From: Sulfolobus sp. A20
GTDB lineage: Archaea > Thermoproteota > Thermoprotei_A > Sulfolobales > Sulfolobaceae
Length of the DNA stretch: 64,000 nucleotides
Assembly: GCF_001719125.1 (NCBI RefSeq)
Contig: NZ_CP017006.1
Location: forward strand, 186,001 to 250,000
Reading direction: 5' to 3'
Shown here: positions 1 through 64,000 of the stretch, one piece after another
Layout: each line of letters opens with the position of its first letter
How positions within the stretch are numbered: position 1 is the stretch's first letter
Made by a program: the position numbers and the translations under genes
Notes under the pieces: model-generated
What the model saw: only the letters and a program-made list of their open reading frames with translations
Told to the model about the DNA's origin: nothing
The model's database searches: none

Positions 1-608
1 ACTTAAACAATTATTTGCAAGCTTTAGGTCCTAATCTAGGGGCGGCACCACTGCCGGTAGTCAGCCAGACAGGTTTAAGGGCTGCACCATTTGTAGGTTC
101 TACGGGCTTCTTGATAGCCTCTCCTCAAGCTAGTGGAGCTAACCAAATGCAAATTAAAGCTGCTATCATATTTGTACTATACTTTACGAACTACGAGGCA
201 GATTATAGACTTTTCGCGGTAGCTCACGATATTCCTGCTAATGTTCAAGCTTATAATCAAGCGTTAACTGACTTAAAGGAAGGTAAACTACAACCAGCTT
301 ACCTTAACCAAATAATGGAGGGAATATTAGAGCAAGCTCAATATGGACAAAAATTCCCTAACATACCTCAAATGGCTTATTACTGGAATTCCTTCCACCA
401 ATATGCAAGTGAGTTCTTCGCTGATAAGATAAATGCGACTCAGGCATCTCAAGGTATGGAGCAGGCATTTGTTCAATCATTAGTGCAAAATGGTTTATTA
501 TCATATGTTATGCCATTGCCTATAGTACCTCCAGTCCTTCTGATGGTAAGTATAATCTCCTCAATAATTTTCGTCGTAGAAACTCCCAAAGTAATGAAAA
601 AGTGGTGA
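1..608 (+). CDS. treS: ABC sugar-binding protein, C-terminal part (partial)
   Basis: The reading frame is open from the left window edge, so this is the C-terminal ~200 residues of a longer protein whose start lies outside. It is the extracellular solute-binding component of a CUT1-type sugar importer; identity rests mainly on the two permeases and the ATPase that follow 4 nt downstream. The visible part contains the ASQGMEQAF-type helix typical of the end of such binding proteins and finishes in a hydrophobic segment (about residues 165-190 of the visible part) followed by a basic tail, which would anchor it in the membrane. Order and content match treSTUV (trehalose/maltose) of S. solfataricus; the exact sugar is inferred from synteny only. 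Confidence 0.7.
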   Translation, partial: LNNYLQALGPNLGAAPLPVVSQTGLRAAPFVGSTGFLIASPQASGANQMQIKAAIIFVLYFTNYEADYRLFAVAHDIPANVQAYNQALTDLKEGKLQPAYLNQIMEGILEQAQYGQKFPNIPQMAYYWNSFHQYASEFFADKINATQASQGMEQAFVQSLVQNGLLSYVMPLPIVPPVLLMVSIISSIIFVVETPKVMKKW

Positions 609-612
609 AAGA

Positions 613-1491
613 ATGAAAAAAGAAAAAGTTTTTTCACTTTTTTATATTGTTCCTATAGTAGCAATTACCTTATTTCTCTTCATATTTCCCTTATTATATT
701 CACTTTACATTTCGTTTACGAATCTTAGTCTTTTACACTTCCTTAAGTATAGTTATGTTGGATTAACGAATTATCTTATAATTTTTAAATATGGTTATTT
801 CTTACAGCTATTAGGGAATACGTTAATCTGGACTATTGGAAGTCTGGTTACAATGATGTTTCTAGGATTTTTGCTGGCTTTAGTTCTTAATCAAAGCGAT
901 TTAAAGGGAAAAACAATATTTTACGCTATTCTTATTCTTCCTTGGGCCTTTCCAGGGTTTATCTCTCTTCTAGTATGGCAAGGACTTTGGGTAGATCCAT
1001 ATGGTATGATGAATAGATTAATACTACCGTTATTGCACTTGCCTCATATTAATTCTTTAACATCAACAACTGATGCGTGGACAGAGCTTATCTTAACAAA
1101 TGATTGGCTTTCCTTCCCTTATTTTATGGTTGTATTTTATTCAGCCTTACAAAGCATCCCTAGAGAGTTGTATGAGATAGCTGAATTAGATGGGGCTAAT
1201 GCTCTTACTAAGTTCTTAAAGATTACTTTACCTTCATTAAAAAAGACAATCGCGTTTGTATTCATAACTAGTTTTGTATTTACGTGGAATAACTTCTATC
1301 CAATTTATATATTGACTGGCGGAGGACCCGGTATATCTACAGAGACTTTCATAGTTTATGCGTATCAAGAAGCTTTTAGTTACAATAATTACGCTTTAGC
1401 TGCAGCTTGGTCTATAATTTCTACAATATTTGTAATTATCTTAGCTATAGTAGTGATAAAATATACTAGAATTTTAGATACATTTGTGTAA
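613..1491 (+). CDS. treT: ABC sugar transporter permease (MalF type)
   Basis: Inner-membrane permease of 292 residues with about six transmembrane segments. The cytoplasmic coupling (EAA) loop is visible around residues 192-212 (ELDGANALTKFLKITLPSL), where the ATPase docks. It starts with ATG 4 nt after the binding-protein stop and is followed directly by the second permease, so all belong to one operon. N-terminal FIFPLLYSLYISFTN is the usual MalF/UgpA first helix. Sugar specificity cannot be read from the sequence; trehalose/maltose is inferred from gene order. Confidence 0.85.
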   Translation: MKKEKVFSLFYIVPIVAITLFLFIFPLLYSLYISFTNLSLLHFLKYSYVGLTNYLIIFKYGYFLQLLGNTLIWTIGSLVTMMFLGFLLALVLNQSDLKGKTIFYAILILPWAFPGFISLLVWQGLWVDPYGMMNRLILPLLHLPHINSLTSTTDAWTELILTNDWLSFPYFMVVFYSALQSIPRELYEIAELDGANALTKFLKITLPSLKKTIAFVFITSFVFTWNNFYPIYILTGGGPGISTETFIVYAYQEAFSYNNYALAAAWSIISTIFVIILAIVVIKYTRILDTFV

Positions 1492-1507
1492 AGAAGGTGA
1501 GATAGAT

Positions 1508-3464
<1,957 letters not shown>

Positions 3465-3468
<4 letters not shown>

Positions 3469-5330
3469 GAGTTTTGTTTATAATAATTTTAATCTTGATA
3501 TCACTTACACCATTACCATATTTTAGCCAGACTATGAGTTATCAAAGAAGTCTAAGTTACAGTCCTTCCTATCTGTTACTTAATAATTGGAAAGACGAAT
3601 CCATATGGATAACTACAGGAATACCTATTCCTAATCCTCAACTAAATGGCTTTATTCCATATCCTTTTTCTATCAGAAATCTCTATATAGGGAAACACGG
3701 CATACTTAACTTCACTCTAAGTGCTTCAAATCTAAGCGTCTCATCAGCATATTTGACGCTCAACAATAGTGTGGTGATTGAGAGTATGCAAGGAAATTTA
3801 AGTATTATTGAACCTCCTTACTCTCCTTATCTATTAATCTTGTTTAGTATTAACTCCACTTTTCAAATTAAATTAACATCAAATACTTCTATAATCTCGA
3901 TTAATAAAACTAGTCTCCTAATAAACGCTAGCCTACCAATTTATGTTTTAAGCAATATCACACATCTAGTTAAGAAGAGTGAAATAGATTTCGTAATACC
4001 TAAAGGAAAGACATTTATTGAAATAAGTGTAAATGCTAAGCCCAATGAAAATGTGTCTCAATTACTTTCAATTAACTTCGATCGTGTAAAAGAATGGTTG
4101 AATAAATCAAAGATTCCTAATGGTTTACCCAAAGTATTGCTAAATGAATATTATTTAAGTCTATTATTATTGAAAGATGATCAAAATCCTTATTTGGGAA
4201 CCTTTGCTGCTTCTCCATCGCCAATCTATTTATACTCTTGGGTAAGAGATTCAGCTTTCAGTGCAATTGCGCTACAAGAAGCTGGTCACTATGAGTCTGC
4301 ATTGAAATACTGGCTATGGATGAGTAAAGCAGAGCAAATACAACCGGGGGTATGGTATACTAGATATGATTTCTATAACGGTAAACCAGATATCTCCTTT
4401 GGAATCCCAGAACTAGATAGTATAGGATTATACCAGATAGGCATATATCAATTTTACAATTTAACAAAAAATATGACATTTTTAAGGGAAGTATTACGTA
4501 CACTTAACCTCAGTTTATTATATGAGATAAAGGAAATAAACAGTTCCAAATTCCATTTACTTCCACAAGATCTAAGTGTATGGGAGGATAGGAGTGCATA
4601 CCACTTCTGGACAGAATCACTTGATGACCTAGGACTATTTGATTCTGCTAAGATCTACGAAGTTTTAGGTCTAAACTATTCACTAATCTCTAGGGAAGAA
4701 TACGTTCTTAATCAAAGTATAATCAAATATTTTTGGTATAACAACACTTATTTTGCATCAGCTTTAGGGACTTCCGTTATATACGAAAACGGAAAGAGCG
4801 TTACTACTCTATCTCTAGAGCCTCCCGCCATAGATTCCGCCACACTACTGCCAATTGACATGGGATATCTTCCAGTTAATTCAGCCTATGCGGCGAGTAA
4901 CTTTAACACGGTTATAAATAAGCTTACTGTTAACGGAGGTCTATCGAGATTCCCTGATGATCTATACCATTACTCAGAATATCTTTATGATAGTAGCGGA
5001 CCTAGTCCTCCGTGGATAATATCTACCTTATTCGAAGCCCTATATTATGAGCAAAGGGGAAACTATGCTCATGCATTAAATTTGCTCTATTGGGCTTACG
5101 ATCATTCACAACACGGGTTATTACCAGAAGCTATAGACCCAAATTATGGAAATCCGCTACCCACCACGTCTCCATTAACATGGTCCTCTGCGATGTTCAT
5201 TATATCTTCCCTTTCATATAAACCTAATATAGTCGTTAACAGCCCATTATTTTTACCTATTATAACAGTCATTATCTTGATAATAGTAATTATAATAATC
5301 ACTATATTTCGTAAAAGATCCGCACACTAG
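3465..5330 (+). CDS. Membrane-anchored GH15 glucoamylase-like hydrolase
   Basis: 621 residues, TTG start overlapping the treV stop by 4 nt. The N terminus is a hydrophobic signal segment (VLFIIILILISLTPLPYF) and the C terminus a transmembrane helix with basic tail, so the catalytic part should sit outside the cell. The second half carries the (alpha/alpha)6 glycoside hydrolase 15 signature: YSWVRDSAFSAIALQEAGHY (~254), GIPELDSIGLYQIGIYQFY, SVWEDRSAYHFWTESLDDLG (general-acid Glu in WE) and a late SSGPSPPW/ITS-type region. Likely it releases glucose or disaccharide from external alpha-glucans for uptake by the adjacent transporter. Many Asn-X-Ser/Thr sites fit an S-layer-exposed glycoprotein. 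Substrate is inferred. Confidence 0.8.
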
Positions 5331-5348
5331 ATTGCAAAGTGGTTAAAG

Positions 5349-5368
5349 CCTCGCCATTCATGGTGGGG
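5349..5368 (+). repeat. GC-rich hairpin at the edge of an IS605-type relic
   Basis: CCTCGCCAT followed two bases later by ATGGTGGGG forms a 9-bp stem (with wobble pairs; in practice the loop opens to more bases). It stands 19 nt after the glucoamylase stop and just before decayed tnpB sequence, so it is probably a transposon-end or tnpB-associated RNA hairpin, but it could also act as the terminator of the sugar operon. Confidence 0.45.
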
Positions 5369-5403
5369 GATGATAAAGTATAACTCTTTTCCTCATCTCT
5401 TCG

Positions 5404-5483
5404 TTTATGAGTGGGGGAGTTAGTAAAGGTGGGTTAGGAATCATGGCTACTATTAGCCTTATGATTTCCCTCCCCTACTCAGC
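5404..5483 (+). repeat. Conserved hairpin element A upstream of tnpB relic
   Basis: Arms GAGTGGGGGAG (5409-5419) and CTCCCCTACTC (5470-5480) pair over 11 bp with one G-U. A second copy lies at 62244-62327, with a different but still fully pairing stem. Flanking TTT(A/G)TGAG and the ..TATGATT..TACTCAGC side are shared. In both copies tnpB-like sequence follows, so this looks like the 5' end of an IS605/IS1341-type element. Confidence 0.6.
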
Positions 5484-5489
5484 CTTGTT

Positions 5490-6012
5490 CAAAGATATAA
5501 AAAAGGTTTAAAATATGTTCTTAATTGGTTGAGGGAAATTAAACTGAAAAAGGTTAAGGAAGTTCATAAATTATCAAGTTTTGAAGGAAAAGTTTAACCT
5601 TCACCCTAAGCTCAAGATTGTTATATGGATACTATAGCAATATATAAAAGTTGACTTAGAAACCCTAAACGTGGTAGATATCCTGGGGTTCATAAAGCAT
5701 CAATTTGGTTAACCCCTATACTAGTTAGATCTTGGAATTTGCCAACTATTTTTAGTGATAGGTTGTATTTGATGCAGTCGTATTGAATGTTGGATTGAAT
5801 GGGAGGTTAAAAAGAATGGTCTTAAAGTGACTTATGAGGATCCTAGTTTCTCATCTAGCAAATGTCCTAAATGCGATAGCGAGATGGAAGAGGTTTCTTA
5901 TAGGTATTTTCGCTGTTCTAGTTGTAATTATGAGAATGATAGGGATGCTATTGTTATAATTGAATTTATATGGGAGGAGTTCTCTGAGCCTCTTGACTTG
6001 CCCCTAAAATGA
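5490..6012 (+). pseudogene. Degraded IS605-family tnpB (transposase-associated RNA-guided nuclease) relic
   Basis: Pieces of a TnpB protein occur in order but in broken frames. 5490-5594 reads YKKGLKYVLNWLREIK and continues to a stop at 5595. 5591-5735 gives KFNLHPKLKI, then LRNPKRGRYPGVHKASIWLTP with a TGA where Trp is expected. After a gap, 5782-6009 encodes NGLKVTYEDPSFSSSKCPKC and the second zinc-finger half CSSCNYENDRDA. The central RuvC region with catalytic Asp and Glu is missing, so it is an inactivated internal-deletion derivative. An apparent 61-codon frame beginning at 5827 is only the zinc-finger tail. Confidence 0.75.
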
Positions 6013-6244
6013 GAATCGATAAGGGAAACCTGCCTAAGAGGAGGAATTCAGAGATTAATATTAGGAAAACGTTAAAATTTATTTCTCGCACTGACCTCAT
6101 CCTAGCCTTGAGAGAAAGTTTGCCTCCTTTTATCATGTGGTATGTAATGTTGAGTGACGAGAGATTAAAAGTAATAAAATTAGTTTCCCGAAAAATCGCT
6201 TAAGATAACCTTTTTAATTCATTTTCAAAAGCTAAACCTTAGCG

Positions 6245-7420
6245 ATGAACGAGATAGTAGTCAGCTTATTTGACGTATCTTTGTTCATTCTCGTCGCTGA
6301 AATCATAAGATCTTTTTTAGCAAAATACAACTTACCTTATTTAGTGGGGGAAATTATAGCTGGAATGATAATCGGTCCTTATGCAATGGGAATGATAATC
6401 AATCAAATTGTTGGTTTTCCATTGATCTCAATCAACGAATACATAACATTTCTTTCTGAGTTCTCAATAATTTTATTAATATTCACGTCGGGATTGGAAC
6501 ATGGAATTAGTCCAATAAGGTCTGGTGGTTTGTATAGTTTTCTAGGAGCTACTCTCGGAGCATTATTACCTTTCTTAGTTACATTTTACCTCTATTCAGA
6601 CGAGTTCGGTAGTAACTCAGCTTTATTCTTAGGGGTGGCTATGGGAGCAACGAGTTTAGCTGCTGTAGCATATATAATAGAGGAGGAAAAATTAAAAGGA
6701 AAGGGGATAGATTTCCTCATATCCGCTTCAGCATCGGATGATGTAGTTGATTTACTACTTCTCTCAATTGCGATCAGCATCTCAAGCGAGACTACATTAA
6801 ACATACAGTATCTGGGAGTGAAGATCATTGAGCTCATAATAATATGGTTAGTTATATTCATAGTTTCAGTAATTTTAATACCTAGAGTAATCAACAGACT
6901 TAGTGATAAATACATAGAGGAATTTCCTTTCGTAGTGTTATTTGGATTGACATTGATCATGGTGTCACTTGGATACTCGCCAATAATATCAGCCTTTATT
7001 GCCGGAGTTTCTATCGCTAATAGTACTAAAAGCGAAAAGATAAAGCAAATAGGTAACACATTACTTAGCATTTTCGGTTCTTTATTTTTCGTAGTAGTAG
7101 GGAGTGAGGTTAATTTAACTAGTTTCAATCTAAGTACTATAGTATTTGCATTAGAATTGACTGGTATAGCGGGATTATTTAAGTGGATTGGGGTTTTTCC
7201 ATTCGCATTTCTACGAACTAGGAATTTTAAGATGGCGAATACAATAGCGATTGGAATGATACCTAGGGGTGAGACTGGATTGGTCGTAGCATCAATAGGG
7301 GAATCGTTAAACTTGCTGAACCAAGTTGAATTTGAAGGTATAATATTAATGTCTCTACTTACTACTTTGATAGGAGGAATAGTATTTAAGACACTAGTTA
7401 AAAAGACTAAATTAGAGTGA
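6245..7420 (+). CDS. Cation/proton antiporter, CPA2 (KefB/NapA-like)
   Basis: 391 residues with about 12 hydrophobic segments. The N-terminal half contains LPYLVGEIIAGMIIGPYAMG and, in the core, ASASDDVVDLLLL (~160-172), matching the tandem-Asp ion-binding region of the NapA/Kef family; FIAGVSIANS and GMIPRGETGLVVAS are also typical. There is no C-terminal TrkA-N domain, unlike full KefB/C. It should exchange Na+ or K+ for H+ across the membrane in an acidophile. It starts 65 nt after the IS relic with its own promoter region; a C/D-box sRNA overlaps its stop codon. Confidence 0.88.
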   Translation: MNEIVVSLFDVSLFILVAEIIRSFLAKYNLPYLVGEIIAGMIIGPYAMGMIINQIVGFPLISINEYITFLSEFSIILLIFTSGLEHGISPIRSGGLYSFLGATLGALLPFLVTFYLYSDEFGSNSALFLGVAMGATSLAAVAYIIEEEKLKGKGIDFLISASASDDVVDLLLLSIAISISSETTLNIQYLGVKIIELIIIWLVIFIVSVILIPRVINRLSDKYIEEFPFVVLFGLTLIMVSLGYSPIISAFIAGVSIANSTKSEKIKQIGNTLLSIFGSLFFVVVGSEVNLTSFNLSTIVFALELTGIAGLFKWIGVFPFAFLRTRNFKMANTIAIGMIPRGETGLVVASIGESLNLLNQVEFEGIILMSLLTTLIGGIVFKTLVKKTKLE

Positions 7421-7465
7421 TGAGCCCAGCTCACTTGATAGGATGAAGAAGGGTACGAACGCTGA
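7417..7465 (+). ncRNA. C/D-box sRNA (2'-O-methylation guide), candidate
   Basis: Ordered boxes: C GTGATGA (7417-7423), 11-nt guide, D' TTGA (7435-7438), 4-nt spacer, C' ATGAAGA (7443-7449), 12-nt guide, D CTGA (7462-7465). This is the compact archaeal geometry. The D' guide GCCCAGCTCAC pairs with GUGAGCUGGGU, a universally conserved stretch of 23S rRNA (last pair G-U), pointing to the G in GUGAG as the methylated base by the D+5 rule. No target is recognised for the D guide. The C box contains the antiporter stop codon, so the RNA may be processed from that mRNA. Confidence 0.72.
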
Positions 7466-7503
7466 TAAATCATTTATTTTTTAAATCTTGATATATTATC
7501 ATC

Positions 7504-8154
7504 ATGATTTTTATCGACTTTAACACTCACTATGGAATAGAGTTGTATAAGTACACTAATCTACCACCACTTAAAGATAAGGATATAGAAATTGAGAGGA
7601 TTGTTTTGAACCCAATCTATAAATACTCTTGTAATTGTTGTGTTGATGGATTTTATCAGCAATACTTGTGGAGTAAGGATAAAAAATTCATATCAAGACT
7701 GGGAATTTATAATCCAAATTGTAGAATATCACCAGAGGTAGAAATTGAGAGACAATACCAAAAAGGCATAGTTGGAATTGTACTTAATCCTTCTCATCAT
7801 AATTTCTCACTTCTTCATCCTAAACTTAACTTTGTCTATTCTTTTGCCGAGAAGAGAAATCTGATTATTGTTGTTTATAATCCCAATATAAATGAGTTAA
7901 GAGAGATATTGAGTAAATATAGTTTTACCGTTGTACTGATTAATAATAAAAACGTTATTAATGATAGGAGAGTCTATTACATGATAAACCATGAAAGTGA
8001 GATCGTTAATAGTGATTCTATATACGGTAGTGATTCGCCATACAATTCTTTAGATCTAATTGAATCAGCAAGAGAATTCGTTAAGACTCATGATTATAAT
8101 GAGGTAATTGCGTTCAAGAATGCACTAAGCTTATTACATGAGACCAACATTTAA
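7504..8154 (+). CDS. Hypothetical protein, possible amidohydrolase-like TIM-barrel remnant
   Basis: 216 residues, no certain family. MIFIDFNTHYGIELY at the N terminus, GIVGIVLNPSHHNFSLLHPKLNFVYSFAEKRNLIIVVYN in the middle and the late alternation of beta and alpha segments resemble amidohydrolase-2 type barrels (region where an active-site HxH and a 'NP..HNFS' strand would lie), but the metal-binding histidines are not convincingly preserved. A cysteine cluster CNCC lies near residue 39. TATA-like TTTTTAAAT at about 7477-7486 fits a leaderless ATG start. The next gene is 29 nt downstream on the same strand, possibly co-transcribed. Confidence 0.55.
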   Translation: MIFIDFNTHYGIELYKYTNLPPLKDKDIEIERIVLNPIYKYSCNCCVDGFYQQYLWSKDKKFISRLGIYNPNCRISPEVEIERQYQKGIVGIVLNPSHHNFSLLHPKLNFVYSFAEKRNLIIVVYNPNINELREILSKYSFTVVLINNKNVINDRRVYYMINHESEIVNSDSIYGSDSPYNSLDLIESAREFVKTHDYNEVIAFKNALSLLHETNI

Positions 8155-8186
8155 TGTTTAACTTTTAATAAGAGCAGTATTAATTG

Positions 8187-8693
8187 ATGTGTGAGTTTAA
8201 AGCCACTAAGAGTAATAGACCAATTAATAGAAGTGCAACTGTCAGGCTTATAGACTATTATGATTTTGTTAAGCTAAGTAAAGATAAGGTATTTAGAATA
8301 TTGACTTCTGATTCGAGGGACAATTATAGTAAAAGTTACTATTATTATATAAGAGATTATTTAAATAAGATAAAAGTTCTTAAAGAAAACATGATAGATG
8401 TAAGATTCGTCTTTCCTTTCGAGAAGACTAAGGATTCGATAAGCCTGAGAAAAGGGTTACTATATCTAACACGTGATGGGGAAATAGTTTACATGAACTT
8501 ACACTCAAACATTTATGAGACTTGTTCAGTGTGTAAAGTTAAAGCTTTATGTATTTATTACGCTAAAAAGATTGTAGAAGAGAATAAGCTCAGAACGAAA
8601 GTAGATGAGGAAGAACCAATAAAAAGTTGGGAGGAGATTATTAATAAGCTTCAATCAAAAGAGATAAAAACAAAGGTAATAGAAATCTCTTGA
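8187..8693 (+). CDS. Hypothetical protein with C-terminal CxxC..C cluster
   Basis: 168 residues from ATG 8187; an in-frame TTG one codon earlier is less likely. Basic N-terminal half, then VRFVFPFEKTKDSISLRKGLLYLTRDGEIVYMN and a cysteine cluster CSVCKVKALC (~113-122), which could bind a metal. The tail is charged and helical. I do not recognise the family. Its 3' end meets hdrB2 tail to tail with no gap (stop codons adjacent at 8693/8694), so the two genes share the transcription-termination region. Confidence 0.6.
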   Translation: MCEFKATKSNRPINRSATVRLIDYYDFVKLSKDKVFRILTSDSRDNYSKSYYYYIRDYLNKIKVLKENMIDVRFVFPFEKTKDSISLRKGLLYLTRDGEIVYMNLHSNIYETCSVCKVKALCIYYAKKIVEENKLRTKVDEEEPIKSWEEIINKLQSKEIKTKVIEIS

Positions 8694-9611
8694 TTACAAG
8701 TATCTTCTTAACACTGACATAGGATTAGTTATGTTAGCAGTAAGTAAGGTTTCCTCTGGACTATGACCAAATGCAAACGCTAATAATTGCGAGAAGTAGG
8801 CTAACGGCATCTCTAAGTCTTTGCCATACTTCTGGGTTATCTTGTTCATGTTAGTCTCTATTGCAACATGTCCTAATGGACAATCAGTAACTAATATTTC
8901 AGCACCATTCCTTTTAGCTTCCTTTAATATTCTAGCCTCTAAGTGTATTGATACCTCATTATCAGAGTAGACGTGAGGTCCACCACAGCACATCGTTTTC
9001 GCCTCAAACGGAACTACTTCAGCGCCTATTGCTTTTAATATTTCGTCCATAAAGAATGGTCTCTCTGGATCATCCCTTAATTTCATGTATCCGGATAAGG
9101 TATACGATTTAGGTCTGACATATAGACAACCGTAATAAGGAGCAACCTTTAATCCAGTTAGAGGTCTCTTAACCTTAGCTTTGATCCCCTCAATTCCAAC
9201 AGTGTTATAAACATATTCCACTGCATGAACTAGCATTAACTTCAGATCATATCCTTTCGTACCCATCTTTTCTAAATACGTATTAGTCTTTTCTCTTAAT
9301 TTTGGGTACTTTGTTAGATAATATTGAGTTCTAGATAAGGAATAATGACAGCCGGGACATGCTGAAACTACAGCATCTGCATTCATTTCTCTAGCTAATG
9401 CTAAGTTTCTAGCTGGTAATAAGATTCCAGCCATAGTGTTTACATTTTTAACTTCTAAAGCACCACAGCAGTTATAATCCTCTATTCTTTCTATTGGGAC
9501 ACCTAAATCTTGGGCAATAAGCTTTAATGAAACATCATATGACTTCCCTAATCCATCTAGAGCACATCCTGGGTAAAATACTGCTTTACCATAAGGTGTA
9601 GGTAAGGTCAT
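8694..9611 (-). CDS. hdrB2: sHdr complex subunit HdrB2
   Basis: 305 residues, two CCG domains as in heterodisulfide reductase subunit B: C16, C48-C49-G50, C85xxC88 in the first and C162, C208-C209-G210, C244 in the second, whose final CxxC is CPLG. The first motif can hold the non-cubane [4Fe-4S] pair described for HdrB. It is the last gene of the sHdr operon, overlaps hdrC2 by ATGA and has a near-perfect Shine-Dalgarno (GGAGGTGATC) just upstream. In sulfur oxidisers the sHdr complex oxidises protein- or lipoate-bound sulfur in the cytoplasm; role assigned from the locus. Confidence 0.9.
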
Positions 9612-10300
9612 TCTGGGATCACCTCCTCTTTCATTGCCTCTTCTAGGACTTTTTGAACCCTATCCCAATCCTTCACTCTATTCGGCTTTAATAAATCTTT
9701 TATAAGCCCTCCCTTCAAAACTGCAGCACCTATATTAATCATATCCTTTAGGCTTAACGTCACCATTCCTGCTTTCGCTGCAGCTGCTCCTAATGTTAGC
9801 TCTGATATCCTACCTCCATTCTTCATTACAGTCTCTAAGAAAAGTTCATCAAATATCGTACCAGGGTCCTTCTTGACTAACCCATGTTTCAACATGTAAT
9901 GATGTATTGCATGCACTACTTCTTCTACCATCACTCCTTTAGGACATCTGTGAGTACACTTCTGACATGATACACATCTCCACAAAGAATCTTGTAACTC
10001 AATTAAGGCTTGCTTATCTCCCTTTCTAGCTAAATCTATAAACCTTCTAGGGCTATAGTTAGGATCATATTCCCTCATAGTACATCCTGAAGTACACGTT
10101 CCACATTGCCAACAAGCGCTTATAGTAACTCCCTCTAACGTGTTAGCTATTTCATCCCATACACTAGGATCATAGCCAGTTTGCGTCCTCTCTATCATGA
10201 AGGCATTCCATGTACCATCTAACTCCACTCCATCAACTATTACCTTATCTTTTTGAATTAAACCTTTAATTATAGGTTTCTCTAACTCAGGAATTGGCAA
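9608..10300 (-). CDS. hdrC2: sHdr complex subunit HdrC2
   Basis: 230-residue iron-sulfur electron-transfer subunit. Two [4Fe-4S] motifs are complete: C63-C66-C69-C73 ([11 protein letters not shown]) and C109-C112-C115-C119 ([14 protein letters not shown]). It pairs with HdrB2, which it overlaps by 4 nt, and overlaps the preceding hyp gene by 14 nt. The start is TTG, supported by GGTGATTCAAC immediately upstream. HdrC passes electrons from the HdrB CCG site to the flavin of HdrA in this family. Confidence 0.9.
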
Positions 10301-11072
10301 GTTGAATCACCCTAAGGAAAGGTTTTAAACCAAGAACCATAGCTGTAGTAGAAAGATGAGAGGGATATAGTCCCCCTCCCTTCCTATCTACAGCTAACAG
10401 AGTTGCATAATCTACATATCTAACATATGCGTAAACTAAAAAAATTGAAGTAGCATAATAATTACCTATATCTAATCCAAATATGGAAAGAGTATCCTTA
10501 AGTTCAGAAAGTGCTTTGAAATAATCTTGAGGGGAATTTATGGTCACTCCTTCCTTTAGTACGTAAGTTATTGAGCCTGAATTTTTGTCAGGGTTCCATA
10601 TCCACCTAGTCCATAAGGGATATTTGTCCGCTTCTAAGAAATGAATTATCTCTCTAGCCATATCAACTATATCTTCATGATCAAAAATAGAATAAAATGC
10701 ACTTACTCTTTCGTCATAACTTAAATTACTATCCCTTAATTTATCATAACTTTGTCTAATCTTTTCCACACTATTTTTACTGATTACCTCACTGTAGTGT
10801 TTCTTTGCATAAAATATTACATCAAATAGTTTCTTTACGTCTTCTTCAGAGTTTATCTGTAAAGTGGATAAGAAATCACTCTTCATCTTCATTGCTTTCA
10901 AAATAACTGACAAGGATTCCTTAGGATTGCCCTTTACAGTATTATTTGGCTCTTTAGCTAACATTGCATTAAAAATATCCCTAACATAGTCAATGTTTAA
11001 AAAAATGTTAATGGTGAACCACCTTGGCTTCTGCAGTCTTCTTATAATAGTCAGAATCTTCCCATATCCCAC
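10287..11072 (-). CDS. sHdr-locus conserved protein Hyp
   Basis: Up to 261 residues, mostly helical and without cysteine motifs; it occupies the conserved 'hyp' position between hdrA and hdrC2 in sHdr loci of archaea and bacteria. Function unknown; co-occurrence implies a structural or assembly role in the complex. The ATG at 11072 forces a 65-nt overlap with hdrA. Translation may start later, e.g. ATG 10961 (MLAKEPNNT) or a non-standard codon right after the hdrA stop, where AAGGTGG provides a ribosome site. The 3' end overlaps hdrC2. Confidence 0.75.
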
Positions 11073-12114
11073 TAGTTACATATTCATAAGCTTTCATAGC
11101 TGCAGCATATCCCTCAGTTATTGAGTCAGAGATTGTCTTAGGTCCTGTTATTGCCCCTGCTAAGAATACTCCTCTCCTAGCTGATTGTACTGGTAAGCTG
11201 TCTGGATCTAATGGCTTTACGAAACCATGTTCTTCTAGTTCTAAGCCTAATACTTTAGCCACTTGTTTTGATCCTAATCCTAATTCCATACCGTTAGCCA
11301 ATATTACCATATCATAAGGAACTACTAATGCCCTATTAAGGTTCATAGTGTCTTCTCCCTTGATTATAACAGTATCGTTAGGTCCTCTCATGAACTCGGA
11401 TATCCTACCCCTAATGAATCCTACTCTGTAATCTAACTGAGCCTTCCAGTATAATTTGTCTTCCATTAATCCATAAGTCCTTATATCCATGTAATAGATA
11501 TGTACAACAGCGTCTGGTATCCTCTGCTTTATTTCCATAGCCTGCTTGATTGACACAGCACAACATACTCTTGAACAGTAAGTGTTTCCAACTGTAGCAT
11601 CTCTTGAACCTACACATAATAATATCGCAACTCTCTTTGGAGGAGTTCCCTTAGTAGTGACTAACTTATTGTCATGAAGCATACCTTCTATGTCAGAAAT
11701 CTGATAAATGTTGGGTATAATGCCGTATCCATACTCGTATTTTCTCCTAGAATCAAAGTGCTCAAAACCTGAAGCTGCTATAATTGCGTTAAACTTTTCA
11801 GTGGTTAATTTTCCACTCTTATCTTTTATACCAACTTCGAAGCCATCTTGAACTGTTTTAACGTTTTCAACTATGCTTTCCTTATAAACTTTGACATTAC
11901 CGTTTTCCTCTACTGTTTTAACAAGAGGATCTATTACTTCAGATGCCGGTCTTAATTCTGGGAATAGTAAGCTATATTTTAACCTTTTAGGAGTACCTCC
12001 TAAGAAAGCTTCTCTCTCAACTACTGTAACATTTACCCCCATTCTAGCAAGTTCTTTGGTAGCAGATAATCCTGCTGGTCCCGCCCCTATAACTAGGATG
12101 GATTTATTAACCAT
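11008..12114 (-). CDS. hdrA: sHdr complex flavoprotein subunit HdrA
   Basis: 368-residue FAD subunit. N-terminal dinucleotide fold VIGAGPAGLSATKELARMG (8-26) with the acidic VVERE strand end, then the HdrA-specific iron-sulfur site C167, C180, C184 and C185 (CVGSRD..CSRVCC), and a C-terminal FAD motif GVFLAGAITGPKTISDSITE. It lacks the extra ferredoxin and thioredoxin-reductase-like domains of methanogen HdrA, as expected of the sulfur-oxidation (sHdr) type. AAAGGTGATTAA precedes the ATG. It should be the electron hub between the two HdrB/C pairs; the final electron acceptor is unknown. Confidence 0.93.
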   Translation of the reverse strand: MVNKSILVIGAGPAGLSATKELARMGVNVTVVEREAFLGGTPKRLKYSLLFPELRPASEVIDPLVKTVEENGNVKVYKESIVENVKTVQDGFEVGIKDKSGKLTTEKFNAIIAASGFEHFDSRRKYEYGYGIIPNIYQISDIEGMLHDNKLVTTKGTPPKRVAILLCVGSRDATVGNTYCSRVCCAVSIKQAMEIKQRIPDAVVHIYYMDIRTYGLMEDKLYWKAQLDYRVGFIRGRISEFMRGPNDTVIIKGEDTMNLNRALVVPYDMVILANGMELGLGSKQVAKVLGLELEEHGFVKPLDPDSLPVQSARRGVFLAGAITGPKTISDSITEGYAAAMKAYEYVTSGIWEDSDYYKKTAEAKVVHH

Positions 12115-12166
12115 TTAATCACCTTTTATACTTATTAGTTAAGATTTAAAAAACTTTATTTTAAAT

Positions 12167-13483
12167 TTATTTTCCAACTTGTTCCTTCTTATACCATTTA
12201 ACTCTATCTGGCAGCGATAGATAAAAGTCAATTTTCCTATGCTTGGGATATAAGTATTGTGGTTCGGCCTTACCTTCTCTTAGATCTTGTAAATACTGAA
12301 TGAATTTCTCTTTATAATCATCTACTGGAACGCCAATCTTCCTTAAGAACCCTTCCACGTCTGTAGCGTGCCAATGAATCTGAGCAATTACATAGGGATC
12401 AGCTCCCATAGCTAAAGCTGCGAACTGTGCATCTGCTAACACTGGTAAATTATAGTTAAACCCATGAGCTTTTCCTGCCCACTGGCTCTTATCTAACGTG
12501 GTTACACATCCAGTGTCAGAGGTCACGAATACGTCAGCATTACCTTCTTCCACAGCAGGAATTACTTTTTTGAATAACGCGAAACTTCTACTAAACTCTC
12601 TTTCTGTTAATATATGTCTAAATCCGAATCCACAGCAATCCCACCACGTGGAATAATCTACTAACTTAGCTCCGAAGTTTTGTACAGTTCCAGATGGTGC
12701 AGCTGGTCTTCTTCCTTGAAAGACTTCTGGATCATAAATAGTATCCTCTGGTACTAGCTTATATACGTGACAAGGTGTGTGAACAGCGGCTTTTATGTTA
12801 CTTAAGTCATATTTCTTCTGTTGGGCTGCTTTCTTACTCATAACGTATAACCATTCACTATAGTGTACAACCTCTTCTGGAATAACTATATCCATATCAA
12901 GTTTTCTCATTATAGGTCTTAGTTTATCCCTTATTTCCTTGTGTAAAATTATCATGTTTCTAACTTCTTTATAGTGTCCAAAAGACGTACCACAATGTAT
13001 TAACGGGAAGTAATCTGTTTCATAAGCTCTCCACATGTTTCTTACGTATACTCCAGCTAGGGCAACTGGATTAGAAGCTCCAGAGGCGTGATAATTCCAA
13101 CCCGTACATGAAGTCTGATGGGGCTCGTCTAGGTAATCAATTTCCAATTTATTCATTACCCAAAACACTGAAGTAGGATACCCTGGTATATGACCACATT
13201 GCCCACAACTCTTATGATGCCATAGCTTAGTAGTTGGAATCTTCTTTGGTTGACCATTCAATGTCTGATATTCCACGGGGTTGTTGTAAGGCTTTATATG
13301 ATGGACAATTATTTCACCCTTATCTTCTAGCTTATATAATTCTTCTTTAACATGCTCTAAACTATGAGGTGTACTATACTTATAAATTATCCTTTGATAA
13401 ACTTCGTCCCAATTTACTGTATCAGCCATTGGAAAAGCCTCTTCAATAGACTTTTGTAATTGTTTTTCTTCTTGTTGACTCAC
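12167..13483 (-). CDS. hdrB1: sHdr complex subunit HdrB1
   Basis: 438 residues, longer than HdrB2 because of an N-terminal extension of about 85 residues. The first cysteine module is altered: C93xxC96, then SCTG at 125-128 where CCG is expected, and C164. The second module is canonical: C238, C283-C284-G285, C326. So only the C-terminal CCG site looks able to hold a classic cluster, matching descriptions of sHdrB1. The start is GTG with GGGTG seven bases upstream. A 248-nt gap with a palindrome separates it from hdrC1, so it may have its own promoter. Confidence 0.9.
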   Translation of the reverse strand: MSQQEEKQLQKSIEEAFPMADTVNWDEVYQRIIYKYSTPHSLEHVKEELYKLEDKGEIIVHHIKPYNNPVEYQTLNGQPKKIPTTKLWHHKSCGQCGHIPGYPTSVFWVMNKLEIDYLDEPHQTSCTGWNYHASGASNPVALAGVYVRNMWRAYETDYFPLIHCGTSFGHYKEVRNMIILHKEIRDKLRPIMRKLDMDIVIPEEVVHYSEWLYVMSKKAAQQKKYDLSNIKAAVHTPCHVYKLVPEDTIYDPEVFQGRRPAAPSGTVQNFGAKLVDYSTWWDCCGFGFRHILTEREFSRSFALFKKVIPAVEEGNADVFVTSDTGCVTTLDKSQWAGKAHGFNYNLPVLADAQFAALAMGADPYVIAQIHWHATDVEGFLRKIGVPVDDYKEKFIQYLQDLREGKAEPQYLYPKHRKIDFYLSLPDRVKWYKKEQVGK

Positions 13484-13593
13484 AATTACACCCGATTAAT
13501 AATAGTTTTTTAGATTTATAAGCTTTATTTTAAAACTTCTTTATGGTAATGAGTACAAATAATTAACTAAATATTGAAATTTGGGGAATTAAC

Positions 13594-13615
13594 GTTAGTT
13601 ACAGATGTAACCAAC
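13594..13615. promoter_or_regulatory. 22-bp palindrome in the hdrC1-hdrB1 gap (candidate operator)
   Basis: GTTAGTTACA (13594-13603), a 2-base centre, then TGTAACCAAC (13606-13615): 9 of 10 positions are symmetric. It lies about 110 bp upstream of the hdrB1 start and about 115 bp past the hdrC1 stop. Dyad length and compact centre fit a dimeric winged-helix repressor site; the loop is too small for a simple terminator. The binder is not known. Confidence 0.45.
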
Positions 13616-13646
13616 CCTTTCATAGTAATATTATACAGTTTATATC

Positions 13647-13713
13647 TTTGAAAAAAGTTATAAAGAATAAGGAATAAGAAAAGTCTTTACATGTTTGAAA
13701 AAGTTATAAAGAA
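13647..13713. repeat. Direct repeat pair TTTGAAAAA(A)GTTATAAAGAA
   Basis: Two near-identical copies at 13647-13667 and 13694-13713, 47 bp apart, differing by one A in the A-run. They lie in the 3' region of hdrC1 (minus strand) and beside the palindrome. They could be regulator half-sites or a decayed duplication. Confidence 0.5.
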
Positions 13714-13731
13714 AAGTCGTTTTAATTCTCT

Positions 13732-14583
13732 TTATAGGTCTAACCAACTATCTGGTAATTCGTCTTCATTGAGTTCTCCTTTCTCCCACTTCTCCTTAAT
13801 TTCTTCTAGCTGCTGCTTTCTTTCTTCATATATATCCATAATCATATCATATAAATCCTTATCAACATTCTTAATCGAGTCTAAGACCCCAGCTTCTACA
13901 AAAATTGTCATCATCTCAACAGCGGTCTGTAGTGATGCGTGCCAACCTATATCAGTCCTTTGCAATAAATCAACTGGAACTGCTTTTCTATAAACATCCA
14001 TGTTCTTAGATTCCTCAACGGCTTGAGGTCCCCAATCAGGAAAAGCGTCAGGCTGTATCATATCAGGGGTAACTTGATTACCCATAGTTATTACTGTTAA
14101 TAATACCCTTCTATAGGGAGCCAAGATCTGCTTTGCTGATTCTAACCCAAATTTTACTGCATATTCTCTAAGTAGCATTATTAACCCGGCTATTTCGTTA
14201 TTGAATGGACACCTCATAGAACAAGTATAACACTGGACACAAGCCCACACTTTTTTATTCACAAATTCCCAAATCTTATCAACAGCGTCCCTCATCATGT
14301 ATTGAATCATTTCTCTGGGACCAAAATCATAGAACTTGGCAGCAGGACAACCAGAAGTACACACACCACAATTCAAACATCCTCTAAGATATTCATTATA
14401 TCTAAAATCACTTTTTACTGCTTCCCAGAATTTCTTTGCTAAATCCCTTTCCTCAGGTTTTAAGTTACTTATTAAGTTCCTATCCTCTTCCGGCAATGAT
14501 TCTTGAACTTCATAAGCCATATCTAAAAATCTGGGATCGTCCGGGAGAGCTGGTAATAAAGTTTTAGTAGCCATCCATCCCAC
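13732..14583 (-). CDS. hdrC1: sHdr complex subunit HdrC1
   Basis: 283-residue iron-sulfur subunit and first gene of the core hdr series. Two [4Fe-4S] motifs: C69-C72-C75-C79 (CLNCGVCTSGCPAAKF) and C115-C118-C121-C125 (CVQCYTCSMRCPF). It carries longer N- and C-terminal parts than HdrC2; the last 40 residues are a charged helix. Start is GTG 14583 or ATG 14574; an ATTTATAAG box about 28 bp upstream of 14583 fits a leaderless or near-leaderless transcript. The TATA box implies a promoter separate from tusA/dsrE. Confidence 0.9.
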   Translation of the reverse strand: MGWMATKTLLPALPDDPRFLDMAYEVQESLPEEDRNLISNLKPEERDLAKKFWEAVKSDFRYNEYLRGCLNCGVCTSGCPAAKFYDFGPREMIQYMMRDAVDKIWEFVNKKVWACVQCYTCSMRCPFNNEIAGLIMLLREYAVKFGLESAKQILAPYRRVLLTVITMGNQVTPDMIQPDAFPDWGPQAVEESKNMDVYRKAVPVDLLQRTDIGWHASLQTAVEMMTIFVEAGVLDSIKNVDKDLYDMIMDIYEERKQQLEEIKEKWEKGELNEDELPDSWLDL

Positions 14584-14639
14584 AGTATAAGATTAAGCCC
14601 AGAAACTTATAAATTTTATTAATAAAAAAGAAACGTAAC

Positions 14640-14882
14640 TTACTTCACTCTTTTAATTAATATTCTAGTTACACCATTATCTTGCTTAATATCCAATATC
14701 TGATTACCAGTCCTCCTAGCCCAAGCCTCAATATCTGGCTTAGCAGCAGGGTCAGTAGCTAAAACCTCCAAAACCTCACCAACATTAATCTGCTTAATAG
14801 CCTTAGCAGTCTCCAAAACGGGACCAGGGCAATACATACCCCTAACATCCAAAGTCTTAGAAATCCTAAGCTCTGACACCAA
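14640..14882 (-). CDS. tusA: TusA family sulfur carrier protein
   Basis: 80 residues, the normal length for TusA. The sulfur-accepting cysteine is C18 in DVRGMYCPGPVLETAKAI (CPxP-type motif), followed by the DPAAKPDIEAWARRTG helix typical of the family. Start TTG with GGGGTG upstream, 12 nt after the dsrE stop, so dsrE-tusA is one unit placed just before hdrC1. In sulfur oxidisers TusA receives persulfide or thiosulfonate sulfur from DsrE-type proteins and hands it toward the sHdr/LbpA machinery, as shown for the Metallosphaera homologues. Confidence 0.93.
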   Translation of the reverse strand: MVSELRISKTLDVRGMYCPGPVLETAKAIKQINVGEVLEVLATDPAAKPDIEAWARRTGNQILDIKQDNGVTRILIKRVK

Positions 14883-14894
14883 GAAACACCCCTG

Positions 14895-15326
14895 TTAAAT
14901 GAATAAAGTTATTCCGCCTTCTGCTCTGTCTAAGAAGGTAGCTACACCAACTACGTCATCTACAAACTCCGCTAGATCTTCCCTTTTTATTCCGAAGAAT
15001 TCCATAGTCGTGGAGCAAGCAAATACTTTGACCTCTCCTACTTCTTTAGCTTGTTGAACTAACTGGTGCCACATTGGATACTTCATTTCTTGCATTCTCT
15101 TCATCATCATTGGACCCATCTGTTCGTAATTCTTATCTATTGGAGGAGGAGTTTGACTTGTTAAACTTCTCTTTGATATTGCTTGTAACCCCCAGAACGT
15201 GAAAAATAAGTTTACCTCGTACCCAGAAGCAGCTGCACCTGAGGTTAATATCCCTACTGGCATCAGTTTATCTATAGTACCGGAGAATACTATTATGGAT
15301 AGTTTTTTCTTCTTTTCTTCTGCCAC
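14895..15326 (-). CDS. dsrE: DsrE-like sulfurtransferase (DsrE3 type)
   Basis: 143 residues of the DsrE/F-like fold. The putative sulfur-binding residue is C104 in VKVFACSTTMEFFGI, the only cysteine in the protein. The N terminus is lysine-rich (EEKKKKLS) then IIVFSGTIDKLMPVGIL, and the protein ends in a strand GGITLFI as in the family. GTG start at the AGGTG site. It is transcribed away from a second DsrE-like gene (15581) across a 245-bp shared promoter region and leads into tusA. It probably donates or accepts sulfane or thiosulfonate sulfur with TusA. Confidence 0.9.
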   Translation of the reverse strand: MAEEKKKKLSIIVFSGTIDKLMPVGILTSGAAASGYEVNLFFTFWGLQAISKRSLTSQTPPPIDKNYEQMGPMMMKRMQEMKYPMWHQLVQQAKEVGEVKVFACSTTMEFFGIKREDLAEFVDDVVGVATFLDRAEGGITLFI

Positions 15327-15580
15327 CTAAAATCCCCTTTTTAACTTTTTCATTTTTAAGTTATTAAGCTTTTCGCTTTTCATATATTTCAAATATTTCA
15401 CATTTTAATAAATATATTATGTTAGAATTAACTCACACACTTTATTACTTTTCGTTATGTGTGAACTGACCTCCTTTTCACCTTGGGGCTATCTGTGTCT
15501 CCGTTTTACCGCATACCTTTAACATTTGATAAATAAAAAATTTAAGTAAGTTCATTTTAAATTATAGTTGAGTGGGAAGT
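15327..15580. promoter_or_regulatory. Divergent promoter region between two dsrE genes
   Basis: The region controls both arms of the sulfur locus. On the plus side TTTTAAAT (~15555) lies 26 bp before ATG 15581. On the minus side a CTTAAAAATG box (~15350-15360) precedes the GTG of dsrE. Between them is a less AT-rich block (about 15455-15525, containing CTCCTTTTCACC and GTGTCTCCGTTTTACC) of unknown role; the short GTGTGA/TCACAC arms around 15430-15470 are weakly symmetric. Confidence 0.4.
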
Positions 15581-15982
15581 ATGGAACAAGCACAGACTCA
15601 AAGTCAAGAGCAGGAACAGAAGAAAAAAGTATTAATTGTAGTTACTCATGGACCCGAAGATCTTGATAGAACGTATGCACCATTATTTATGGCATCTATT
15701 GCTGCTTCAATGGAATATGAAACGTCAGTCTTCTTCATGATAAAGGGACCAAAGCTATTAGACAAGAAATGGCAAGAAGAAGAGAGAAAGAAAGGTAACA
15801 ATCCATTTATACACTTCTTCGACATGGCTAAGGATAACGGAGTTAAAATGTATGTATGCATTCAAAGTCTTAAGGATATGTGCCACATGAAGGAAGATGA
15901 TGTTGTAGATGGAATTGAATTAGTAGGAGGATCTACGTTAATAGATTTAACAATGGATGCTGATAGAACATTGTTCTTCTGA
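15581..15982 (+). CDS. Second DsrE-like protein (DsrE3B type)
   Basis: 133 residues from ATG 15581; an in-frame GTG three codons earlier is possible. A Gln/Glu-rich leader is followed by a DsrE-like fold: [32 protein letters not shown], and [22 protein letters not shown] with two cysteines about eight residues apart in the position of the DsrE active cysteine. It starts the plus-strand operon with lpd (6-nt gap). Likely another sulfur carrier/transferase. Two different DsrE proteins in one locus are usual in Sulfolobales. Confidence 0.85.
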
Positions 15983-15988
15983 TCAAGC

Positions 15989-17338
15989 ATGGAATATGAT
16001 GCTGTGATAGTGGGCGGAGGAACCGCTGGCTATGTGGCAGGGAGTGTATTAGCTAGAAGTAGAAAAAAAGTACTAGTAGTAGAGAAGAATAAGTTCGGTG
16101 GAGTATGTGTAAACTATGGTTGTGTGCCAAGCATTTTTCTTTACGATGTAACTTTTTTATTAAATAGATTGAGAGAGCTAGGTTTTTATTTAGGATTAAA
16201 CATAAGTGCAGAGCTTAATGAAAACTTATTTTTTAGGAGGAATGAGATAGTAGAATACTTATCCAATGCTGGTAAAAAATTAATTGAAGACTCAGGAGGA
16301 GATACTCTATTTGGAGAGGCTAAAGTTATCTCACCAAATGAAATAGAAGTGGATAGTAAGATAATAAGATTTAAAAAATTAATTATAGCAAGTGGGTCAT
16401 CTCCTAGTCCACCAGATTTAGAAGGAGTCAATAATGCTATCAATGAAGATGAAGCTGTAAACCTAAATTATGTACCTAACTCTATGATAGTAATAGGCGG
16501 AGGATTTGCAGGTGTAGAGATCTCTCAATTCTTTGTAAGACTAGGATCTAATGTGACTCTAGTAACAAGGAGTTCAATTCTTAGATGTGTCCCAGAGGAC
16601 GCTAGAAAGGTGATTAGAGAGTCATTGGAATTTGATGGGATAGAAATTATAGAAAATACTTTTATCAAAAAAATTGAAAATAAAAAAGTTATAATAAATG
16701 ATAATAGAGAGATAAATGGAGAAGTAGTAATATATGCCACTGGCAGGAAGCCAAATTTTCCAATAGGAATTGAAAAGTTAGGATTAAACATTTCTCCCAA
16801 TGGTATTAAAACTGATAAGTTTAGAAGAGCTTTAGAAAACGTTTACGCAATAGGAGACGTGGTAGATAAAACTAATAAGACTGCACACTCTGCAATGTTA
16901 GATGCAATAATTGCCTCATTACACATATTAGGAGATAATAGACTGATGAGCGTGATAGACCAATTCAATTTTAAAATACCACAGGTCGTTTATACTGATC
17001 CCCAAGTCGGTGTAGTGGGAGATGTGAGGGAAGCAAGGAAATTTGAGACGTTCCCGTTCAATGCTACAACGAGGGCTATAATTGGAGGATTAAGAGAGGG
17101 CTACGTTAAAATCGGTGTTAATGATAGGGATGAGATAGTTTTTGGAGAGGTTGTAGGAAAAAATGCAGAGGAGTTAATTAATATCCTCACTATTGCTGTG
17201 AATTTAAAACTAAGTGTGGAAAAATTGGCTTTGCTTCCGTTTATTCATCCCTCTTTCTCAGAGGCAATAACTAATTCAGCGAAGAGCTTTTTTGATTTGG
17301 ATGTGGATAGATATAAGAGTAAGGATGAGCTTAAATGA
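15989..17338 (+). CDS. lpd: Dihydrolipoamide dehydrogenase-like flavoprotein
   Basis: 449 residues, pyridine nucleotide-disulfide oxidoreductase. FAD fold IVGGGTAGYVAGSVLARS; redox cysteines C40 and C45 in GGVCVNYGCVPS; NAD fold MIVIGGGFAGVEISQFFVRLG; second FAD strand VYAIGDVV; C-terminal active-site HPSFSEA with catalytic His/Glu. The residue after CVPS is Ile, not the Lys usual in Lpd. In this setting it should re-oxidise the dihydrolipoyl group of LbpA, transferring electrons to NAD+. It is co-transcribed with the DsrE-like gene and overlaps the next gene by 14 nt. Confidence 0.9.
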   Translation: MEYDAVIVGGGTAGYVAGSVLARSRKKVLVVEKNKFGGVCVNYGCVPSIFLYDVTFLLNRLRELGFYLGLNISAELNENLFFRRNEIVEYLSNAGKKLIEDSGGDTLFGEAKVISPNEIEVDSKIIRFKKLIIASGSSPSPPDLEGVNNAINEDEAVNLNYVPNSMIVIGGGFAGVEISQFFVRLGSNVTLVTRSSILRCVPEDARKVIRESLEFDGIEIIENTFIKKIENKKVIINDNREINGEVVIYATGRKPNFPIGIEKLGLNISPNGIKTDKFRRALENVYAIGDVVDKTNKTAHSAMLDAIIASLHILGDNRLMSVIDQFNFKIPQVVYTDPQVGVVGDVREARKFETFPFNATTRAIIGGLREGYVKIGVNDRDEIVFGEVVGKNAEELINILTIAVNLKLSVEKLALLPFIHPSFSEAITNSAKSFFDLDVDRYKSKDELK

Positions 17339-17669
17339 CTACTTAAAGAAGAAGGGTTTTTCGTTAACCAAGCATAACGAGATGGAAAAGGTTGTAATGG
17401 ATGACTACGAATTTTACATAGCTAATGGCAATACTGTTCTATTACCTATACCCCTACCTACTGGGAAAGAAAGTTTAGATGATTTAGTGAGCATGGGAAT
17501 CAAATACGCTAGAGCCTCACGAATTGCTCAAGGATTAGGATCACCTTTAGAATATGAACTAAAGGGGTCTATAGTATATGTTATCAAAAAATATGGAAAT
17601 AGACAAGATTTAGAAAGCGGAATTATTAAGTCATTAGAGGGAATAGAAAGTTTGAGGTATTTCTTATGA
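17325..17669 (+). CDS. Hypothetical protein in the lpd operon
   Basis: 114 residues from ATG 17325 (MSLNDYLKKKGF), overlapping lpd by 14 nt; an upstream in-frame TTG at 17292 is less likely. No cysteines and no recognised domain. The central part reads DYEFYIANGNTVLLPIPLP and later YARASRIAQGLGSPLEYELKGSIVYVIKKYG, suggesting a small alpha/beta fold. The stop overlaps the following glutaredoxin-like gene (ATGA), so the three are translationally coupled and probably serve the same sulfur-redox function. Confidence 0.65.
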   Translation: MSLNDYLKKKGFSLTKHNEMEKVVMDDYEFYIANGNTVLLPIPLPTGKESLDDLVSMGIKYARASRIAQGLGSPLEYELKGSIVYVIKKYGNRQDLESGIIKSLEGIESLRYFL

Positions 17670-18211
17670 GTTACGATTACATTATTAAACAATACTCTTC
17701 TGCAATAAAACCTAATGTAAAGATTCTTCAATGTAAGGGAGATGATTTGTTCGATAATATGAAAAGTTTTCTAAATATCGAAAAACTTAACAACTGTGAA
17801 AAACCAGTGGTAAAGGTAGTTAAGGATAGTAGAACAATATTTACCTATCATGGACTGCCTATTGTTAACGAACTTTGGCCTTTCCTTAATGCGCTTGTCA
17901 GACTTTCTAACGATGTAATTCACTTAGAAGAAAAGGAGTTAGAGTTAGCAAAGCAGATAAGGGGAAACTTAAAACTATTTGTCACTCCAGATTGTACTAA
18001 ATGTCCAATTACTGCAGAATTTCTCTATCAAGTTGCTCAAGTTAATGAAAACATTAACTTGGAAATATATGATGTAACTGAATATGAAGATGTTAAAGAA
18101 AAGTATAGGGTATTAAGTGTACCTAAGATAATTTATAACGATAAAGTAGAAATTCCTGGAACGTTTCCTACGCTAATGATACTTAAGATGATATTGAAAG
18201 CTCATCAATAG
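17666..18211 (+). CDS. Glutaredoxin/thioredoxin-fold protein with CTKC
   Basis: 181 residues. The C-terminal half is a thioredoxin/glutaredoxin fold: LKLFVTPDCTKCPITAEFLYQVA with redox motif C-T-K-C (~109-112), then VTEYEDVKEKYRVLSVPKIIYNDKVEIPG, where VP is the conserved cis-proline. The N-terminal half looks like a degenerate second thioredoxin-like domain without the CxxC (as in protein-disulfide oxidoreductases). It follows lpd and a small unknown gene in the same operon, so it may link the lipoamide dehydrogenase to thiol pools. Confidence 0.8.
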   Translation: MSYDYIIKQYSSAIKPNVKILQCKGDDLFDNMKSFLNIEKLNNCEKPVVKVVKDSRTIFTYHGLPIVNELWPFLNALVRLSNDVIHLEEKELELAKQIRGNLKLFVTPDCTKCPITAEFLYQVAQVNENINLEIYDVTEYEDVKEKYRVLSVPKIIYNDKVEIPGTFPTLMILKMILKAHQ

Positions 18212-18518
18212 TAATTGCCTTAACTCCTAATTCTTTAGCTTTTTCTATAACTAATCTATCATTTGCTATTAGTATGGCGTTTAACTCTAATGCTACCATT
18301 ATAGCCTCTGACTCATAGGAAGGCAAATCATCTACCTTGGGAGGTTTGTGAGAAAACGCTCTAACTGTAACACCATTATCTAAAGCATAATCTATGTCTA
18401 TATTGTTCTTTATCGCAAATGAAACTCCTAATGTCGTAATTATTAGTTTGTAGTTCTTAGCTACCTTTATAATATCCTTTAATTTCTCGAATGAGCTAGG
18501 AGAGATAACTGCAAACAT
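18183..18518 (-). CDS. PIN-like domain protein
   Basis: About 111 residues from ATG 18518 (MFAVISPSSFEKLKDI); a TTG at 18578 would add 20 residues but collides with the DUF1641 gene start. The C-terminal half is PIN-like: LPSYESEAIMVALELNAILIANDRLVIEKAKELGVKAITIDEL, with the acidic ..D.. positions of VapC-type nucleases, but the N-terminal catalytic Asp is not evident, so it may be a truncated or degenerate member. The 3' end overlaps the glutaredoxin-like gene by 29 nt. No antitoxin partner is adjacent. Confidence 0.6.
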   Translation of the reverse strand: MFAVISPSSFEKLKDIIKVAKNYKLIITTLGVSFAIKNNIDIDYALDNGVTVRAFSHKPPKVDDLPSYESEAIMVALELNAILIANDRLVIEKAKELGVKAITIDELSISS

Positions 18519-18565
18519 ATTAAATATATAAGTTCCAGATATTAAATAATCTAGGGTAGTACTGA

Positions 18566-19822
18566 ATGAGTTTAACAAAAGATCCTATTGAGGAACTCTT
18601 AAAACCTGAAAATTTAAGTAGGCTTAGTAAATTATTGGACGCATTACCAGTAATAGAAAAAGTTACTGATAAATTTGTGGAAATGGATAGAAAAGGACAA
18701 GTCGATATGATGATGTCCTTATTTGATCAAACTATTTCAATAATAGATGCTGTCCAGAAGGCTGACCTAATAAATGCAATAATATCGTTCGGAATGGACC
18801 AACTACCAAAAATACAAGCAATATGGCCAATAGTAGAAAAACTAACAAGCGAGAAGTCTATGGAATTGCTCTCACAATTTGACATTGATTCTATGTTAAT
18901 GACACTAGAAAAAACCATGCCAGTAATGAAAAAGTTAACGAGTGAAAAAGCCTTAAAGATTTTAGATCAATTGGATATTGACTCACTTATTGATAGTACT
19001 TCTAGGTTAGTACCAGTTCTTTCGAAGTTAGCTAATGAAAAAACTGTGAAGGCTATAGAAAGCCTAGACATTGACTCTTTAATTGAATTATTATCGAAAA
19101 TGGGCCCAAGTCTAAATAAAATAGCAAATATGATGAACGACATGTATAGTAAAGGGCAAATTGACATGCTAATGGGTCTCATGGAACAAGGCATTTCACT
19201 TTTAGATGCTGTCCAGAAGGCTGACCTAATAAATGCAATAATATCGTTCGGAATGGACCAACTACCAAAAATACAAGCAATATGGCCAATAGTAGAAAAA
19301 CTAACAAGCGAGAGAACTCTGAACATCCTACAGAGTATGGATTGGGATGCAATGTTTAACGCAATTGAAGCGTTAACACCTATGATGAAACAGCTAACTA
19401 GTGATAAAGCAATTAAAATCATTCAACAGTTTGATATAGCTACGACGCTAAGTGCTGTTGAGGCAAGTATACCAATACTTAAGAAGTTAACAGATGAGAA
19501 AACTGTGAAGACGCTATCCCAACTAGACATAGATTCATTAATAACATTGATGAGTAAATTCGCTGAGTTACAGAAAACTGGAATGATGGATAGATTAATT
19601 AAATTACTAGATATATTTGCTGATCCACAGTTCATTAATGGTATGATACTAGTAACTGAAAAGTTCTCGCAAGCCTTTAAGGAATGGATTAATCAGATAC
19701 CAAATGTTAGACCAGTGGGAACTCTAAGCTTACTTAGAGCTGGAAGTGATAAAGATACTGGATACGCAATAGGATTAATGCTAGAGCTAGCTAAACAAGT
19801 AGGAAAGACCTTTAAATCTTGA
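18566..19822 (+). CDS. DUF1641-like helical repeat protein of the sulfur locus
   Basis: 418 residues of repeating amphipathic helices with phrases such as [30 protein letters not shown] and [20 protein letters not shown] about every 40-45 residues. DUF1641 proteins are repeatedly found beside sulfide:quinone oxidoreductase and Hdr-like genes; their role is unknown. Two blocks 153 codons apart (18744-18854 and 19203-19313) are identical over 111 nt, a recent in-frame duplication or gene conversion. No cysteines, no signal peptide. The 3' end overlaps the convergent HDAC-like gene by 36 nt. Possibly a scaffold that brings the soluble sHdr complex to the membrane (inference). Confidence 0.8.
18744..18854 (+). 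repeat. 111-nt exact repeat, copy 1
   Basis: Identical base for base to 19203-19313, including third codon positions; encodes [18 protein letters not shown] and onward. The two copies are 459 bp (153 codons) apart inside one gene. Confidence 0.97.
19203..19313 (+). repeat. 111-nt exact repeat, copy 2
   Basis: Second copy of the 18744-18854 block. Flanks on both sides diverge at once, while the surrounding protein repeats are only loosely similar, so this block was homogenised recently. Confidence 0.97.
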
Positions 19823-20812
19823 GATCTTATTTTTAATGTCAAATAAAATCTCTTTTTTGCTCGATGTTGGCTCTTCATAGGAGACAATTTTGCCCATTAA
19901 GCCTTCTAAAAAATTAACCATACTTAATGCAGACATCTGACCATATCCTCCTCCGCCATATGCAATAATCTTTTTCTTGAACCTCCTCAACTTTAATCCT
20001 AAAAGATTATATGAATTAGTAGTAAGATTAAGCGACTTTAACTGATCATCCCTATGACCATCAACTCCAACCACCGCAATTATATATGTTGGATCAAAGC
20101 TTTCTAATAAATCTAGTATTTCTAGAGATGCTTCAAAAACATCGTCCCCAGAACCCAGAGGTAAAGGTATATTAATGTTATAATACCTTCCTTCTCGCTC
20201 ACCTATTTCATCCATCTTGCCGGTTCCGGGGAAGAAATGACCATCGTATGCAAAAATGTTTATCTTGAGAATGGGCTTATCATATAAAATTTGTTGCAAT
20301 CCATTTCCATGATGGGCATCAACATCAACAATAGCTACTCTCTCTCCTTTTTCATAAAGCTTCAATGCTGTAATAGCTACGTCATTTATAGGGCAAAAGC
20401 CCATTGCCTTATTTGGTAACGCGTGATGAAAGCCTCCTAAGGGAATATAGATGCGATCCAGGTATGAAGAATACTTTATCGCTGTGAGGGAAGAGCCCAG
20501 AACTAGTAATATATCATCAAAGATCCCCGGATAATGTACAGTATCCCCATCATCTAAGAATCCCAAATAAGGGATCTTGCTAGCCTCTTGAAGTTTATCC
20601 ACATACTCCTTAGTATGAACAGTAAGTAAATCTTCTATCTTAGCCTTTTCTGGCTTAATTTGGATGAATGAGAGCTTTTCCTTAGCTATCTTTATGAATT
20701 CTCTAATCCTCGCTTTCGATAAATCCCTTATCATCGGATGAGAAAACGATATTTCAGTAAATCTTTGATCCCAAATGATTCCTAATAAGGGTTGATAGCT
20801 CAATTTCTTCAC
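19787..20812 (-). CDS. Histone deacetylase / acetoin utilization (AcuC)-like hydrolase
   Basis: 341 residues of the arginase/deacetylase fold with an intact zinc site: [35 protein letters not shown] (Asp and His ligands), FFPGTG and VGVDGHRDD. This is a Zn-dependent amidohydrolase that removes acyl groups from lysines or small amines; the substrate cannot be told. The ATG at 20812 overlaps the upstream M23-like gene by 59 nt and no good later start exists before the conserved core. The two genes lie between the sulfur proteins and the lipoate-synthesis genes, and the 3' end overlaps the DUF1641 gene. Confidence 0.88.
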
Positions 20813-21608
20813 CTTCCTTTATCTCATTGTTATTAAAAAAGAATCTGATCATAGGGCATCCGCCATATGAGAGAACTATTTCCATAAAGGCGAATCCGCA
20901 AATAGGTTTATTTGCTAACACCTTGAATGAAGCCTCCTTTTCCCAGTTTCGCAAAATACCATTTCTGCCCTCGAAGAGGGCATAGGTTTTCCTCTTCATG
21001 ACTATCCTTCCTAATGATATGCCGTATAGATTTACCGGTTCCTTATAGCCTCCTATTATACCTCCGTAACAAGCGTAAGGTATACTGGCGTTCAAAAGAC
21101 CATTACAACAACCTAATCCCCTTAGATTACCTGCTTCAGAGAAGTCCTTTATTATTATATCGAAGAAATCCTTTGTCTTGTATTTTACAATGCCTACTTT
21201 TGATTCTCTGTATCTCTTAATCTTAGGAAATCGGATCGTTAAACCCTCAACGTGAGCATGAGGAAAATCTCCACCGGTATAAGGAGTCTCTAGGAATTCC
21301 CCAAACTTATCTCCCTCTTTAACGTAATCACCTTTTTGGAAATATGGTAAAACGTGCAATATTTTTATCTTTCTACCTTTGTCATCATGAATCAACGTGA
21401 GATAGTCATAGTTTATCTTAGAAAACTTATTAGGTCTACCTATTTCAAACTTGATTATATCAACAATCTCTCCACTAATCGGTGAGTAAAAGGTTTTGAA
21501 ATCTGGTGATGATATATCTATTGCCTTTACCCTAACATGAGAGGGAAATCCACTCGTGAAGTAACTAATAAGGGATTTATTGCATATAAACATTAAATAC
21601 TTCCCCAT
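20754..21608 (-). CDS. M23 peptidase-fold (LytM-like) protein
   Basis: 284 residues. The middle shows FYSPISGEIVDIIKFE, HDDKGRKIKILHVLPYFQKGDYVKEGDKFGEF and PHAHVEGL, the pattern of M23/lipoyl-like beta-sheet domains with the HxH metal motif; the first HxxxD ligand is not clear, so catalysis is doubtful. Several cysteines (GLGCCNGLLNASIPYACYGG) follow. The fold resembles that of biotinyl/lipoyl carriers, which may explain its place beside lipoate genes, though this is inference. Its stop lies within the HDAC-like gene; the radical SAM gene lies 23 bp further downstream of the complement start, i.e. transcribed before it. Confidence 0.65.
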   Translation of the reverse strand: MGKYLMFICNKSLISYFTSGFPSHVRVKAIDISSPDFKTFYSPISGEIVDIIKFEIGRPNKFSKINYDYLTLIHDDKGRKIKILHVLPYFQKGDYVKEGDKFGEFLETPYTGGDFPHAHVEGLTIRFPKIKRYRESKVGIVKYKTKDFFDIIIKDFSEAGNLRGLGCCNGLLNASIPYACYGGIIGGYKEPVNLYGISLGRIVMKRKTYALFEGRNGILRNWEKEASFKVLANKPICGFAFMEIVLSYGGCPMIRFFFNNNEIKEGEEIELSTLIRNHLGSKIY

Positions 21609-21631
21609 AAAAAATCTAACAAAAATCCTTT

Positions 21632-22687
21632 TTATTTAATTAATATCTTAACTAAAGTATCTAATTTAGATGCTTTGATTGAACTTATAACTTGTTGTCT
21701 ATTAGGGTACCATGGTATGTTCTTCAGAACCTTACCAGGTCTCTCATTCGAATATGGTCTATTACATCCTGGGCAACCACTAGTCATGAAGGCTGGAGCT
21801 ATTTCGTCAAGGGTTAAGTCTTTAGGTAAATCAATGTCTATTACTTCTCCTTTTTCGTTGAATTTAAATGAATCGATAGTTACTAAATCATTTTCTATTA
21901 GCCACCTCGCTATTTGCATTCTTCTGTACACACTAACTGGTACTGGTCTCTTCTTTTCCATTGGTGTTCCAGACTCTGGATAAAATGCAAATAGCGATAT
22001 TTTAGCCCCTCTTTCATGAGCGTACCACATCAATTCCACCGCTTCCCTTTCTGTCTCTCCTAAGCCTATTATTAAATGGATCCCAGCGTTTTTCTTGCCG
22101 AACACTTCTACAGCTTCATCAATAGCTTTTAAATAACGTTCCCAAGAATGCATACTCCTAGCCTTCTTCCCTCTTAACTCATCAAATACTCTTTTACTAG
22201 CAGCGTCAATTGCAACGTCTATCATATCAGCTCCATACTTCCTCATTTCTATCATGTGATGTTTAAAAGTGTAGGTTGCCGTTACTAATTCTGATATTTG
22301 TAATTCTATTCCAGCTTCTCTTATTCTCTTAGTTATTTCAATAGCATCAGGAGAAGCTCTAGGATGAGCTAATTGTCCTACACATATCCTTTGTAAACCG
22401 TAATCTGGATTTCCTTGTCTTTCCTTTATTCTTTGTATAACTTGATTTAATGGCCTTAACGGCCATTCCACTCTAATTAATGTTTTACATTCCGGTCCGT
22501 TAGCTACTTCTCTGGCTTGGCCACAATATAAGCAATTAGCCTTGCAACCATCAGGATAATATTGTAGTAAGTTTATAGTAGTGTTTAGTGCTCCCTTTAA
22601 GAAGACACCGGGTGAAAAGCCTAATACCATATCTGCTCCAAAACTTAATCTTACCCAATCTGGACTTGAGACCAGACGAAGACTCAT
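21632..22687 (-). CDS. Radical SAM lipoyl synthase component (LipS type, long partner)
   Basis: 351 residues. Radical SAM cluster C48xxxC52xxC55 (CKANCLYC), then ICVGQLAHPRASPDAIEITKRI and IHLIIGLGETEREAVELMW. A C-terminal SGCPGCNRP pair may bind a second (auxiliary) cluster. It overlaps the next radical SAM gene by 4 nt, and that one overlaps a lipoate-protein ligase, the arrangement of the two-protein lipoyl synthase LipS1/LipS2 defined in Thermococcus and sHdr organisms. The pair inserts two sulfurs into octanoyl-LbpA. I cannot decide which of the two is LipS1. Confidence 0.82.
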   Translation of the reverse strand: MSLRLVSSPDWVRLSFGADMVLGFSPGVFLKGALNTTINLLQYYPDGCKANCLYCGQAREVANGPECKTLIRVEWPLRPLNQVIQRIKERQGNPDYGLQRICVGQLAHPRASPDAIEITKRIREAGIELQISELVTATYTFKHHMIEMRKYGADMIDVAIDAASKRVFDELRGKKARSMHSWERYLKAIDEAVEVFGKKNAGIHLIIGLGETEREAVELMWYAHERGAKISLFAFYPESGTPMEKKRPVPVSVYRRMQIARWLIENDLVTIDSFKFNEKGEVIDIDLPKDLTLDEIAPAFMTSGCPGCNRPYSNERPGKVLKNIPWYPNRQQVISSIKASKLDTLVKILIK

Positions 22688-23589
22688 GAGTTGATCACCT
22701 CCATTAAGTCTAAAATTACATTACCACAACACGCATGACTCAAAAAAACCTTTCTCTTGTTTCTTGCGTATTCGAAAGTTTCATCTTCTGGAAAAGCTAT
22801 CCCATCAATATCATAATCAACAGCAAATTTTTCTACATCTAAGTAATGTTTTCCTCTAGGCCTTGCACAACCTAAGTTAATCGGAATATCATTGAACAAG
22901 TCTCTAGCTACTTTAAGTCCTCTTATCATGTCATCTGGAGATGGCTGTCTAGAGTTTACCATCTTCGTGCCCACTAACGGCATTAGTCCTACAATTATTA
23001 AGGCATCTGGGTTAACCTCTTTAAGAAGCCTTATTGCTTCAAGATCACCTTCTATACCTTTCTTGCTTAACCCTATTATTACGTGCGGGGCTACTCTGAT
23101 TCCAACCTTTTTAAGATATCTGAAAGAGTTTAAATAATCGTCAACTGTAAAAGGTTGTCCTAAGACACTATTAATGGTTTCATTATCGCCTACCATATCA
23201 AGTAGTGCGATTTTCACACCACTTTCTTTAAATTTTTGTGCTATTTCTTCATTCTTTATAACGCCAGTATGAGCAATAATAGTTAATCTATCTGAATATT
23301 TGCTTAATAATTTCGAATATTTCCATATGGGAACATCTCCTCTCGAAGTAGAACCACCCGACAGTATTATTCCCTTGTCACCTCTTGCTATTGCTTTCGA
23401 TAACTCCTCTTCTATCTTATATAAATTAGAACCATCTATCATGGATTCTAATACCCTTCTCCCGCAATGCTTACAATTAAAAGCACAATAAGTTCCGGTT
23501 ACGGAAATTGCTTTCCAACCATTGCTAGACGATAAATACTCAGACTCATATCTTTTCAGATTTGGAGCATATAGAAAAAGTGGCCTCAT
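22684..23589 (-). CDS. Radical SAM lipoyl synthase component (LipS type, short partner)
   Basis: 301 residues. Radical SAM motif C35xxxC39xxC42 (CAFNCKHC), glycine-rich ILSGGSTSRGDVP for SAM binding, VAPHVIIGLSKKGIEGD and further cysteines near the end (CARPRGKH, SHACCGN) that could hold an auxiliary cluster. Start ATG overlaps the ligase stop by 4 nt and its own stop overlaps the next gene, so ligase and both radical SAM proteins are one translationally coupled unit. Partner of the preceding entry in sulfur insertion to make lipoyl groups. Confidence 0.82.
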   Translation of the reverse strand: MRPLFLYAPNLKRYESEYLSSSNGWKAISVTGTYCAFNCKHCGRRVLESMIDGSNLYKIEEELSKAIARGDKGIILSGGSTSRGDVPIWKYSKLLSKYSDRLTIIAHTGVIKNEEIAQKFKESGVKIALLDMVGDNETINSVLGQPFTVDDYLNSFRYLKKVGIRVAPHVIIGLSKKGIEGDLEAIRLLKEVNPDALIIVGLMPLVGTKMVNSRQPSPDDMIRGLKVARDLFNDIPINLGCARPRGKHYLDVEKFAVDYDIDGIAFPEDETFEYARNKRKVFLSHACCGNVILDLMEVINS

Positions 23590-24620
23590 TGCAAAGCACC
23601 TTTAATCAAGTCAATTAAGTCTCTCGCAGTAATTCCTAATAGATTAACATTTTTGAACCATTCATTTACCTCTCCTTCTATATCTTCAACCCTCGACCAC
23701 TTAAGCCTAGCCTCTAAATCGTTTATTGCAGTTTTAGGCTCTATGAAGAAATCACCTGTAATTAATACTGATTCTATTAGCTTTTCACCAGCCAGTTTGA
23801 CTTGAATTCTTACTAATCCGCCTGGCAGTTTCTTTTCTACATATTTAATATCGTCTCCTACTAAAGGTTTTCTTAAGTTATATATCCACTCTGGGGAAGA
23901 GTACTTTGTTGCCAATTTCTCAATTAACTCTTTTTCATCTTCCGTATAGATAGAGTCTCTTAACTCTATACCTAAGGCTTCGGAAAAGCCTTCTCTAGCA
24001 TATGCAATTAGATCTTGCATATCGATTTTTGAATTTAATTCTCTATTTATCCATGTAATTCTATCCTTAAAGTCTTTGGCTAATTTATCCTTTAATTTCT
24101 CTGATGTTAATCTCAAGACTGATACCATTGCGTCAACATCAAAATCTAATAGAATAGTCCCAGTTACTGCAATGTATTTCCCTTCTGAAAAAGCACCTAT
24201 TCCGGATACCTTTTTACCATTTATTTCTACGTCATTTTTAGGTCTGAAATTTGCCTTAATTTTAAGCTTATCTAAAGTCCTTATTACACCGTCTGCACAT
24301 CTTCTCATGGCAACATCTGGGGTTTCTCCTAAAATTGACTTTTCAGCATAGATTTCCCAGCCTAATTGCCATGGTCCCATTACTATAGCTCCCCCACCAG
24401 TGGGTCTTCTCCCTACTTCCCATCCCCTCTTCTTTACTTCTTCCAAATTCACCTCCTGCTCTACCGCTTGATGATAGCCTATTAGCACCGCAGGGGGATC
24501 AAATATAACAAATCTTAAAATGGGTTTTTCATGAATAGAGAGTGAAGTTAATAGAGCTTCTTCTCCAGCTAATATATAAGCTTGGCTATTTCTCTCAATT
24601 AGAAACCTAAATTCTTTCAT
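23586..24620 (-). CDS. lplA: Lipoate-protein ligase (sLpl type), first copy
   Basis: 344 residues. N-terminal ligase domain with VGRRPTGGGAIVMG (~70-83), the lipoate-binding RRxxGGG loop, and the catalytic GKKVSGIGAFSEGK (~137-150) with the reactive Lys. The C-terminal ~90 residues (GGLVRIQVKLAGEKLIESVLITGDFF) form the LplB accessory domain fused to it. It attaches lipoate or octanoate to lipoyl domains, here most likely LbpA. It leads the operon ligase-LipS-LipS and shares a 108-bp divergent promoter region with the CoA-binding gene at 24729. A second ligase lies at 52897. Confidence 0.9.
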   Translation of the reverse strand: MKEFRFLIERNSQAYILAGEEALLTSLSIHEKPILRFVIFDPPAVLIGYHQAVEQEVNLEEVKKRGWEVGRRPTGGGAIVMGPWQLGWEIYAEKSILGETPDVAMRRCADGVIRTLDKLKIKANFRPKNDVEINGKKVSGIGAFSEGKYIAVTGTILLDFDVDAMVSVLRLTSEKLKDKLAKDFKDRITWINRELNSKIDMQDLIAYAREGFSEALGIELRDSIYTEDEKELIEKLATKYSSPEWIYNLRKPLVGDDIKYVEKKLPGGLVRIQVKLAGEKLIESVLITGDFFIEPKTAINDLEARLKWSRVEDIEGEVNEWFKNVNLLGITARDLIDLIKGALQ

Positions 24621-24728
24621 TTAGGTTAGTTTTAATTAACTTAATATAAAAACTTATCTTTAAAAAACATTCAAATGTGTTTAGGCGTTAAAAAATAGAT
24701 TTAAAGCCACGAGATAGTATAATAAAAT

Positions 24729-25166
24729 ATGTCATCAAATGTTAATGAAGAGGAGTTAATTAAGGAAATTCTCCTTAAATATAAAAATATAGCAACCATA
24801 GGGTTCTCAAAAGATCCATCTAAACCAGCTTTTCAAGTTCCAAAATTTTTAATGGAACATGGTTATAATGTAATACCAGTAAATCCTTCAACTAATGAGA
24901 TCTTAGGTAAGAAATCTTATCCATCGATCCTTGACGTACCAGATAAGGTCGAGGTAGTAGAAATCTTTAGACCTTCTAGTGAAATACCAAAAATTGTTGA
25001 TCAAATTTTAGAAAGGGTGAAGAGAGTAGGAGATGTAAAAGTTATCTGGATGCAGGAAGGGATAAGACATGATGAGAGTGCTGAAAAGGCTAGAAAAATG
25101 GGGTTAATAGTCATTCAAGATAGATGTATGTACAAGGAATATATGAAAAAAATACAGAGAGTATAA
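24729..25166 (+). CDS. CoA-binding domain protein (YccU-like)
   Basis: 145 residues forming a single Rossmann-type CoA-binding domain: NIATIGFSKDPSKPAFQVPKFL, VIPVNPSTNEILGKKSYPS, VEVVEIFRPSSEIPKIVDQI and VIWMQEGIRHDESAEKARKMG. Stand-alone proteins of this kind bind CoA or acyl-CoA without the ligase domain, and their cellular role is unclear. The C-terminal DRCMYKEY cysteine is also typical. Divergent from the lipoate ligase operon; TATA-like TTAAAG about 20-25 bp upstream fits a leaderless ATG. Confidence 0.85.
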   Translation: MSSNVNEEELIKEILLKYKNIATIGFSKDPSKPAFQVPKFLMEHGYNVIPVNPSTNEILGKKSYPSILDVPDKVEVVEIFRPSSEIPKIVDQILERVKRVGDVKVIWMQEGIRHDESAEKARKMGLIVIQDRCMYKEYMKKIQRV

Positions 25167-25237
25167 ATAATCCTCCTCCAGAATCATCGTTAAATAATAG
25201 TTAAAGTTTTAATAGTAGAAAATAAAAATATAATTTG

Positions 25238-25606
25238 ATGAGCATAGATACACAAGAAGAGGAAAAAGAAATTATAATAGGATCTCCAGACAGTAAAGAA
25301 ATAGTAAGGTGTTGCTATAAGATATCAGATACTGACGTAGATTGCTTATTTAAACTAATTGAGATAAATAAACCAATATCCGCTGAAGAATTTGCTTCAT
25401 TAATGAAGTTGAGTAAAACTACAATCGAGAATAGTCTAAAGAAGTTGATTGAGTTAGGATTAGTTGTTAGAACCAAGATTGCTGATGATACTAAAAGAAT
25501 AGGAAGACCAAAATATGTTTATAGCGTCATACAAGACGTAAGGAACAAAATAAAACAAGATCTTAAAAACTGTGCCACAAGAATCTTATCAACAGCTTCC
25601 GGTTAG
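25238..25606 (+). CDS. Lrs14-like winged-helix regulator 1
   Basis: 122 residues from ATG 25238 (a TTG one codon earlier is also in frame). After a short leader with RCCYKISDTDVDCLFKL comes a winged helix-turn-helix (AEEFASLMKLSKTTIENSLKKLIELGLV), the wing KRIGRPKYVYS and a C-terminal dimerisation helix. It has the layout of the Sulfolobales Lrs14-like family, which has two paralogues at 26085 and 29546. Three cysteines (two adjacent) could sense redox or sulfur species. The 3' end overlaps the convergent tusA-like gene by 18 nt. Confidence 0.8.
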   Translation: MSIDTQEEEKEIIIGSPDSKEIVRCCYKISDTDVDCLFKLIEINKPISAEEFASLMKLSKTTIENSLKKLIELGLVVRTKIADDTKRIGRPKYVYSVIQDVRNKIKQDLKNCATRILSTASG

Positions 25607-25858
25607 TTCCACTTTTTTATTGGGCTTATCCATTGACGATTTTTCCTTTTTAATATGCATCGAAAATATACCATTAGCTTGCTTATCTTCTAGTACTTGG
25701 CAATTCATCAACTTCATCGCCTCTAGAATCATTTCCCTGCATTTTGGATCCTTATATCTTATTTTTAGCTCTCCACTATCCATTTTCATTAACTTTGCAA
25801 CTACCTTCATAAAGGGTTCGGGACATTCTAATGAAGTTAGGTCTAGTTCTTCGACCAT
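25589..25858 (-). CDS. TusA-like sulfur carrier, second copy
   Basis: 89 residues. The active cysteine is C12 in LTSLECPEPFMKVVAKL (CPxP), then YKDPKCREMILEAMKLMNC, with extra cysteines absent from the 14640 TusA. The C-terminal tail (KEKSSMDKPNKKVELTGSC) is also unusual and ends in Cys. Lies between two Lrs14-like regulators and a YHS-like gene, suggesting a specialised sulfur-transfer role separate from the main TusA. Start ATG; divergent from the 54-aa gene at 25909. Confidence 0.85.
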   Translation of the reverse strand: MVEELDLTSLECPEPFMKVVAKLMKMDSGELKIRYKDPKCREMILEAMKLMNCQVLEDKQANGIFSMHIKKEKSSMDKPNKKVELTGSC

Positions 25859-25908
25859 GATAAGTAGAGTTAAACGTTATAAATATAAAAATTTATTTCT
25901 TAACTACA

Positions 25909-26073
25909 ATGAAAGTTATCTGCCCAGTTTGTAATAGATTATTTGAGGCTGAGTGCACACCATATAAACAAGAGTATAATAAGATCACGTATTATTTTGA
26001 TACGGAAATATGTATGCTAGCCTTCATGAAAGAGCCAGATAGATTTGTATATAATTGTAAAAGTGAAAAATAA
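25909..26073 (+). CDS. 54-residue YHS/TRASH-like metal-binding protein
   Basis: ATG 25909 to TAA 26071. The protein starts MKVICPVCNRLFEAECTPYK with a CPxC pair and a third cysteine (C15), and continues ITYYFDTEICMLAFMKEPDRFVYNC: the aromatic-rich YYF..C..F..P..F pattern of YHS/TRASH domains, which bind metals (e.g. copper) or form small redox/ferredoxin-like folds. It is shorter than most. The TATA-like TTATAAATATAAA at 25877-25889 is 20-30 bp upstream, so a leaderless transcript is plausible. It sits between the second tusA and the second Lrs14-like gene. Confidence 0.75.
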   Translation: MKVICPVCNRLFEAECTPYKQEYNKITYYFDTEICMLAFMKEPDRFVYNCKSEK

Positions 26074-26084
26074 TTAAAAACATC

Positions 26085-26459
26085 TTATTTCTTTAATTCC
26101 TGCGGTATTACGGACGAGAATATATCAGCACAGTATTTGAAGTCACTAGAGATTTTTTCAGATATCTTATCGGGATCCATCGGCTTATAAATATACCTAG
26201 GTCTTCCACCCTTAGATGAAGAATCCTTCACTCTCTCCACGAAGCCCAGTGACACAAGTTTATTTACTGATCTGTTTATGGATGCTTTGCTTAAATGGAG
26301 CATTTCTGCTAGCTGATCTTCAGTCTTTGCACCACTGTTTAGTAAAGTCTTTAGAACTTGGAAGTCTGTATCTGAGATATCATAGCAAAAACTTAATGCA
26401 TCTACTAATCCTACTTCCTTCCCAGATGGAAGTCTTACTCTTATATTCTCTACTTGCAT
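26085..26459 (-). CDS. Lrs14-like winged-helix regulator 2
   Basis: 124 residues. [34 protein letters not shown], then a winged helix ([32 protein letters not shown]), the wing [10 protein letters not shown] and a final helix. It is closely similar in plan to the proteins at 25238 and 29546 (shared DISDTD / GRP-Y-Y). The promoter side (26460-26500) is very AT-rich with TATATATAAAT. Convergent with the YHS-like gene (11-bp gap). Family members in S. acidocaldarius affect biofilm and motility; the target here is unknown. Confidence 0.82.
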
Positions 26460-26535
26460 ATGAATATATCAGTAAAAACGTATATATAAATCTTTCCTTA
26501 TTTTAGCAAAAAAAGTTAACGTGATTTTTGCAAAA

Positions 26536-26886
26536 CTAACCCCATACACCTTTATTTATATCATCTATTTTAGTAGCTAAAGCTATTTGAAAATATCTAA
26601 AGACTTCTATAACAAACTTAATACTGTTCTCGTCATCTAACTGCTGGATTTTATTAATTAGATCACTTATAAATCTACTCATATCATTGTAAGTAGACTT
26701 CTCCATCTCATATTGGTTTAAATCTAAAATTTTCCTAATTTCTTCTTTACTTTTAGCTTGTTTTAGCCTCTCATACATCTTTAATACCACACCTTTACCT
26801 TCCTTTCCAAATAGAGCATCTTGAGGATTTCTTAACCATCTAGCATAGGTGCTAGCAATTTTCTTAGCTTCATTCTCAATTGACAT
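26536..26886 (-). CDS. Hypothetical helical protein
   Basis: 116 residues, all-helical prediction, no cysteines: IENEAKKIASTYARWLRNPQDALFG, then MYERLKQAKSKEEIRKIL and INKIQQLDDENSIKFVIEVFRYFQIAL. No family recognised. ATG start; an ACATATG/TTACG region lies upstream. It lies 76 bp past the Lrs14-like gene start on the same strand and may be regulated with the sulfur genes, but nothing in the sequence shows it. Confidence 0.6.
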   Translation of the reverse strand: MSIENEAKKIASTYARWLRNPQDALFGKEGKGVVLKMYERLKQAKSKEEIRKILDLNQYEMEKSTYNDMSRFISDLINKIQQLDDENSIKFVIEVFRYFQIALATKIDDINKGVWG

Positions 26887-26951
26887 AACAAAACATATGT
26901 TTACGAAAATAAAAACTTAATTGTGTCATTTCTAAATTTATTAAACAATTA

Positions 26952-27449
26952 TTACTGCAAGATCTTTAACCTTTTAAGCGAAAAATAAGCCTTCAATAAA
27001 TCTTCAGAATAAATAAAAGGTGAATATTTCGAACAATCCCTATTTCTCTTCACGCATACTATTTTAATTCTAGAATCATAAAATCTAGCCGATAACAGAT
27101 CTAATGGAGAAGAGCAGATAGTAACAACATCTAAGGGATCCCATTTCGTTAGACTAAATAATAATTTATATGGTTCAGGGGATGGCTTAGTTTTTCCTTG
27201 ATTATAAATCACATACTTAGGTTCTAAACGGATACGAGATATAACATCTTCTGTAGTAAACTTATCATAGGGGGAAAGAATAGCCATATCATAAATTGAC
27301 AAATACTTATTAACCTCTGACCAATCCTTATTTACGCTATAAGAAACTGGCAAGGTCGATAAGCTCATACCTTTATACTGATTGTATAGATGATCTGTTA
27401 AATCTATGTCTAAAATAACACCGTCCAACCAAATAGCTAGATTTACCAT
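26952..27449 (-). CDS. HAD-superfamily-like protein, degenerate
   Basis: 165 residues. WLDGVILDIDLTDHLYN at the N terminus sits where HAD motif I (DxDGTL) belongs, and KPSPEPYKLLFSLTKWDPLDVVTICSSPLDLLSARFYDSRI is the typical HAD motif III-IV region (K.P.P..., GDs.D...A). The nucleophile Asp is ambiguous and the motif IV Asp pair is replaced (SSPLDLL), so phosphatase activity is doubtful. It is divergent from the LbpA gene at 27504 with a 54-bp shared promoter. Confidence 0.65.
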   Translation of the reverse strand: MVNLAIWLDGVILDIDLTDHLYNQYKGMSLSTLPVSYSVNKDWSEVNKYLSIYDMAILSPYDKFTTEDVISRIRLEPKYVIYNQGKTKPSPEPYKLLFSLTKWDPLDVVTICSSPLDLLSARFYDSRIKIVCVKRNRDCSKYSPFIYSEDLLKAYFSLKRLKILQ

Positions 27450-27503
27450 TAATAAAGTTTGATTAAATAAAGTTTATAAGCTTAAATATATTTAAAAATA
27501 ATT

Positions 27504-27926
27504 ATGAAGGTTCTAGGTTTCAATTTCCCAGATGATCTATTATACGATACAGAGAAGCACGTCTGGATTAGGATCGAGAACGATAATGTTATAAGTATAG
27601 GTATAACGGATCTAGGTCAATATATGGCGGGAAAGATATTTCAAGTAACTGTGAAGAATAAAGGCGAAAAGATTAGTAGCAGAACTATAATATTTTCCTT
27701 GGAAAGCGCTAAATGGGTAGGGAAAATTAGATTGCCAATAGAAGGAGAAGTACTTGACGTTAATGATAAGGTAATAAAGGATCCCTCATTACTTAACCAA
27801 AGCCCTTATGATAATTGGATAGTTAAAGTAAAGGTAGATGATGTATCTACGGTTAAAAACAAGTTCAAAACAATAAATGAAGCATACAAACAGTTCGAAG
27901 AAGAGGCTAAGAGAATTGCCAGATGA
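27504..27926 (+). CDS. lbpA: Lipoate-binding protein LbpA, first copy (GcvH-like)
   Basis: 140-residue GcvH-like lipoyl-domain protein. Lipoylation lysine K70 in FSLESAKWVGKI; flanked by VISIGITDLGQYMAGKIFQVTV and the second half IRLPIEGEVLDVNDKVIKDPSLLNQSPYDNWIVKV, as in glycine-cleavage H protein. No glycine-cleavage genes (gcvP/T) are visible in this window, and sHdr-linked LbpA proteins carry the sulfur substrate on lipoate. A second LbpA lies at 52449. ATG start, TTTAAATATATTT upstream. It overlaps the next gene. Confidence 0.88.
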   Translation: MKVLGFNFPDDLLYDTEKHVWIRIENDNVISIGITDLGQYMAGKIFQVTVKNKGEKISSRTIIFSLESAKWVGKIRLPIEGEVLDVNDKVIKDPSLLNQSPYDNWIVKVKVDDVSTVKNKFKTINEAYKQFEEEAKRIAR

Positions 27927-28242
27927 TAAAGATAAGTTACTTAAAGCATTAGATAAATTTGATAGATTTCACATATATCTCGCAGGCATAAGGGAAAACT
28001 GCCTATTACTAGTGTCAGATGTTGAATTGCCTAAGGAGATAGAAGTAGATGGGCAAGTATTTACAATACTTCATTATAAGCCTGAGGAGTATTTACAAGA
28101 GGTGATAAAGAGAGAGGAGGAATTGTTTAGACGATATAAAGTCTACTATTTTGTGAAATCTTACATGAGAAGAATTTTAGATACGTTAGCATATGCAGAA
28201 GTAGAGAGGATGAGCTTGGATAATGACACTTTTAATCCCTAG
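27877..28242 (+). CDS. Hypothetical protein after lbpA
   Basis: 121 residues if starting at ATG 27877, which overlaps lbpA by 50 nt; a TTG at 27916 with GAGG just upstream would reduce the overlap to 11 nt and is a real alternative. The protein is acidic/basic mixed: LLKALDKFDRFHIYLAGIRENCLLLVSDVELPKEIEVDG and later VIKREEELFRRYKVYYFVKSYM, suggesting a small alpha/beta fold. No known family. Its link to lbpA by overlap suggests a role in LbpA handling. Convergent overlap of 11 nt with the MFS gene. Confidence 0.6.
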   Translation: MKHTNSSKKRLRELPDDKDKLLKALDKFDRFHIYLAGIRENCLLLVSDVELPKEIEVDGQVFTILHYKPEEYLQEVIKREEELFRRYKVYYFVKSYMRRILDTLAYAEVERMSLDNDTFNP

Positions 28243-29368
28243 ACCAATTATTTTTTAATGATGAGTAAAACACTAGGGAGATTAATGATATCAAACCAAC
28301 AAAAATCCACAGATATGTATAAGAGAATATTTCAATAAATAATGGAGACACTAAAGAAGCCAATATTCCGCTTGATTGCCAAAATAAGTTTGATATACCG
28401 GTTACACTACCTGACTTCTCCTTACCCCCTTCCAAAGCTAATATAGTAGAGTTAGCTGGTGTTATCATGAACCTGAAGAATCCTATACATATGGCAATCA
28501 ATCCAAGGTAAATTATGTTAAACGTTATAGAAATCATTACTATAGAGAAGCTATAAAATATGATAGAAAATACTACTGTCTTCTTAAGACCTATTTTATT
28601 TATTAAGTATCCAGATAAAATAGTAGATAAAATTCCTGCTAATGCCGTAAATGAGTATACTAATCCTGACAGATAAGCGTTTCTTATAACATCTAACAAA
28701 TACTTGTAAAGATATAATACAAGAATCCAATATGAGAGGAAGAATAAAAATCCACCTATTGCGATAAAAATTATACTCTTATTAGATATTAGCGTTTTAA
28801 TCTCTATTCTTTGCGAGTGGACTTTTATAGAAGGCAAAAAGAATGCTGATAGGATAGCCAGAGTAATCGATAATATAGCTATAAAGTAAAAAGGGGTTCC
28901 CCAACTAAATCTTAAAGCTAAGAAAGTGATTATAATGCCAGATGCTACAATCGATGTAGGCCATGCCAGACTATATATGCTCATAGCAAGAGGCAAATCT
29001 TTACCGGAAAAGGTATTGCTCAAAATTTTGATCGTTATTGGATAAATCCATCCTGAGGAAAAACCCATGAAGAAACTTGTTATATATTCAATCATAAGAG
29101 AGACATAATAAGCTGAGACTACAGATGTTATTGTAATTCCAACTAAGGAGAGGACTATCAGCGACTTAGCTGATAAATAGTCTGACAGTATTCCAGCCGG
29201 TAATTGAGCTAGAATATATCCCGTGAAGAATAGGGCAAAAATTATGCTATTCGAAATTAGTGAGGATTTGAACGGAGAGAGCGGTGCAATTATTGACCAA
29301 GAGACTCTAGAAAAGTATGATAAAAAGAAAGATGTAGATGATAAGAGTATGATTGTCTTACCTTTCAT
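28232..29368 (-). CDS. Major facilitator superfamily transporter
   Basis: 378 residues with about 12 transmembrane helices. MFS signatures: FTGYILAQLPAGILSDYLSAKSLI (~50-72, the GxLxDrxGrr loop in variant form) and LAGILSTILSGYLINKIGLKKT in the second half. Substrate unknown; the aromatic/anion family resemblance is weak. It stands in the sulfur-gene neighbourhood, so export or uptake of a sulfur or organic compound is possible but not shown. ATG start, AT-rich upstream shared with the Lrs14-like gene at 29546. Confidence 0.85.
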   Translation of the reverse strand: MKGKTIILLSSTSFFLSYFSRVSWSIIAPLSPFKSSLISNSIIFALFFTGYILAQLPAGILSDYLSAKSLIVLSLVGITITSVVSAYYVSLMIEYITSFFMGFSSGWIYPITIKILSNTFSGKDLPLAMSIYSLAWPTSIVASGIIITFLALRFSWGTPFYFIAILSITLAILSAFFLPSIKVHSQRIEIKTLISNKSIIFIAIGGFLFFLSYWILVLYLYKYLLDVIRNAYLSGLVYSFTALAGILSTILSGYLINKIGLKKTVVFSIIFYSFSIVMISITFNIIYLGLIAICIGFFRFMITPANSTILALEGGKEKSGSVTGISNLFWQSSGILASLVSPLFIEIFSYTYLWIFVGLISLISLVFYSSLKNNWSRD

Positions 29369-29469
29369 AATCTTAGATATAACATTTAAACAAAAATAGA
29401 TAACTATACATAGTGAGGAAGAGGTAAGATGAATTGAATTTTTACTAATTATAAATTAATATATGAATA

Positions 29470-29497
29470 ACATTTGTACATATTTGTGTGTAAATGT
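29470..29497. promoter_or_regulatory. Inverted repeat upstream of Lrs14-like gene (candidate operator)
   Basis: ACATTTGTACA (29470-29480) and TGTGTAAATGT (29487-29497) are imperfect inverted repeats (9 of 11 positions) with a 6-bp centre. It is 49 bp before the regulator start at 29546, a normal place for an autoregulatory site. Confidence 0.4.
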
Positions 29498-29545
29498 ATA
29501 TGTGAATATATATGGCTTTTTTAAGCAACTAAGTTAAATCTATAG

Positions 29546-29944
29546 ATGGTGGAAACAAAAATGGCGGAAAAAGTCAGGTTCCCTGATGGGAGAGAAGTAG
29601 AGGTAGACGACTTTATAGCTTTCATGTATGGACTCTCCAAGAGCGACATAGAAGTTCTACACGTGTTATTAGCTAATGGCAAAATGACAACTGATGAGCT
29701 GGCTGAGAAATTAAATGTAACAAAAGCTTCGATAAGCAAAGCACTAAATAATTTATTAGACAAGGGATTAATTGAGAGAGAGAAAGCTATTAGTGATAAA
29801 GAGGAAAAGAAAGGCAGACCAAACTACATCTATTGGGTAGAAAAGGAAAGATTATACAGAAAACTAGAATCAGATCTAGAAAAATTAGCCGGTGCGATGA
29901 AACAAACCTTGCAGAAGACTGCAGCATTAGAAATAGTAATTTAA
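29546..29944 (+). CDS. Lrs14-like winged-helix regulator 3
   Basis: 132 residues. RFPDGREVEVDDFIAFMYGLSKSDIEVLHVLL, winged helix (TTDELAEKLNVTKASISKALNNLLDKGLIER), wing KKGRPNYIYWV and a long C-terminal helix. It is the most basic and longest of the three paralogues. ATG 29546 or ATG 29561 (MAEKVRFPDG) are both possible; GGTGG before the second supports it. Upstream lies an inverted repeat and TATATATGG. S. acidocaldarius has several such genes near its arnA/arnB region, consistent with this neighbourhood. Confidence 0.82.
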   Translation: MVETKMAEKVRFPDGREVEVDDFIAFMYGLSKSDIEVLHVLLANGKMTTDELAEKLNVTKASISKALNNLLDKGLIEREKAISDKEEKKGRPNYIYWVEKERLYRKLESDLEKLAGAMKQTLQKTAALEIVI

Positions 29945-30008
29945 AATTTTTCTAAAAATAACGCCTTTATTGAACTTCTTTAAATTAAATATGTACCTTT
30001 TATGACGT

Positions 30009-30332
30009 TTACTGTTGAGTATTCTGATTTTCCGTTTTCTCTTCTGACTTCTCTTCAGTCTGCTTTTTCTCCTCTTTTTTAGTTTCTTTCTTTGGCTTCT
30101 TAATCCTCTCTACACCTATTTCAAAGAAATATTTGACGCCATTTCCCTCACATTGCTTCGTGATCAAATTCTCTGACCTATTTAAAGGTGTACATTTAAC
30201 GTCAGCTTCTTTAACTAATTCATCAATAAATTTCCTCGCATTAATTAATTCTCTGAAGTTCCTTTCTATTGTTATAGTATCTTTACCAGTTCTCTCAACT
30301 TTTGCCTTCAAATGATATTTCACGACTTTCAT
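30009..30332 (-). CDS. Hypothetical protein with charged tail
   Basis: 107 residues. A compact N-terminal domain (KVVKYHLKAKVERTGKDTITIERNFRELINARKFIDELV.., with two cysteines) is followed by about 35 residues that are almost only K, E, T and Q (KKPKKETKKEEKKQTEEK), a disordered tail seen in nucleic-acid- or ribosome-associated archaeal proteins. No family recognised. Start ATG; a promoter region with TATAAGC lies between it and the membrane protein on the other strand. Confidence 0.6.
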   Translation of the reverse strand: MKVVKYHLKAKVERTGKDTITIERNFRELINARKFIDELVKEADVKCTPLNRSENLITKQCEGNGVKYFFEIGVERIKKPKKETKKEEKKQTEEKSEEKTENQNTQQ

Positions 30333-30384
30333 GGTAAAAGATGAATTCGTATAAGCTTATAAATCTGATTTCCTATATTGTTCT

Positions 30385-30681
30385 GTGCTACCAGTTATCA
30401 CTACAAGTGGGATTGTATCTCTAGTTGTAGCATTTCTATTAGGACTACTAATAGGTCTTCTAGTAAGAAAAGTTATAGCAGTAGGTCTTATACTACTAGC
30501 AATAGTACTTATCCTCTTAGCTGTTGGATACATAACACCAAACCAAATTGTTACATTCCTACATAGCGTAAGTAGCCAATTGCCATCTATCTTATCAAAG
30601 GCAAACGCATTGAAAGGAATAATTCCCTACGATTCACTAGTATTCATAATTGGCTTCGTAATAGGTATAATAAAAGGATGA
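30385..30681 (+). CDS. Small membrane protein
   Basis: 98 residues beginning with GTG; the reading in the other frame is a shadow. Three hydrophobic stretches: SGIVSLVVAFLLGLLIGLLV, VIAVGLILLAIVLILLAVGY and the terminal LVFIIGFVIGIIKG, linked by a short loop with IVTFLHSVSSQLPSIL. It resembles small FUN14- or phage-holin-size proteins but no motif decides. Unknown function. The gene ends one base before the stop of the convergent DUF2258-like gene. Confidence 0.65.
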   Translation: MLPVITTSGIVSLVVAFLLGLLIGLLVRKVIAVGLILLAIVLILLAVGYITPNQIVTFLHSVSSQLPSILSKANALKGIIPYDSLVFIIGFVIGIIKG

Positions 30682-31146
30682 CTACTTTAGAATATTAATA
30701 ATATCTTGAAGTTTTTGCCTTAATTCGTCAATCTCCTTTTTTAGCATCTCGTTCTCTTGAACTATTCCTTTATACCTTTTTTCACACTCCTCCTCTGGAA
30801 TATATCTTGTAATCCTTACGTTAGTAAAAGTGAGTTTATTAGCTTGTTCGTCGTATTCAGCATCAACCAGTATTCTAATAACGTCGAGCTTACCTAGCCT
30901 CATTTCTTCAACGATTTTATGATATAATTGTTTATTTAACTCACTTACATCCCTAACAATAACATCTTTCGGAGCTACTCTACTGAATGCTACTAAAGCA
31001 ACTCTTCTTAACTTATCAGCATATCTCGCAGCTATAATTAGCCCGGTACTTAATTCAAACTTGTTTTTACCTAAAGCTGAAATCCTGCTCTGAGTATGTT
31101 CATATTCTTCCGCTCTCTCAATATCACGATTAAAATCTTCTGTCAT
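30682..31146 (-). CDS. DUF2258-like protein with C-terminal coiled coil
   Basis: 154 residues: LSTGLIIAARYADKLRRVALVAFSRVAPKDVIVRDVSELNKQLYHKIVEEMRLGKLDVIRI, a mixed domain conserved in crenarchaea (DUF2258-like), then a coiled coil at the end (YKGIVQENEMLKKEIDELRQKLQDIINIL, heptads of L/I). Domain assignment is from remembered sequence character and needs an HMM check. No catalytic residues apparent; a DNA- or RNA-associated role is possible. Confidence 0.6.
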   Translation of the reverse strand: MTEDFNRDIERAEEYEHTQSRISALGKNKFELSTGLIIAARYADKLRRVALVAFSRVAPKDVIVRDVSELNKQLYHKIVEEMRLGKLDVIRILVDAEYDEQANKLTFTNVRITRYIPEEECEKRYKGIVQENEMLKKEIDELRQKLQDIINILK

Positions 31147-31458
31147 ACATTTACTATTTATAGTAATTAGAAATATAAACCTTTCACATATTCTTTACGT
31201 TTTCAAAAACATGCCATTCAGAAAGAGAGCCATTGAGATAAATGTGATGGATACTCAGTTCCTCCACGCGTTAAAAAGGCTTGCCCTCTTTTATCAAGTT
31301 TTAAATAATTTCTCATGGGAATTCACGTAAAATTTAGACTATATCCCTAATAACATCGACAATGATAAAACTTTAAGAATAGAGTTTTTAATAATTATCC
31401 AAACTAAGAGAGCTTTTAAAACATCATGTGTATTTTGCCTTAAATATTCATTATAACC
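31147..31458. other. Intergenic region with a possible 39-codon frame
   Basis: 312 bp with no convincing gene. An open frame from ATG 31211 to TAA 31330 on the plus strand would give 39 residues (MPFRKRAIEINVMDTQFLHA...), with no Shine-Dalgarno or clear TATA box; it may be a fragment of a lost gene or of a transposase. A short GC-richer block spans about 31255-31295. Confidence 0.3.
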
Positions 31459-32208
31459 TTAAGACGATGTTACTGTAACTGATCCATCTTCATTTATATC
31501 AACTTTTTTGATATTCTTATTCTCCTGCAGCAGTTTAGACGGCTTAACACAACTAATACCCAGTTCGTTACATATTCCCTCAACTATTTTGTCTAAACTC
31601 CATAATGATAAGGGCGATTTAAGTTTTCTAATGAGTACTATGTCAGAAAGTTCATTGCATATGTTGATGGAAAGTCTTGTGCATGTTTCCTTAATTTCCT
31701 CTATTTTAATTGGTATATTGCCATTTGACTCACAAGATTTCCACTGAACTAAATTCCTTAATGCTCTAAATGAGTTTTCCACCGTAGAAATCTCGTCTCG
31801 ACGTATAAAAGCTGTTATCGACAGAGACAAGAAGGGAAGAATTGCCTTTCTTATCCTTTCACAAGTGAACTTTGAAAGATTAAATCTTATATTAAATGGA
31901 AACTCTCCACATATAACATTTGAGTCGTAAAGAGCATAATAACATATTGGGTCTCCTTCTTCGCATATTCGCTTGAAATTGTACTCAGATAATACTATAG
32001 GAGAATATCCGAAACTAGCTAACTCGACTAAAACGCTTTTATCGTTTGAAAGAGCCAAAATATTAATATCAGATATTCCTTCGACAAAATCCTCTTCCCT
32101 AGTATAAGAGCCGAAGAATGCTAGAACCTTAACCTTCTTACAAATTTCTAATAATTCACTCACAAAAATCTCCTTAGACGGAAAATTATTATAATTACTG
32201 CTAAGCAT
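31459..32208 (-). CDS. Nucleotidyltransferase-domain protein
   Basis: 249 residues. N-terminal VKVLAFFGSYTREEDFVEGISDINILAL is the GS..(x)..SDIDxx pattern of MNT/pol-beta nucleotidyltransferases (Asp-x-Asp becomes Asp-x-Asn in SDIN, so the second carboxylate is lost). The middle is helical (HEPN-like? FRALRNLVQWKS...), and the tail is hydrophilic, ending DINEDGSVTVTSS. It may be a stand-alone MNT-HEPN-type regulator, but no toxin partner is near. ATG start; convergent-free, 201 bp from aconitase. Confidence 0.6.
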   Translation of the reverse strand: MLSSNYNNFPSKEIFVSELLEICKKVKVLAFFGSYTREEDFVEGISDINILALSNDKSVLVELASFGYSPIVLSEYNFKRICEEGDPICYYALYDSNVICGEFPFNIRFNLSKFTCERIRKAILPFLSLSITAFIRRDEISTVENSFRALRNLVQWKSCESNGNIPIKIEEIKETCTRLSINICNELSDIVLIRKLKSPLSLWSLDKIVEGICNELGISCVKPSKLLQENKNIKKVDINEDGSVTVTSS

Positions 32209-32409
32209 CAGATGGTTTAAAACTTAAACTAAGAGGAGAAGCTTTACAGAATAAGAAATCTTTACCATTTATGACAGGAAGGAAGTCAGTATATCGCTAG
32301 TCAAAAATTTTTAAAATCTATTAAAAATACTGGAATAATGTTTGTTTTCAGAAGTTTCATAAGCATCTCGTAGATTAGGTTTTTTAAAGCGGAAGATAAA
32401 TATTAAAAC

Positions 32410-34974
32410 ATGCCAAGTAAGTTTTTATATAAGAATACTGAATTATACTACTATCCTCTAAAAGAATTGGAGGAAAAAGGATATAAGATTAGCGATCTAC
32501 CTTATTCAATAAGAATATTAATAGAGAACGTTTACAGAAATCTAGACGGAAACAAGATAACTCAAGAAGATTTAGATGCAATAGCTAATTGGAAAGTAGG
32601 AAAAGAATTCGCCTTTATGCCTACTAGAGTTGTGATGCAAGATTACACTGGAGTTCCCTTGTTAGTTGATTTAGCAGCTATGAGGGATATAGTCAGAAAA
32701 ATAGGAAAAGATCCAAAGATTATAAATCCCGTAATACCTGCTGACTTAGTTATAGATCACTCAATCCAAGTGGACTACTTTGGAACGATTTATTCATTAG
32801 ATTTTAACATGAAGAAAGAATTCGAGAGAAACTATGAAAGATATCAATTTCTAAAGTGGGCACAAGGCTCTTTTAGAAATTTAAGAATTGTCCCACCTGG
32901 AAAAGGTATAATCCATCAAGTGAATTTAGAGTATCTAAGTACGGTAGTCACTAAGTCTGAGGTCAAAGGCGTTTTAACGGCATATCCAGAGGTAATTATA
33001 GGAACAGATTCTCACACTACTATGATAGAGGGTTTAGGAATCTTAGGTTGGGGAGTAGGAGGATTAGAAGCAGAATCTGTTCTCCTAGGCGAGCCATATT
33101 ACATGAACGTACCAGAAGTAATCGGAGTGAGATTAACTGGTGAGATTCAAGAAGGAGTTACTCCGACAGACGTCGTATTGTATATTACGGAATTACTTAG
33201 AAAGAAGAATGTTGTAAATAAGTTTGTAGAGTTCTTTGGACCATCATTATCACTTCTATCAGTACCTGATAGAGCAACAATAGCAAACATGGCTCCAGAG
33301 TACGGAGCTACTGCAGCTTACTTCCCCATAGATGATGAAACCATAAAGTATCTAAAATTAACTAATAGAGATGGTGATTTCGTTAAAACATATGCCGAAT
33401 TACAAGGATTATTTTACAATAACATGTTAAAAGTTAGATATTCTGATGTTGTTGAAGTAGATTTAAGTAAAATTGAACCTTCAATAGCAGGACCGAGAAA
33501 CCCAGATGAGAGAATAGCATTGAAAGATGCTCCTAACAAGTTGAAAGTTAAAGAAAAGAAGAAAGGTAGGTTCATAGAAGACAATAATGTAGTATTAGCC
33601 GCTATAACGAGCTGTACAAATACTTCAAATCCTACTGTCATGTTAGGAGCTGGAATCTTAGCTAAAAAGGCTGTAGAGCTTGGGTTAAGAGTTCCTTCGT
33701 ACGTAAAGACAAGTACTGCCCCAGGCTCTCCGATTGTTGCAGAATATTTAAAGGAGACTGGATTGTTACCATACTTAGAGGCTTTAGGCTTTCACATTGT
33801 AGGATTTGGATGTACTACTTGCATAGGAAACGCTGGACCATTACCTAAGCACATTGAAGACGATATCAAAAACAATGGAATAGAGGCTTATTCAGTGATC
33901 AGCGGGAATAGAAACTTTGAAGGGAGAATAAATCCACTATTAAAAGGAACTTTCCTAGCCTCACCAATCCTAGTAGTTGCTTATGCTTTAGCTGGAAGAA
34001 TTGATATTGACTTCTATAACGAGCCAATAGGCTATGATCCAAATGGCAAACCAGTTTATTTAAGGGATATTTGGCCAACTATGAAGGAAATTAAGACTTA
34101 CATGAATTTAGCCTTAAACCCAGAAATTTATAAGAAAAGATCTAACATATTTGAAGGAAATGAGTTATGGAACTCACTAAAGGCTCCACAAGGAGATGTT
34201 TATAATTGGGATGAGAAATCAACATATATTAGATTACCACCATGGTTCGCTGAAAAGGAAGAAGAATTGAATGATGTGATTAACGCTAGGATTCTTCTCC
34301 TTCTAGGAGATAAAGTAACTACAGACCACATTTCACCAGCAGGTCCTATAACGCCAGATTCTCCAGCTGGACAATACCTTAAATCATTAGGGGCTTCTGA
34401 GTTAAACACCTATGGTGCTAGAAGGGGAAATCATGAGGTAATGCTAAGAGGAGGGTTCTTTAACCCAAAGCTTAAGAACCTATTAGTAGATAAAGAAGGA
34501 GGTTATACAAAGCATTTACCTGAAGGTAAAGTAATGAGTGTATATGAGGCAGCAATGCAATATAAGAAAGAGGGAGTACCACTGGTAATTGTAGCAGGTA
34601 AACAATATGGAAGCGGGAGTTCAAGAGATTGGGCTGCAAAGGTTACTAAGCTTTTAGGCGTTAAAGCAGTATTAGCGGAGAGCTTTGAGAGAATACACAG
34701 AAGTAATCTAGTTTCTATGGGAGTTATACCAATTGAGATTCAAGATTGGAGAAAGCTTGGAATAAAGGGAGATGAGACTGTAAATATATACGGATTAAAA
34801 GATCTAACTCCGAAGAAGGAAGTCACTATTGAATTTATAAGAGATAATGGAGAAAAAATTGCTATAAAAGGTTTAGTGAGAGTTGATAATAACGCTGAAT
34901 TATCTTATGTAAAGGAAGGAGGAATATTAAATTATGTGCTCAAAAGATTTTTAGAACATGATGAAAAGAGTTAG
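32410..34974 (+). CDS. acnA: Aconitate hydratase (AcnA)
   Basis: 854 residues, full length for an aconitase A. Cluster cysteines in ITSCTNTSNPTVML and GFGCTTCIGNAGPL (the C-xx-C pair and the single Cys hold the [4Fe-4S]); IGTDSHTTMIEGLGILGWGVGG and the C-terminal swivel domain TYGARRGNHEVMLRGGFF, KQYGSGSSRDWAAK are all present. Converts citrate to isocitrate in the TCA cycle. Its stop overlaps the start of the FAU-1-like gene. A TATA-like TTTTAAAG lies at 32382-32390. Confidence 0.97.
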   Translation: MPSKFLYKNTELYYYPLKELEEKGYKISDLPYSIRILIENVYRNLDGNKITQEDLDAIANWKVGKEFAFMPTRVVMQDYTGVPLLVDLAAMRDIVRKIGKDPKIINPVIPADLVIDHSIQVDYFGTIYSLDFNMKKEFERNYERYQFLKWAQGSFRNLRIVPPGKGIIHQVNLEYLSTVVTKSEVKGVLTAYPEVIIGTDSHTTMIEGLGILGWGVGGLEAESVLLGEPYYMNVPEVIGVRLTGEIQEGVTPTDVVLYITELLRKKNVVNKFVEFFGPSLSLLSVPDRATIANMAPEYGATAAYFPIDDETIKYLKLTNRDGDFVKTYAELQGLFYNNMLKVRYSDVVEVDLSKIEPSIAGPRNPDERIALKDAPNKLKVKEKKKGRFIEDNNVVLAAITSCTNTSNPTVMLGAGILAKKAVELGLRVPSYVKTSTAPGSPIVAEYLKETGLLPYLEALGFHIVGFGCTTCIGNAGPLPKHIEDDIKNNGIEAYSVISGNRNFEGRINPLLKGTFLASPILVVAYALAGRIDIDFYNEPIGYDPNGKPVYLRDIWPTMKEIKTYMNLALNPEIYKKRSNIFEGNELWNSLKAPQGDVYNWDEKSTYIRLPPWFAEKEEELNDVINARILLLLGDKVTTDHISPAGPITPDSPAGQYLKSLGASELNTYGARRGNHEVMLRGGFFNPKLKNLLVDKEGGYTKHLPEGKVMSVYEAAMQYKKEGVPLVIVAGKQYGSGSSRDWAAKVTKLLGVKAVLAESFERIHRSNLVSMGVIPIEIQDWRKLGIKGDETVNIYGLKDLTPKKEVTIEFIRDNGEKIAIKGLVRVDNNAELSYVKEGGILNYVLKRFLEHDEKS

Positions 34975-36223
34975 AATAAGAGGAATTTACTCTACTGCAC
35001 TTACAGAAATTTTTTCATCACTTTTTTCCGTAGTGCAACAATCTTTTGAAATAGCTGAAAGGTTCATGCAAGAGATAAGAGAAGAACCAGCTGATATAAC
35101 GATTAAAGATGGAGAGGATAAAGGAACGCTAATCATTATGAGTGATGACGATATCTATGAGGATATAGCTAATGTTTTCAAGAATTCGTTCATATGGAGG
35201 AGTCCAGTAAAATTGTATTCTGTCATAGAACCAAAAGAAGACTGCACTTACTTGGAATTTAAGGTCGAACCTTGTATCAATAAAGGTTTGGTCGTGAAAG
35301 TCCCGTACGGAGATAATAAGATTGGATTAAGTGAACCAAAGGTAGTTAGTAAGTATGCAATGTTATGGAGAGGAAAAGGTTATACAGTGTTTTCTGAGCA
35401 CATAAGAGAAGACGAGGATAGGATTAGACTTTTACAGCTAAGTAAAAACCTTAATAAAAAAGGATATAACGTGAAGTGGAGGAGCAATGCTAGATTTGCA
35501 AACTTAGCTGAATTGAAAAATGATTTAGACAACTTATTACTGAGATACAACTCAGAAAATTTCGGAAATCAAGGTGAAGAATTTTATATTGTAAATATTT
35601 CTTTGACAGATAAATTATATCTAGACGATGTAAGGAAAAGGATAGTAAATACTGTTAAATTTCATCACATGTTAAAACTAAGCTATGGAAAAGAAGTTGA
35701 TATCGTAGAGGAAAATGGTGGTAGTTTAGCAAAACTATTGGATGGATTAGTTAGTGAGTTCTTAAACATTGAGCATATAAAGGCTGATGGGAAAGTGTTA
35801 TATCTAACTGGAGGTAGAGTCCTAGAGAAAAACATTGGAGAAAATGAGTACGTAATAAAGCTTAAACGAGATCTCAAAGAAGGTGGAGTACTTGATGGTA
35901 TTAACGAGAAAATCACAAAGGGAACTTATGATATAGTTGAATATGACTCTGAGAAGTGGTATCAAATACATCGATATTTTAATAGTGAAAATAAATTAAT
36001 TGGAACATATGTAAACATCTCTACTCCACCCGAGTTACTTAGAGGAAAAATAAGGTATCTAGATCTGGAGATTGATGTTGTGATTAAGGGTTCTGAGATA
36101 ATCGTATTGGATGAGGATGAGCTAGAAAAAAAGAGCAAATTCATGCCCTCTTCATTAGTGTCTAAAGCTAAAGAAGTTTTAAACAATATAGTTAAAATGG
36201 CTAAAGAAAATAAATTAACTTAA
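34958..36223 (+). CDS. RNase E/G-type RNA-binding protein FAU-1 (DUF402)
   Basis: 421 residues. Starts ATG 34958 or 34961, inside the aconitase 3' end. The N-terminal portion (RIRGIYSTALTEIFSSLFSVVQQS.., and LVVKVPYGDNKIGLSEPKVVSKYAMLWRGKG) matches the S1-like/RNase E/G-related archaeal FAU-1 family, and the C-terminal ~120 residues (DIVEYDSEKWYQIHRYFNSENKLIGTYVNISTPPELL... IVLDEDELE) form a DUF402 domain. FAU-1 homologues bind AU-rich RNA and process rRNA. No direct link to aconitase beyond the overlap. Confidence 0.8.
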   Translation: MMKRVRIRGIYSTALTEIFSSLFSVVQQSFEIAERFMQEIREEPADITIKDGEDKGTLIIMSDDDIYEDIANVFKNSFIWRSPVKLYSVIEPKEDCTYLEFKVEPCINKGLVVKVPYGDNKIGLSEPKVVSKYAMLWRGKGYTVFSEHIREDEDRIRLLQLSKNLNKKGYNVKWRSNARFANLAELKNDLDNLLLRYNSENFGNQGEEFYIVNISLTDKLYLDDVRKRIVNTVKFHHMLKLSYGKEVDIVEENGGSLAKLLDGLVSEFLNIEHIKADGKVLYLTGGRVLEKNIGENEYVIKLKRDLKEGGVLDGINEKITKGTYDIVEYDSEKWYQIHRYFNSENKLIGTYVNISTPPELLRGKIRYLDLEIDVVIKGSEIIVLDEDELEKKSKFMPSSLVSKAKEVLNNIVKMAKENKLT

Positions 36224-36613
36224 TGTTTTTAAAGAGTATAAAAAGACTTCCAATGTTGACTATTTTTTAATTTTAGGATTTAGTAAGTAAAATAGATTTA
36301 AAAAATGATTAAATTCATCAATGGGCTTTCGGACAAGAGTGAATTGAATTTTTCTATCTATTTTATAAAATATAAAAATGTAGATATTTAGATAAATATA
36401 TAAAATATTTTAATTATAAAGACTGAATTACTATAAACACATAATAATATCATGTAGTATCTTTTTACCATTATCTATGCAAATTTATTGACGGTCTCTA
36501 TTAAAAAGTTTTTAATTATATAGCAAAATATATAATGATAGATCAGCTATTTGTTCAAAAAAATCAACGATAAAAAAGAAACTATTAAATATCATAAAGA
36601 AGTATATATAAAT
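36224..36613. other. Long AT-rich intergenic region
   Basis: About 390 bp, over 75% A+T, with poly-T runs that may end the FAU-1 transcript (36263-36275). TTAAATATC near 36585 stands about 25 bp before the favoured ATG of the next gene. No RNA gene or repeat was recognised. Confidence 0.5.
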
Positions 36614-37192
36614 ATGAAATTAAACGGAATTGATATCTCATCGATCATCAGTTCCCAAACAGCCTACGTAGCTACAACATACGAGTTCATAGAAATCTTC
36701 GCTGAAGACTTCCCTACGTATATCTCTTTAGATGTAAATGGAAGAATTATTAGAAAACTAATTGTACTTTCTAGGCCTAGAATCAATTTCAGTTTCTATC
36801 CAAATTATAAGTATATTATAGAGAAGAGTAATTTTAATGATAACTATTCCTTACAATCACTTAAAGATGCCGAAAAGATATTAATATATATCAAGGCTAC
36901 GAGAAAAAGTATGGGAAACGAGAAAGTAATGCAACCAATTATTAACTTTTTAGGATTAAAGAATGATAAACCTTCTAAACTCCTAGTAGTGAACGATATT
37001 CCAATCGTTACAACAAATAGAAAAGAAGAATTGATTTCACAAACAATAGAATTTATAAAACAAGAATTAGGTCTTGACATTTCCACATTGCCTACTATTG
37101 TAAATGCATCAGATTATAGAGAAATTAGGAAGAGAGGAAAAGTGAAAATAGTTGACGTTGATTACTATCAAAACCCACTTATCCTTCCCTAA
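36614..37192 (+). CDS. Hypothetical protein next to the vWA/PP2A cluster
   Basis: 192 residues from ATG 36614; longer in-frame reading (from 36551) is less likely, because TTAAATATC precedes the chosen start at leaderless distance. NGIDISSIISSQTAYVATTYEFIEIFAEDFPTYISLDVNGRII suggests an N-terminal beta domain; later LVVNDIPIVTTNRKEELISQTIEFIKQELGLDISTLPTIV. No family recognised. The 3' end overlaps the vWA gene by 14 nt (convergent). Confidence 0.6.
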   Translation: MKLNGIDISSIISSQTAYVATTYEFIEIFAEDFPTYISLDVNGRIIRKLIVLSRPRINFSFYPNYKYIIEKSNFNDNYSLQSLKDAEKILIYIKATRKSMGNEKVMQPIINFLGLKNDKPSKLLVVNDIPIVTTNRKEELISQTIEFIKQELGLDISTLPTIVNASDYREIRKRGKVKIVDVDYYQNPLILP

Positions 37193-38333
37193 GCTTTCTT
37201 GTCACTTCACTAGTTACCTCTTTTGATAGTCTCTTAGTCTGTTCTATTGAGCCTAACCTTTTAGTTGTCTCTAAGTTCTCTGAGAGTCTTCTGGTAGTCT
37301 CTATGAAGTCAAGTCTCCTAGTTTGTTGAGCTATTTGGTTCATTTGTGTTAAAGTTCTAGTAGCTTCTACTAATTGTTCTGCTTGAACTTGCTTTGCGTA
37401 TTTGTCTAAGAGCTCATAGTATCTATACTCATTTAATAAATCCTCATCTAAAGAGGAAACAAACGTGTTTTGGTCAGTAGCTTTCCTAACTTGAACTACT
37501 TGCAATAGTGACTCTTGCTTACTTGTAACGGGATCTTCATAAGTTACTCTTACTGTTAGGAAGTTTCCCTCATAGTTTGCTGGCAATATGGTCTCCCCTA
37601 GAATCTTTACTACATTTTCTATTCCATTAATCTTAACCGGCAGACTAGCATAATTCAATAGTTTTACTGCCCCTTCAGAAGTTATGTCAACTGTAACATT
37701 TTTTGCCGCTATTTGGGTTACGGCTTTCTGGGGCAACTTTTGTGGGATCTCTGAGGGATCAGATACATGATACATTACTCCTCCCGTTTTATCGCTAATT
37801 TTTTGGAGTAGTTGTTCATTATAATCATCACCAACACCAAAGGAATGAATCTGAAGCCTATCATAATATTTCACTTTAAGATAGTTATCCAGGTTGGTTT
37901 CATCAGTCGGATTACCGTCCGTCAATAACAATATATAAGCAGGAATGTTATATTTCTTAGCAATATTGTTTGCACTGAGTAATGCTGTATAAAGAACGGT
38001 CTGACCTCCAGCGCTTATATTCTGTATCTCCTCAGTCATATCAGATGGATCAACAAATTCCTTAACTACATTAACTGTTGAGGAAAAAGTTATGAATGAA
38101 ACTTTATTCCCTTTAGGTATACGTTTAAATAGCTCAATTGCACCTTGTTTTGCTAATTCTATCTTATATCCAGCCATTGACCCACTAGTATCCAACACTA
38201 TAATGTAATGAAAGCCAGACGCTGACCCCAATTTTTCCGGAACTAATAAAACTTTAAAGACATACCTAACATCTGCATTATACGAATACTTGTGACTAGT
38301 ATTTACCCTTAATGAGAGAGTCATCTTACCCAC
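37179..38333 (-). CDS. von Willebrand factor A domain protein with Thr-rich C-terminal tail (ArnB/vWA type)
   Basis: 384 residues. The vWA domain has an intact MIDAS: VLDTSGSMAGYKIELAKQG (D-x-S-x-S) and ILLLTDGNPTDETN. A beta-sandwich follows, then a helical tail with six T-[R/K]-x-L units (TRTL, TRRL twice, TKRL twice, TRKL) in the last 65 residues. The tail looks like a multi-site phosphothreonine platform for the FHA protein encoded two genes upstream. Ends one base from the PP2A start, so the three minus genes form one operon. ArnB and ArnA form such a pair in S. acidocaldarius; which of the two vWA genes here is the orthologue is undecided. Confidence 0.85.
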   Translation of the reverse strand: MGKMTLSLRVNTSHKYSYNADVRYVFKVLLVPEKLGSASGFHYIIVLDTSGSMAGYKIELAKQGAIELFKRIPKGNKVSFITFSSTVNVVKEFVDPSDMTEEIQNISAGGQTVLYTALLSANNIAKKYNIPAYILLLTDGNPTDETNLDNYLKVKYYDRLQIHSFGVGDDYNEQLLQKISDKTGGVMYHVSDPSEIPQKLPQKAVTQIAAKNVTVDITSEGAVKLLNYASLPVKINGIENVVKILGETILPANYEGNFLTVRVTYEDPVTSKQESLLQVVQVRKATDQNTFVSSLDEDLLNEYRYYELLDKYAKQVQAEQLVEATRTLTQMNQIAQQTRRLDFIETTRRLSENLETTKRLGSIEQTKRLSKEVTSEVTRKLREG

Positions 38334-39146
38334 CTATAGATAAATCTTATCCATTTTTCCATCCTTTTTTAAAATTAAAACACCTGCTCTCATTTTATGA
38401 TACCTACTTGAAAAAACTGTTATCACTTTCCCATTCATATCTTCTCTAAATCCATCCGCTACTTCATGACCCCTAATTATCCCATTTAACGAGTTTTTCT
38501 TTAAGAAATCCTCTACTACTCTTTCTCCGAAATAATAAGTTCCCTCACCTCTTATGTTAGGCAAAAAATCTAAATCTCCTAATCCTTCTCTCGGGTCGTT
38601 CCAAAGTAGCTGGAATGCTATAGGATCGTTAGGTATCTCGTCTGGCCTAGGTAGCTTTTTTATGTCTTCTACTTTTTCAAGCCCCGAAGCTATTCCTCCG
38701 TGTACGCAAAAATAATTATTAACTACAACTGCGTAGGGCATATAAGAGAATAACTCTATAAACATATTGTAATTTTCTTCACCCAGCTTGTTACTAATCT
38801 CCTTCTTAAAGCCATAATATTCATTTGTTAATGGACTCTCATGATTTCCCCTTAGCACTATATATTTCTCCTTATTTTCAATCAATTTTTGTAATATAAG
38901 TTTCAAATTACCTAACTGATCCTCCCCTCTATCAACGTAATCCCCAAGAAAAACTACCTTGTCAACCTTATCTGCAATATCAGAAAAAACTTGGCTTGTG
39001 ACATCAATTGCGCCATGTGTATCCCCTACGAATGCTACATTACCATCTACTTCAATTGTTCCTAGAAAAGGGGATTCAAACGATTGAAATATTTCTAGAG
39101 CCTTATTTACAATGCTCTTGATTTCGTCTAGCTCAATCAAACTCAT
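38334..39146 (-). CDS. PP2A-type serine/threonine protein phosphatase
   Basis: 270 residues, complete metallophosphatase: VAFVGDTHGAID (GDxHG), VVFLGDYVDRGEDQ (GDxxDRG), IVLRGNHESPL (GNHE), CVHGGIASG and IIRGHEVADGF. This is the PPP family, with two metals in the active site. It should dephosphorylate the vWA/FHA partners, which are known to be PP2A-controlled in Sulfolobus motility regulation. It overlaps the FHA gene by 4 nt and sits directly before the vWA gene; all are on the minus strand. Confidence 0.93.
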   Translation of the reverse strand: MSLIELDEIKSIVNKALEIFQSFESPFLGTIEVDGNVAFVGDTHGAIDVTSQVFSDIADKVDKVVFLGDYVDRGEDQLGNLKLILQKLIENKEKYIVLRGNHESPLTNEYYGFKKEISNKLGEENYNMFIELFSYMPYAVVVNNYFCVHGGIASGLEKVEDIKKLPRPDEIPNDPIAFQLLWNDPREGLGDLDFLPNIRGEGTYYFGERVVEDFLKKNSLNGIIRGHEVADGFREDMNGKVITVFSSRYHKMRAGVLILKKDGKMDKIYL

Positions 39147-39775
39147 TCTCCCACAATTCTGACTACTGTATTGTTACCTAACTTTATTATTGAGTTAGAT
39201 TGAATCTTAACCTTACCCTTTATGGGTTGAAACATTTTACCATCATAAATATAGGTTCCATTCGTACTATTCAAATCCTCTATATACAACTCTCCATTTT
39301 CTAGGCTTAAAACTGCATGCTTTCTAGAAACTTCAGGGTCAGGGATAACTATTACATTTTCTGGACTTCTCCCTAATGAAATTGAGGGAAAGATATCAAA
39401 GTCTAAGGGTAATTTAGTCTTGTTGAATGCCGAATTTGGAGTATTTATGAACAACAAATAATATTTAGATGGTTGAGGGACTGCTACTTGAGGCTGCTGA
39501 ACAGATGGTTGAGTGGAAAGTTCTGGGGTAGGAGATTGGGCTGGAGCTTGCGGAGATGGAGAAGGTTGAGATTCGACTTGTAGCTGTTGAGAAATTTCAA
39601 CTTGGCTTTGTTGTGTTGTTGGTTGCTGAATAGATTCCGGTTGCTGAGAGGAAACTTGCGGTTGAGCTGGTTGTTGGGGAGCAACAGCCTCTTCAGGTTT
39701 CTTAGTACCGCATTTTATACAGAACAATGAATCATCAGCGTTTTCATACGCACAAACTGGACATTTCCATGTCAT
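39143..39775 (-). CDS. arnA: Zinc-ribbon FHA-domain protein (ArnA type)
   Basis: 210 residues from ATG 39775; an upstream in-frame ATG would run into the divergent gene and is rejected. Order: zinc ribbon (WKCPVCAYENADDSLFCIKCGT, C4-C7-C19-C22), a Gln/Pro-rich linker of about 75 residues (PQQPAQPQ...QPSPSPQAPAQSPTP), then an FHA domain at ~120-208: SLGRSPENVIVIPDPEVSRKHA and LNSTNGTYIYD with the pThr-binding Arg, Ser-His and Asn residues. This is the layout of S. acidocaldarius ArnA, a repressor of archaellum expression acting with ArnB and PP2A. It is divergent from the second vWA gene. Confidence 0.88.
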   Translation of the reverse strand: MTWKCPVCAYENADDSLFCIKCGTKKPEEAVAPQQPAQPQVSSQQPESIQQPTTQQSQVEISQQLQVESQPSPSPQAPAQSPTPELSTQPSVQQPQVAVPQPSKYYLLFINTPNSAFNKTKLPLDFDIFPSISLGRSPENVIVIPDPEVSRKHAVLSLENGELYIEDLNSTNGTYIYDGKMFQPIKGKVKIQSNSIIKLGNNTVVRIVGE

Positions 39776-39829
39776 GTTTGTATAAATCGAGTAATAGTAC
39801 TTAAAAATTTCTGTTATAATATTTTTGAC

Positions 39830-40900
39830 ATGACTGTAACACTTAACGTAAAGCAAACACATGATTACGCATATACTGACAGACCAACAGAAGTGGGCTT
39901 CGTAATTTATATAACGCCAGAGAAGACAGCAATCACGAGAAATACACACTACATCATTATGATAGATAACAGCCCTTCGATGCAAGGGGAAAAACTTAGT
40001 ACAGCGGTTGAATCAGCAAAAAAGCTTTTAAGTGATTTGCCCCCAGGTAATTTCGTAACTATAATAGCTTTCTCTAATCATCCCGAGATAAAATACCAAG
40101 GACCTACCGGAAGCGCAGTTAATTTTGATGTAGGTAAGGGTTACACAACCAGGTTACACGAGGCTATTTCATTCAGCTTAAATCTAGCTAAGCAGTCACA
40201 AGTCCCCACTAAAATAATAATGCTAACCGATGGTAAACCAACAGATAAGAGAAACGTTAAAGATTACGAAAAACTGGACATTCCCCAAAACGTCCAAATC
40301 ATTACAATAGGGATAGGTAAGGATTACAATGAAGAGATACTTAAGAAATTAGCTGATAAAAGTGCTGGAAACTTCTATCATATTCAGAATACTTCTGAGC
40401 TACCTAACGTATTTGAGAAAGAGAGATCTACTTCAGCTTATGCATATAATTTGCAATTCATAACGCCACAAGGATTTATACCTTATAATTATGATTTACC
40501 AATAAGACTACCGATAATAGATAAACTAACATCAATATATGGGAGCCTTGTGATCCCTCCAGGCAACACTGCTTTCACTGTTTTCTTTACAATAACTTAT
40601 ATTGATCCTGTAGATAATCAGCAAAAAAACGAAACTAAGAGCGTTGTTATTCAAAGAGGAAATACTCAAATTGTGGAAAGTCACATCAATAGGGACGTAT
40701 TATTGACGATTAGATATTATAGACTCTTGAGGGAATACACAGAGGCTTTAGTCTCTGGCAAGGACACTACTAGAATACTTAATCAACTGAGACAAATCGC
40801 TGAGGAGACGAGAAGGTCCGATCTGATTGAACAGACTGAAAAATTAGGAAGTGATAAAAAAGCTGATTTATCAGAAGTAACTAAAAAGATGAGGTCATGA
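39830..40900 (+). CDS. von Willebrand factor A domain protein (ArnB/vWA type), divergent copy
   Basis: 356 residues. MIDAS motif MIDNSPSMQGEKLSTAVESAKK (D-x-S-x-S) and KIIMLTDGKPTDKRN; beta-sandwich then a helical tail with TRIL, TRRS, TEKL, TKKM, a degenerate form of the T-R/K-x-L series of the 37179 paralogue. Starts ATG 55 bp from the ArnA-type gene in the opposite direction, so the two share a regulatory region. It overlaps trm10 by 4 nt. It is probably one of the partners of the FHA protein. Confidence 0.85.
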   Translation: MTVTLNVKQTHDYAYTDRPTEVGFVIYITPEKTAITRNTHYIIMIDNSPSMQGEKLSTAVESAKKLLSDLPPGNFVTIIAFSNHPEIKYQGPTGSAVNFDVGKGYTTRLHEAISFSLNLAKQSQVPTKIIMLTDGKPTDKRNVKDYEKLDIPQNVQIITIGIGKDYNEEILKKLADKSAGNFYHIQNTSELPNVFEKERSTSAYAYNLQFITPQGFIPYNYDLPIRLPIIDKLTSIYGSLVIPPGNTAFTVFFTITYIDPVDNQQKNETKSVVIQRGNTQIVESHINRDVLLTIRYYRLLREYTEALVSGKDTTRILNQLRQIAEETRRSDLIEQTEKLGSDKKADLSEVTKKMRS

Positions 40901-41829
40901 TACTAGGCAAGGCGTTTGGCAAATACTTAAGAGATGAGCTAGGTATTGACTCATTGAAAGTAACTAGGCTAAAGAAAGTTTTCAAGACGGGATATTTACA
41001 GTCGATTGCTATTAATATGCTGATATATAACTACGGTTTACTGAAAAAGGAGGAAAAAGGGTGGATAGTTTCTGAAGAGGAGAAAGTAAAGATACTCGCG
41101 GGAAATGGCGAGGCTAAGACAAATTATGTTACCAGTAAAGGCGGAGAGATAAAGATTAAGGAAGAAATAGTCCCATTAGAGCCTCAATTTATTATTGATC
41201 TGGGACTTTTTAAAGAACATACTGAGGAAGAAAAAATAAGCTTATTAGAGCAGATTAAACTAACTTTAGTAACGATTAGACATTACCTAAGTGATTTAAA
41301 TTTAAAGTTATTCAATAAACCTGAATTCTTCTCGTTAGAGGTTAAAAATAAGGTTTATACGATTAATCAAATCCCTAAGGAGAAAACTATTGTTCTAAAT
41401 CCATATGGAGATATAATCGCTAATGAGAGTATAATATTGAACAGTAAATTTTTCATAATAGGAGGTATAGTGGACAAGGGAAGAAGATATAAGAACGCTA
41501 CTACTCTCTTGGCAAAAAAATATGGTTACGACGATTTGCCTCAAGTAAAAATAACTTTAAGGGGATCAATCGTGGGAGTTCCGGATAGGATAAACAAGAT
41601 TGTTGAGATAGTTCTTAATACTATTACGGGATCATCATTAGAAGATGCTATAATATTATCACAATCAAACGCTGATAAACTAAATAGATTAGTTACAGAA
41701 ATAAATAAAATGAATGAATTGAATTTGGAGAAAGCTAGAGAGCTAGCTTCTTGGCTTAAAGTAGACCAAAGAATTCTTAACTTTGCTTTAAGAAAAAGCA
41801 AATTCAAAAATCAATCTATTTCTTCTTGA
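40897..41829 (+). CDS. trm10: tRNA position-9 methyltransferase Trm10 (SPOUT)
   Basis: 310 residues. The SPOUT core is clear: KTIVLNPYGDIIANESII, SKFFIIGGIVDKGRRYKNATTLLAKKYGYDDLPQVKITLRGSIVGVPDRINKIVEIVLNTI, which forms the knot and SAM site. The archaeal Trm10 of S. acidocaldarius makes m1A9 in tRNA, and this has the same size. The N-terminal ~80 residues include a KKVFKTGYLQSIAINMLIYNYG winged-like region that recognises tRNA. ATGA overlap with the vWA gene. Convergent 19-nt overlap with the next gene. Confidence 0.9.
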   Translation: MILGKAFGKYLRDELGIDSLKVTRLKKVFKTGYLQSIAINMLIYNYGLLKKEEKGWIVSEEEKVKILAGNGEAKTNYVTSKGGEIKIKEEIVPLEPQFIIDLGLFKEHTEEEKISLLEQIKLTLVTIRHYLSDLNLKLFNKPEFFSLEVKNKVYTINQIPKEKTIVLNPYGDIIANESIILNSKFFIIGGIVDKGRRYKNATTLLAKKYGYDDLPQVKITLRGSIVGVPDRINKIVEIVLNTITGSSLEDAIILSQSNADKLNRLVTEINKMNELNLEKARELASWLKVDQRILNFALRKSKFKNQSISS

Positions 41830-42128
41830 ATCTTCCTCTTCCCTTCAATAAGCTTCCTTGGGAAAGGAATATTTTGTATCTCCTCTATCTTAATTCCCAT
41901 CTTCTTCAAATTTTCAATAGCCTGCTTTAAATCATCCTCATGAGTAGCATATTTTACTGCCTCCTTTACCTTCTCTATATCAGGATTATTCGCTCTGAAC
42001 CTCTCTGCACTCACACTAATCCAGTTATTGTTATTTTTATAAACGAAAACTACATCTTGAAAATATCCAGGAATTACATGCTCTACTCCAGCTAGATAAT
42101 ACTCGCCTATTTTATATACTTTAGACAT
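41811..42128 (-). CDS. Hypothetical protein
   Basis: 105 residues from ATG 42128 (a TTG one codon earlier is also open). MSKVYKIGEYYLAGVEHVIPGYFQDVVFVYKNNNNWISVSAERFRANNPDIEKVKEAVKY begins like a beta-rich domain; the second half is helical and basic. No cysteines, no family recognised. Convergent with trm10, with a short 3' overlap. Confidence 0.6.
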   Translation of the reverse strand: MSKVYKIGEYYLAGVEHVIPGYFQDVVFVYKNNNNWISVSAERFRANNPDIEKVKEAVKYATHEDDLKQAIENLKKMGIKIEEIQNIPFPRKLIEGKRKIQEEID

Positions 42129-42166
42129 CAATAATATTTATTCTAATATCACTTAAAAATTAACTG

Positions 42167-42869
42167 ATGACTTACACAATAGATTATGTGATAAAAGCCA
42201 TTTCCACGCTTTTACGAGATGGAGAGTTAGTTTATATAGGGTTAAATTCCATTCCTGCTTTAATTGGAAGTTTTATGGCTAGGGATCTCTATGGGAAAAA
42301 GATTAGAATTATTGGAGTAGCTGAAGCACAAAACCCGCAGAAAGTAATTTTATCACCATCAACTGGAAATCCATTTTTTGTAGAGTCCTCTCCAGTAATA
42401 ATTACAGCAGATTCCTTTGATTTAGCTCAAAAAGGAAAGTTAGATGTAATGTTTTTAGGTCCTGCTCAAATAGATGAAGAAACCAATGTTAATCTTTCAG
42501 TTATTGGAAATTATGATAAACCTAACACAAGATTACCTGGCGGAGCAGCAACTGCCTTCATTCTACCCCTAGTCAAAAAAGCTATTTTATGGAATTTAAA
42601 GCATAATAAAAGGAGCTTGGTAAAGAAAGTGGATTTCATAACGGGGACAGCTAAATTCTCAAACAACTTAGTTTACGTGGTTACTAATTTAGGGATATTA
42701 AGGTATGATAGAGAAAGCAAGAAATGGTACGTTGATGGGATATACCCATGGAGCTCCTATGACAAGATAGTAGAAAATACTGAATTCGGTGTAGAAAAAG
42801 GTAAAATGGAGCTAATAAGTTTGGAAGAAAGAGACTTAAAATTCATTAACGATATGGATCCTTATCAGC

Positions 42870-42895
<26 letters not shown>
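42167..42895 (+). CDS. CoA-transferase subunit B-like (GctB/IpdB family)
   Basis: 242 residues. Type I CoA-transferase beta subunit fold: ELVYIGLNSIPALIGSFMA, RIIGVAEAQNPQKV, SPVIITADSFDLAQKGKLDVMFLGPAQIDEETNVNLSVIG, GAATAFILPLVKKA. The usual SENG-type glutamate loop is not obvious (VAEAQN occupies that place), which recalls IpdB, whose partner IpdA supplies the active glutamate. Family reaction: CoA transfer between acyl groups, or ring hydrolysis for IpdAB. The A subunit is encoded in convergent orientation, overlapping by 26 nt. Confidence 0.8.
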
Positions 42896-43643
<748 letters not shown>

Positions 43644-43724
43644 TATCTATTTAGTTTCCCTAAGATTAATACTTAATGCCTTCGTTAAGGAATAAACAAT
43701 TCCGAACGTCCAACTTAATACAAT

Positions 43725-44300
43725 TTATTTTATCTTAACTCCCTCTATTATCCAAAAACCTTCCTTCTCCTTGACTCTAACAACTTTGAATTTTGCTGAT
43801 ATTCTCTTTATACCTTCAACTGGATTTATTCCACCAAATACTACATCTCTTAAAACCAAGTATGCCTTAGAATTAGTCTTAAGTACTCTATGCACTTCCC
43901 TTACTAAATCTAGGTCAATAACCTCAAAGATTACCGCAGAATCAATAGAGGAATCCCTAAACGGAAAAGGTACAGTGAAAATCACGTTTTTATAGGATAT
44001 TGAAGATGAGTCTCCATAATATCCTACGTAAATAGCCTTCTCCTTACGGAAAGGCAATAGGATAGGCTTTACCTCAGTAACCTTATTATTATCTATCACG
44101 AGATCAGCATAGTTCTTTAATATTAACACTTCTCCTTGTAAAAAATTGCTACCGACTATTACATCTAATCTAGGCATTTCAGACAGTTTTCCATAAGCTA
44201 GAGAAAGAGTTTCTTTTGAGCCGTCAAAGATATCTAATTTTACCGCATTAATTAGATTAGTTAAATTCCCTTTAGCATCCATCAGTATTCCAACTTTCAC
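43725..44300 (-). CDS. Methyltransferase-like protein (degenerate class I)
   Basis: 191 residues. FTVPFPFRDSSIDSAVIFEVIDLDLVREVHRVLKTNSKAYLVLRD matches the post-motif segment of class I SAM methyltransferases (type 11), but the glycine-rich SAM-binding motif I is not found in the first half. So it is either a highly divergent or inactive relative. The 55-bp stretch upstream contains TATATTAATAAATA, a promoter for this strand. Confidence 0.55.
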   Translation of the reverse strand: MKVGILMDAKGNLTNLINAVKLDIFDGSKETLSLAYGKLSEMPRLDVIVGSNFLQGEVLILKNYADLVIDNNKVTEVKPILLPFRKEKAIYVGYYGDSSSISYKNVIFTVPFPFRDSSIDSAVIFEVIDLDLVREVHRVLKTNSKAYLVLRDVVFGGINPVEGIKRISAKFKVVRVKEKEGFWIIEGVKIK

Positions 44301-44345
44301 AAGACTAATATTTATGTATATTAATAAATATTTTTAGCTAGAATT

Positions 44346-44720
44346 TTAGAGTAGTGCCTTATGAACATCCGTTATTGCAAACATACCTATTATATTTCCC
44401 TCCTTATTCTTAACTGGTAAGTGTCTAATCTTATTATTAGCCATAATTTTAAGGGCATCATAAACATCAGTTTCCTCATCAATTGTGATTATATTGGTAG
44501 TGGATGCTAAAATTACTGGATCAGAAGAACTTAAACCCATGGATATTGCCTTCACTGCATCCCTGTCTGTAAATATTCCCTTAGGAACTCCATCTTTAGA
44601 TACTATTACCGACCCCACTCCTCTTTCCAGCATTAATTTACACACTTCTTGAAGCGAAGTGTTCTCTTCTACTTGAAAAACGGGAGTAGACATAAACTCC
44701 TTTACCGTTCTCTTCATCAT
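44346..44720 (-). CDS. CBS-domain pair protein
   Basis: 124 residues, two CBS domains in tandem (KEFMSTPVFQVEENTSLQEVCKLMLERGVGSVIVSKDGVPKGIFTDRD; then IITIDEETDVYDALKIMANNKIRHLPVKNKEGNIIGMFAITDVHKALL). Such Bateman modules bind adenosine nucleotides and sense energy state; the partner enzyme is unknown. It follows the DsbA-like gene by 10 nt and likely shares its transcript. ATG 44720 or 44717. Confidence 0.9.
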   Translation of the reverse strand: MMKRTVKEFMSTPVFQVEENTSLQEVCKLMLERGVGSVIVSKDGVPKGIFTDRDAVKAISMGLSSSDPVILASTTNIITIDEETDVYDALKIMANNKIRHLPVKNKEGNIIGMFAITDVHKALL

Positions 44721-44730
44721 ATAGTATATA

Positions 44731-45408
44731 TTAACTTTGTTCCCAATAAGCTTTTAGTTTGACTTTTTTAGGCTGTCCATCATTTAATAGTAAATCTTCT
44801 ATAACATTTCGAATATAATCCTCTTCTTGCACACCTCTAATTAACCAGTAATCATTAACTAGTAAAGCTGGTACTCCTCTTATGCCCATAGCGTGGGCTT
44901 CAGCCTCATCCTCATATACCGACATCTTAGCCCTTTTAGAGTTAATATCTTCTTTAAACTTCTCTATATCTAGACCTACCTCTTTTGCTATCTCGATTAA
45001 TACGCTCTCATCATTAACGTTTTCACCCTCTAAAAAGAACTTCTCTTGAGCTCTATCAAAGTAGTCCCAATACCCTAAATCGCCCTTTTGATACTCAGCA
45101 GCCTTGCAGGCTACTAATGGTGGAAGAGACCAAACCCAGGTTATTTTACCTTTATTTATCACCTTATCTGGATCATAATCTGGATAATATCTTTTAACTA
45201 TCGAAAATTCTTGTCTAAATATCTCCCTAGCTTCTTCTTCAGTAGGAGCAGCTGCCTTAAGATCCTCTAACGAGGATATGATCATGAAAGCTTTATGCTT
45301 TACAATTACATCGCTCTTAAATTCCTTCGTGATATTCCTAAGTCTTCTTGATGTGACGAAGCAAAACGGACATAAGACATCATGGAAAAACGTTATTTTT
45401 ACAACCAT
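44731..45408 (-). CDS. DsbA-family (FrnE-like) thioredoxin-fold protein
   Basis: 225 residues. FHDVLCPFCFVTSRRLRNI has the CPFC redox pair at the start of a thioredoxin fold; the long helical insertion and RGVPALLVNDYWLIRGVQEEDYIRNVIEDL with cis-Pro VP are those of the FrnE/DsbA-like cytosolic subfamily. No signal peptide. It probably handles disulfides or glutathione-like thiols in the cytosol. In an operon with the CBS gene. Confidence 0.87.
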   Translation of the reverse strand: MVVKITFFHDVLCPFCFVTSRRLRNITKEFKSDVIVKHKAFMIISSLEDLKAAAPTEEEAREIFRQEFSIVKRYYPDYDPDKVINKGKITWVWSLPPLVACKAAEYQKGDLGYWDYFDRAQEKFFLEGENVNDESVLIEIAKEVGLDIEKFKEDINSKRAKMSVYEDEAEAHAMGIRGVPALLVNDYWLIRGVQEEDYIRNVIEDLLLNDGQPKKVKLKAYWEQS

Positions 45409-45671
45409 CTTATGCCACCTTATTGTCAGAATGGTTTAATAGACTATTAAAACTTTAGTTCCCCCTTAAATTATGTCATTAATTTTTGAATTAAATAAAT
45501 ATTTTTGTAGAAATTTATTTTTAATAACAATAAATAATGAGAAGTATTATAATATTCGTTTAAACCTACGTGGCTAGTATATGACAATTGTATTAAATCT
45601 TGAACTAATTGAATATAAAAGATAAACATATAATCGGCAAAATTTAAAAACATTTATACAACTTTAATATT

Positions 45672-47579
45672 ATGGCTCAAGGGGGTAAAGTCTCAGCAGA
45701 AGCTGATAAGTTATTAAGGAAAGAACTAAATCTGCTAGATCTTACTTTCTTATCATTAGGAGGCATAATAGGTTCTGGATGGTTGTTTGCATCTCTCGAT
45801 GCCGCTGCCGTTGCAGGCCCCTCTGCAGTACTAGCATGGATAATTGGAGGAATTTTAGTAATGTTCGTAGGATTAGCCTATGCTGAACTAGGAAGTGCAG
45901 TCCCTAAAACAGGTGGAATAGTAAGATATCCACATTACTCGCACGGAAGTTATACTGGCTATATCCTAGGCTTCTTATACTTACTTTCAGCTATGACAGT
46001 GCCTGCTATTGAGGCTGAGGCTGCAATAGAATATATAACTTCTATTAGTCCCTCATTATCTAGCGTACTAACGACTACTACTACTGTCAACGGTGCTTCG
46101 ATAACTATTTTAACTTTACCAGGAGTAGGATTAGCTACTTTATTGCTAATAATATTATTTTTTATAAATTATTTTGGAATAAAAGTGCTGGGAAAAACTA
46201 ACTCTGGAATAACAGCTTGGAAACTGATAATACCCACGATAACTTTCTTACTATTATTCTCAGCCTTCAATGCAAAGAACTTTACCGCGTATGGAGGGTT
46301 ATTTCCTAGTAATGTAGCATATGCCAGCTCTGGAATAGTAGGTCCGGCTGCGATGCTTTACGCAATACCTTCAACAGGTATAGTGTTCGCTTACTTAGGA
46401 TTCAGACAGGCCGTGGAATATGCAGGCGAAGCCAAAAACCCACAGAGAGATGTTGGAAGAGCAGTAATATTCGCATTACTAATAGCTATCGTAATTTACA
46501 CACTATTGCAAGTATCATTTATAGGAGCTATAGATTGGAAAGCGGCTGGTATTACGACTCCGGGGAATTGGACAGCTTTACTCTCAAGTCCTTGGTCAAC
46601 TGGACCATTTTATAGCGAAATTACGGCTGCTGGAAAGGCACTAAGCCTAGCTGCTCTGATTTATTGGGGCTACATATTACTTATAGACGCGGTAATTTCT
46701 CCTAGCGGAACTGGTCTAATTTACATAGGAACTACGACTAGAACGTTTTACGGAATATCAATGGATGGTTACTTTCCCAAATTCTTCATTACATTAAATA
46801 AGTATAGAATACCCATATGGTCACTAATAGCATCTTTAATTTTAGGTTTCATTTTCCTATTGCCATTCCCAAGTTGGTATCTTTTAGTAGGCTTCATCTC
46901 TTCAGCTACTGTGTTGACATACATTATGGGTGGTATTGGATTACAGACCTTAAGGAGAACTGCCCCAGATCTGAAGAGAACTATTAAAGTACCGGCAGCA
47001 AGCGTAATAGCTCCAATAGCTACAATAGCTGCTATACTAATTCCATACTGGTCTGGTTTTACTACACTTTACTATGTGTTCTCAGCATTATTCATAGGCG
47101 TACCCATTTTCTGGATGTATTATGCAGTTAGGGAGTTAGGTATGAATAGAAGTTTAGGTATTGGATTAGGCATAGCACAGTTACTTGCAAATATTGGATT
47201 AGCTTATTTTGGATACGTCAACATCATTACTGCATCTTCTGCAACAACTGGTGATTTAATCAGAAGCTTCCTATTATATTTCTTAGGTTTCTTAGGAATG
47301 CTAGTAATTCCGACAATTGTAGGTTATACCACGGTCAATAATAAAGGAAGACAGTATATAAAGAGCGGATTCTGGGTAATTTTCTTGATACTAGCAACTT
47401 ACATTCTAAGTTTCTTTGGAGGATTCGGTCCGTTAGGTACGTCTGCTCCAATACCATTCCCATACGACACTATAGTAATGGCAATAGTGGGGTTAGCATT
47501 TTATTTCTTCGCGGTCTACAGTGGTTTCAGAACAGACGAGATAGAAAGTATAATAAAAGAACAAACGGAGAGCCCCTAA
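45672..47579 (+). CDS. Amino acid permease (APC superfamily)
   Basis: 635 residues with at least 12 membrane helices, the extra C-terminal helices (about 14 in all) being usual for crenarchaeal members. LTFLSLGGIIGSGWLFASLDAAAVAGPSAVLAWIIGG is the APC first helix with the GxIGSGW substrate motif; FAYLGFRQAVEYAGEAKNPQRDV is the conserved sixth-helix region. Substrate (amino acid or polyamine) unknown. TATTTAAAAACATTTATA upstream is a promoter. The preceding gene pair is divergent. Confidence 0.88.
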   Translation: MAQGGKVSAEADKLLRKELNLLDLTFLSLGGIIGSGWLFASLDAAAVAGPSAVLAWIIGGILVMFVGLAYAELGSAVPKTGGIVRYPHYSHGSYTGYILGFLYLLSAMTVPAIEAEAAIEYITSISPSLSSVLTTTTTVNGASITILTLPGVGLATLLLIILFFINYFGIKVLGKTNSGITAWKLIIPTITFLLLFSAFNAKNFTAYGGLFPSNVAYASSGIVGPAAMLYAIPSTGIVFAYLGFRQAVEYAGEAKNPQRDVGRAVIFALLIAIVIYTLLQVSFIGAIDWKAAGITTPGNWTALLSSPWSTGPFYSEITAAGKALSLAALIYWGYILLIDAVISPSGTGLIYIGTTTRTFYGISMDGYFPKFFITLNKYRIPIWSLIASLILGFIFLLPFPSWYLLVGFISSATVLTYIMGGIGLQTLRRTAPDLKRTIKVPAASVIAPIATIAAILIPYWSGFTTLYYVFSALFIGVPIFWMYYAVRELGMNRSLGIGLGIAQLLANIGLAYFGYVNIITASSATTGDLIRSFLLYFLGFLGMLVIPTIVGYTTVNNKGRQYIKSGFWVIFLILATYILSFFGGFGPLGTSAPIPFPYDTIVMAIVGLAFYFFAVYSGFRTDEIESIIKEQTESP

Positions 47580-47618
47580 AAGAGAAAAGTTTATCTTTTT
47601 TATCTTCTCTTTTCTATT

Positions 47619-48143
47619 ATGTCAAATCAGAAAAAGGTATTATTTTTAGTTGGAGAAGAGTTTGAAGATATAGAGGTATTGTATCCGTTTTATAGAGTAA
47701 TTGAGGAAGGTTTTCAACCAGTTATAGCGTGGAAGGAAACTAATGCAAAAGTTACTGGAAAGCACGGATACACTTTAGTATCAGATATCTCGTTCAAGGA
47801 AGTCAGACCAGAAGATTATGTGGCGTTAGTTCTGCCAGGTGGAAGAGGACCTGAGAGGATAAGAACAATAGAAGAAGTTAAAAATATAACCAGAGCCTTC
47901 TTCGAGCTGAAGAAGCCAGTAGCGGCTATTTGTCATGGTCCTCAAATATTAATATCAGCTAACTTAGTAAAGGGAAGAAAATTAACGTCTGTTGTATCAA
48001 TAAAGGACGATGTAATAGCTGCTGGAGGAATTTATATAGATGATAAAGTAGTCGTAGACGATAATTTAATCTCATCAAGAAACCCAAGCGATTTACCTTA
48101 TTTCACGTCAACGTTAATTAAGGCGTTAAAAAGTTTGAAATAG
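47619..48143 (+). CDS. DJ-1/PfpI family protein
   Basis: 174 residues. VLFLVGEEFEDIEVLYPFYRVIEEG has the acidic partner Glu, VALVLPGGRGPERIR the GG loop, and AAICHGPQILISANLVKGRKLTSV the nucleophile elbow with the catalytic Cys in ICHG. The family includes the PfpI protease/deglycase. Starts 39 bp after the permease with TATTATG; the intergenic sequence contains AAGAGAAAAG..CTTCTCTTTTCT, a possible hairpin. Confidence 0.92.
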   Translation: MSNQKKVLFLVGEEFEDIEVLYPFYRVIEEGFQPVIAWKETNAKVTGKHGYTLVSDISFKEVRPEDYVALVLPGGRGPERIRTIEEVKNITRAFFELKKPVAAICHGPQILISANLVKGRKLTSVVSIKDDVIAAGGIYIDDKVVVDDNLISSRNPSDLPYFTSTLIKALKSLK

Positions 48144-48147
48144 ATTC

Positions 48148-48492
48148 TTAATCCTGCTGTAGAATTTCATTAATTTTTTTGTTATATTTTTCTAAAGTCT
48201 CTGAAATTTCTTTTTCAGCTTCTTCATAAAGATTTAGTATTTTATCTAGTTTATCACTAACTTTAGATCCTCCGGCATTTTTTCCGCCTTTTCTCATCTC
48301 TATTGAGTTATTCATAATTTCGTTTATCCTCTTCACATATTCCCAAGCAAATTTATACGATACACCAACACTTTTAGATGCGTTAGAGAGAGAGCCAGTA
48401 CTCTCGACTGCTCTTAATAGTTTAACTCCTCCTTTTCCAATTAGTGGTTTGCCCTCTTCAGTCTCTATCCAAATTTTAAATCTGAATCTCAT
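48148..48492 (-). CDS. ModE/LysR-type N-terminal winged-helix regulator
   Basis: 114 residues. [42 protein letters not shown] is the ModE-type wHTH (LLRAVxxtGSLsxAakxvGvSYkxAWexv). The second half has [18 protein letters not shown] and a long helix, without the molybdate-binding MOP domain. It is transcribed directly after purK (4-nt overlap), an odd partner. It probably regulates molybdate/tungstate or metabolic genes. Confidence 0.8.
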
Positions 48493-49589
48493 AAATCTAA
48501 CCCATTAGGATAAATTAGTTGCATAATTTTATCAATTTTTTGCTTCACTTCTTCAAGGTTATTCCCAACAATATTTATATGACCTACCTTTCTCCTCTTT
48601 CTAACCTCTGACTTAGAATACCAGTAGACTTTACCATAATTTAAAACTTCAGGAGGTATCTTATCAGTTCCCAAGATATTTATCATACCGCTAGGGCACA
48701 AAACATCGGTAGGACCTAAACTCATACCTAAAATAGCTCTTAAATGTTGTTCAAACTGAGAAATGAGAGCACCATCAAGGGTGTAATGTCCAGTATTGTG
48801 AACCCTAGGGGCAAATTCATTAATTAGTACCTTCCCATTAGCCACAAATACCTCCAGCCCTAATGTCCCAACGTAATCCAGCTCATTAACTAAACGTATA
48901 GCCAAATCTATTATCTCCTTATTGTTATATGGCCCATAATTATATACTAAAATCCCCTTTTCATTATAATTATAAGTTGGTGGATAATATGCTACTCTAC
49001 CCTTTCTATCCCTCGTAATAATTACAGAAGCCTCAAAGTCAAAATTAACGTATTCCTCAACTACCATCTTCACTTTCTTCTGTTTAAGAAACTCATATTT
49101 TTCGACATCTCCTTTAATAAAATATTGACCTTTACCATCATATCCTCCTTGGGACTCCTTTATCACACCAATATTATTAAAATTCTCTCTCAGTATTTTC
49201 AACGCCTCTTGTCCATCCTCCGCTACGAAGAACTTAGGAGTTGGTAATCCGTGATCCCTATAAAATAATTTCTCTTTATATCTTTCTCTCTTTAGTTCTA
49301 CGCTCCTTATAGCGGGAAATAATTTACCTTTTTCTTCTGCATACTCTAAAGCCTTTTCATTCACGTGCTCAAATTCAAAAGTTACAATGTCAGAATTCTC
49401 TACAAATTCCTTGTATTCATTTGAGGTGAAACACTTATCAGCAATCTTACATGCTGGTGCACTTTTATCATCGTCTAAGACGTAAAATGTAAACGGAAAT
49501 TTTCTTCCCTCTAATATCATCATCCAGCCTAATTGTCCACCTCCTAATATGCCAATTTTAGGCTTCCAATCTAGTATTGAGGACATCAT
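48489..49589 (-). CDS. purK: N5-carboxyaminoimidazole ribonucleotide synthase (PurK)
   Basis: 366 residues with an ATP-grasp fold. [22 protein letters not shown] is the N-terminal nucleotide-binding strand; [20 protein letters not shown] is the glycine-rich loop; [18 protein letters not shown] the metal/product region. Uses ATP and bicarbonate on AIR in purine synthesis. It overlaps purE by 32 nt at ATG 49589 or 29 nt at ATG 49586. Confidence 0.93.
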
Positions 49590-50034
49590 TTTTCATCTCC
49601 TCCATAAACCTTTTCATCTTTTCTTCCAATTCCTTATATTTTATTGATAAAATTCTTATAGCTAAAAGAGCAGCGTTCTTTGAGGAACCTATAGCTACAG
49701 TAGCTACTGGAGTACCATAAGGCATTTGAACTATGGATAGAAGGGAGTCTAAGCCATTCAGATTTCTGGACGGAATAGGAACTCCGATCACCGGTAACTG
49801 AGTTAAAGACGCGACCATTCCGGGTAAATGTGCAGCACCTCCAGCTCCTGCAATTATTACCTCTATTCCCCTACTTGAAGCCTGCTTAGCGTAATCCATC
49901 ATAAATTCTGGTGTTCTATGGGCTGACACAACTCTCACTTCATAATCCACGTTAAATTGTTTTAACACATCTATCGCATCCCTCATATACTCCCAATCAT
50001 TTTTGCTACCCATAATTACGGCTACTTTAGGCAT
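49558..50034 (-). CDS. purE: N5-CAIR mutase (PurE)
   Basis: 158 residues, class I Pur[40 protein letters not shown], and [18 protein letters not shown] are the active-site segments; [35 protein letters not shown] completes the fold. Interconverts N5-CAIR and CAIR with PurK. First gene of a purE-purK-modE-like unit; 51 bp divergent region with the FAD oxidase gene. Confidence 0.95.
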
Positions 50035-50085
50035 AAGGAGAATTGGGTATTAGGGTTAAATAATTTTCTGATTAAGATAATAGAT

Positions 50086-50979
50086 ATGTTAGAGTTAAGG
50101 CCATATAGTGAAGAGGAAATTTACAAGGCACTAATTCAAGCAAAGATGGAGAACAAAAAAGTAGGAATAAGAGGTCTAGGAAGACACTTAAGGAGAGAAT
50201 TAAATTGTGATTTAGTAATTAGCACCTTAAATTTAAATAATTTTGAGATAAAAGGAAATAAACTTTTGGCTGAGGCTGGAGCGAGCGTAGAAAAGATAAG
50301 GGAAGAGGCGTTAAGTAAGGATCTAATTTTACCGACAATTTACGATGGAACAATCGGAGGTTTATTGGCTTTGAATGAATTTTCGACACTCTCCACTGCC
50401 TACGGTACCCCGTGGGATTTCTCTGAGTCAGTGGACTTCATAACGCCTTTGGGAAAAATTAGGTGGAGGTTAGTGATAGGCTCTCAAGGGATTCTTGGGG
50501 TAATTACTAGAGCTGAAATGAAACTATATAAAAAGCCAGAAAAAGTATTCTTATACGAGAAAGAGATTAAGGATAAGGAAGAATTTAAAGAGAGAATCAA
50601 AAAGTTAATATCACTAAAGCCTTTGGCGCTACTTGTTGAGTATGACGGTAGTGAGAAAGTGTTTAGGCTTCACTCTTCTTACATAGCTGAACACGATTTG
50701 AGAGGATACATCAAAGACGAGGGAATTCCAATTATATCTGAGGAGTCAGATAAGAATAGTTACGTAGTAGAAATAAGTGATTTCGTTAATGACATAATTT
50801 CAATAATCAATAATGTTTCACCTTATTATCTCTATGGAATATATGGTGTTAATTTGATTAAAGTTTATGTTACTGATGAATCGTTGTTAAAGGAGTATAA
50901 ATACTACCCAAAAAATCAGCCTCATCCTTTATATTATAAATTTAAGAGGATATTTGACTTCTATAATATATTTAACTAA
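50086..50979 (+). CDS. FAD-binding (PCMH-type) oxidase domain protein
   Basis: 297 residues. VGIRGLGRHLRRELNCDLVISTLNLNNFEIKGNKLLAEAGASVEKIREEALSKDLILPTIYDGTIGGLLALNE is a PP-loop FAD-binding domain as in the GlcE/GlcD and FAD-linked oxidase families; the C-terminal half is shorter than in full glycolate oxidase. GSQGILGVITRAEMKL is a further conserved stretch. Partner iron-sulfur subunits are not nearby. The ends meet the winged-helix gene tail to tail. Confidence 0.75.
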   Translation: MLELRPYSEEEIYKALIQAKMENKKVGIRGLGRHLRRELNCDLVISTLNLNNFEIKGNKLLAEAGASVEKIREEALSKDLILPTIYDGTIGGLLALNEFSTLSTAYGTPWDFSESVDFITPLGKIRWRLVIGSQGILGVITRAEMKLYKKPEKVFLYEKEIKDKEEFKERIKKLISLKPLALLVEYDGSEKVFRLHSSYIAEHDLRGYIKDEGIPIISEESDKNSYVVEISDFVNDIISIINNVSPYYLYGIYGVNLIKVYVTDESLLKEYKYYPKNQPHPLYYKFKRIFDFYNIFN

Positions 50980-51266
50980 CAATCAAATTTAGTACACAAA
51001 ACATTCTCCATTTCAATCACCAAATTTTTTAGATAAACAAAATTTTTATAAAGAACCTCCATGCCATACTCTGTTATCTCAACTATTACGTCGTCTCCAA
51101 TATATGCTTTAGTTTGTATATATCCTCTTTTCTCCAATCTTCTTATACTTTTTACTAGATCCCTTCTTGGTATATTAACATAATCCTCTATTTCCTTCAC
51201 GCTTAATTCTCCTTCTGAGAGGACTGTCAATATTGCTAATTCTTTTATATTCATCTTCTCATTCAC
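50976..51266 (-). CDS. Winged-helix regulator (MarR/ArsR-like)
   Basis: 96 residues. MNIKELAILTVLSEGELSVKEIEDYVNIPRRDLVKSIRRLEKRGYIQTKAYIGDDVIVEITEYGMEVLYKNFVYL forms one winged helix with a wing ending TEYG. It overlaps the upstream MFS gene by 4 nt, implying one operon in which it may control the transporter. It ends with a cysteine pair CTKFDC. Confidence 0.8.
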   Translation of the reverse strand: MNEKMNIKELAILTVLSEGELSVKEIEDYVNIPRRDLVKSIRRLEKRGYIQTKAYIGDDVIVEITEYGMEVLYKNFVYLKNLVIEMENVLCTKFDC

Positions 51267-52294
51267 TTCCTTAAACTAATTAAAACTATGAACGCCGATA
51301 AAAAAGCTACGATACTACTTGTTACTAATAAAATCCTCACATTGCCGAACAGATAATCTATAGCATATCCCATAAGCCATCCAATACTTTGAATAATTAT
51401 TGTTATTGCATAATCACTAACTACATTTCTTCTAGGAGTATAAAGTTCTAAGCTCAACGGAACTATAACCTCCCACATACCAAAAAATATTGCAAAAAAT
51501 GGAGAGAAGTCATAGAGAGATATTAATGAAAAGAGGATGAGGGACGAAGAAAGAAGATATTTACCATCCTTTATATATCTTGATGAAATATAGCTAAATA
51601 TCATACCTAGGATCTCTGCAATAGTCACAATCACACCTAACTCAATTTTGGACAAGTTAAATCTAAGGTAAACAGCTAGGTAAATGTAAGGAGTGGATAT
51701 CGCAATTGGCAGTATTAATAATAATATAAATAATAGAGATATACTCATTTTTATCGATGATTCGCCTATTAACACCTTATTAGAGCCTATTTTTAAAACA
51801 GGTATTGACGCTAAGGAAAAAATTATTCCAGAAATTATAAAGAGTAATCTAAGACCTAGATACTGAGCTATAAGACCAGCTATTGAAGGCATTATTAAAG
51901 AGGGAATTATAGAGATTGACCATATTTTGGTTATTACACCTTGTCCCTCCTCTGACATAAATGAATAAAATGATGGTAGCGACAAGTAGAAGAGATAATT
52001 TAATGCCATAAATATTACCATTTCATACAAATTTTTTGAAAAAGGTAAAAGAATTAGTCCTAATCCTCCTATAATCATACCTATAATGACTGGTAATTTT
52101 CTATTATACTTATAGAGCCATGCTCCTATAATTGGATAAGGCAAAGAAATTGCTTGAAAACTTAAATATAGTAAACTTATCTTTGATTCACTGACGAACT
52201 GAGAGAAGTATATTGAAAGAAATGGATAGTAAAGGTAATATGAGCAACTCCAAATAAGCCAACTCGATATAAGTTTCCTCTCATTATTACTCAT
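51263..52294 (-). CDS. Major facilitator superfamily transporter
   Basis: 343 residues, about 12 hydrophobic segments, no soluble domain. The first helices SSWLIWSCSYYLYYPFLSIYF and the LGLRLLFIISGIIFSLASIPVLK region are MFS-like, but the canonical loop GxxxDRxGRR is poorly kept. The gene is followed by its small winged-helix neighbour. Exact substrate unknown. A 154-bp gap with a promoter separates it from the second lbpA. Confidence 0.75.
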   Translation of the reverse strand: MSNNERKLISSWLIWSCSYYLYYPFLSIYFSQFVSESKISLLYLSFQAISLPYPIIGAWLYKYNRKLPVIIGMIIGGLGLILLPFSKNLYEMVIFMALNYLFYLSLPSFYSFMSEEGQGVITKIWSISIIPSLIMPSIAGLIAQYLGLRLLFIISGIIFSLASIPVLKIGSNKVLIGESSIKMSISLLFILLLILPIAISTPYIYLAVYLRFNLSKIELGVIVTIAEILGMIFSYISSRYIKDGKYLLSSSLILFSLISLYDFSPFFAIFFGMWEVIVPLSLELYTPRRNVVSDYAITIIIQSIGWLMGYAIDYLFGNVRILLVTSSIVAFLSAFIVLISLRK

Positions 52295-52448
52295 CGAGTT
52301 TTTGGAAGAAAAATAAAACCTATAAAACTTTGTTCTTTATATCGAGAAAATCAGTAAAGACAATTAAGAACTTATAATTCATTTTTATCATATGTGCTTT
52401 AGAAAGCAAACTTTTTTAGTCAACTAGAGTAATATAAATAAGATCAAC

Positions 52449-52895
52449 ATGGTAGTAGAGTCGAATTGTGAAATACCAGAAAATCTATATTATTACATAG
52501 AAGGTAAAAATACTGTGTGGGCAAGATTAGAAGGTTCAGATGTAGTTGTAGTAGGAATAACTGACTTAGCACAAACTATGGCAGGAAAGATTGTAAAGGT
52601 AAGAATAAAGAAAAAAGGAACTAAGGTAGAAAGAGGTAGACCAGTAGCTACTATGGAGAGTGGTAAGTGGGCTGGACCAGTGCCAGCTCCAGTTACTGGA
52701 GAAGTAATAGATGTTAACGCCGAGGCTGAAAAGAACCCAATAGTTATAAATCAAGATCCATATAATAAAGGTTGGCTAGTAAAAATGAAGATGAGTAATC
52801 CAGAAGAAATCAAACAATTACAAACTGGACCTCAAGCAATACAAAAATTAAAAGATTTGATTGCTTCTGAGAAATTAACTTGTAAGAGGCTATAA
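52449..52895 (+). CDS. lbpA: Lipoate-binding protein LbpA, second copy (GcvH-like)
   Basis: 148 residues. Lipoylation Lys K73 in VATMESGKWAGPVPAPVTG; flanks VVVGITDLAQTMAGKIVKVRIKKKG and INQDPYNKGWLVKMKM follow the GcvH pattern. Compared with the 27504 copy the target loop is ESGKW rather than ESAKW, and it has an extra C-terminal helix with TCKRL. It is immediately followed (1 nt) by its own lipoate ligase. The two LbpA may serve sHdr and glycine/one-carbon or other lipoyl functions; which does what is not decidable here. Confidence 0.9.
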   Translation: MVVESNCEIPENLYYYIEGKNTVWARLEGSDVVVVGITDLAQTMAGKIVKVRIKKKGTKVERGRPVATMESGKWAGPVPAPVTGEVIDVNAEAEKNPIVINQDPYNKGWLVKMKMSNPEEIKQLQTGPQAIQKLKDLIASEKLTCKRL

Positions 52896-52896
52896 G

Positions 52897-54000
52897 ATGC
52901 AATGGAGGTATATTACTTTACCTCCTCAAGACGGCTATCATATGATTACTTCGTTTGTCGCAGTAGCTGATTACGTATCTAAGGGTGTTAGCAAAAATAC
53001 ACTTTTACTTTTTTACGCTAAAGAGCCTTTCGTTAACGTAGGATTACATCAAGAAGTCTGGCTGGAAGTAGATTTAGATTTCACCAGAAAGATGAAAATA
53101 CCCGTTGTGCGACGCGATCTAGGTGGAGGTACAGTTGTAATTACTCCAGGGGAGCACGATTACTTCATTGTTATAAGAGAAGAGGATGCTCCTAAAAACC
53201 CAATGCAACTATATGAGAAATTCTTAACTCCGGTAGTTGATGTATTGAGGTCATATGGGCTTAATGCTAACTTAAGAGAGCAAGATATTGTTGTGAACGG
53301 AAAGAAAATAAGCGGAAATGGGGCGATGACATACGGTAAAGCCGTAGTAATAACTGGAAATATATTATTAAAACTTGATGTAGATCTAATTAGTAAGTGC
53401 ATTAGAGTCCCATCAGAGAAGTTTAGGGACAAAATGGCTAAGGATATGAGTGATTGGTTAACATCTATGGAAAAAGAATTAGGGTATATTCCTACTAGAG
53501 ATGAAATTAATCGAAAGCTAAAAGAGGCATTTGAAAAGAGGTTAGGGATAAAGTTTGAAGAGACTACCTTAAGTATTGAAGAGATAGAGCTTTGGGAGAA
53601 GTTAGCTAAAGAAAAAGCTAATGAAGAATGGATTTATTATAAAGATAATAGACATCCTGAATTACATACTGAGAGATGTGTGAAGATCTCTTCTGCAGTC
53701 GCTTTGTGTCACATTGATTACAAAGCTAGAAAATTATTAAGAATAACGTTAAAAATTGTAAATAAAAGAATAGATGAGATATCCATTTCTGGCGACTTCT
53801 TCGTAATGAATCCTAAGAACTTCATAGAAACTTTAGAAGATAGTCTAAAGGGAATGGAAGCTAATGTAGATAGAGTTAAGAGCATAATTCATGAAATCTT
53901 TGGAAAAGAGAAACCTACGATTTTTGGATTCACAGAGGAAGATTTAGTAAATGCTATAAAGGAAATTTTCAGTAAACCGGAGATCCAAGAGATTATATAA
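52897..54000 (+). CDS. Lipoate-protein ligase, second copy
   Basis: 367 residues. VRRDLGGGTVVITPG (~70-84) is the lipoate-binding loop and GKKISGNGAMTYGKAVVITG (~131) contains the catalytic Lys. The C-terminal accessory part (LCHIDYKARKLLRITLKIVNKRIDEISISGDFFVMNPKNF) matches LplB. Directly follows lbpA2, so it is probably dedicated to it, while the ligase at 23586 may serve the other LbpA. Confidence 0.9.
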   Translation: MQWRYITLPPQDGYHMITSFVAVADYVSKGVSKNTLLLFYAKEPFVNVGLHQEVWLEVDLDFTRKMKIPVVRRDLGGGTVVITPGEHDYFIVIREEDAPKNPMQLYEKFLTPVVDVLRSYGLNANLREQDIVVNGKKISGNGAMTYGKAVVITGNILLKLDVDLISKCIRVPSEKFRDKMAKDMSDWLTSMEKELGYIPTRDEINRKLKEAFEKRLGIKFEETTLSIEEIELWEKLAKEKANEEWIYYKDNRHPELHTERCVKISSAVALCHIDYKARKLLRITLKIVNKRIDEISISGDFFVMNPKNFIETLEDSLKGMEANVDRVKSIIHEIFGKEKPTIFGFTEEDLVNAIKEIFSKPEIQEII

Positions 54001-54031
54001 ATTTTTAGCATGTAACTCTGAAAAAATTATA

Positions 54032-55228
54032 CTATTCGTATCTTATTGCCTTATTAGGATCTAGTCTCGAGGCCCTATATGCTGGAGTTAAAGCTGCTAG
54101 GATACTTAAGAAAGTAGAGAAAATTAATGCTTCTAACATGAATGAAAGCGAATAAACTGGAGTTACTGAAAGACCCTTTAAAAAGCTAAATCCTAAACCA
54201 AAATGCTCAACGGTTAAAACAAAAGACACTAAAGAGCCTAAACCTAATCCCAGCACACTACCTATAAATCCCATAACTCCAGCTTCACATAAAAAGATAA
54301 ATAAAACATCATTCCTAGTAAATCCTAAAGCCCTTAATATTCCAATCTCTTTAGTCCTCTCAACCACTGTAGTAAACATAGTAGTACTTACTCCCATGAA
54401 AGAGACTATGAACGAAGTTGCTCCAGCTGATATTAATAGACTATTCAAGGATTGCAAAGTATTTTGAATTAATTGTATGAACTCTTCAGCAACTACTACA
54501 TCCAACGCGTCTCCAAATTTCTGTTTTATCTGATTAACTACATAATTAATCTCGCTTAACGAATTAACTATAATAATAACGCCAGTATATGTGCTAGATA
54601 GAGTCCTACCAAAGGAAAGAGGGACAACTATAGACTTATCTATATCTACCCCTAGAAAACTACCATATTCGTTAAGTACTCCGGTTATGATAAAGTTTTT
54701 AGTAAAATTCTCTCCACCATTAAATACTATAACCTGAACCACTTGATTAGGTTTTATTGGAGTATAACCACCTTGATTGCTGCCTAATTGATATCCTATA
54801 ACAGCCTCATAAGGAACGTTAACGGTAGGGAGGTATCCAGTATCTAAACTAATTGCAGGAGCTGCCATTTTTAACTGGTTAATATTTACTGAGAAAATTG
54901 TAGCACCTTCAAAACCAGTAGAAGTTCGTATAAGTGCAGGAAAAGAATAGAAAGGTATAACCATCTTAACGCCTATTATATTTTGTAACTGTAAAACAAC
55001 GTAATCGGATAATGAAATTCCTCTACCGGTAGATGTTACGATAATATCATATGGGGAAAGAAAATTTGATATTTCACCGATTATAGAATGTGAATAACCT
55101 AAAACCATAGAATTTATGGATATGATTGTAGCCGGTCCTACAATTATGCCCAGAATAGTTAGAATAGCCCTTAGTCTTCTCTCCCTTAAGGAGCTAAGGG
55201 CATAAAAAATGTAATCTACAATCTTCAT
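54032..55228 (-). CDS. MacB/FtsX-type ABC transporter permease
   Basis: 398 residues. A helix near the N terminus (LRAILTILGIIVGPATIISINSM), a large periplasm-side-type domain (about 210 residues) and three C-terminal membrane helices (SFIVSFMGVSTTMFTTVVERTKEIGILRALG, ...PAYRASRLDPNKAIRYE) make the MacB_PCD plus FtsX layout. Works with the LolD-type ATPase two genes upstream. Extracytoplasmic export of lipids, peptides or proteins, or mechanical signalling, is the family role; the substrate is unknown. Confidence 0.9.
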   Translation of the reverse strand: MKIVDYIFYALSSLRERRLRAILTILGIIVGPATIISINSMVLGYSHSIIGEISNFLSPYDIIVTSTGRGISLSDYVVLQLQNIIGVKMVIPFYSFPALIRTSTGFEGATIFSVNINQLKMAAPAISLDTGYLPTVNVPYEAVIGYQLGSNQGGYTPIKPNQVVQVIVFNGGENFTKNFIITGVLNEYGSFLGVDIDKSIVVPLSFGRTLSSTYTGVIIIVNSLSEINYVVNQIKQKFGDALDVVVAEEFIQLIQNTLQSLNSLLISAGATSFIVSFMGVSTTMFTTVVERTKEIGILRALGFTRNDVLFIFLCEAGVMGFIGSVLGLGLGSLVSFVLTVEHFGLGFSFLKGLSVTPVYSLSFMLEALIFSTFLSILAALTPAYRASRLDPNKAIRYE

Positions 55229-57748
55229 TTAAATTCCCCTCTTCCTAAGGCTTAAGTATATTATTACGGAAATAAGGATCATAATTACCGCCGCTAAAAC
55301 TACGCTAATTGTGACGTTAAAGGAACTTTTATTACTGGAAGTAATTGGATACGATGCTATATAGGAAAAGGCGTAGTAAGTTAAATTAGGTTGATATAAT
55401 TGATTTTCATAGGTCACGGATACATTAAAGGTATACCTCCCCGGAGGTAATGATAAGGTGAAGGAGAAAGGTGTAGGACTATTGGGGGGCACACTACCAA
55501 TGTACAATGAAGTATAATTGTTCAAGTAAACTGTCACAAATTGAGCACTCTGAGAGCCAGTATTTATTAGAACGCCACTTATAACTACACTATTATTGAC
55601 GACTTGAGCTGAAACTTGCGTTATCTCCATTTTAACAAAACCCGTGCTTAGCAAGTTTATTACATCTTGATATGTTTGAGTAGTGCTATTTACAATATAG
55701 CTCATTAATATATTAATAGGTATTGAAGTAGTTTCAGGAATTTGTGGTATAATGTATACGGGAAGAGTGTAAATATAGTGAGGGGGTAAGAAAGGAATGT
55801 AAATTTTACTAGTTGATAAGTAAATCTCTTGGGAAGCATAATTCAAGCTAATCTGAACATTATATAAGCTATAGTTTGCAAGATTAACTACTTGTATCAC
55901 ATCAGTATTATTAGTGTCATAATATACACTAGTCTTCAATAAATTAACCAACAAAATGTTTTGAGAAGACACTACTGAAATGGGTATAGTAAAAGTTCTA
56001 ACAATACTAGATGTGAAATAAACATAATACAGTTTTATTAATAGTGGATATACTGCAGGAGGTAGATCTTGTGGAGCATAAATTGTGTAATACAGAGTGA
56101 TAGAAGAATTTGGTTTAAGAAATGGGATAGTGTTATTAAAAGATGCTATCATCTCCAGACCTTGAGTTAACAAAACAACGTTCAAGTTGTAAACATATTC
56201 AGCTCCTAAATTAATTACCTTTAATGGTAAAACATCATAACCACCTTGGCTTACTATGGTCTTATTTAATTCAACAATTACTGGAGAAGGTGGTAAAACG
56301 TAAATATTATTTAATCCATCTACTACTTGATCGCCATTATAACTTATCCTATAAGTGTAATTTAGCACACCTATGGAGGCGTTAGGAGTTATCTCAACTG
56401 GTATGGTTATTGGTATCATCTGAAATTGTGGAATCCCCGGCAAAAAAACATAGGGCTGTAGAGGAATTATTCCACTAGGGAAGTTATAGGTTATGTTAAC
56501 ACCAGTTATAGGATAAGGTAAGGGATTATACACGTATAAAGTTAAGGGCATAACCCCAATGCCGGGAAAAGGCGTGACAGTAGTATTCCACGCTGTCTCG
56601 GCTATTTGCGGAGACTCGTTATAATAAACTTTAATGTAAGACAAGTAGACGTAACTAAAGGAGCTACCTAATGCAGAATAATTTAGTTCTATGGGAATCG
56701 GGTAAATTGAGGGTAATACGTCTTGTATCACGTAAAAATTGAAGTAAAATACTACATTTTTCGCAGGCTGTATTACTGATGGAGTAAAATTTGAACTAAT
56801 AGGAAGTAAGACTTCACTAGGAGGAATTGGTTTAACAGAGTATACAAAACTTGTTACATTAGACGAAATTTTTACCAAAAGGGTTACAGTGTTGCCTGGA
56901 ATAGCATAAATGGGATTAGAATATACTGACAGCTTAGCTAAAGGATAAACTACTATGGAAGTAGTTTGATTTGCATAGTCTTTATGCCAATAACCTAGAA
57001 AATCAGTGAAACATATCTCATAAGTCAAATTATATACTCCAGGTTTAATTTGAGAACTGACATTAACGATTACAGTAGTTAATTCTGGCTGACCGGGTGG
57101 CAAAGCTGAAATTTTTACACTTAAATGCTGATTATTCGTTTGAGAATAAATACCATTCGGTAAGAAAACGTTAAGGGTAACATTAATCATAGGATCTGCA
57201 GTTGGATTAAAAACTACGAAGGTCAATGGTATCAATCCCTCACCTACTTGAGCAAATGTTACTTGCTGAGTAGTTCCCCAAAAAACTTGCTGAAGTATTG
57301 GAAAAGTAACATTGTATATAGGAATAGTTATAGTCTGTGTAACTTGGCTCTCAGCTCCAGTAATTGCATTTTGATATACCACAGTTAACGGAACATTATA
57401 GGTACCAGGTTTAGCATTCTGATTAATGTTTAAGAAAAATGTTATTTGAGTGGTAGTAGATAAGGAAGATGAGGTTACTGAACCATAGGCTAACGATGAC
57501 CCACTTTCTGACGTTATTGGAGTACCATATAAACTGAGATAAGCGTAAACTACTTGATAGCCTAAGGGTAACGAGATGAGAACATAAAATGGTGTATCAT
57601 TGTAGCCTGGGTAAGCTTTTATAGGATTTTGAGGAGTCCCCCAACCCCATGAAGAAACGACTGGAGTCTGACCATAAACTATATTACTAGTTATGATAAG
57701 TGATGTTAGCAAGAAAGAGATCAGAAATACTGTCATAATTTTTCTCAA
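55229..57748 (-). CDS. Large secreted beta-sandwich protein, C-terminal anchor (ABC accessory)
   Basis: 839 residues. Signal peptide (KIMTVFLISFLLTSLIITS), then at least six related immunoglobulin-like beta segments containing phrases such as ...G.Y.LTYEI.F.., VIVELNKTIVSQGG and VFVNLPPG.Y; these resemble NEW3/CARDB domains. A membrane helix VLAAVIMILISVIIYLSL and a KRGI tail end it. Many N-X-S/T sites fit extracellular glycosylation. It lies between the ATPase and the MacB permease and overlaps the ATPase by 4 nt, so it is probably the extracellular partner of the transporter. Confidence 0.8.
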   Translation of the reverse strand: MRKIMTVFLISFLLTSLIITSNIVYGQTPVVSSWGWGTPQNPIKAYPGYNDTPFYVLISLPLGYQVVYAYLSLYGTPITSESGSSLAYGSVTSSSLSTTTQITFFLNINQNAKPGTYNVPLTVVYQNAITGAESQVTQTITIPIYNVTFPILQQVFWGTTQQVTFAQVGEGLIPLTFVVFNPTADPMINVTLNVFLPNGIYSQTNNQHLSVKISALPPGQPELTTVIVNVSSQIKPGVYNLTYEICFTDFLGYWHKDYANQTTSIVVYPLAKLSVYSNPIYAIPGNTVTLLVKISSNVTSFVYSVKPIPPSEVLLPISSNFTPSVIQPAKNVVFYFNFYVIQDVLPSIYPIPIELNYSALGSSFSYVYLSYIKVYYNESPQIAETAWNTTVTPFPGIGVMPLTLYVYNPLPYPITGVNITYNFPSGIIPLQPYVFLPGIPQFQMIPITIPVEITPNASIGVLNYTYRISYNGDQVVDGLNNIYVLPPSPVIVELNKTIVSQGGYDVLPLKVINLGAEYVYNLNVVLLTQGLEMIASFNNTIPFLKPNSSITLYYTIYAPQDLPPAVYPLLIKLYYVYFTSSIVRTFTIPISVVSSQNILLVNLLKTSVYYDTNNTDVIQVVNLANYSLYNVQISLNYASQEIYLSTSKIYIPFLPPHYIYTLPVYIIPQIPETTSIPINILMSYIVNSTTQTYQDVINLLSTGFVKMEITQVSAQVVNNSVVISGVLINTGSQSAQFVTVYLNNYTSLYIGSVPPNSPTPFSFTLSLPPGRYTFNVSVTYENQLYQPNLTYYAFSYIASYPITSSNKSSFNVTISVVLAAVIMILISVIIYLSLRKRGI

Positions 57749-58416
57749 TTTTCTTCACCAATAATTCTACCATCTCTAATGTAAATTTTTCTCTCTGTAT
57801 AACTAGCTACTTCTCTATCATGAGTTACCACAATAACAGTTGTGTTAAACTCGTCATTTACCTTTTTGAAGATCTCCATGATATTCTTAGCATTAACACT
57901 ATCTAAATTTCCAGTTGGTTCATCAGCTAACAATACCTTAGGATTTTGAGCCAAAGCTCTAGCTATCGCGACTCTTTGTTGCTGACCACCTGATAGCTCA
58001 TTAGGCCTTTTCTTATAATAACCATCTAGGCCAACAAGTTTTAACGCTTCCATTGCTATCTCTTCCCTTTTACTCTTACTAACCCCTCTTGCAATTAATG
58101 GCAACTCAACGTTCTCAAGTATGGTTAATCTTGAGATGAGATTAAAGTTCTGGAAAACAAATCCTATATATTCATTCCTAATTTTTGATACCTCATTATC
58201 ATCCAGTGTAGTTATGTCTTTGTCATAAATATACACCTTACCAGTAGTAGGTCTATCCAACGTACCTATTATTGACAGTAACGTTGATTTTCCGCTACCA
58301 GAAGGTCCTAATATAGCTAAAAATTCGCCCTCACTTATAGTTAAATTAATATCTCTCAATGCAACTGTTTTAACATTACCCATGTAAATTTTAGTGACGT
58401 TCTCTAACTTTATCAT
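57745..58416 (-). CDS. LolD/MacB-type ABC transporter ATP-binding protein
   Basis: 223 residues, the standard size for a stand-alone ATPase of this class. Walker A GPSGSGKSTLL, Q-loop FVFQNFNL, signature LSGGQQQRVA, Walker B LLADEPTGNLDS, H-loop VTHDRE. It is the first gene of the minus operon, translated before the secreted protein and the permease. TATA and BRE candidates lie upstream (58440-58460), opposite fumarase. ATP drives the MacB-type permease. Confidence 0.93.
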   Translation of the reverse strand: MIKLENVTKIYMGNVKTVALRDINLTISEGEFLAILGPSGSGKSTLLSIIGTLDRPTTGKVYIYDKDITTLDDNEVSKIRNEYIGFVFQNFNLISRLTILENVELPLIARGVSKSKREEIAMEALKLVGLDGYYKKRPNELSGGQQQRVAIARALAQNPKVLLADEPTGNLDSVNAKNIMEIFKKVNDEFNTTVIVVTHDREVASYTERKIYIRDGRIIGEEN

Positions 58417-58491
58417 ATGTTTTTGTATTACATGAAAGTTTATACGTGTTTTCCAAATTCGTTGCTATATAAATTTAAAAAGGTAAGCTGA

Positions 58492-59820
58492 ATGAAGAAG
58501 ATTATGAAATACACTGAAACAGCACCTAAACTTTTTATGAATACTGGAACTAGGTTTCCAAGAAGAATTGTATGGGCTGTTGGAGTAGTAAAAAAAGCTT
58601 GTGCAAAAGTTAATTCAGATCTAGGACTATTGGATAAAGATATTGCTAATGCAATTATTAAGGCTTCAGAAGAGTTAATGGAGGGAAAATTAGATGATAA
58701 GATTGTCTTAGACGTGTTCCAGACTGGATCTGGAACTGGATTAAATATGAACGTTAATGAAGTGATTGCTGAATTAGCTTCAACTTACGCTAAAGTTAAA
58801 GTTCATCCTAATGATCATGTAAATTTTGGACAGTCCTCTAATGACACAATGCCAACAACTATGAGAGTGGCAGCTGTAGCTGAGGTTAAGGAAAAATTAA
58901 TCCCATCTTTGCAAAAAATAATTTCGTCTTTAAATAAAAAGAGTGAAGAATATAAGGATGTTGTCAAAGCAGGAAGAACACACTTGAGAGATGCCCTACC
59001 AGTTACGTTAGGGCAAGAACTTTCAGCTTATGCCGATGCTTTCCAACACGAATACGAACAGTTAGTCAATATACTAGAATATGTAAAGGAGTTGCCAATT
59101 GGAGGAACAGCCACTGGAACTGGAGCAAATACGCATCCAGAGTTCCAAGAGAGGGTGATAAATGAGATAAATAAGATAACAAGTTTAGGTTTCAAACCAG
59201 CTAACAAATTTAGGGCTATGAGATTACTTACAGATTTATTGCTACTCAGCGGATCCTTGAGAAATATTGCAGTGGATCTCTACAGATTAGGGCAGGATAT
59301 AAGGTTAATGTTTTCTGGTCCATTTGCAGGTTTAAACGAAATTGATCTACCAACACAAGAAGAAATAGCAGGGAGTTCAATAATGCCTGGTAAGACTAAT
59401 CCGGTCACTGTTGAAGCTTCTTTACTAGTTTCAGCTCAAGTCGTGGGATTAGATCATGCAAATCAGTTTGTATCAATGTTAGGTGAATTTGAATTATCCA
59501 TGGGAATTCCTTTAATTGGTTATAACATTGTAACGCAAATAAGCTTATTATCCGAAGCTCTAAGCAAATTCTCTACTTTGGTAATTGATGGAATGGTAGC
59601 CAATACCGAGAAAATGAAAAGATATGCTGAGTCTTCTCCTGCACTTATTACAGCAATTTCACCAATCATAGGTTACGATAAGGCTTCAGAAATTGGTAAA
59701 AAGCTTAATAAAGGTCTTTCAATACGCGAAGCTCTTAGAGAGTTAGGTTATAAAGACGAAGATATCGATAAGATACTTGACCTAAAGAAACTGACAAAAC
59801 CTGGATTTACTTCAAAATAA
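58492..59820 (+). CDS. fumC: Fumarate hydratase, class II (FumC)
   Basis: 442 residues. [77 protein letters not shown] and the signature [12 protein letters not shown] are all intact, with catalytic His/Ser residues in place. Slightly shorter at the N terminus than bacterial FumC, as in Sulfolobus. Hydrates fumarate to malate in the TCA cycle. ATG with the second start candidate at MKYTETAP. Confidence 0.95.
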
Positions 59821-59822
59821 TT

Positions 59823-59951
59823 TTAGGGTTTAGCTACACTCACGTTTTTGCACTTAGCTAGGCATTCTGATATATCGATAAATTTCCACTGTGATGAAGG
59901 GGAGTAACATTCCCTTACACAATCATCCTCTATTTTTGCTTTAGTCTCCAT
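59823..59951 (-). CDS. 42-residue twin CX3C protein
   Basis: ATG 59951 to TAA 59823. Cysteines at 11, 15, 30 and 34 (DDCVRECYSP and SECLAKCKN) make two CX3C pairs separated by 14 residues, a coiled-coil-helix arrangement. GGTGAT ends 5 nt upstream of the ATG and matches the 16S rRNA tail; a TTTTAT box is further out. The frame ends just beside the fumarase stop on the other strand. No known function; a small disulfide or metal-binding protein is suggested. Confidence 0.6.
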   Translation of the reverse strand: METKAKIEDDCVRECYSPSSQWKFIDISECLAKCKNVSVAKP

Positions 59952-60022
59952 CTATATCACCATAAAATAATCTTAATAAGGCAAAGAAAAATTTTTCTCT
60001 ATAAATTCAAATGTATTAGATT

Positions 60023-60469
60023 ATGAAGGAAAAGATAGGGAATTTAGAGCTAGAAGTTGAGGCTATTTTAGAGTTAGATGGTCAAGAGTATAAAGTGGTA
60101 AACGTACCATCAGCTGATGAGTATAGAGGCTTTCCACCCTCATGGGAATTCGTCAGAAATCACATGCTAACGTGGAGACCTTATATCAAAGTTAAGTTCA
60201 TTGAAATAAATAATCAACAGATACCAGCTTTAGGAAATATTTTACTTAATATGGATGAAGAAATGTACGAATTTTTATTTGACCTATATCAAACTTTCAA
60301 GGTCAATAAACCAAGTATAGAGACAAACATTAGCACAGTGATAACTAGGCAAATAGAAAAATTAGAGGAAAAAATAGGAAAGACATTTAATGAGGAAGAG
60401 AAGACTAAGCTATATATAAGGTTTGGAATAGAGGCATCAATTCTAAGGGATATAGGTGCAATAAATTGA
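60023..60469 (+). CDS. Hypothetical protein
   Basis: 148 residues: KIGNLELEVEAILELDGQEYKVVNVPSADEYRGFPPSWEFVRNHMLTWRPYIKVKFIEINNQQIPALGNILL, then a helical C terminus IEKLEEKIGKTFNEEEKTKLYIRFG. No cysteines. Not recognised. It precedes the OsmC-like gene with a 4-nt overlap (TTGA), so they are likely co-translated. Confidence 0.65.
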   Translation: MKEKIGNLELEVEAILELDGQEYKVVNVPSADEYRGFPPSWEFVRNHMLTWRPYIKVKFIEINNQQIPALGNILLNMDEEMYEFLFDLYQTFKVNKPSIETNISTVITRQIEKLEEKIGKTFNEEEKTKLYIRFGIEASILRDIGAIN

Positions 60470-60882
60470 AAATTATAACTTTCGTTGCTGAGGGAAAATT
60501 AGATGGAGATAAAGTAACTATTACTTTAGGAAATAATGATTACACTATAGGCTTAATTGGCTCTGATTATCCAACCCCAGAAGAATTTTGCCTCGCCTCC
60601 GCCTTATCTTGCCTAATTCTAACAATTTATTATATAGGTAGAGAAAGAGGAATTGAGATAGAGTCTATTGATGGTTTCATTGAAGGAAAACTTGATCCAA
60701 GGGGATTCCAAGGAGATAATAATGTTCCTCCTGGCTTACTAGAAGTTAATTATGAGATATCTATAACTAGTAGTGATACGAGAATAAACGAGTTAATTAA
60801 AGAAGCTGAGAAAAGATGTCCAATGCGTGACACATTAACGAGAAGTGTCAAAGTGAATATAAAATGGAGAATAAAAAGTTGA
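60466..60882 (+). CDS. OsmC/Ohr-like peroxidase-fold protein
   Basis: 138 residues, TTG start. The two redox cysteines of the OsmC fold are visible: ASALSCLILTIYYIGRERGI (first Cys on the long central helix) and EAEKRCPMRDTL (second Cys). FIEGKLDPRGFQGDNNVPPGLLEVNYEISI is the beta region. Family members reduce organic hydroperoxides or act on protein thiols; the role in sulfur or oxidative stress is inferred from neighbours only. Confidence 0.88.
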   Translation: MKIITFVAEGKLDGDKVTITLGNNDYTIGLIGSDYPTPEEFCLASALSCLILTIYYIGRERGIEIESIDGFIEGKLDPRGFQGDNNVPPGLLEVNYEISITSSDTRINELIKEAEKRCPMRDTLTRSVKVNIKWRIKS

Positions 60883-60911
60883 TTTTATAAATTTTCCTTT
60901 AAAAGTATTAA

Positions 60912-61250
60912 ATGGTGACCAAAATGGCTGAGGAAGGAATTCTTAAGGCTGGGGAAAGAGAGATGAGAGAAATAGCTGGATATGTTCAACTTATTCTCGA
61001 CTCATTAAATGATTTAATTACCAAATATAAAGACGAATTAAAAAACATGGGCATATTAAATAAATTATTAATAGATATGGAGATAATTACAATGCACAAA
61101 TATAACCCAGAAGTCTATATTACAAGCGGATATTGGGATGATCTAGTTAATATAATAAATTTGATGAAGCAAAACAATAAAATTAGTAATGATCTTTCAG
61201 ATATAATTAAACTATCGGAAGAAATCAATGAATTGAAGGCTAAACTTTGA
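60912..61250 (+). CDS. Small helical hypothetical protein
   Basis: 112 residues, leaderless from ATG 60912 with TTTATAAAT at 60885-60893. Heptad-like helices: MREIAGYVQLILDSLNDLITKYKDELKNMGIL, MHKYNPEVYITSGYWDDLVNIINLMKQ. No cysteines and no recognised domain. A second in-frame ATG at 60924 with GGTGAcc before it could be used. Convergent overlap of 11 nt with the SRPBCC gene. Confidence 0.6.
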   Translation: MVTKMAEEGILKAGEREMREIAGYVQLILDSLNDLITKYKDELKNMGILNKLLIDMEIITMHKYNPEVYITSGYWDDLVNIINLMKQNNKISNDLSDIIKLSEEINELKAKL

Positions 61251-61881
61251 TTAGCAAATCTGGTAAAGAATCCTTAGCCTTTCTTAAATGTTTTTCTATT
61301 TCGCTTTTAGCCAAGGACTTAAAAGGTCCCTTATACCATTCTTTCATCTTCATCCTACTACCACTACCCTCAGTTGCTAAATAAAAATCGAAACCAAACA
61401 ATATAGTAAATACAGAAACTTTCTGAGAAGCGAGATATCTTATAATATATCTATCTTCATCTAGTTTAAGACTATAAACAGTTAATGGTGTGTCCCAACT
61501 AATGACCCATCTAATTCTAAGCTTGTATACTCCCTCCTTCAAAATTGAAACACCTTTAATTTGAGGGATGAAGATAGTTAATATAGCAGGATTCAAAATC
61601 TTCTCATAAACTCTTTTTGGAGGCAAAGGAATAAGAATATTAGCCTCATCACTGACAGACCCTCTAAGTTCCACTGCCTTCCTTATTTTAATCAAGTATG
61701 TATTATCTTTTTCTGAAGTTTCACAATCATACTCTAATTCTCTACAAACATCGTTAACTATCTGCTTACCCTCGTTATCTACCTTAAATATAATTTCATC
61801 TTCATTACTTTGGATATATTGCATGACTAGAAATTTCTTAACATCAACGCTCTTCTCTAATGTTAAATCAACTTCTTTCAT
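61240..61881 (-). CDS. SRPBCC/START-like protein
   Basis: 213 residues. LPPKRVYEKILNPAILTIFIPQIKGVSILKEGVYKLRIRWVISWDTPLTVYSLKL is the CoxG/START-like pattern (P.e.v...l.dp..l...iPgi..v...G.y.vr); a second half FGFDFYLATEGSGSRMKMKEWYKGPFKSLAKSEIEKHLRKA. This fold binds hydrophobic ligands. The N-terminal 90 residues do not match and may be another small domain. ATG 61881. Confidence 0.7.
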   Translation of the reverse strand: MKEVDLTLEKSVDVKKFLVMQYIQSNEDEIIFKVDNEGKQIVNDVCRELEYDCETSEKDNTYLIKIRKAVELRGSVSDEANILIPLPPKRVYEKILNPAILTIFIPQIKGVSILKEGVYKLRIRWVISWDTPLTVYSLKLDEDRYIIRYLASQKVSVFTILFGFDFYLATEGSGSRMKMKEWYKGPFKSLAKSEIEKHLRKAKDSLPDLLIKV

Positions 61882-62475
61882 ACATATTTAATCTTGTTTA
61901 AAATATTAAAAATCTATCTCAAAACTTTTATATGAAATCTGGGAGTATGAGATATATTATACCTTCTATATTATACATCCATATCTATAGAACGTACATT
62001 AGCCACAAAGTTATACATAATCTTAGCAATTCAATTTTTTATTACAATTAAAGATTTGAGATTTCACTAATTAAGTTAATGAGAAATTTCTCTCTACTAT
62101 TTAAGTAATTCTATTCACCCTACTAAAAATTTTCGAAAAATTCAGTATACAAAAATGGAATTCTATAATTTTTCAAGATTAAGAAATATGTATTTTTTAT
62201 GGTAATAATAATAAAAATTTAAACTCCTTTTTATCCCTTCTATTTTGTGAGTAGGAGAGTTGAAACGAACTATAGGAACGAAATCAAGACTATTGTAAGC
62301 TTTATGATTCCCCCTCTCTTACTCAGCATTATAATGGTTTTATTATTTAAGGCTATAAAGAGCTTATTCTAAAAGTATGGGATTACTGTCAATGTAAATA
62401 TGAGTGAAATAGTTATTGGTTACCATGCATAAAATTCCTTAGATAAGTTTTTAACACTTGATAAAAAATATGGTT
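61882..62475. other. AT-rich intergenic region with second tnpB-relic hairpin
   Basis: 594 bp without an intact gene. Its first half is very AT-rich (61900-62220). The hairpin of the next entry lies at 62244-62327; downstream TTTATTATTTAAGGCTATAAAG resembles the TTGTTCAAAGATATAAAA stretch after hairpin A, so the 5' end of a tnpB copy is retained. The rest of that gene is lost. Confidence 0.6.
62244..62327 (+). repeat. Conserved hairpin element B
   Basis: Arms GAGTAGGAGAG (62249-62259) and CTCTCTTACTC (62314-62324) pair over 11 bp. Compared with element A at 5404-5483 three stem positions have changed with pairing preserved (G-U to A-U, G-C to G-U, G-C to A-U). Confidence 0.6.
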
Positions 62476-62479
62476 TAAG

Positions 62480-62528
62480 ATGATGATCGATGGGCGGCAA
62501 GAATTATGATGAGCCATTGTAGCACTGA
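62480..62528 (+). ncRNA. C/D-box sRNA guiding 16S rRNA methylation, candidate
   Basis: C ATGATGA (62480-62486), 11-nt guide, D' CAAG (62498-62501), 4-nt spacer, C' ATGATGA (62506-62512), 12-nt guide, D CTGA (62525-62528). The D guide GCCATTGTAGC is complementary to the conserved 16S sequence GCUACAAUGGC (11 pairs). The D' guide, by ten contiguous pairs incl. one G-U, fits CCGCCCGUCG, the decoding-site strand around E. coli 1400. TTGATAAAAAATATGG upstream (62458-62473) is a good TATA region. Box D' is non-standard. Confidence 0.8.
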
Positions 62529-62577
62529 TAGAATATTAGTTAAGTTTTTTGTTTTGAATGTTAGATATTTAATTATG

Positions 62578-62994
62578 ATGCTAACTAACAAGTATTCAGA
62601 GATTTGGGATCTAATAGTAGGATTAACTAGAAAGGTCAATAAAGAGGCAGATAAAGCTCTAGAAGAGCTAGGTTTATCTTATTTTGAATACAAGGTTATG
62701 TGCGCACTAGAGGAAGAAGGTAAGGTTCCTATGAGTAGAGTCGCTGAGAAATACATGCTAACTAAAGCAGGACTTACTAGTATTATAGATAGACTTGAGG
62801 AGAAGAATTACGTAACTAGGATAAGAAGTGAGGAAGACCGAAGAGTTATATATGTGGAGCTTACTGATAAGGGACGAGAGAAATTAGCACAAAGCAGAAA
62901 AATCTTTGGTGAAGTTATAGAAAGATTTATGAAAAAATTGGATAATAATGAGCTAGATAACTTAGAGAAAATACTTACTAAATTAATTGGGTAA
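62578..62994 (+). CDS. MarR-family regulator
   Basis: 138 residues from ATG 62578 (ATG 62575 is equally possible). A longer frame from 62506 overlaps the C/D-box RNA and is rejected. MarR winged helix: LSYFEYKVMCALEEEGKVPMSRVAEKYMLTKAGLTSIIDRLEEKNYVTRIRSEEDRRVIYVELTDKGRE, with the D-x-R-x-x wing. Regulators of this family answer to aromatic compounds or oxidants in Sulfolobus. It points toward the amt gene, to which it is convergent (22-bp gap). Confidence 0.88.
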   Translation: MLTNKYSEIWDLIVGLTRKVNKEADKALEELGLSYFEYKVMCALEEEGKVPMSRVAEKYMLTKAGLTSIIDRLEEKNYVTRIRSEEDRRVIYVELTDKGREKLAQSRKIFGEVIERFMKKLDNNELDNLEKILTKLIG

Positions 62995-63016
62995 CAAGAA
63001 TTAAAAATTTTTATTA

Positions 63017-64000
63017 TTAATCTTTTCCTTTTTCCTTTGTTTCTTCATCCATAGCCTTAGCTTCTTCAACAGCCTCTTTAGGCTTAACGCTTTCAGGGAT
63101 TGCTGCTAATAACTCAGAATACGCAACTTCTCCATGTACTGCATAATCACCAATTGCCAATACTTGAGGTGGAGATTGCAAAGGAATAAATAGTCCAATT
63201 AATTTTAGCAAGCCAAAAGTTATTGCAAAATCATATACAAATACTATGACCGCAGCTAAAGCTTGAATACCTAATTGATACCAATTACCGTATAATGCTC
63301 CTCTTAATCCAGGGGCAATAAACTGAGTTACAGCAGGATTTGCAAAAACTCCGGTTAGCAAACCACCTACAATTCCAGCTATTCCATGAGTAGAAAAGAC
63401 ACCTAAGGTATCGTCCACCTTTAATTTTGGCTCTAACCAATATAAGGCCATCCATGGTATACTACCAGAAGCTATACCGATTAACATTGCCTCCCAACCA
63501 TTAACGTAACCAGCAGCTGGTGTAATTGCTACTAGACCAGTTATAGCACCACTTGTGGCACCTACAAGAGTAGGCTTTCCGAAAAACTTCATATCCATTA
63601 GCATCCAAACTACTGCACTTACTGCAGTAGCAATATTGGTATTAAGCACAGCAATGGCAGCATCAATGGTCGCACCACCTGGATCGCCTCCATTAAATCC
63701 GTCCCAACCTAACCATATAAGCCCCGCACCTGCTAATATTAATGGAAGACTATGTGCTTCTAATTTTCTTTCTGAAGCTAGTCTAGGACCTATGGCTAAT
63801 GCTGCTGCTAATGCACCCACACCCGCATCTACGTGTATCACGTAACCTCCAGAGAAATCTACAGCCCCTAATTGGTTTAACCAACCACCCGCAAATAACC
63901 AATACGCTACTGGACTATAAACTAATAAGGACCAGAAAGGAACGAAAACCATCCAGGCTTTAAAGTTCATCCTCTCCAATACTCCACCTGCTAACAATAC
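63017..64000 (-). CDS. amt: Ammonium transporter Amt, C-terminal part (partial)
   Basis: The frame continues past the right window edge, so about 330 C-terminal residues of a protein near 480 long are seen. Membrane helices with [55 protein letters not shown] are the Amt/Rh core; the channel His pair lies in VIHVD and FSTHG. The last 50 residues are a charged cytosolic tail ([24 protein letters not shown]). Imports NH4+/NH3. Whether a GlnK gene follows is not visible. Confidence 0.93.

Follow-up and report, generated by a model that had tools for sequence, protein, structure and literature searches.

Six conserved T-[RK]-x-L units in the C-terminal domain of ArnB from Sulfolobus sp. A20 and shorter counterparts in bacterial vWA–FHA operons

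Gene content of the arn locus

The window, that is, the whole analyzed stretch of 64,000 nucleotides from Sulfolobus sp. A20, contains the ArnA–PP2A–ArnB/ArnE switch of Sulfolobaceae, already known from heat- and acid-loving archaea; gene identities were assigned via Pfam and solved structures. The arnB orthologue (37179..38324, minus strand; 381 aa from ATG) encodes a vWA domain, a split beta-sandwich, and a C-terminal helical domain (PF00092, PF18677), and its product is alignable to S. acidocaldarius ArnB over its length (PDB 8s05_A, residues 3–382, E=1.4e-137). The helical ArnB_C domain with the six units occupies 37185..37442 (minus strand; PF18677, 3.2e-26, 91.5 bits vs. a cut-off of 26.3; residues 298–383 of the 384-aa ORF). 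As originally predicted, a gene for a PP2A-type Ser/Thr phosphatase, the eraser (38334..39146, minus strand; PF00149, 3.3e-33), lies between the vWA gene arnB and the FHA gene arnA; its ORF contains GDTHG, GDYVDRG, and GNHE, the motif set of PP2A-type metallophosphoesterases. The arnA orthologue, the reader (39143..39775, minus strand; PDB 5a8i_A, E=5.2e-65; PF00498, PF13240), encodes an N-terminal four-Cys zinc ribbon, a P/Q-rich linker, and a C-terminal FHA domain whose phosphothreonine-site motif (GRS / SRKH / NSTNG) has R, S, and N present. By the ORF coordinates, a 54-bp intergenic stretch (39776..39829) separates arnA from the divergent arnE (vWA2) orthologue (39830..40900, plus strand). 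The kinase (ArnC/ArnD in S. acidocaldarius) is absent from this gene block, and PADLOC gave no match for the four window proteins.

The listed arnB ORF has 384 aa and a GTG start at 38333; translation probably begins three codons further in, at the ATG at 38324, because many orthologues begin with MTLS or MTIS. The 381-aa numbering puts the unit threonines at T322, T335, T344, T354, T363, and T375, equal to the S. acidocaldarius residue numbers.

Orthologous proteins with equal domain order and equal unit Thr numbers form the archaellum regulatory network ArnA–ArnB–PP2A–ArnC of S. acidocaldarius, where arnA and arnE are also divergent. The PP2A gene stands between arnA and arnB here and in 20/36 ArnB loci overall, whereas none is found in the 11-kb stretch of the S. 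acidocaldarius-like loci G042 and G032. The same genes make up SisArnA–ArnB–ArnE of S. islandicus (SiRe_1010, 1008, 1011), a module reported to repress DNA-damage genes (PMC10470591), and aconitase, amino-acid permease, and lipoate ligase genes are nearby in both species (Pfam; gene table); the reported DNA-damage role is that of the S. islandicus module. Since S. islandicus shows this repression, and since an archaellin match is missing in 16/36 ArnB genomes, the ArnAB module is not solely about archaella.

The T-[RK]-x-L units and their conservation

All six units lie within the last 60 residues of ArnB, at the places originally predicted (T325, T338, T347, T357, T366, and T378 of the 384-aa ORF). 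On the minus strand these are TRTL (unit 1, 37350..37361; T322 in S. acidocaldarius numbering), TRRL (unit 2, 37311..37322; T335), TRRL (unit 3, 37284..37295; T344), TKRL (unit 4, 37254..37265; T354), TKRL (unit 5, 37227..37238; T363), and TRKL (unit 6, 37191..37202; T378, i.e., T375). Successive spacings are 13, 9, 10, 9, and 12 (6–20 in the original prediction). In 200,000 shufflings of the last 70 residues, six T[RK]xL were never obtained (mean 0.23), and of the 76 window ORFs with at least 100 aa, ArnB alone has such a cluster, the runner-up having two per any 70 residues.

Conservation of the repeat number, named as a check in the original prediction, is indeed seen: 27 of the 36 ArnB orthologues have six units, 8 have five, and 1 has three. 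The unit position is held by Thr in 210/216 alignment cells and by Ser in none, the unit Thr never being Ser in the 16 genomes without detected archaellin either. Parsimony changes at the six unit threonines number 0, 0, 0, 1, 1, and 0, vs. an average of 5.5 for the rest of the tail; when six tail positions were drawn at random 100,000 times, only 4 draws showed so few changes. S375 (window numbering), present in 36/36, is just as invariant as these threonines. The hydrophobic residue at +3 is largely kept across the units; in unit 4 it is lost (S or A) in 6/6 Metallosphaera-type (g3) genomes. A second family (f8, ~30–36% identity) has six units in 4/5 genomes with the last spacing now 8, and both there and in genus g6 the spacing is altered yet the unit is kept. 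No account of ArnB unit number or Thr-only conservation was found in the literature searched; both are new here, also for genomes without detected archaellin, where the conservation fits wider duties of the module. Unit number does not track archaella: the 20 genomes that have archaellin average 5.65 units, and the 16 without average 5.75. The protein G377 was rejected as an ArnB_C relative: its match is below the family cut-off, it looks coiled-coil-like by eye, and it has no units.

The paralogue ArnE, fairly described as degenerate by the original prediction, keeps four unit threonines (T314, T327, T336, and T351) and a single T[RK]xL, while units 4 and 5 are missing. The extended second half of the C-terminal domain of ArnB contains LETTKRL and EQTKRL (sites around T353/T354 and T363), neither of which is in ArnE, and ArnE is nearer to 5a8j_A (E=1.1e-93) than to 8s05_A (E=1.7e-55). 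For S. islandicus ArnE, three of five reported phosphosites (T314, T327, T351) are unit threonines. ArnE–ArnA binding is reported as absent in S. acidocaldarius and present in S. islandicus, hence the unit Thr alone does not predict ArnA binding.

Phosphorylation and the role of the units

The 'tail' of the original prediction is a folded domain of four helices (ArnB_C, PF18677) rather than an unstructured end of ArnB. The AF2 model (mean pLDDT 83, pTM 0.52, from six sequences only, with low values for the last residues) has helices at 294–314, 318–335, 338–357, and 360–380 (381-aa numbering), with all six units in, or at the end of, these helices, and the S. acidocaldarius ArnB crystal structure is reported as ordered as far as S380 (PMC12852372); together they rule out a free disordered phospho-tail.

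Among archaeal Ser/Thr-phosphorylation switches, ArnAB is one of the few to have been worked out. In S. acidocaldarius, ArnC and ArnD phosphorylate the C-terminal domain of ArnB at many Thr (PMC5300886, PMC12852372), and also at Ser (PMC5300886). Multi-Thr phosphorylation, binding of phospho-ArnB by the ArnA FHA domain, and reversal by PP2A, all anticipated by the original prediction, are published for orthologues (PMC5300886, PMC6509490, PMC7472852, PMC12852372), so the multi-site phospho-switch hypothesis is not new. Published phosphosites coincide with five of the six unit threonines: the slow sites T322 and T335, T344 (in vivo and in vitro, PMC5300886), and the fast sites T363 and T375; for unit 4 the reported site, T353, precedes the unit Thr T354. 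ArnB cut after residue 316 is reported to be no longer phosphorylated and to bind ArnA much more weakly (PMC6509490).

The six units are very probably phospho-docking sites of an avidity-type, redundant ArnA–ArnB–PP2A switch. Lining the helices of the C-terminal domain, the units (T-[RK]-x-hydrophobic) would be phosphorylated at their threonines by a Hanks-type kinase (ArnC/ArnD in S. acidocaldarius); this would loosen the helix bundle and expose the phosphothreonine sites, on which the ArnA FHA domain would dock, the complex tightening and oligomerizing, and PP2A would reverse the phosphorylation. Several equivalent sites would give redundancy rather than counting. The kinase, the sites, ArnA binding, PP2A reversal, and loosening are reported for S. 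acidocaldarius (PMC12852372, PMC6509490, PMC7472852, PMC5300886), and by analogy the mechanism would hold in Sulfolobus sp. A20 too. ArnB of S. acidocaldarius is described as binding ArnA tightly after phosphorylation with no one site essential. Several observations speak against the docking model: in vivo, no ArnB phosphopeptide was seen to fall as ArnA binding was lost (PMC6509490); both pairwise T-to-A mutants testable in vivo kept ArnA binding, and all three swam normally; unit 4 has lost its +3 hydrophobic residue in the Metallosphaera-type genomes; S375 is no less conserved than the unit Thr; and the reports on ArnE–ArnA binding differ between species. The 'graded' character originally proposed stands in part: phosphorylation is ordered, T353/T363/T375 preceding T322/T335, and T353A/T354A and T359A/T363A bind ArnA more weakly at 5 minutes of phosphorylation, but binding is restored at 60 (PMC12852372).

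It is possible, though unlikely, that the motif reflects kinase recognition (basic residue at +1/+2) and that FHA binding depends on other features. In the S. islandicus phosphoproteome, a 4.6-fold enrichment of Arg at +2 from phosphothreonine is reported (PMC7744417); however, ArnC and ArnD accept Ser (PMC5300886), yet no unit position has Ser, and the units largely retain their hydrophobic residue at +3. A Thr kept and never replaced by Ser is what an FHA reader would predict and a Ser/Thr kinase site alone would not, although the two roles may coexist. The candidate FHA-readable element is the unit Thr with its +3 hydrophobic residue. For unit 4, the key site would then be T354, which is far better conserved than T353 (T in 26/36, 9 changes), even though two studies in two species (S. 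acidocaldarius and S. islandicus) place the phosphate on this first, non-conserved T; S. islandicus T353 does not support T354, as in Saccharolobus ArnBs (380–381 aa, MTLS start) the first T of the pair has the number 353. The fixed Thr-only unit offers a specific target (unit Thr, +3 residue, T354 vs. T353) where pairwise mutants lacked a motility phenotype.

That T-[RK]-x-L is a mere helix-building repeat (amphipathic helices with helix-capping Thr), phosphorylation being incidental, is improbable: the placement of the units in helices and in the ordered crystal structure (PMC12852372) agrees with it, as does unit 1 (AT--L) lying in a helical stretch alignable with bacterial relatives, but the lack of Ser in 216 cells, the units surviving spacing shifts, phosphorylation of several unit sites in vivo, and the effect of truncation after residue 316 (PMC6509490) do not. 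Least probable is the counter of the original prediction, in which one to six successive phosphorylations would set a graded output or threshold: the ordered phosphorylation and near-constant unit number suit it, but the sites are redundant, the fast ones differ from the slow ones, some orthologues have five units, three pairwise T-to-A mutants are reported to swim like the complemented strain, and ArnA binding persists when eight ArnB threonines are changed to Ala (T343/344/353/354/359/363/371/375), which the authors ascribe to an off-target interaction (PMC6509490).

Bacterial vWA–FHA operons

In a sample of 350 Chloroflexota genomes plus plasmid records, operons of Chloroflexota, Cyanobacteria, and Deinococcus (L097, L148, L150–L156, L159–L163) combine an ArnB-like vWA protein, an FHA protein, PP2C in place of PP2A, and usually a kinase. 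The bacterial vWA plus beta-sandwich profile matches ArnB in hhalign at 99.9%, the 312 aligned columns extending across the beta-sandwich as far as unit 1; PF18677 has no match at E<=0.001 in the vWA proteins of L097, L148, L150, and L158. The FHA neighbour has a zinc ribbon, by Pfam in L097, L148, L150, and L158 and by eye in L159 and L161–L163. Most bacterial vWA C-termini contain T-R-K-L-like units, almost never with Ser, fewer than in ArnB: about one to three at the very C-terminus (TRKLTQRL, KTIKF..KTVRL, RKTVKM..KTVKM). No account of such operons with these units was found in the literature searched, and the shorter motif in operons of like parts, as judged from sequence, appears to be new.

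A link between the units and a neighbouring stand-alone FHA gene is not significant: at least two units in the last 60 residues are found in 31/36 proteins with the gene vs. 18/26 without (p=0.098), and in 12/16 vs. 9/16 of the non-redundant set (p=0.23). A stricter post hoc pattern, T[RK]xPhi in the last 35 residues, gives 29/36 vs. 8/26 (p=1e-4, uncorrected for relatedness) and, with near-duplicates removed, 12/16 vs. 7/16. We regard as evenly balanced the proposal that C-terminal T-[RK]-x-hydrophobic (more widely, Thr with a basic residue at +1 or +2 and a hydrophobic one at +3) is a cross-domain FHA docking code for ArnB-like vWA proteins in operons with kinase and phosphatase, bacteria having roughly one to three C-terminal units and archaeal ArnB six over a switchable helix bundle. 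If the bacterial operons act alike, a little-studied signalling module, e.g., in Deinococcus radiodurans, would gain a predicted partner and binding site. TerY-P triads also have vWA, kinase, and PP2C genes together. Bacterial conflict systems, where linkage of the same three genes is reported (PMC7159879), resemble the operons in gene content.

Threonine units in the ArnB tail and the published switch

The window belongs to a 2.69-Mb genome in one contig. Its minus-strand vWA ORF matches PDB 8s05_A, ArnB of the ArnAB complex (E=1.4e-137), and ends in the Pfam domain ArnB_C; the divergent vWA ORF matches 5a8j, that is, vWA2, presently named ArnE (E=1.1e-93); the FHA ORF matches the ArnA structure 5a8i_A (E=5.2e-65); and the gene between arnA and arnB encodes a PP2A-type phosphatase of the calcineurin class (Pfam). 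Together these genes form an orthologue of a switch that has been studied in detail. The block is flanked by genes for aconitase, an amino-acid permease, and lipoate ligase (Pfam), as SiRe_1008–1011 of S. islandicus is by SiRe_1005, 1024, and 1033 in the table of PMC7744417; this gene order points most likely to Saccharolobus. Two adjacent ORFs have no Pfam match at E<=0.1: one of 310 aa (40897–41829) overlaps the arnE stop by four bases and may be co-transcribed with arnE, and a convergent one (36551–37192) overlaps the arnB 3' end by 14 bases.

All six T-[RK]-x-L units claimed for the ArnB tail are present, at T325, 338, 347, 357, 366, and 378 of the listed ORF; counted from the conserved ATG, the unit threonines are T322, 335, 344, 354, 363, and 375, the same numbers as in S. 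acidocaldarius. Six units were reached in 0/200,000 shuffles of the last 70 residues, and other window ORFs have at most two units per 70 residues (76 window ORFs of at least 100 aa).

The ArnB C-terminus is phosphorylated by ArnC and ArnD, with a further reported site, T280, outside the helical domain (PMC5300886). Phosphorylation is nearly complete within 5 minutes at T353, T363, and T375, and occurs only after 15 minutes at T322 and T335; no single site is indispensable, and phosphorylated ArnB, its helix bundle loosened, is then bound by the FHA domain of ArnA (PMC12852372). ArnB lacking the C-terminal domain shows strongly reduced ArnA binding, pairwise T-to-A mutants swim normally (PMC6509490), and dephosphorylation by PP2A dissociates the complex (PMC7472852). 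The Arn module of S. islandicus acts as a repressor of DNA-damage genes, and there ArnB and ArnE are both bound more tightly by ArnA upon phosphorylation (PMC10470591), whereas ArnE of S. acidocaldarius is reported not to bind ArnA (PMC12852372). As kinases, sites, FHA binding, and PP2A reversal are already published, the original prediction, a six-unit phospho-counter bound by the FHA protein and erased by PP2A, is mostly the published model: FHA binding and PP2A erasure are borne out by work on orthologues, whereas the unit series is unlikely to act as a counter.

Published phosphosites T322, T335, T344, T363, and T375 are the threonines of units 1, 2, 3, 5, and 6. For unit 4 the literature gives T353, one residue ahead of unit threonine T354; Thr occupies the former position in 26/36 orthologues (nine changes) and the latter in 35/36 (one change), and the published mutants alter the two at once. 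The S. islandicus ArnE sites T314, T327, and T351 correspond to unit threonines 1, 2, and 6 of 356-aa Saccharolobus ArnEs, SiRe numbering being taken as the same; S304 and Y303 fall outside unit threonines (site list of PMC7744417).

Conservation of the units among ArnB orthologues

PF18677 (ArnB_C) was found in 36/197 genomes sampled from the order (31 in the family of the window, five in a second family, f8) and in 17/300 sampled from the phylum; the two samples overlap, and one of the 17 matches lies below the family cut-off. ArnB_C proteins of 57 fetched stretches were sorted into 36 operon-type ArnBs (the window's own included), 23 ArnEs, and 17 others; excluded were L078 (a fragment of 72 aa), L072 (the N-terminal part of a split gene), and the weak matches L088 and L090. 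An ArnA-like ORF lies in the stretch for 35/36 operon-type ArnBs, the exception being L083, with PP2A only.

Repeat number, whose conservation had been proposed as a check, holds at six units in 27/36 ArnBs, five in eight, and three in one. Across the six unit columns of the alignment, Thr fills 210/216 cells and Ser none; five of the six non-Thr cells belong to f8, where the alignment slips at unit 5 and a unit is present at altered spacing. On a tree made from ArnB residues 1–295 only, the change counts for unit threonines 1–6 were 0, 0, 0, 1, 1, and 0, where other tail positions averaged 5.5; counts as low arose in 4/100,000 random draws of six tail positions and in 10/100,000 draws of six threonines. 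Outside the tail, ArnB is near the shuffle expectation (33 T-units vs. 40 expected, 51 S-units vs. 46). The tail holds 25 S-units vs. 16 expected, probably for the most part the SKEV stretch, so Ser is missing from the unit positions only and not from the whole tail.

In genus g3, the hydrophobic residue at +3 of unit 4 is replaced by Ser or Ala in 6/6 ArnBs (L056, L058, L060, L063, L066, L068); ArnB_C paralogues with two to four units are encoded at separate loci in these genomes, and no ArnE was seen in the stretch beside ArnA. In family f8 (L083–L087), ArnB has five or six units, a PP2A gene lies no more than 2 kb away, and a divergent ArnA is present in 4/5 loci.

Archaellin (PF01917) was found in 20/36 ArnB genomes and not found in 16, some genomes being incomplete; unit number does not differ between the two groups. 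The presence of arnAB in two non-archaellated species had been noted in PMC5300886. The Arn module serves not only archaella.

Bacterial vWA–FHA operons

A scan with the Sulfolobaceae ArnB alignment gave 16 loci: five from Sulfolobaceae, one from Thaumarchaeota, and ten bacterial, among which only L097 (Dehalococcoidia) aligned nearly end to end. Its ArnB-like vWA gene is adjoined by genes for a zinc-ribbon FHA protein, a kinase–PP2C fusion, a kinase, and PP2C, and 125/350 Chloroflexota genomes contain a match to its vWA protein at E<=1e-18. In the 30 best-matching loci, many of them close kin, T-x-[RK]-hydrophobic units occur 39 times within the C-terminal 60 residues (5.6 expected by shuffling), and no locus lacks one. 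The profile alignment of ArnB with the bacterial vWA proteins spans 312 columns (99.9%), crossing the beta-sandwich and reaching unit 1; the ArnB_C Pfam domain was not found in the four bacterial vWA proteins tested.

The gene order PP2C, kinase, PP2C, vWA, FHA is seen in L150–L156 (seven of 20 fetched neighbourhoods plus L097 and L108), where the vWA C-termini read NKTRKLTQRL; the L150 kinase has TPR repeats, as does ArnC according to PMC5300886. Genes for vWA, FHA, and PP2C are also grouped in plasmid records of Trichormus (no kinase in the stretch), Gloeothece, and Nostoc linckia (vWA C-terminus ..GTRKTVKMGAKGKTVKMG), and in Deinococcus radiodurans and Deinococcus sp. QL22, with one C-terminal unit each by pattern. 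More broadly, L097, L148, L150–L156, L159–L163, and several of L166–L184 have ArnB-like vWA, FHA, PP2C, and usually kinase genes, and units of the form T-x-[RK]-hydrophobic or T-[RK]-x-hydrophobic are found at most of their vWA C-termini.

Among 60 loci examined, 55 yielded 62 vWA ORFs of 330–700 aa, one archaeal (L096). In the last 35 residues, the 36 ORFs with a stand-alone FHA neighbour have 60 T-units (7.1 expected) and one S-unit (5.3 expected), and the 26 without it have 39 T-units (4.7 expected) and no S-units (4.4 expected). Many of the ORFs being close relatives, the count was repeated on non-redundant sequences: 23 T- and one S-unit with the neighbour (n=16), 18 and none without it (n=16). 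The unit, occurring both with and without an FHA neighbour, is thus a property of the vWA family. Its association with the neighbour is only weakly supported. Among the negative cases, L109 has an FHA neighbour and no unit in the last 60 vWA residues, and both the neighbour and the unit are missing for Picosynechococcus (L164), L096, and one L100 ORF.

The Thaumarchaeota vWA protein (L096, 2670–4019) has a C-terminal zinc-ribbon-like stretch by eye, and kinase- and PP2C-like ORFs nearby; its C-terminal 60 residues contain no T-unit. Bacteria have a second vWA type (L110–L138), whose conserved C-terminus is like QKTIKFGxxKTVRLSD; for this type, a stand-alone FHA gene was found in 0/10 fetched neighbourhoods (L139–L147, L149) by the criteria used, and a divergent FHA-kinase is present in those of L140 and L141.

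Literature searches, judged by titles, abstract openings, and selected passages, found no description of ArnB unit conservation, nor of this bacterial vWA–FHA–kinase–PP2C operon with its C-terminal motif; they covered few subscription papers, so this absence is weak. The nearest prior work seen covers vWA–kinase–PP2C linkage in conflict systems (PMC7159879), vWA–MoxR conflict systems (PMC8195603), a kinase domain survey (PMC1262709), and a Catenulispora protein with an ArnB-like fold (PMC6509490). The useful additions, both judged from sequence, are the conserved Thr-only unit and its putative bacterial counterpart.

Other features of the window

Pfam analysis of six ORFs places CCG-domain, DsrE-like, lipoate ligase, radical-SAM, and GcvH-like genes at 8694–30000, which we take to resemble a heterodisulfide-reductase-like sulfur-oxidation cluster with a lipoate-binding protein. 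The same stretch encodes a DUF1641 protein of 418 aa (18566–19822) with an exact 36-residue internal repeat in two copies.

Follow-up and report, generated by a model that had tools for sequence, protein, structure and literature searches.

The question raised by positions 62480-62528 of Sulfolobus sp. A20, within the stretch of 64,000 nucleotides analysed here (the window; contig NZ_CP017006.1, positions 186,001 to 250,000), is whether a short sequence carrying C/D-type boxes upstream of a MarR-family gene encodes a guide RNA and, if so, which ribosomal nucleotides it would address. Read as RNA on the forward strand, the element is AUGAUGA-UCGAUGGGCGGC-AAGA-AUU-AUGAUGA-GCCAUUGUAGCA-CUGA, complete and in the order C-D′-C′-D. 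It comprises a C box that fits the RUGAUGA consensus (ATGATGA, 62480-62486), a 12-nt D′ guide (TCGATGGGCGGC, 62487-62498), a degenerate D′ box (AAGA, 62499-62502) that reads UUGA in five congeners, a 3-nt D′-C′ spacer (ATT, 62503-62505), a perfect C′ box (ATGATGA, 62506-62512), a 12-nt D guide (GCCATTGTAGCA, 62513-62524) and a D box (CTGA, 62525-62528), the C, C′ and D boxes being aligned in the congeners. When both strands were scanned, the strict C-D′-C′-D motif was found once in the window, and it occurred in 0 of 60 Markov-random windows. Given the full box order, the uniqueness of the motif in the window and the conservation described below, the C/D-box sRNA that an initial annotation had placed at these positions was upheld with its coordinates exact.

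The single 16S rRNA gene of the genome (G000:C1:284123-285616, minus strand) was used to examine the pairing of both guides. The D′ guide forms 10 contiguous base pairs, one of them G.U, with 16S positions 1360-1369 (CCGCCCGUCG), and its fifth nucleotide before the D′ box lies opposite C1363, which corresponds by alignment to Escherichia coli C1402 and is the predicted site of 2′-O-methylation. The D guide forms 11 contiguous base pairs, again with one G.U, with positions 1194-1204 (GUUACAAUGGC), and its fifth nucleotide makes a Watson-Crick pair with A1197 (E. coli A1236), the second predicted site. The G.U pair of the D guide arises from a U, rather than a C, at E. coli position 1234 in the 16S of this genome, and a mismatch adjoins the D box; no comparable alternative site for this guide was found in the genome's own 16S or 23S rRNA. 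The initial annotation had matched both guides to universal 16S stretches, and both do pair with the own 16S, but the GCUACAAUGGC that it cited, which E. coli and other families of the order possess, is absent here and is replaced by GUUACAAUGGC. It had also placed the D′ site near the m4Cm1402 region; the region was right, but "near" was too loose, as the fifth-nucleotide rule selects C1402 itself. In the ribosome, C1402 faces the P-site part of the decoding centre, whereas A1236 belongs to the head.

That two independent matches make chance unlikely, as had also been argued, holds for one guide better than for the other. The D match is strong and the D′ match by itself weak evidence, because shuffled guides equal the real match in 0.27% of trials for the former and in 5.3% for the latter, which is rich in G. 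The guide matches alone are therefore suggestive rather than conclusive. At the level of sequence, it is conservation that confirms the element as real. A BLAST search with a 100-base query matched five congeners at 88-91% identity, the similarity being confined to query positions 32-85, that is, to the element, whereas the flanks are not conserved. Across the order, the D′-guide pattern was found in 33 of 197 genomes and the two-guide pattern in 28 of 197 (families f1, f3, f7, f8 and f10), the reversed control giving 0 in either case. Within the family of the window, a C1402-type D′ guide in a C/D frame was present in all 31 genomes examined, a count obtained with the original D′-guide pattern together with pattern variants. 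CGA[U/C]GGGCGG and the D′ register are retained in 27 of the 28 two-guide loci, and C1402 is fixed as the site because the D′ box stands in these exactly one nucleotide after GGGCGG. For the D guide, the register could be read directly in 19 of the 28; in the others, the D boxes escaped the strict pattern. With respect to architecture, the D′-C′ interval, short in the window sRNA, is longer in the loci of family f8 (L058-L066), nearly all of which retain both guides, and is hairpin-like in L058-L061.

Guide and target also vary together at E. coli position 1405, as far as the 16S sequences of relatives could be read. The guide has C opposite G1405 in family f10 and U in family f3, where the 16S of a genus-mate has A1405; in the family of the window, U faces G (G.U). 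In the 16S of one relative (L033, from G042; CCGCCCATCG), A replaces G at the 1405 equivalent, and a guide of the CGAUGGGCGG type is fully complementary to it.

The D guide has a different history from its partner. Within the genus of the window, the A1236 guide was recovered by pattern in six of seven genomes, the seventh having a diverged copy; it is also retained in four families besides that of the window; in most other genera of the Sulfolobaceae, however, it has been replaced while the D′ guide was kept. Because the D guide was not kept there, methylation of A1236 would appear to be dispensable in most of those genera, and, with the C1402 guide constant and the D guide replaced, the function that has been maintained throughout is therefore that at C1402, A1236 being an ancient partner that much of the Sulfolobaceae has lost. 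The replacement D guides, of CUGCAGC and UUUCAAGG types, gave no convincing target in the own 16S or 23S rRNA. In many Sulfolobaceae genera (L011, L013-L016, L070-L073 and L096-L100), the D guide is a different one, in most cases with CUGCAGC as its core ahead of the D box.

Together, the terminal C/D and internal C′/D′ motifs, the pairing at the fifth nucleotide and the conservation as a discrete RNA gene are those by which archaeal box C/D sRNAs are recognised, and a double-guide sRNA aimed at 16S, as first proposed, is the best reading, both guides and the D′ and D registers being kept across families. Judged from these features, the element very probably encodes an archaeal double-guide box C/D sRNA for 2′-O-methylation of 16S C1363 and A1197. 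Starting from what was observed here (the motif, the pairing with the own 16S, the N+5 register and the deep conservation), the sRNA is presumed to be transcribed and assembled into an RNP that methylates its targets, and may also play a part in folding. The RNP would form by assembly of L7Ae, Nop5 and fibrillarin on both motifs, C/D and C′/D′, and 2′-O-methylation would be directed to C1363 by the D′ guide and to A1197 by the D guide. Several points count against this reading: the degenerate D′ box, the ease with which shuffled guides equal the D′ match (about 5%), the loss of the D guide from most other Sulfolobaceae genera, and the fact that Cm at this position goes unmentioned in the main text of the S. 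solfataricus 30S study cited below.

Three other explanations were weighed against this proposal. The longer MarR reading frame, open from an ATG at 62506 through the element, could suggest a chance C/D-like sequence within the 5′ region of a coding sequence; the MarR homology, however, begins at 62575, the similarity between congeners ends at the ends of the element, and other congeners keep the element after tRNA-Ala with no adjoining MarR gene, a conservation pattern that refutes this explanation and leaves it practically no probability. The sRNA could instead be genuine with the D′ guide (C1402) alone active, the D guide serving pairing or folding only or being in decay. The replacement of the D guide in most Sulfolobaceae genera, with retention of the D′ guide, points in this direction, as do its mismatch next to the D box and its G.U pair in the own 16S, but the 11 contiguous base pairs with a Watson-Crick pair at N+5, and the fact that the genus of the window and four other families all keep this guide, make a D′-only sRNA unlikely.

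A folding-chaperone model has been proposed for sR15 and sR17 of Nanoarchaeum equitans (PMC4644070), and with this precedent the sRNA could be seen mainly as a chaperone that joins 16S 1194-1204 and 1360-1369 during head/neck assembly, methylation being secondary. Two guides that are coupled in five families and whose targets lie in a single domain, some 166 nt from each other, would fit such a role. It is nonetheless quite improbable as the main function, since the methylation-competent D′ register is maintained in 27 of 28 loci and the guide pair has been abandoned by most Sulfolobaceae genera. Returning to the methylation guide as the preferred reading, a broader proposal is put forward tentatively, as possible rather than probable: the sRNA may represent an ancient crenarchaeal guide family with C1402 and A1236 guides coupled across at least five families, the universal decoding-site methylation may be RNA-guided in archaea as in eukaryotes, and the second contact may have been selected for ribosome head assembly.

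The architecture is that of the double-guide box C/D sRNAs described in Sulfolobus, Pyrobaculum and Pyrococcus (sR RNAs), with RUGAUGA/CUGA boxes, internal C′/D′ motifs, 12-nt guides, a 3-nt D′-C′ spacer and rRNA targets at N+5. In Rfam 15, no family combines guides to C1402 and A1236, and nothing reached the gathering threshold; the best sub-threshold match, sR3 (RF01133; 25.9 against a cut-off of 41 bits), shares the C/D box frame, has other guides and was rejected. A C1402 guide of the CGAUGGGCG type may already be among the 61 published sRNAs of S. acidocaldarius. Cm at the C1402 equivalent has been mapped in P. abyssi (Cm1369), E. coli (RsmI), yeast, human and plants, and in plants AtU43 guides 18S Cm1645, the equivalent of human Cm1703 and yeast Cm1639 (PMC11542601). 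A Sulfolobales guide for C1402 is therefore expected rather than surprising. The main text of a cryo-EM study of the S. solfataricus 30S subunit, which reported 25 modifications, names no Cm at this position (PMC11698992). The window sRNA resembles eukaryotic U43 in the RNA-guided 2′-O-methylation predicted for the C1402 equivalent, the target position being all that the two share, and differs from it in having a second guide, to A1236. The bacterial enzymes RsmI and RsmH (m4Cm1402) modify the same 16S nucleotide, which receives a 2′-O-methyl group (PMC5053481, PMC11542601), but are stand-alone proteins, whereas the window sRNA would act as an RNA guide.

The analysis thus names a specific guide for the putative decoding-site methyl group at C1402 in Sulfolobaceae. 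Methylation of this nucleotide occurs in all three domains; in bacteria it is carried out by proteins, in eukaryotes by guide RNPs. A guide that is kept by all 31 genomes examined in the family, while its partner turns over, provides a clean test case for the question whether the guides of archaea and eukaryotes share a common origin or arose by convergence, as well as whether loss of Cm1402 affects decoding.

The genomic setting of the element differs between the window and its relatives. Dicistrons of a tRNA and a C/D sRNA are known for tRNA-Ser of I. hospitalis, tRNA-Pro of T. tenax and tRNA-Val of N. equitans (PMC7994747). A similar arrangement is seen in congeners (L003, L005, L006 and L007, at about 1421-1551), where the sRNA follows a complete tRNA-Ala(CGC) by a few nucleotides, whereas in the window genome, for which 62380-62480 was compared, this linkage is missing and the tRNA lies at G000:C1:1274806. 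A neighbouring ORF (63017-63997, minus strand), an ammonium transporter by sequence, has an orientation relative to the sRNA opposite to that in L007, and a rearrangement has therefore broken the link to the tRNA. Some 26-32 nt ahead of the C box, the TATA-like TTTTTAA at 62448-62454 (+) is a possible element that might provide the sRNA with a new promoter. Downstream lies the gene for the MarR-family regulator (62575-62994, +; Pfam MarR, 3.4e-12); its start had been moved clear of the sRNA in the initial annotation, and 62575 is supported by the ORF of L007, which aligns from the same ATG.

In L004 (1501-2464) and L095 (near 1500), only the 3′ part of tRNA-Ala was matched before the sRNA. In L004, an archaeal integrase ORF (Pfam PF16795, 2.9e-23) runs outward from what remains of the tRNA, and an element integrated into tRNA-Ala seems to have separated the sRNA from the tRNA. 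In the window genome, three tRNA-Ala-like genes (L023, L024 and L025) are each followed by similar sequence beginning with a GTGGGG run (CTGTGGGGGATACCCCCAC in L023), and these sequences are perhaps remnants of related integrated elements.
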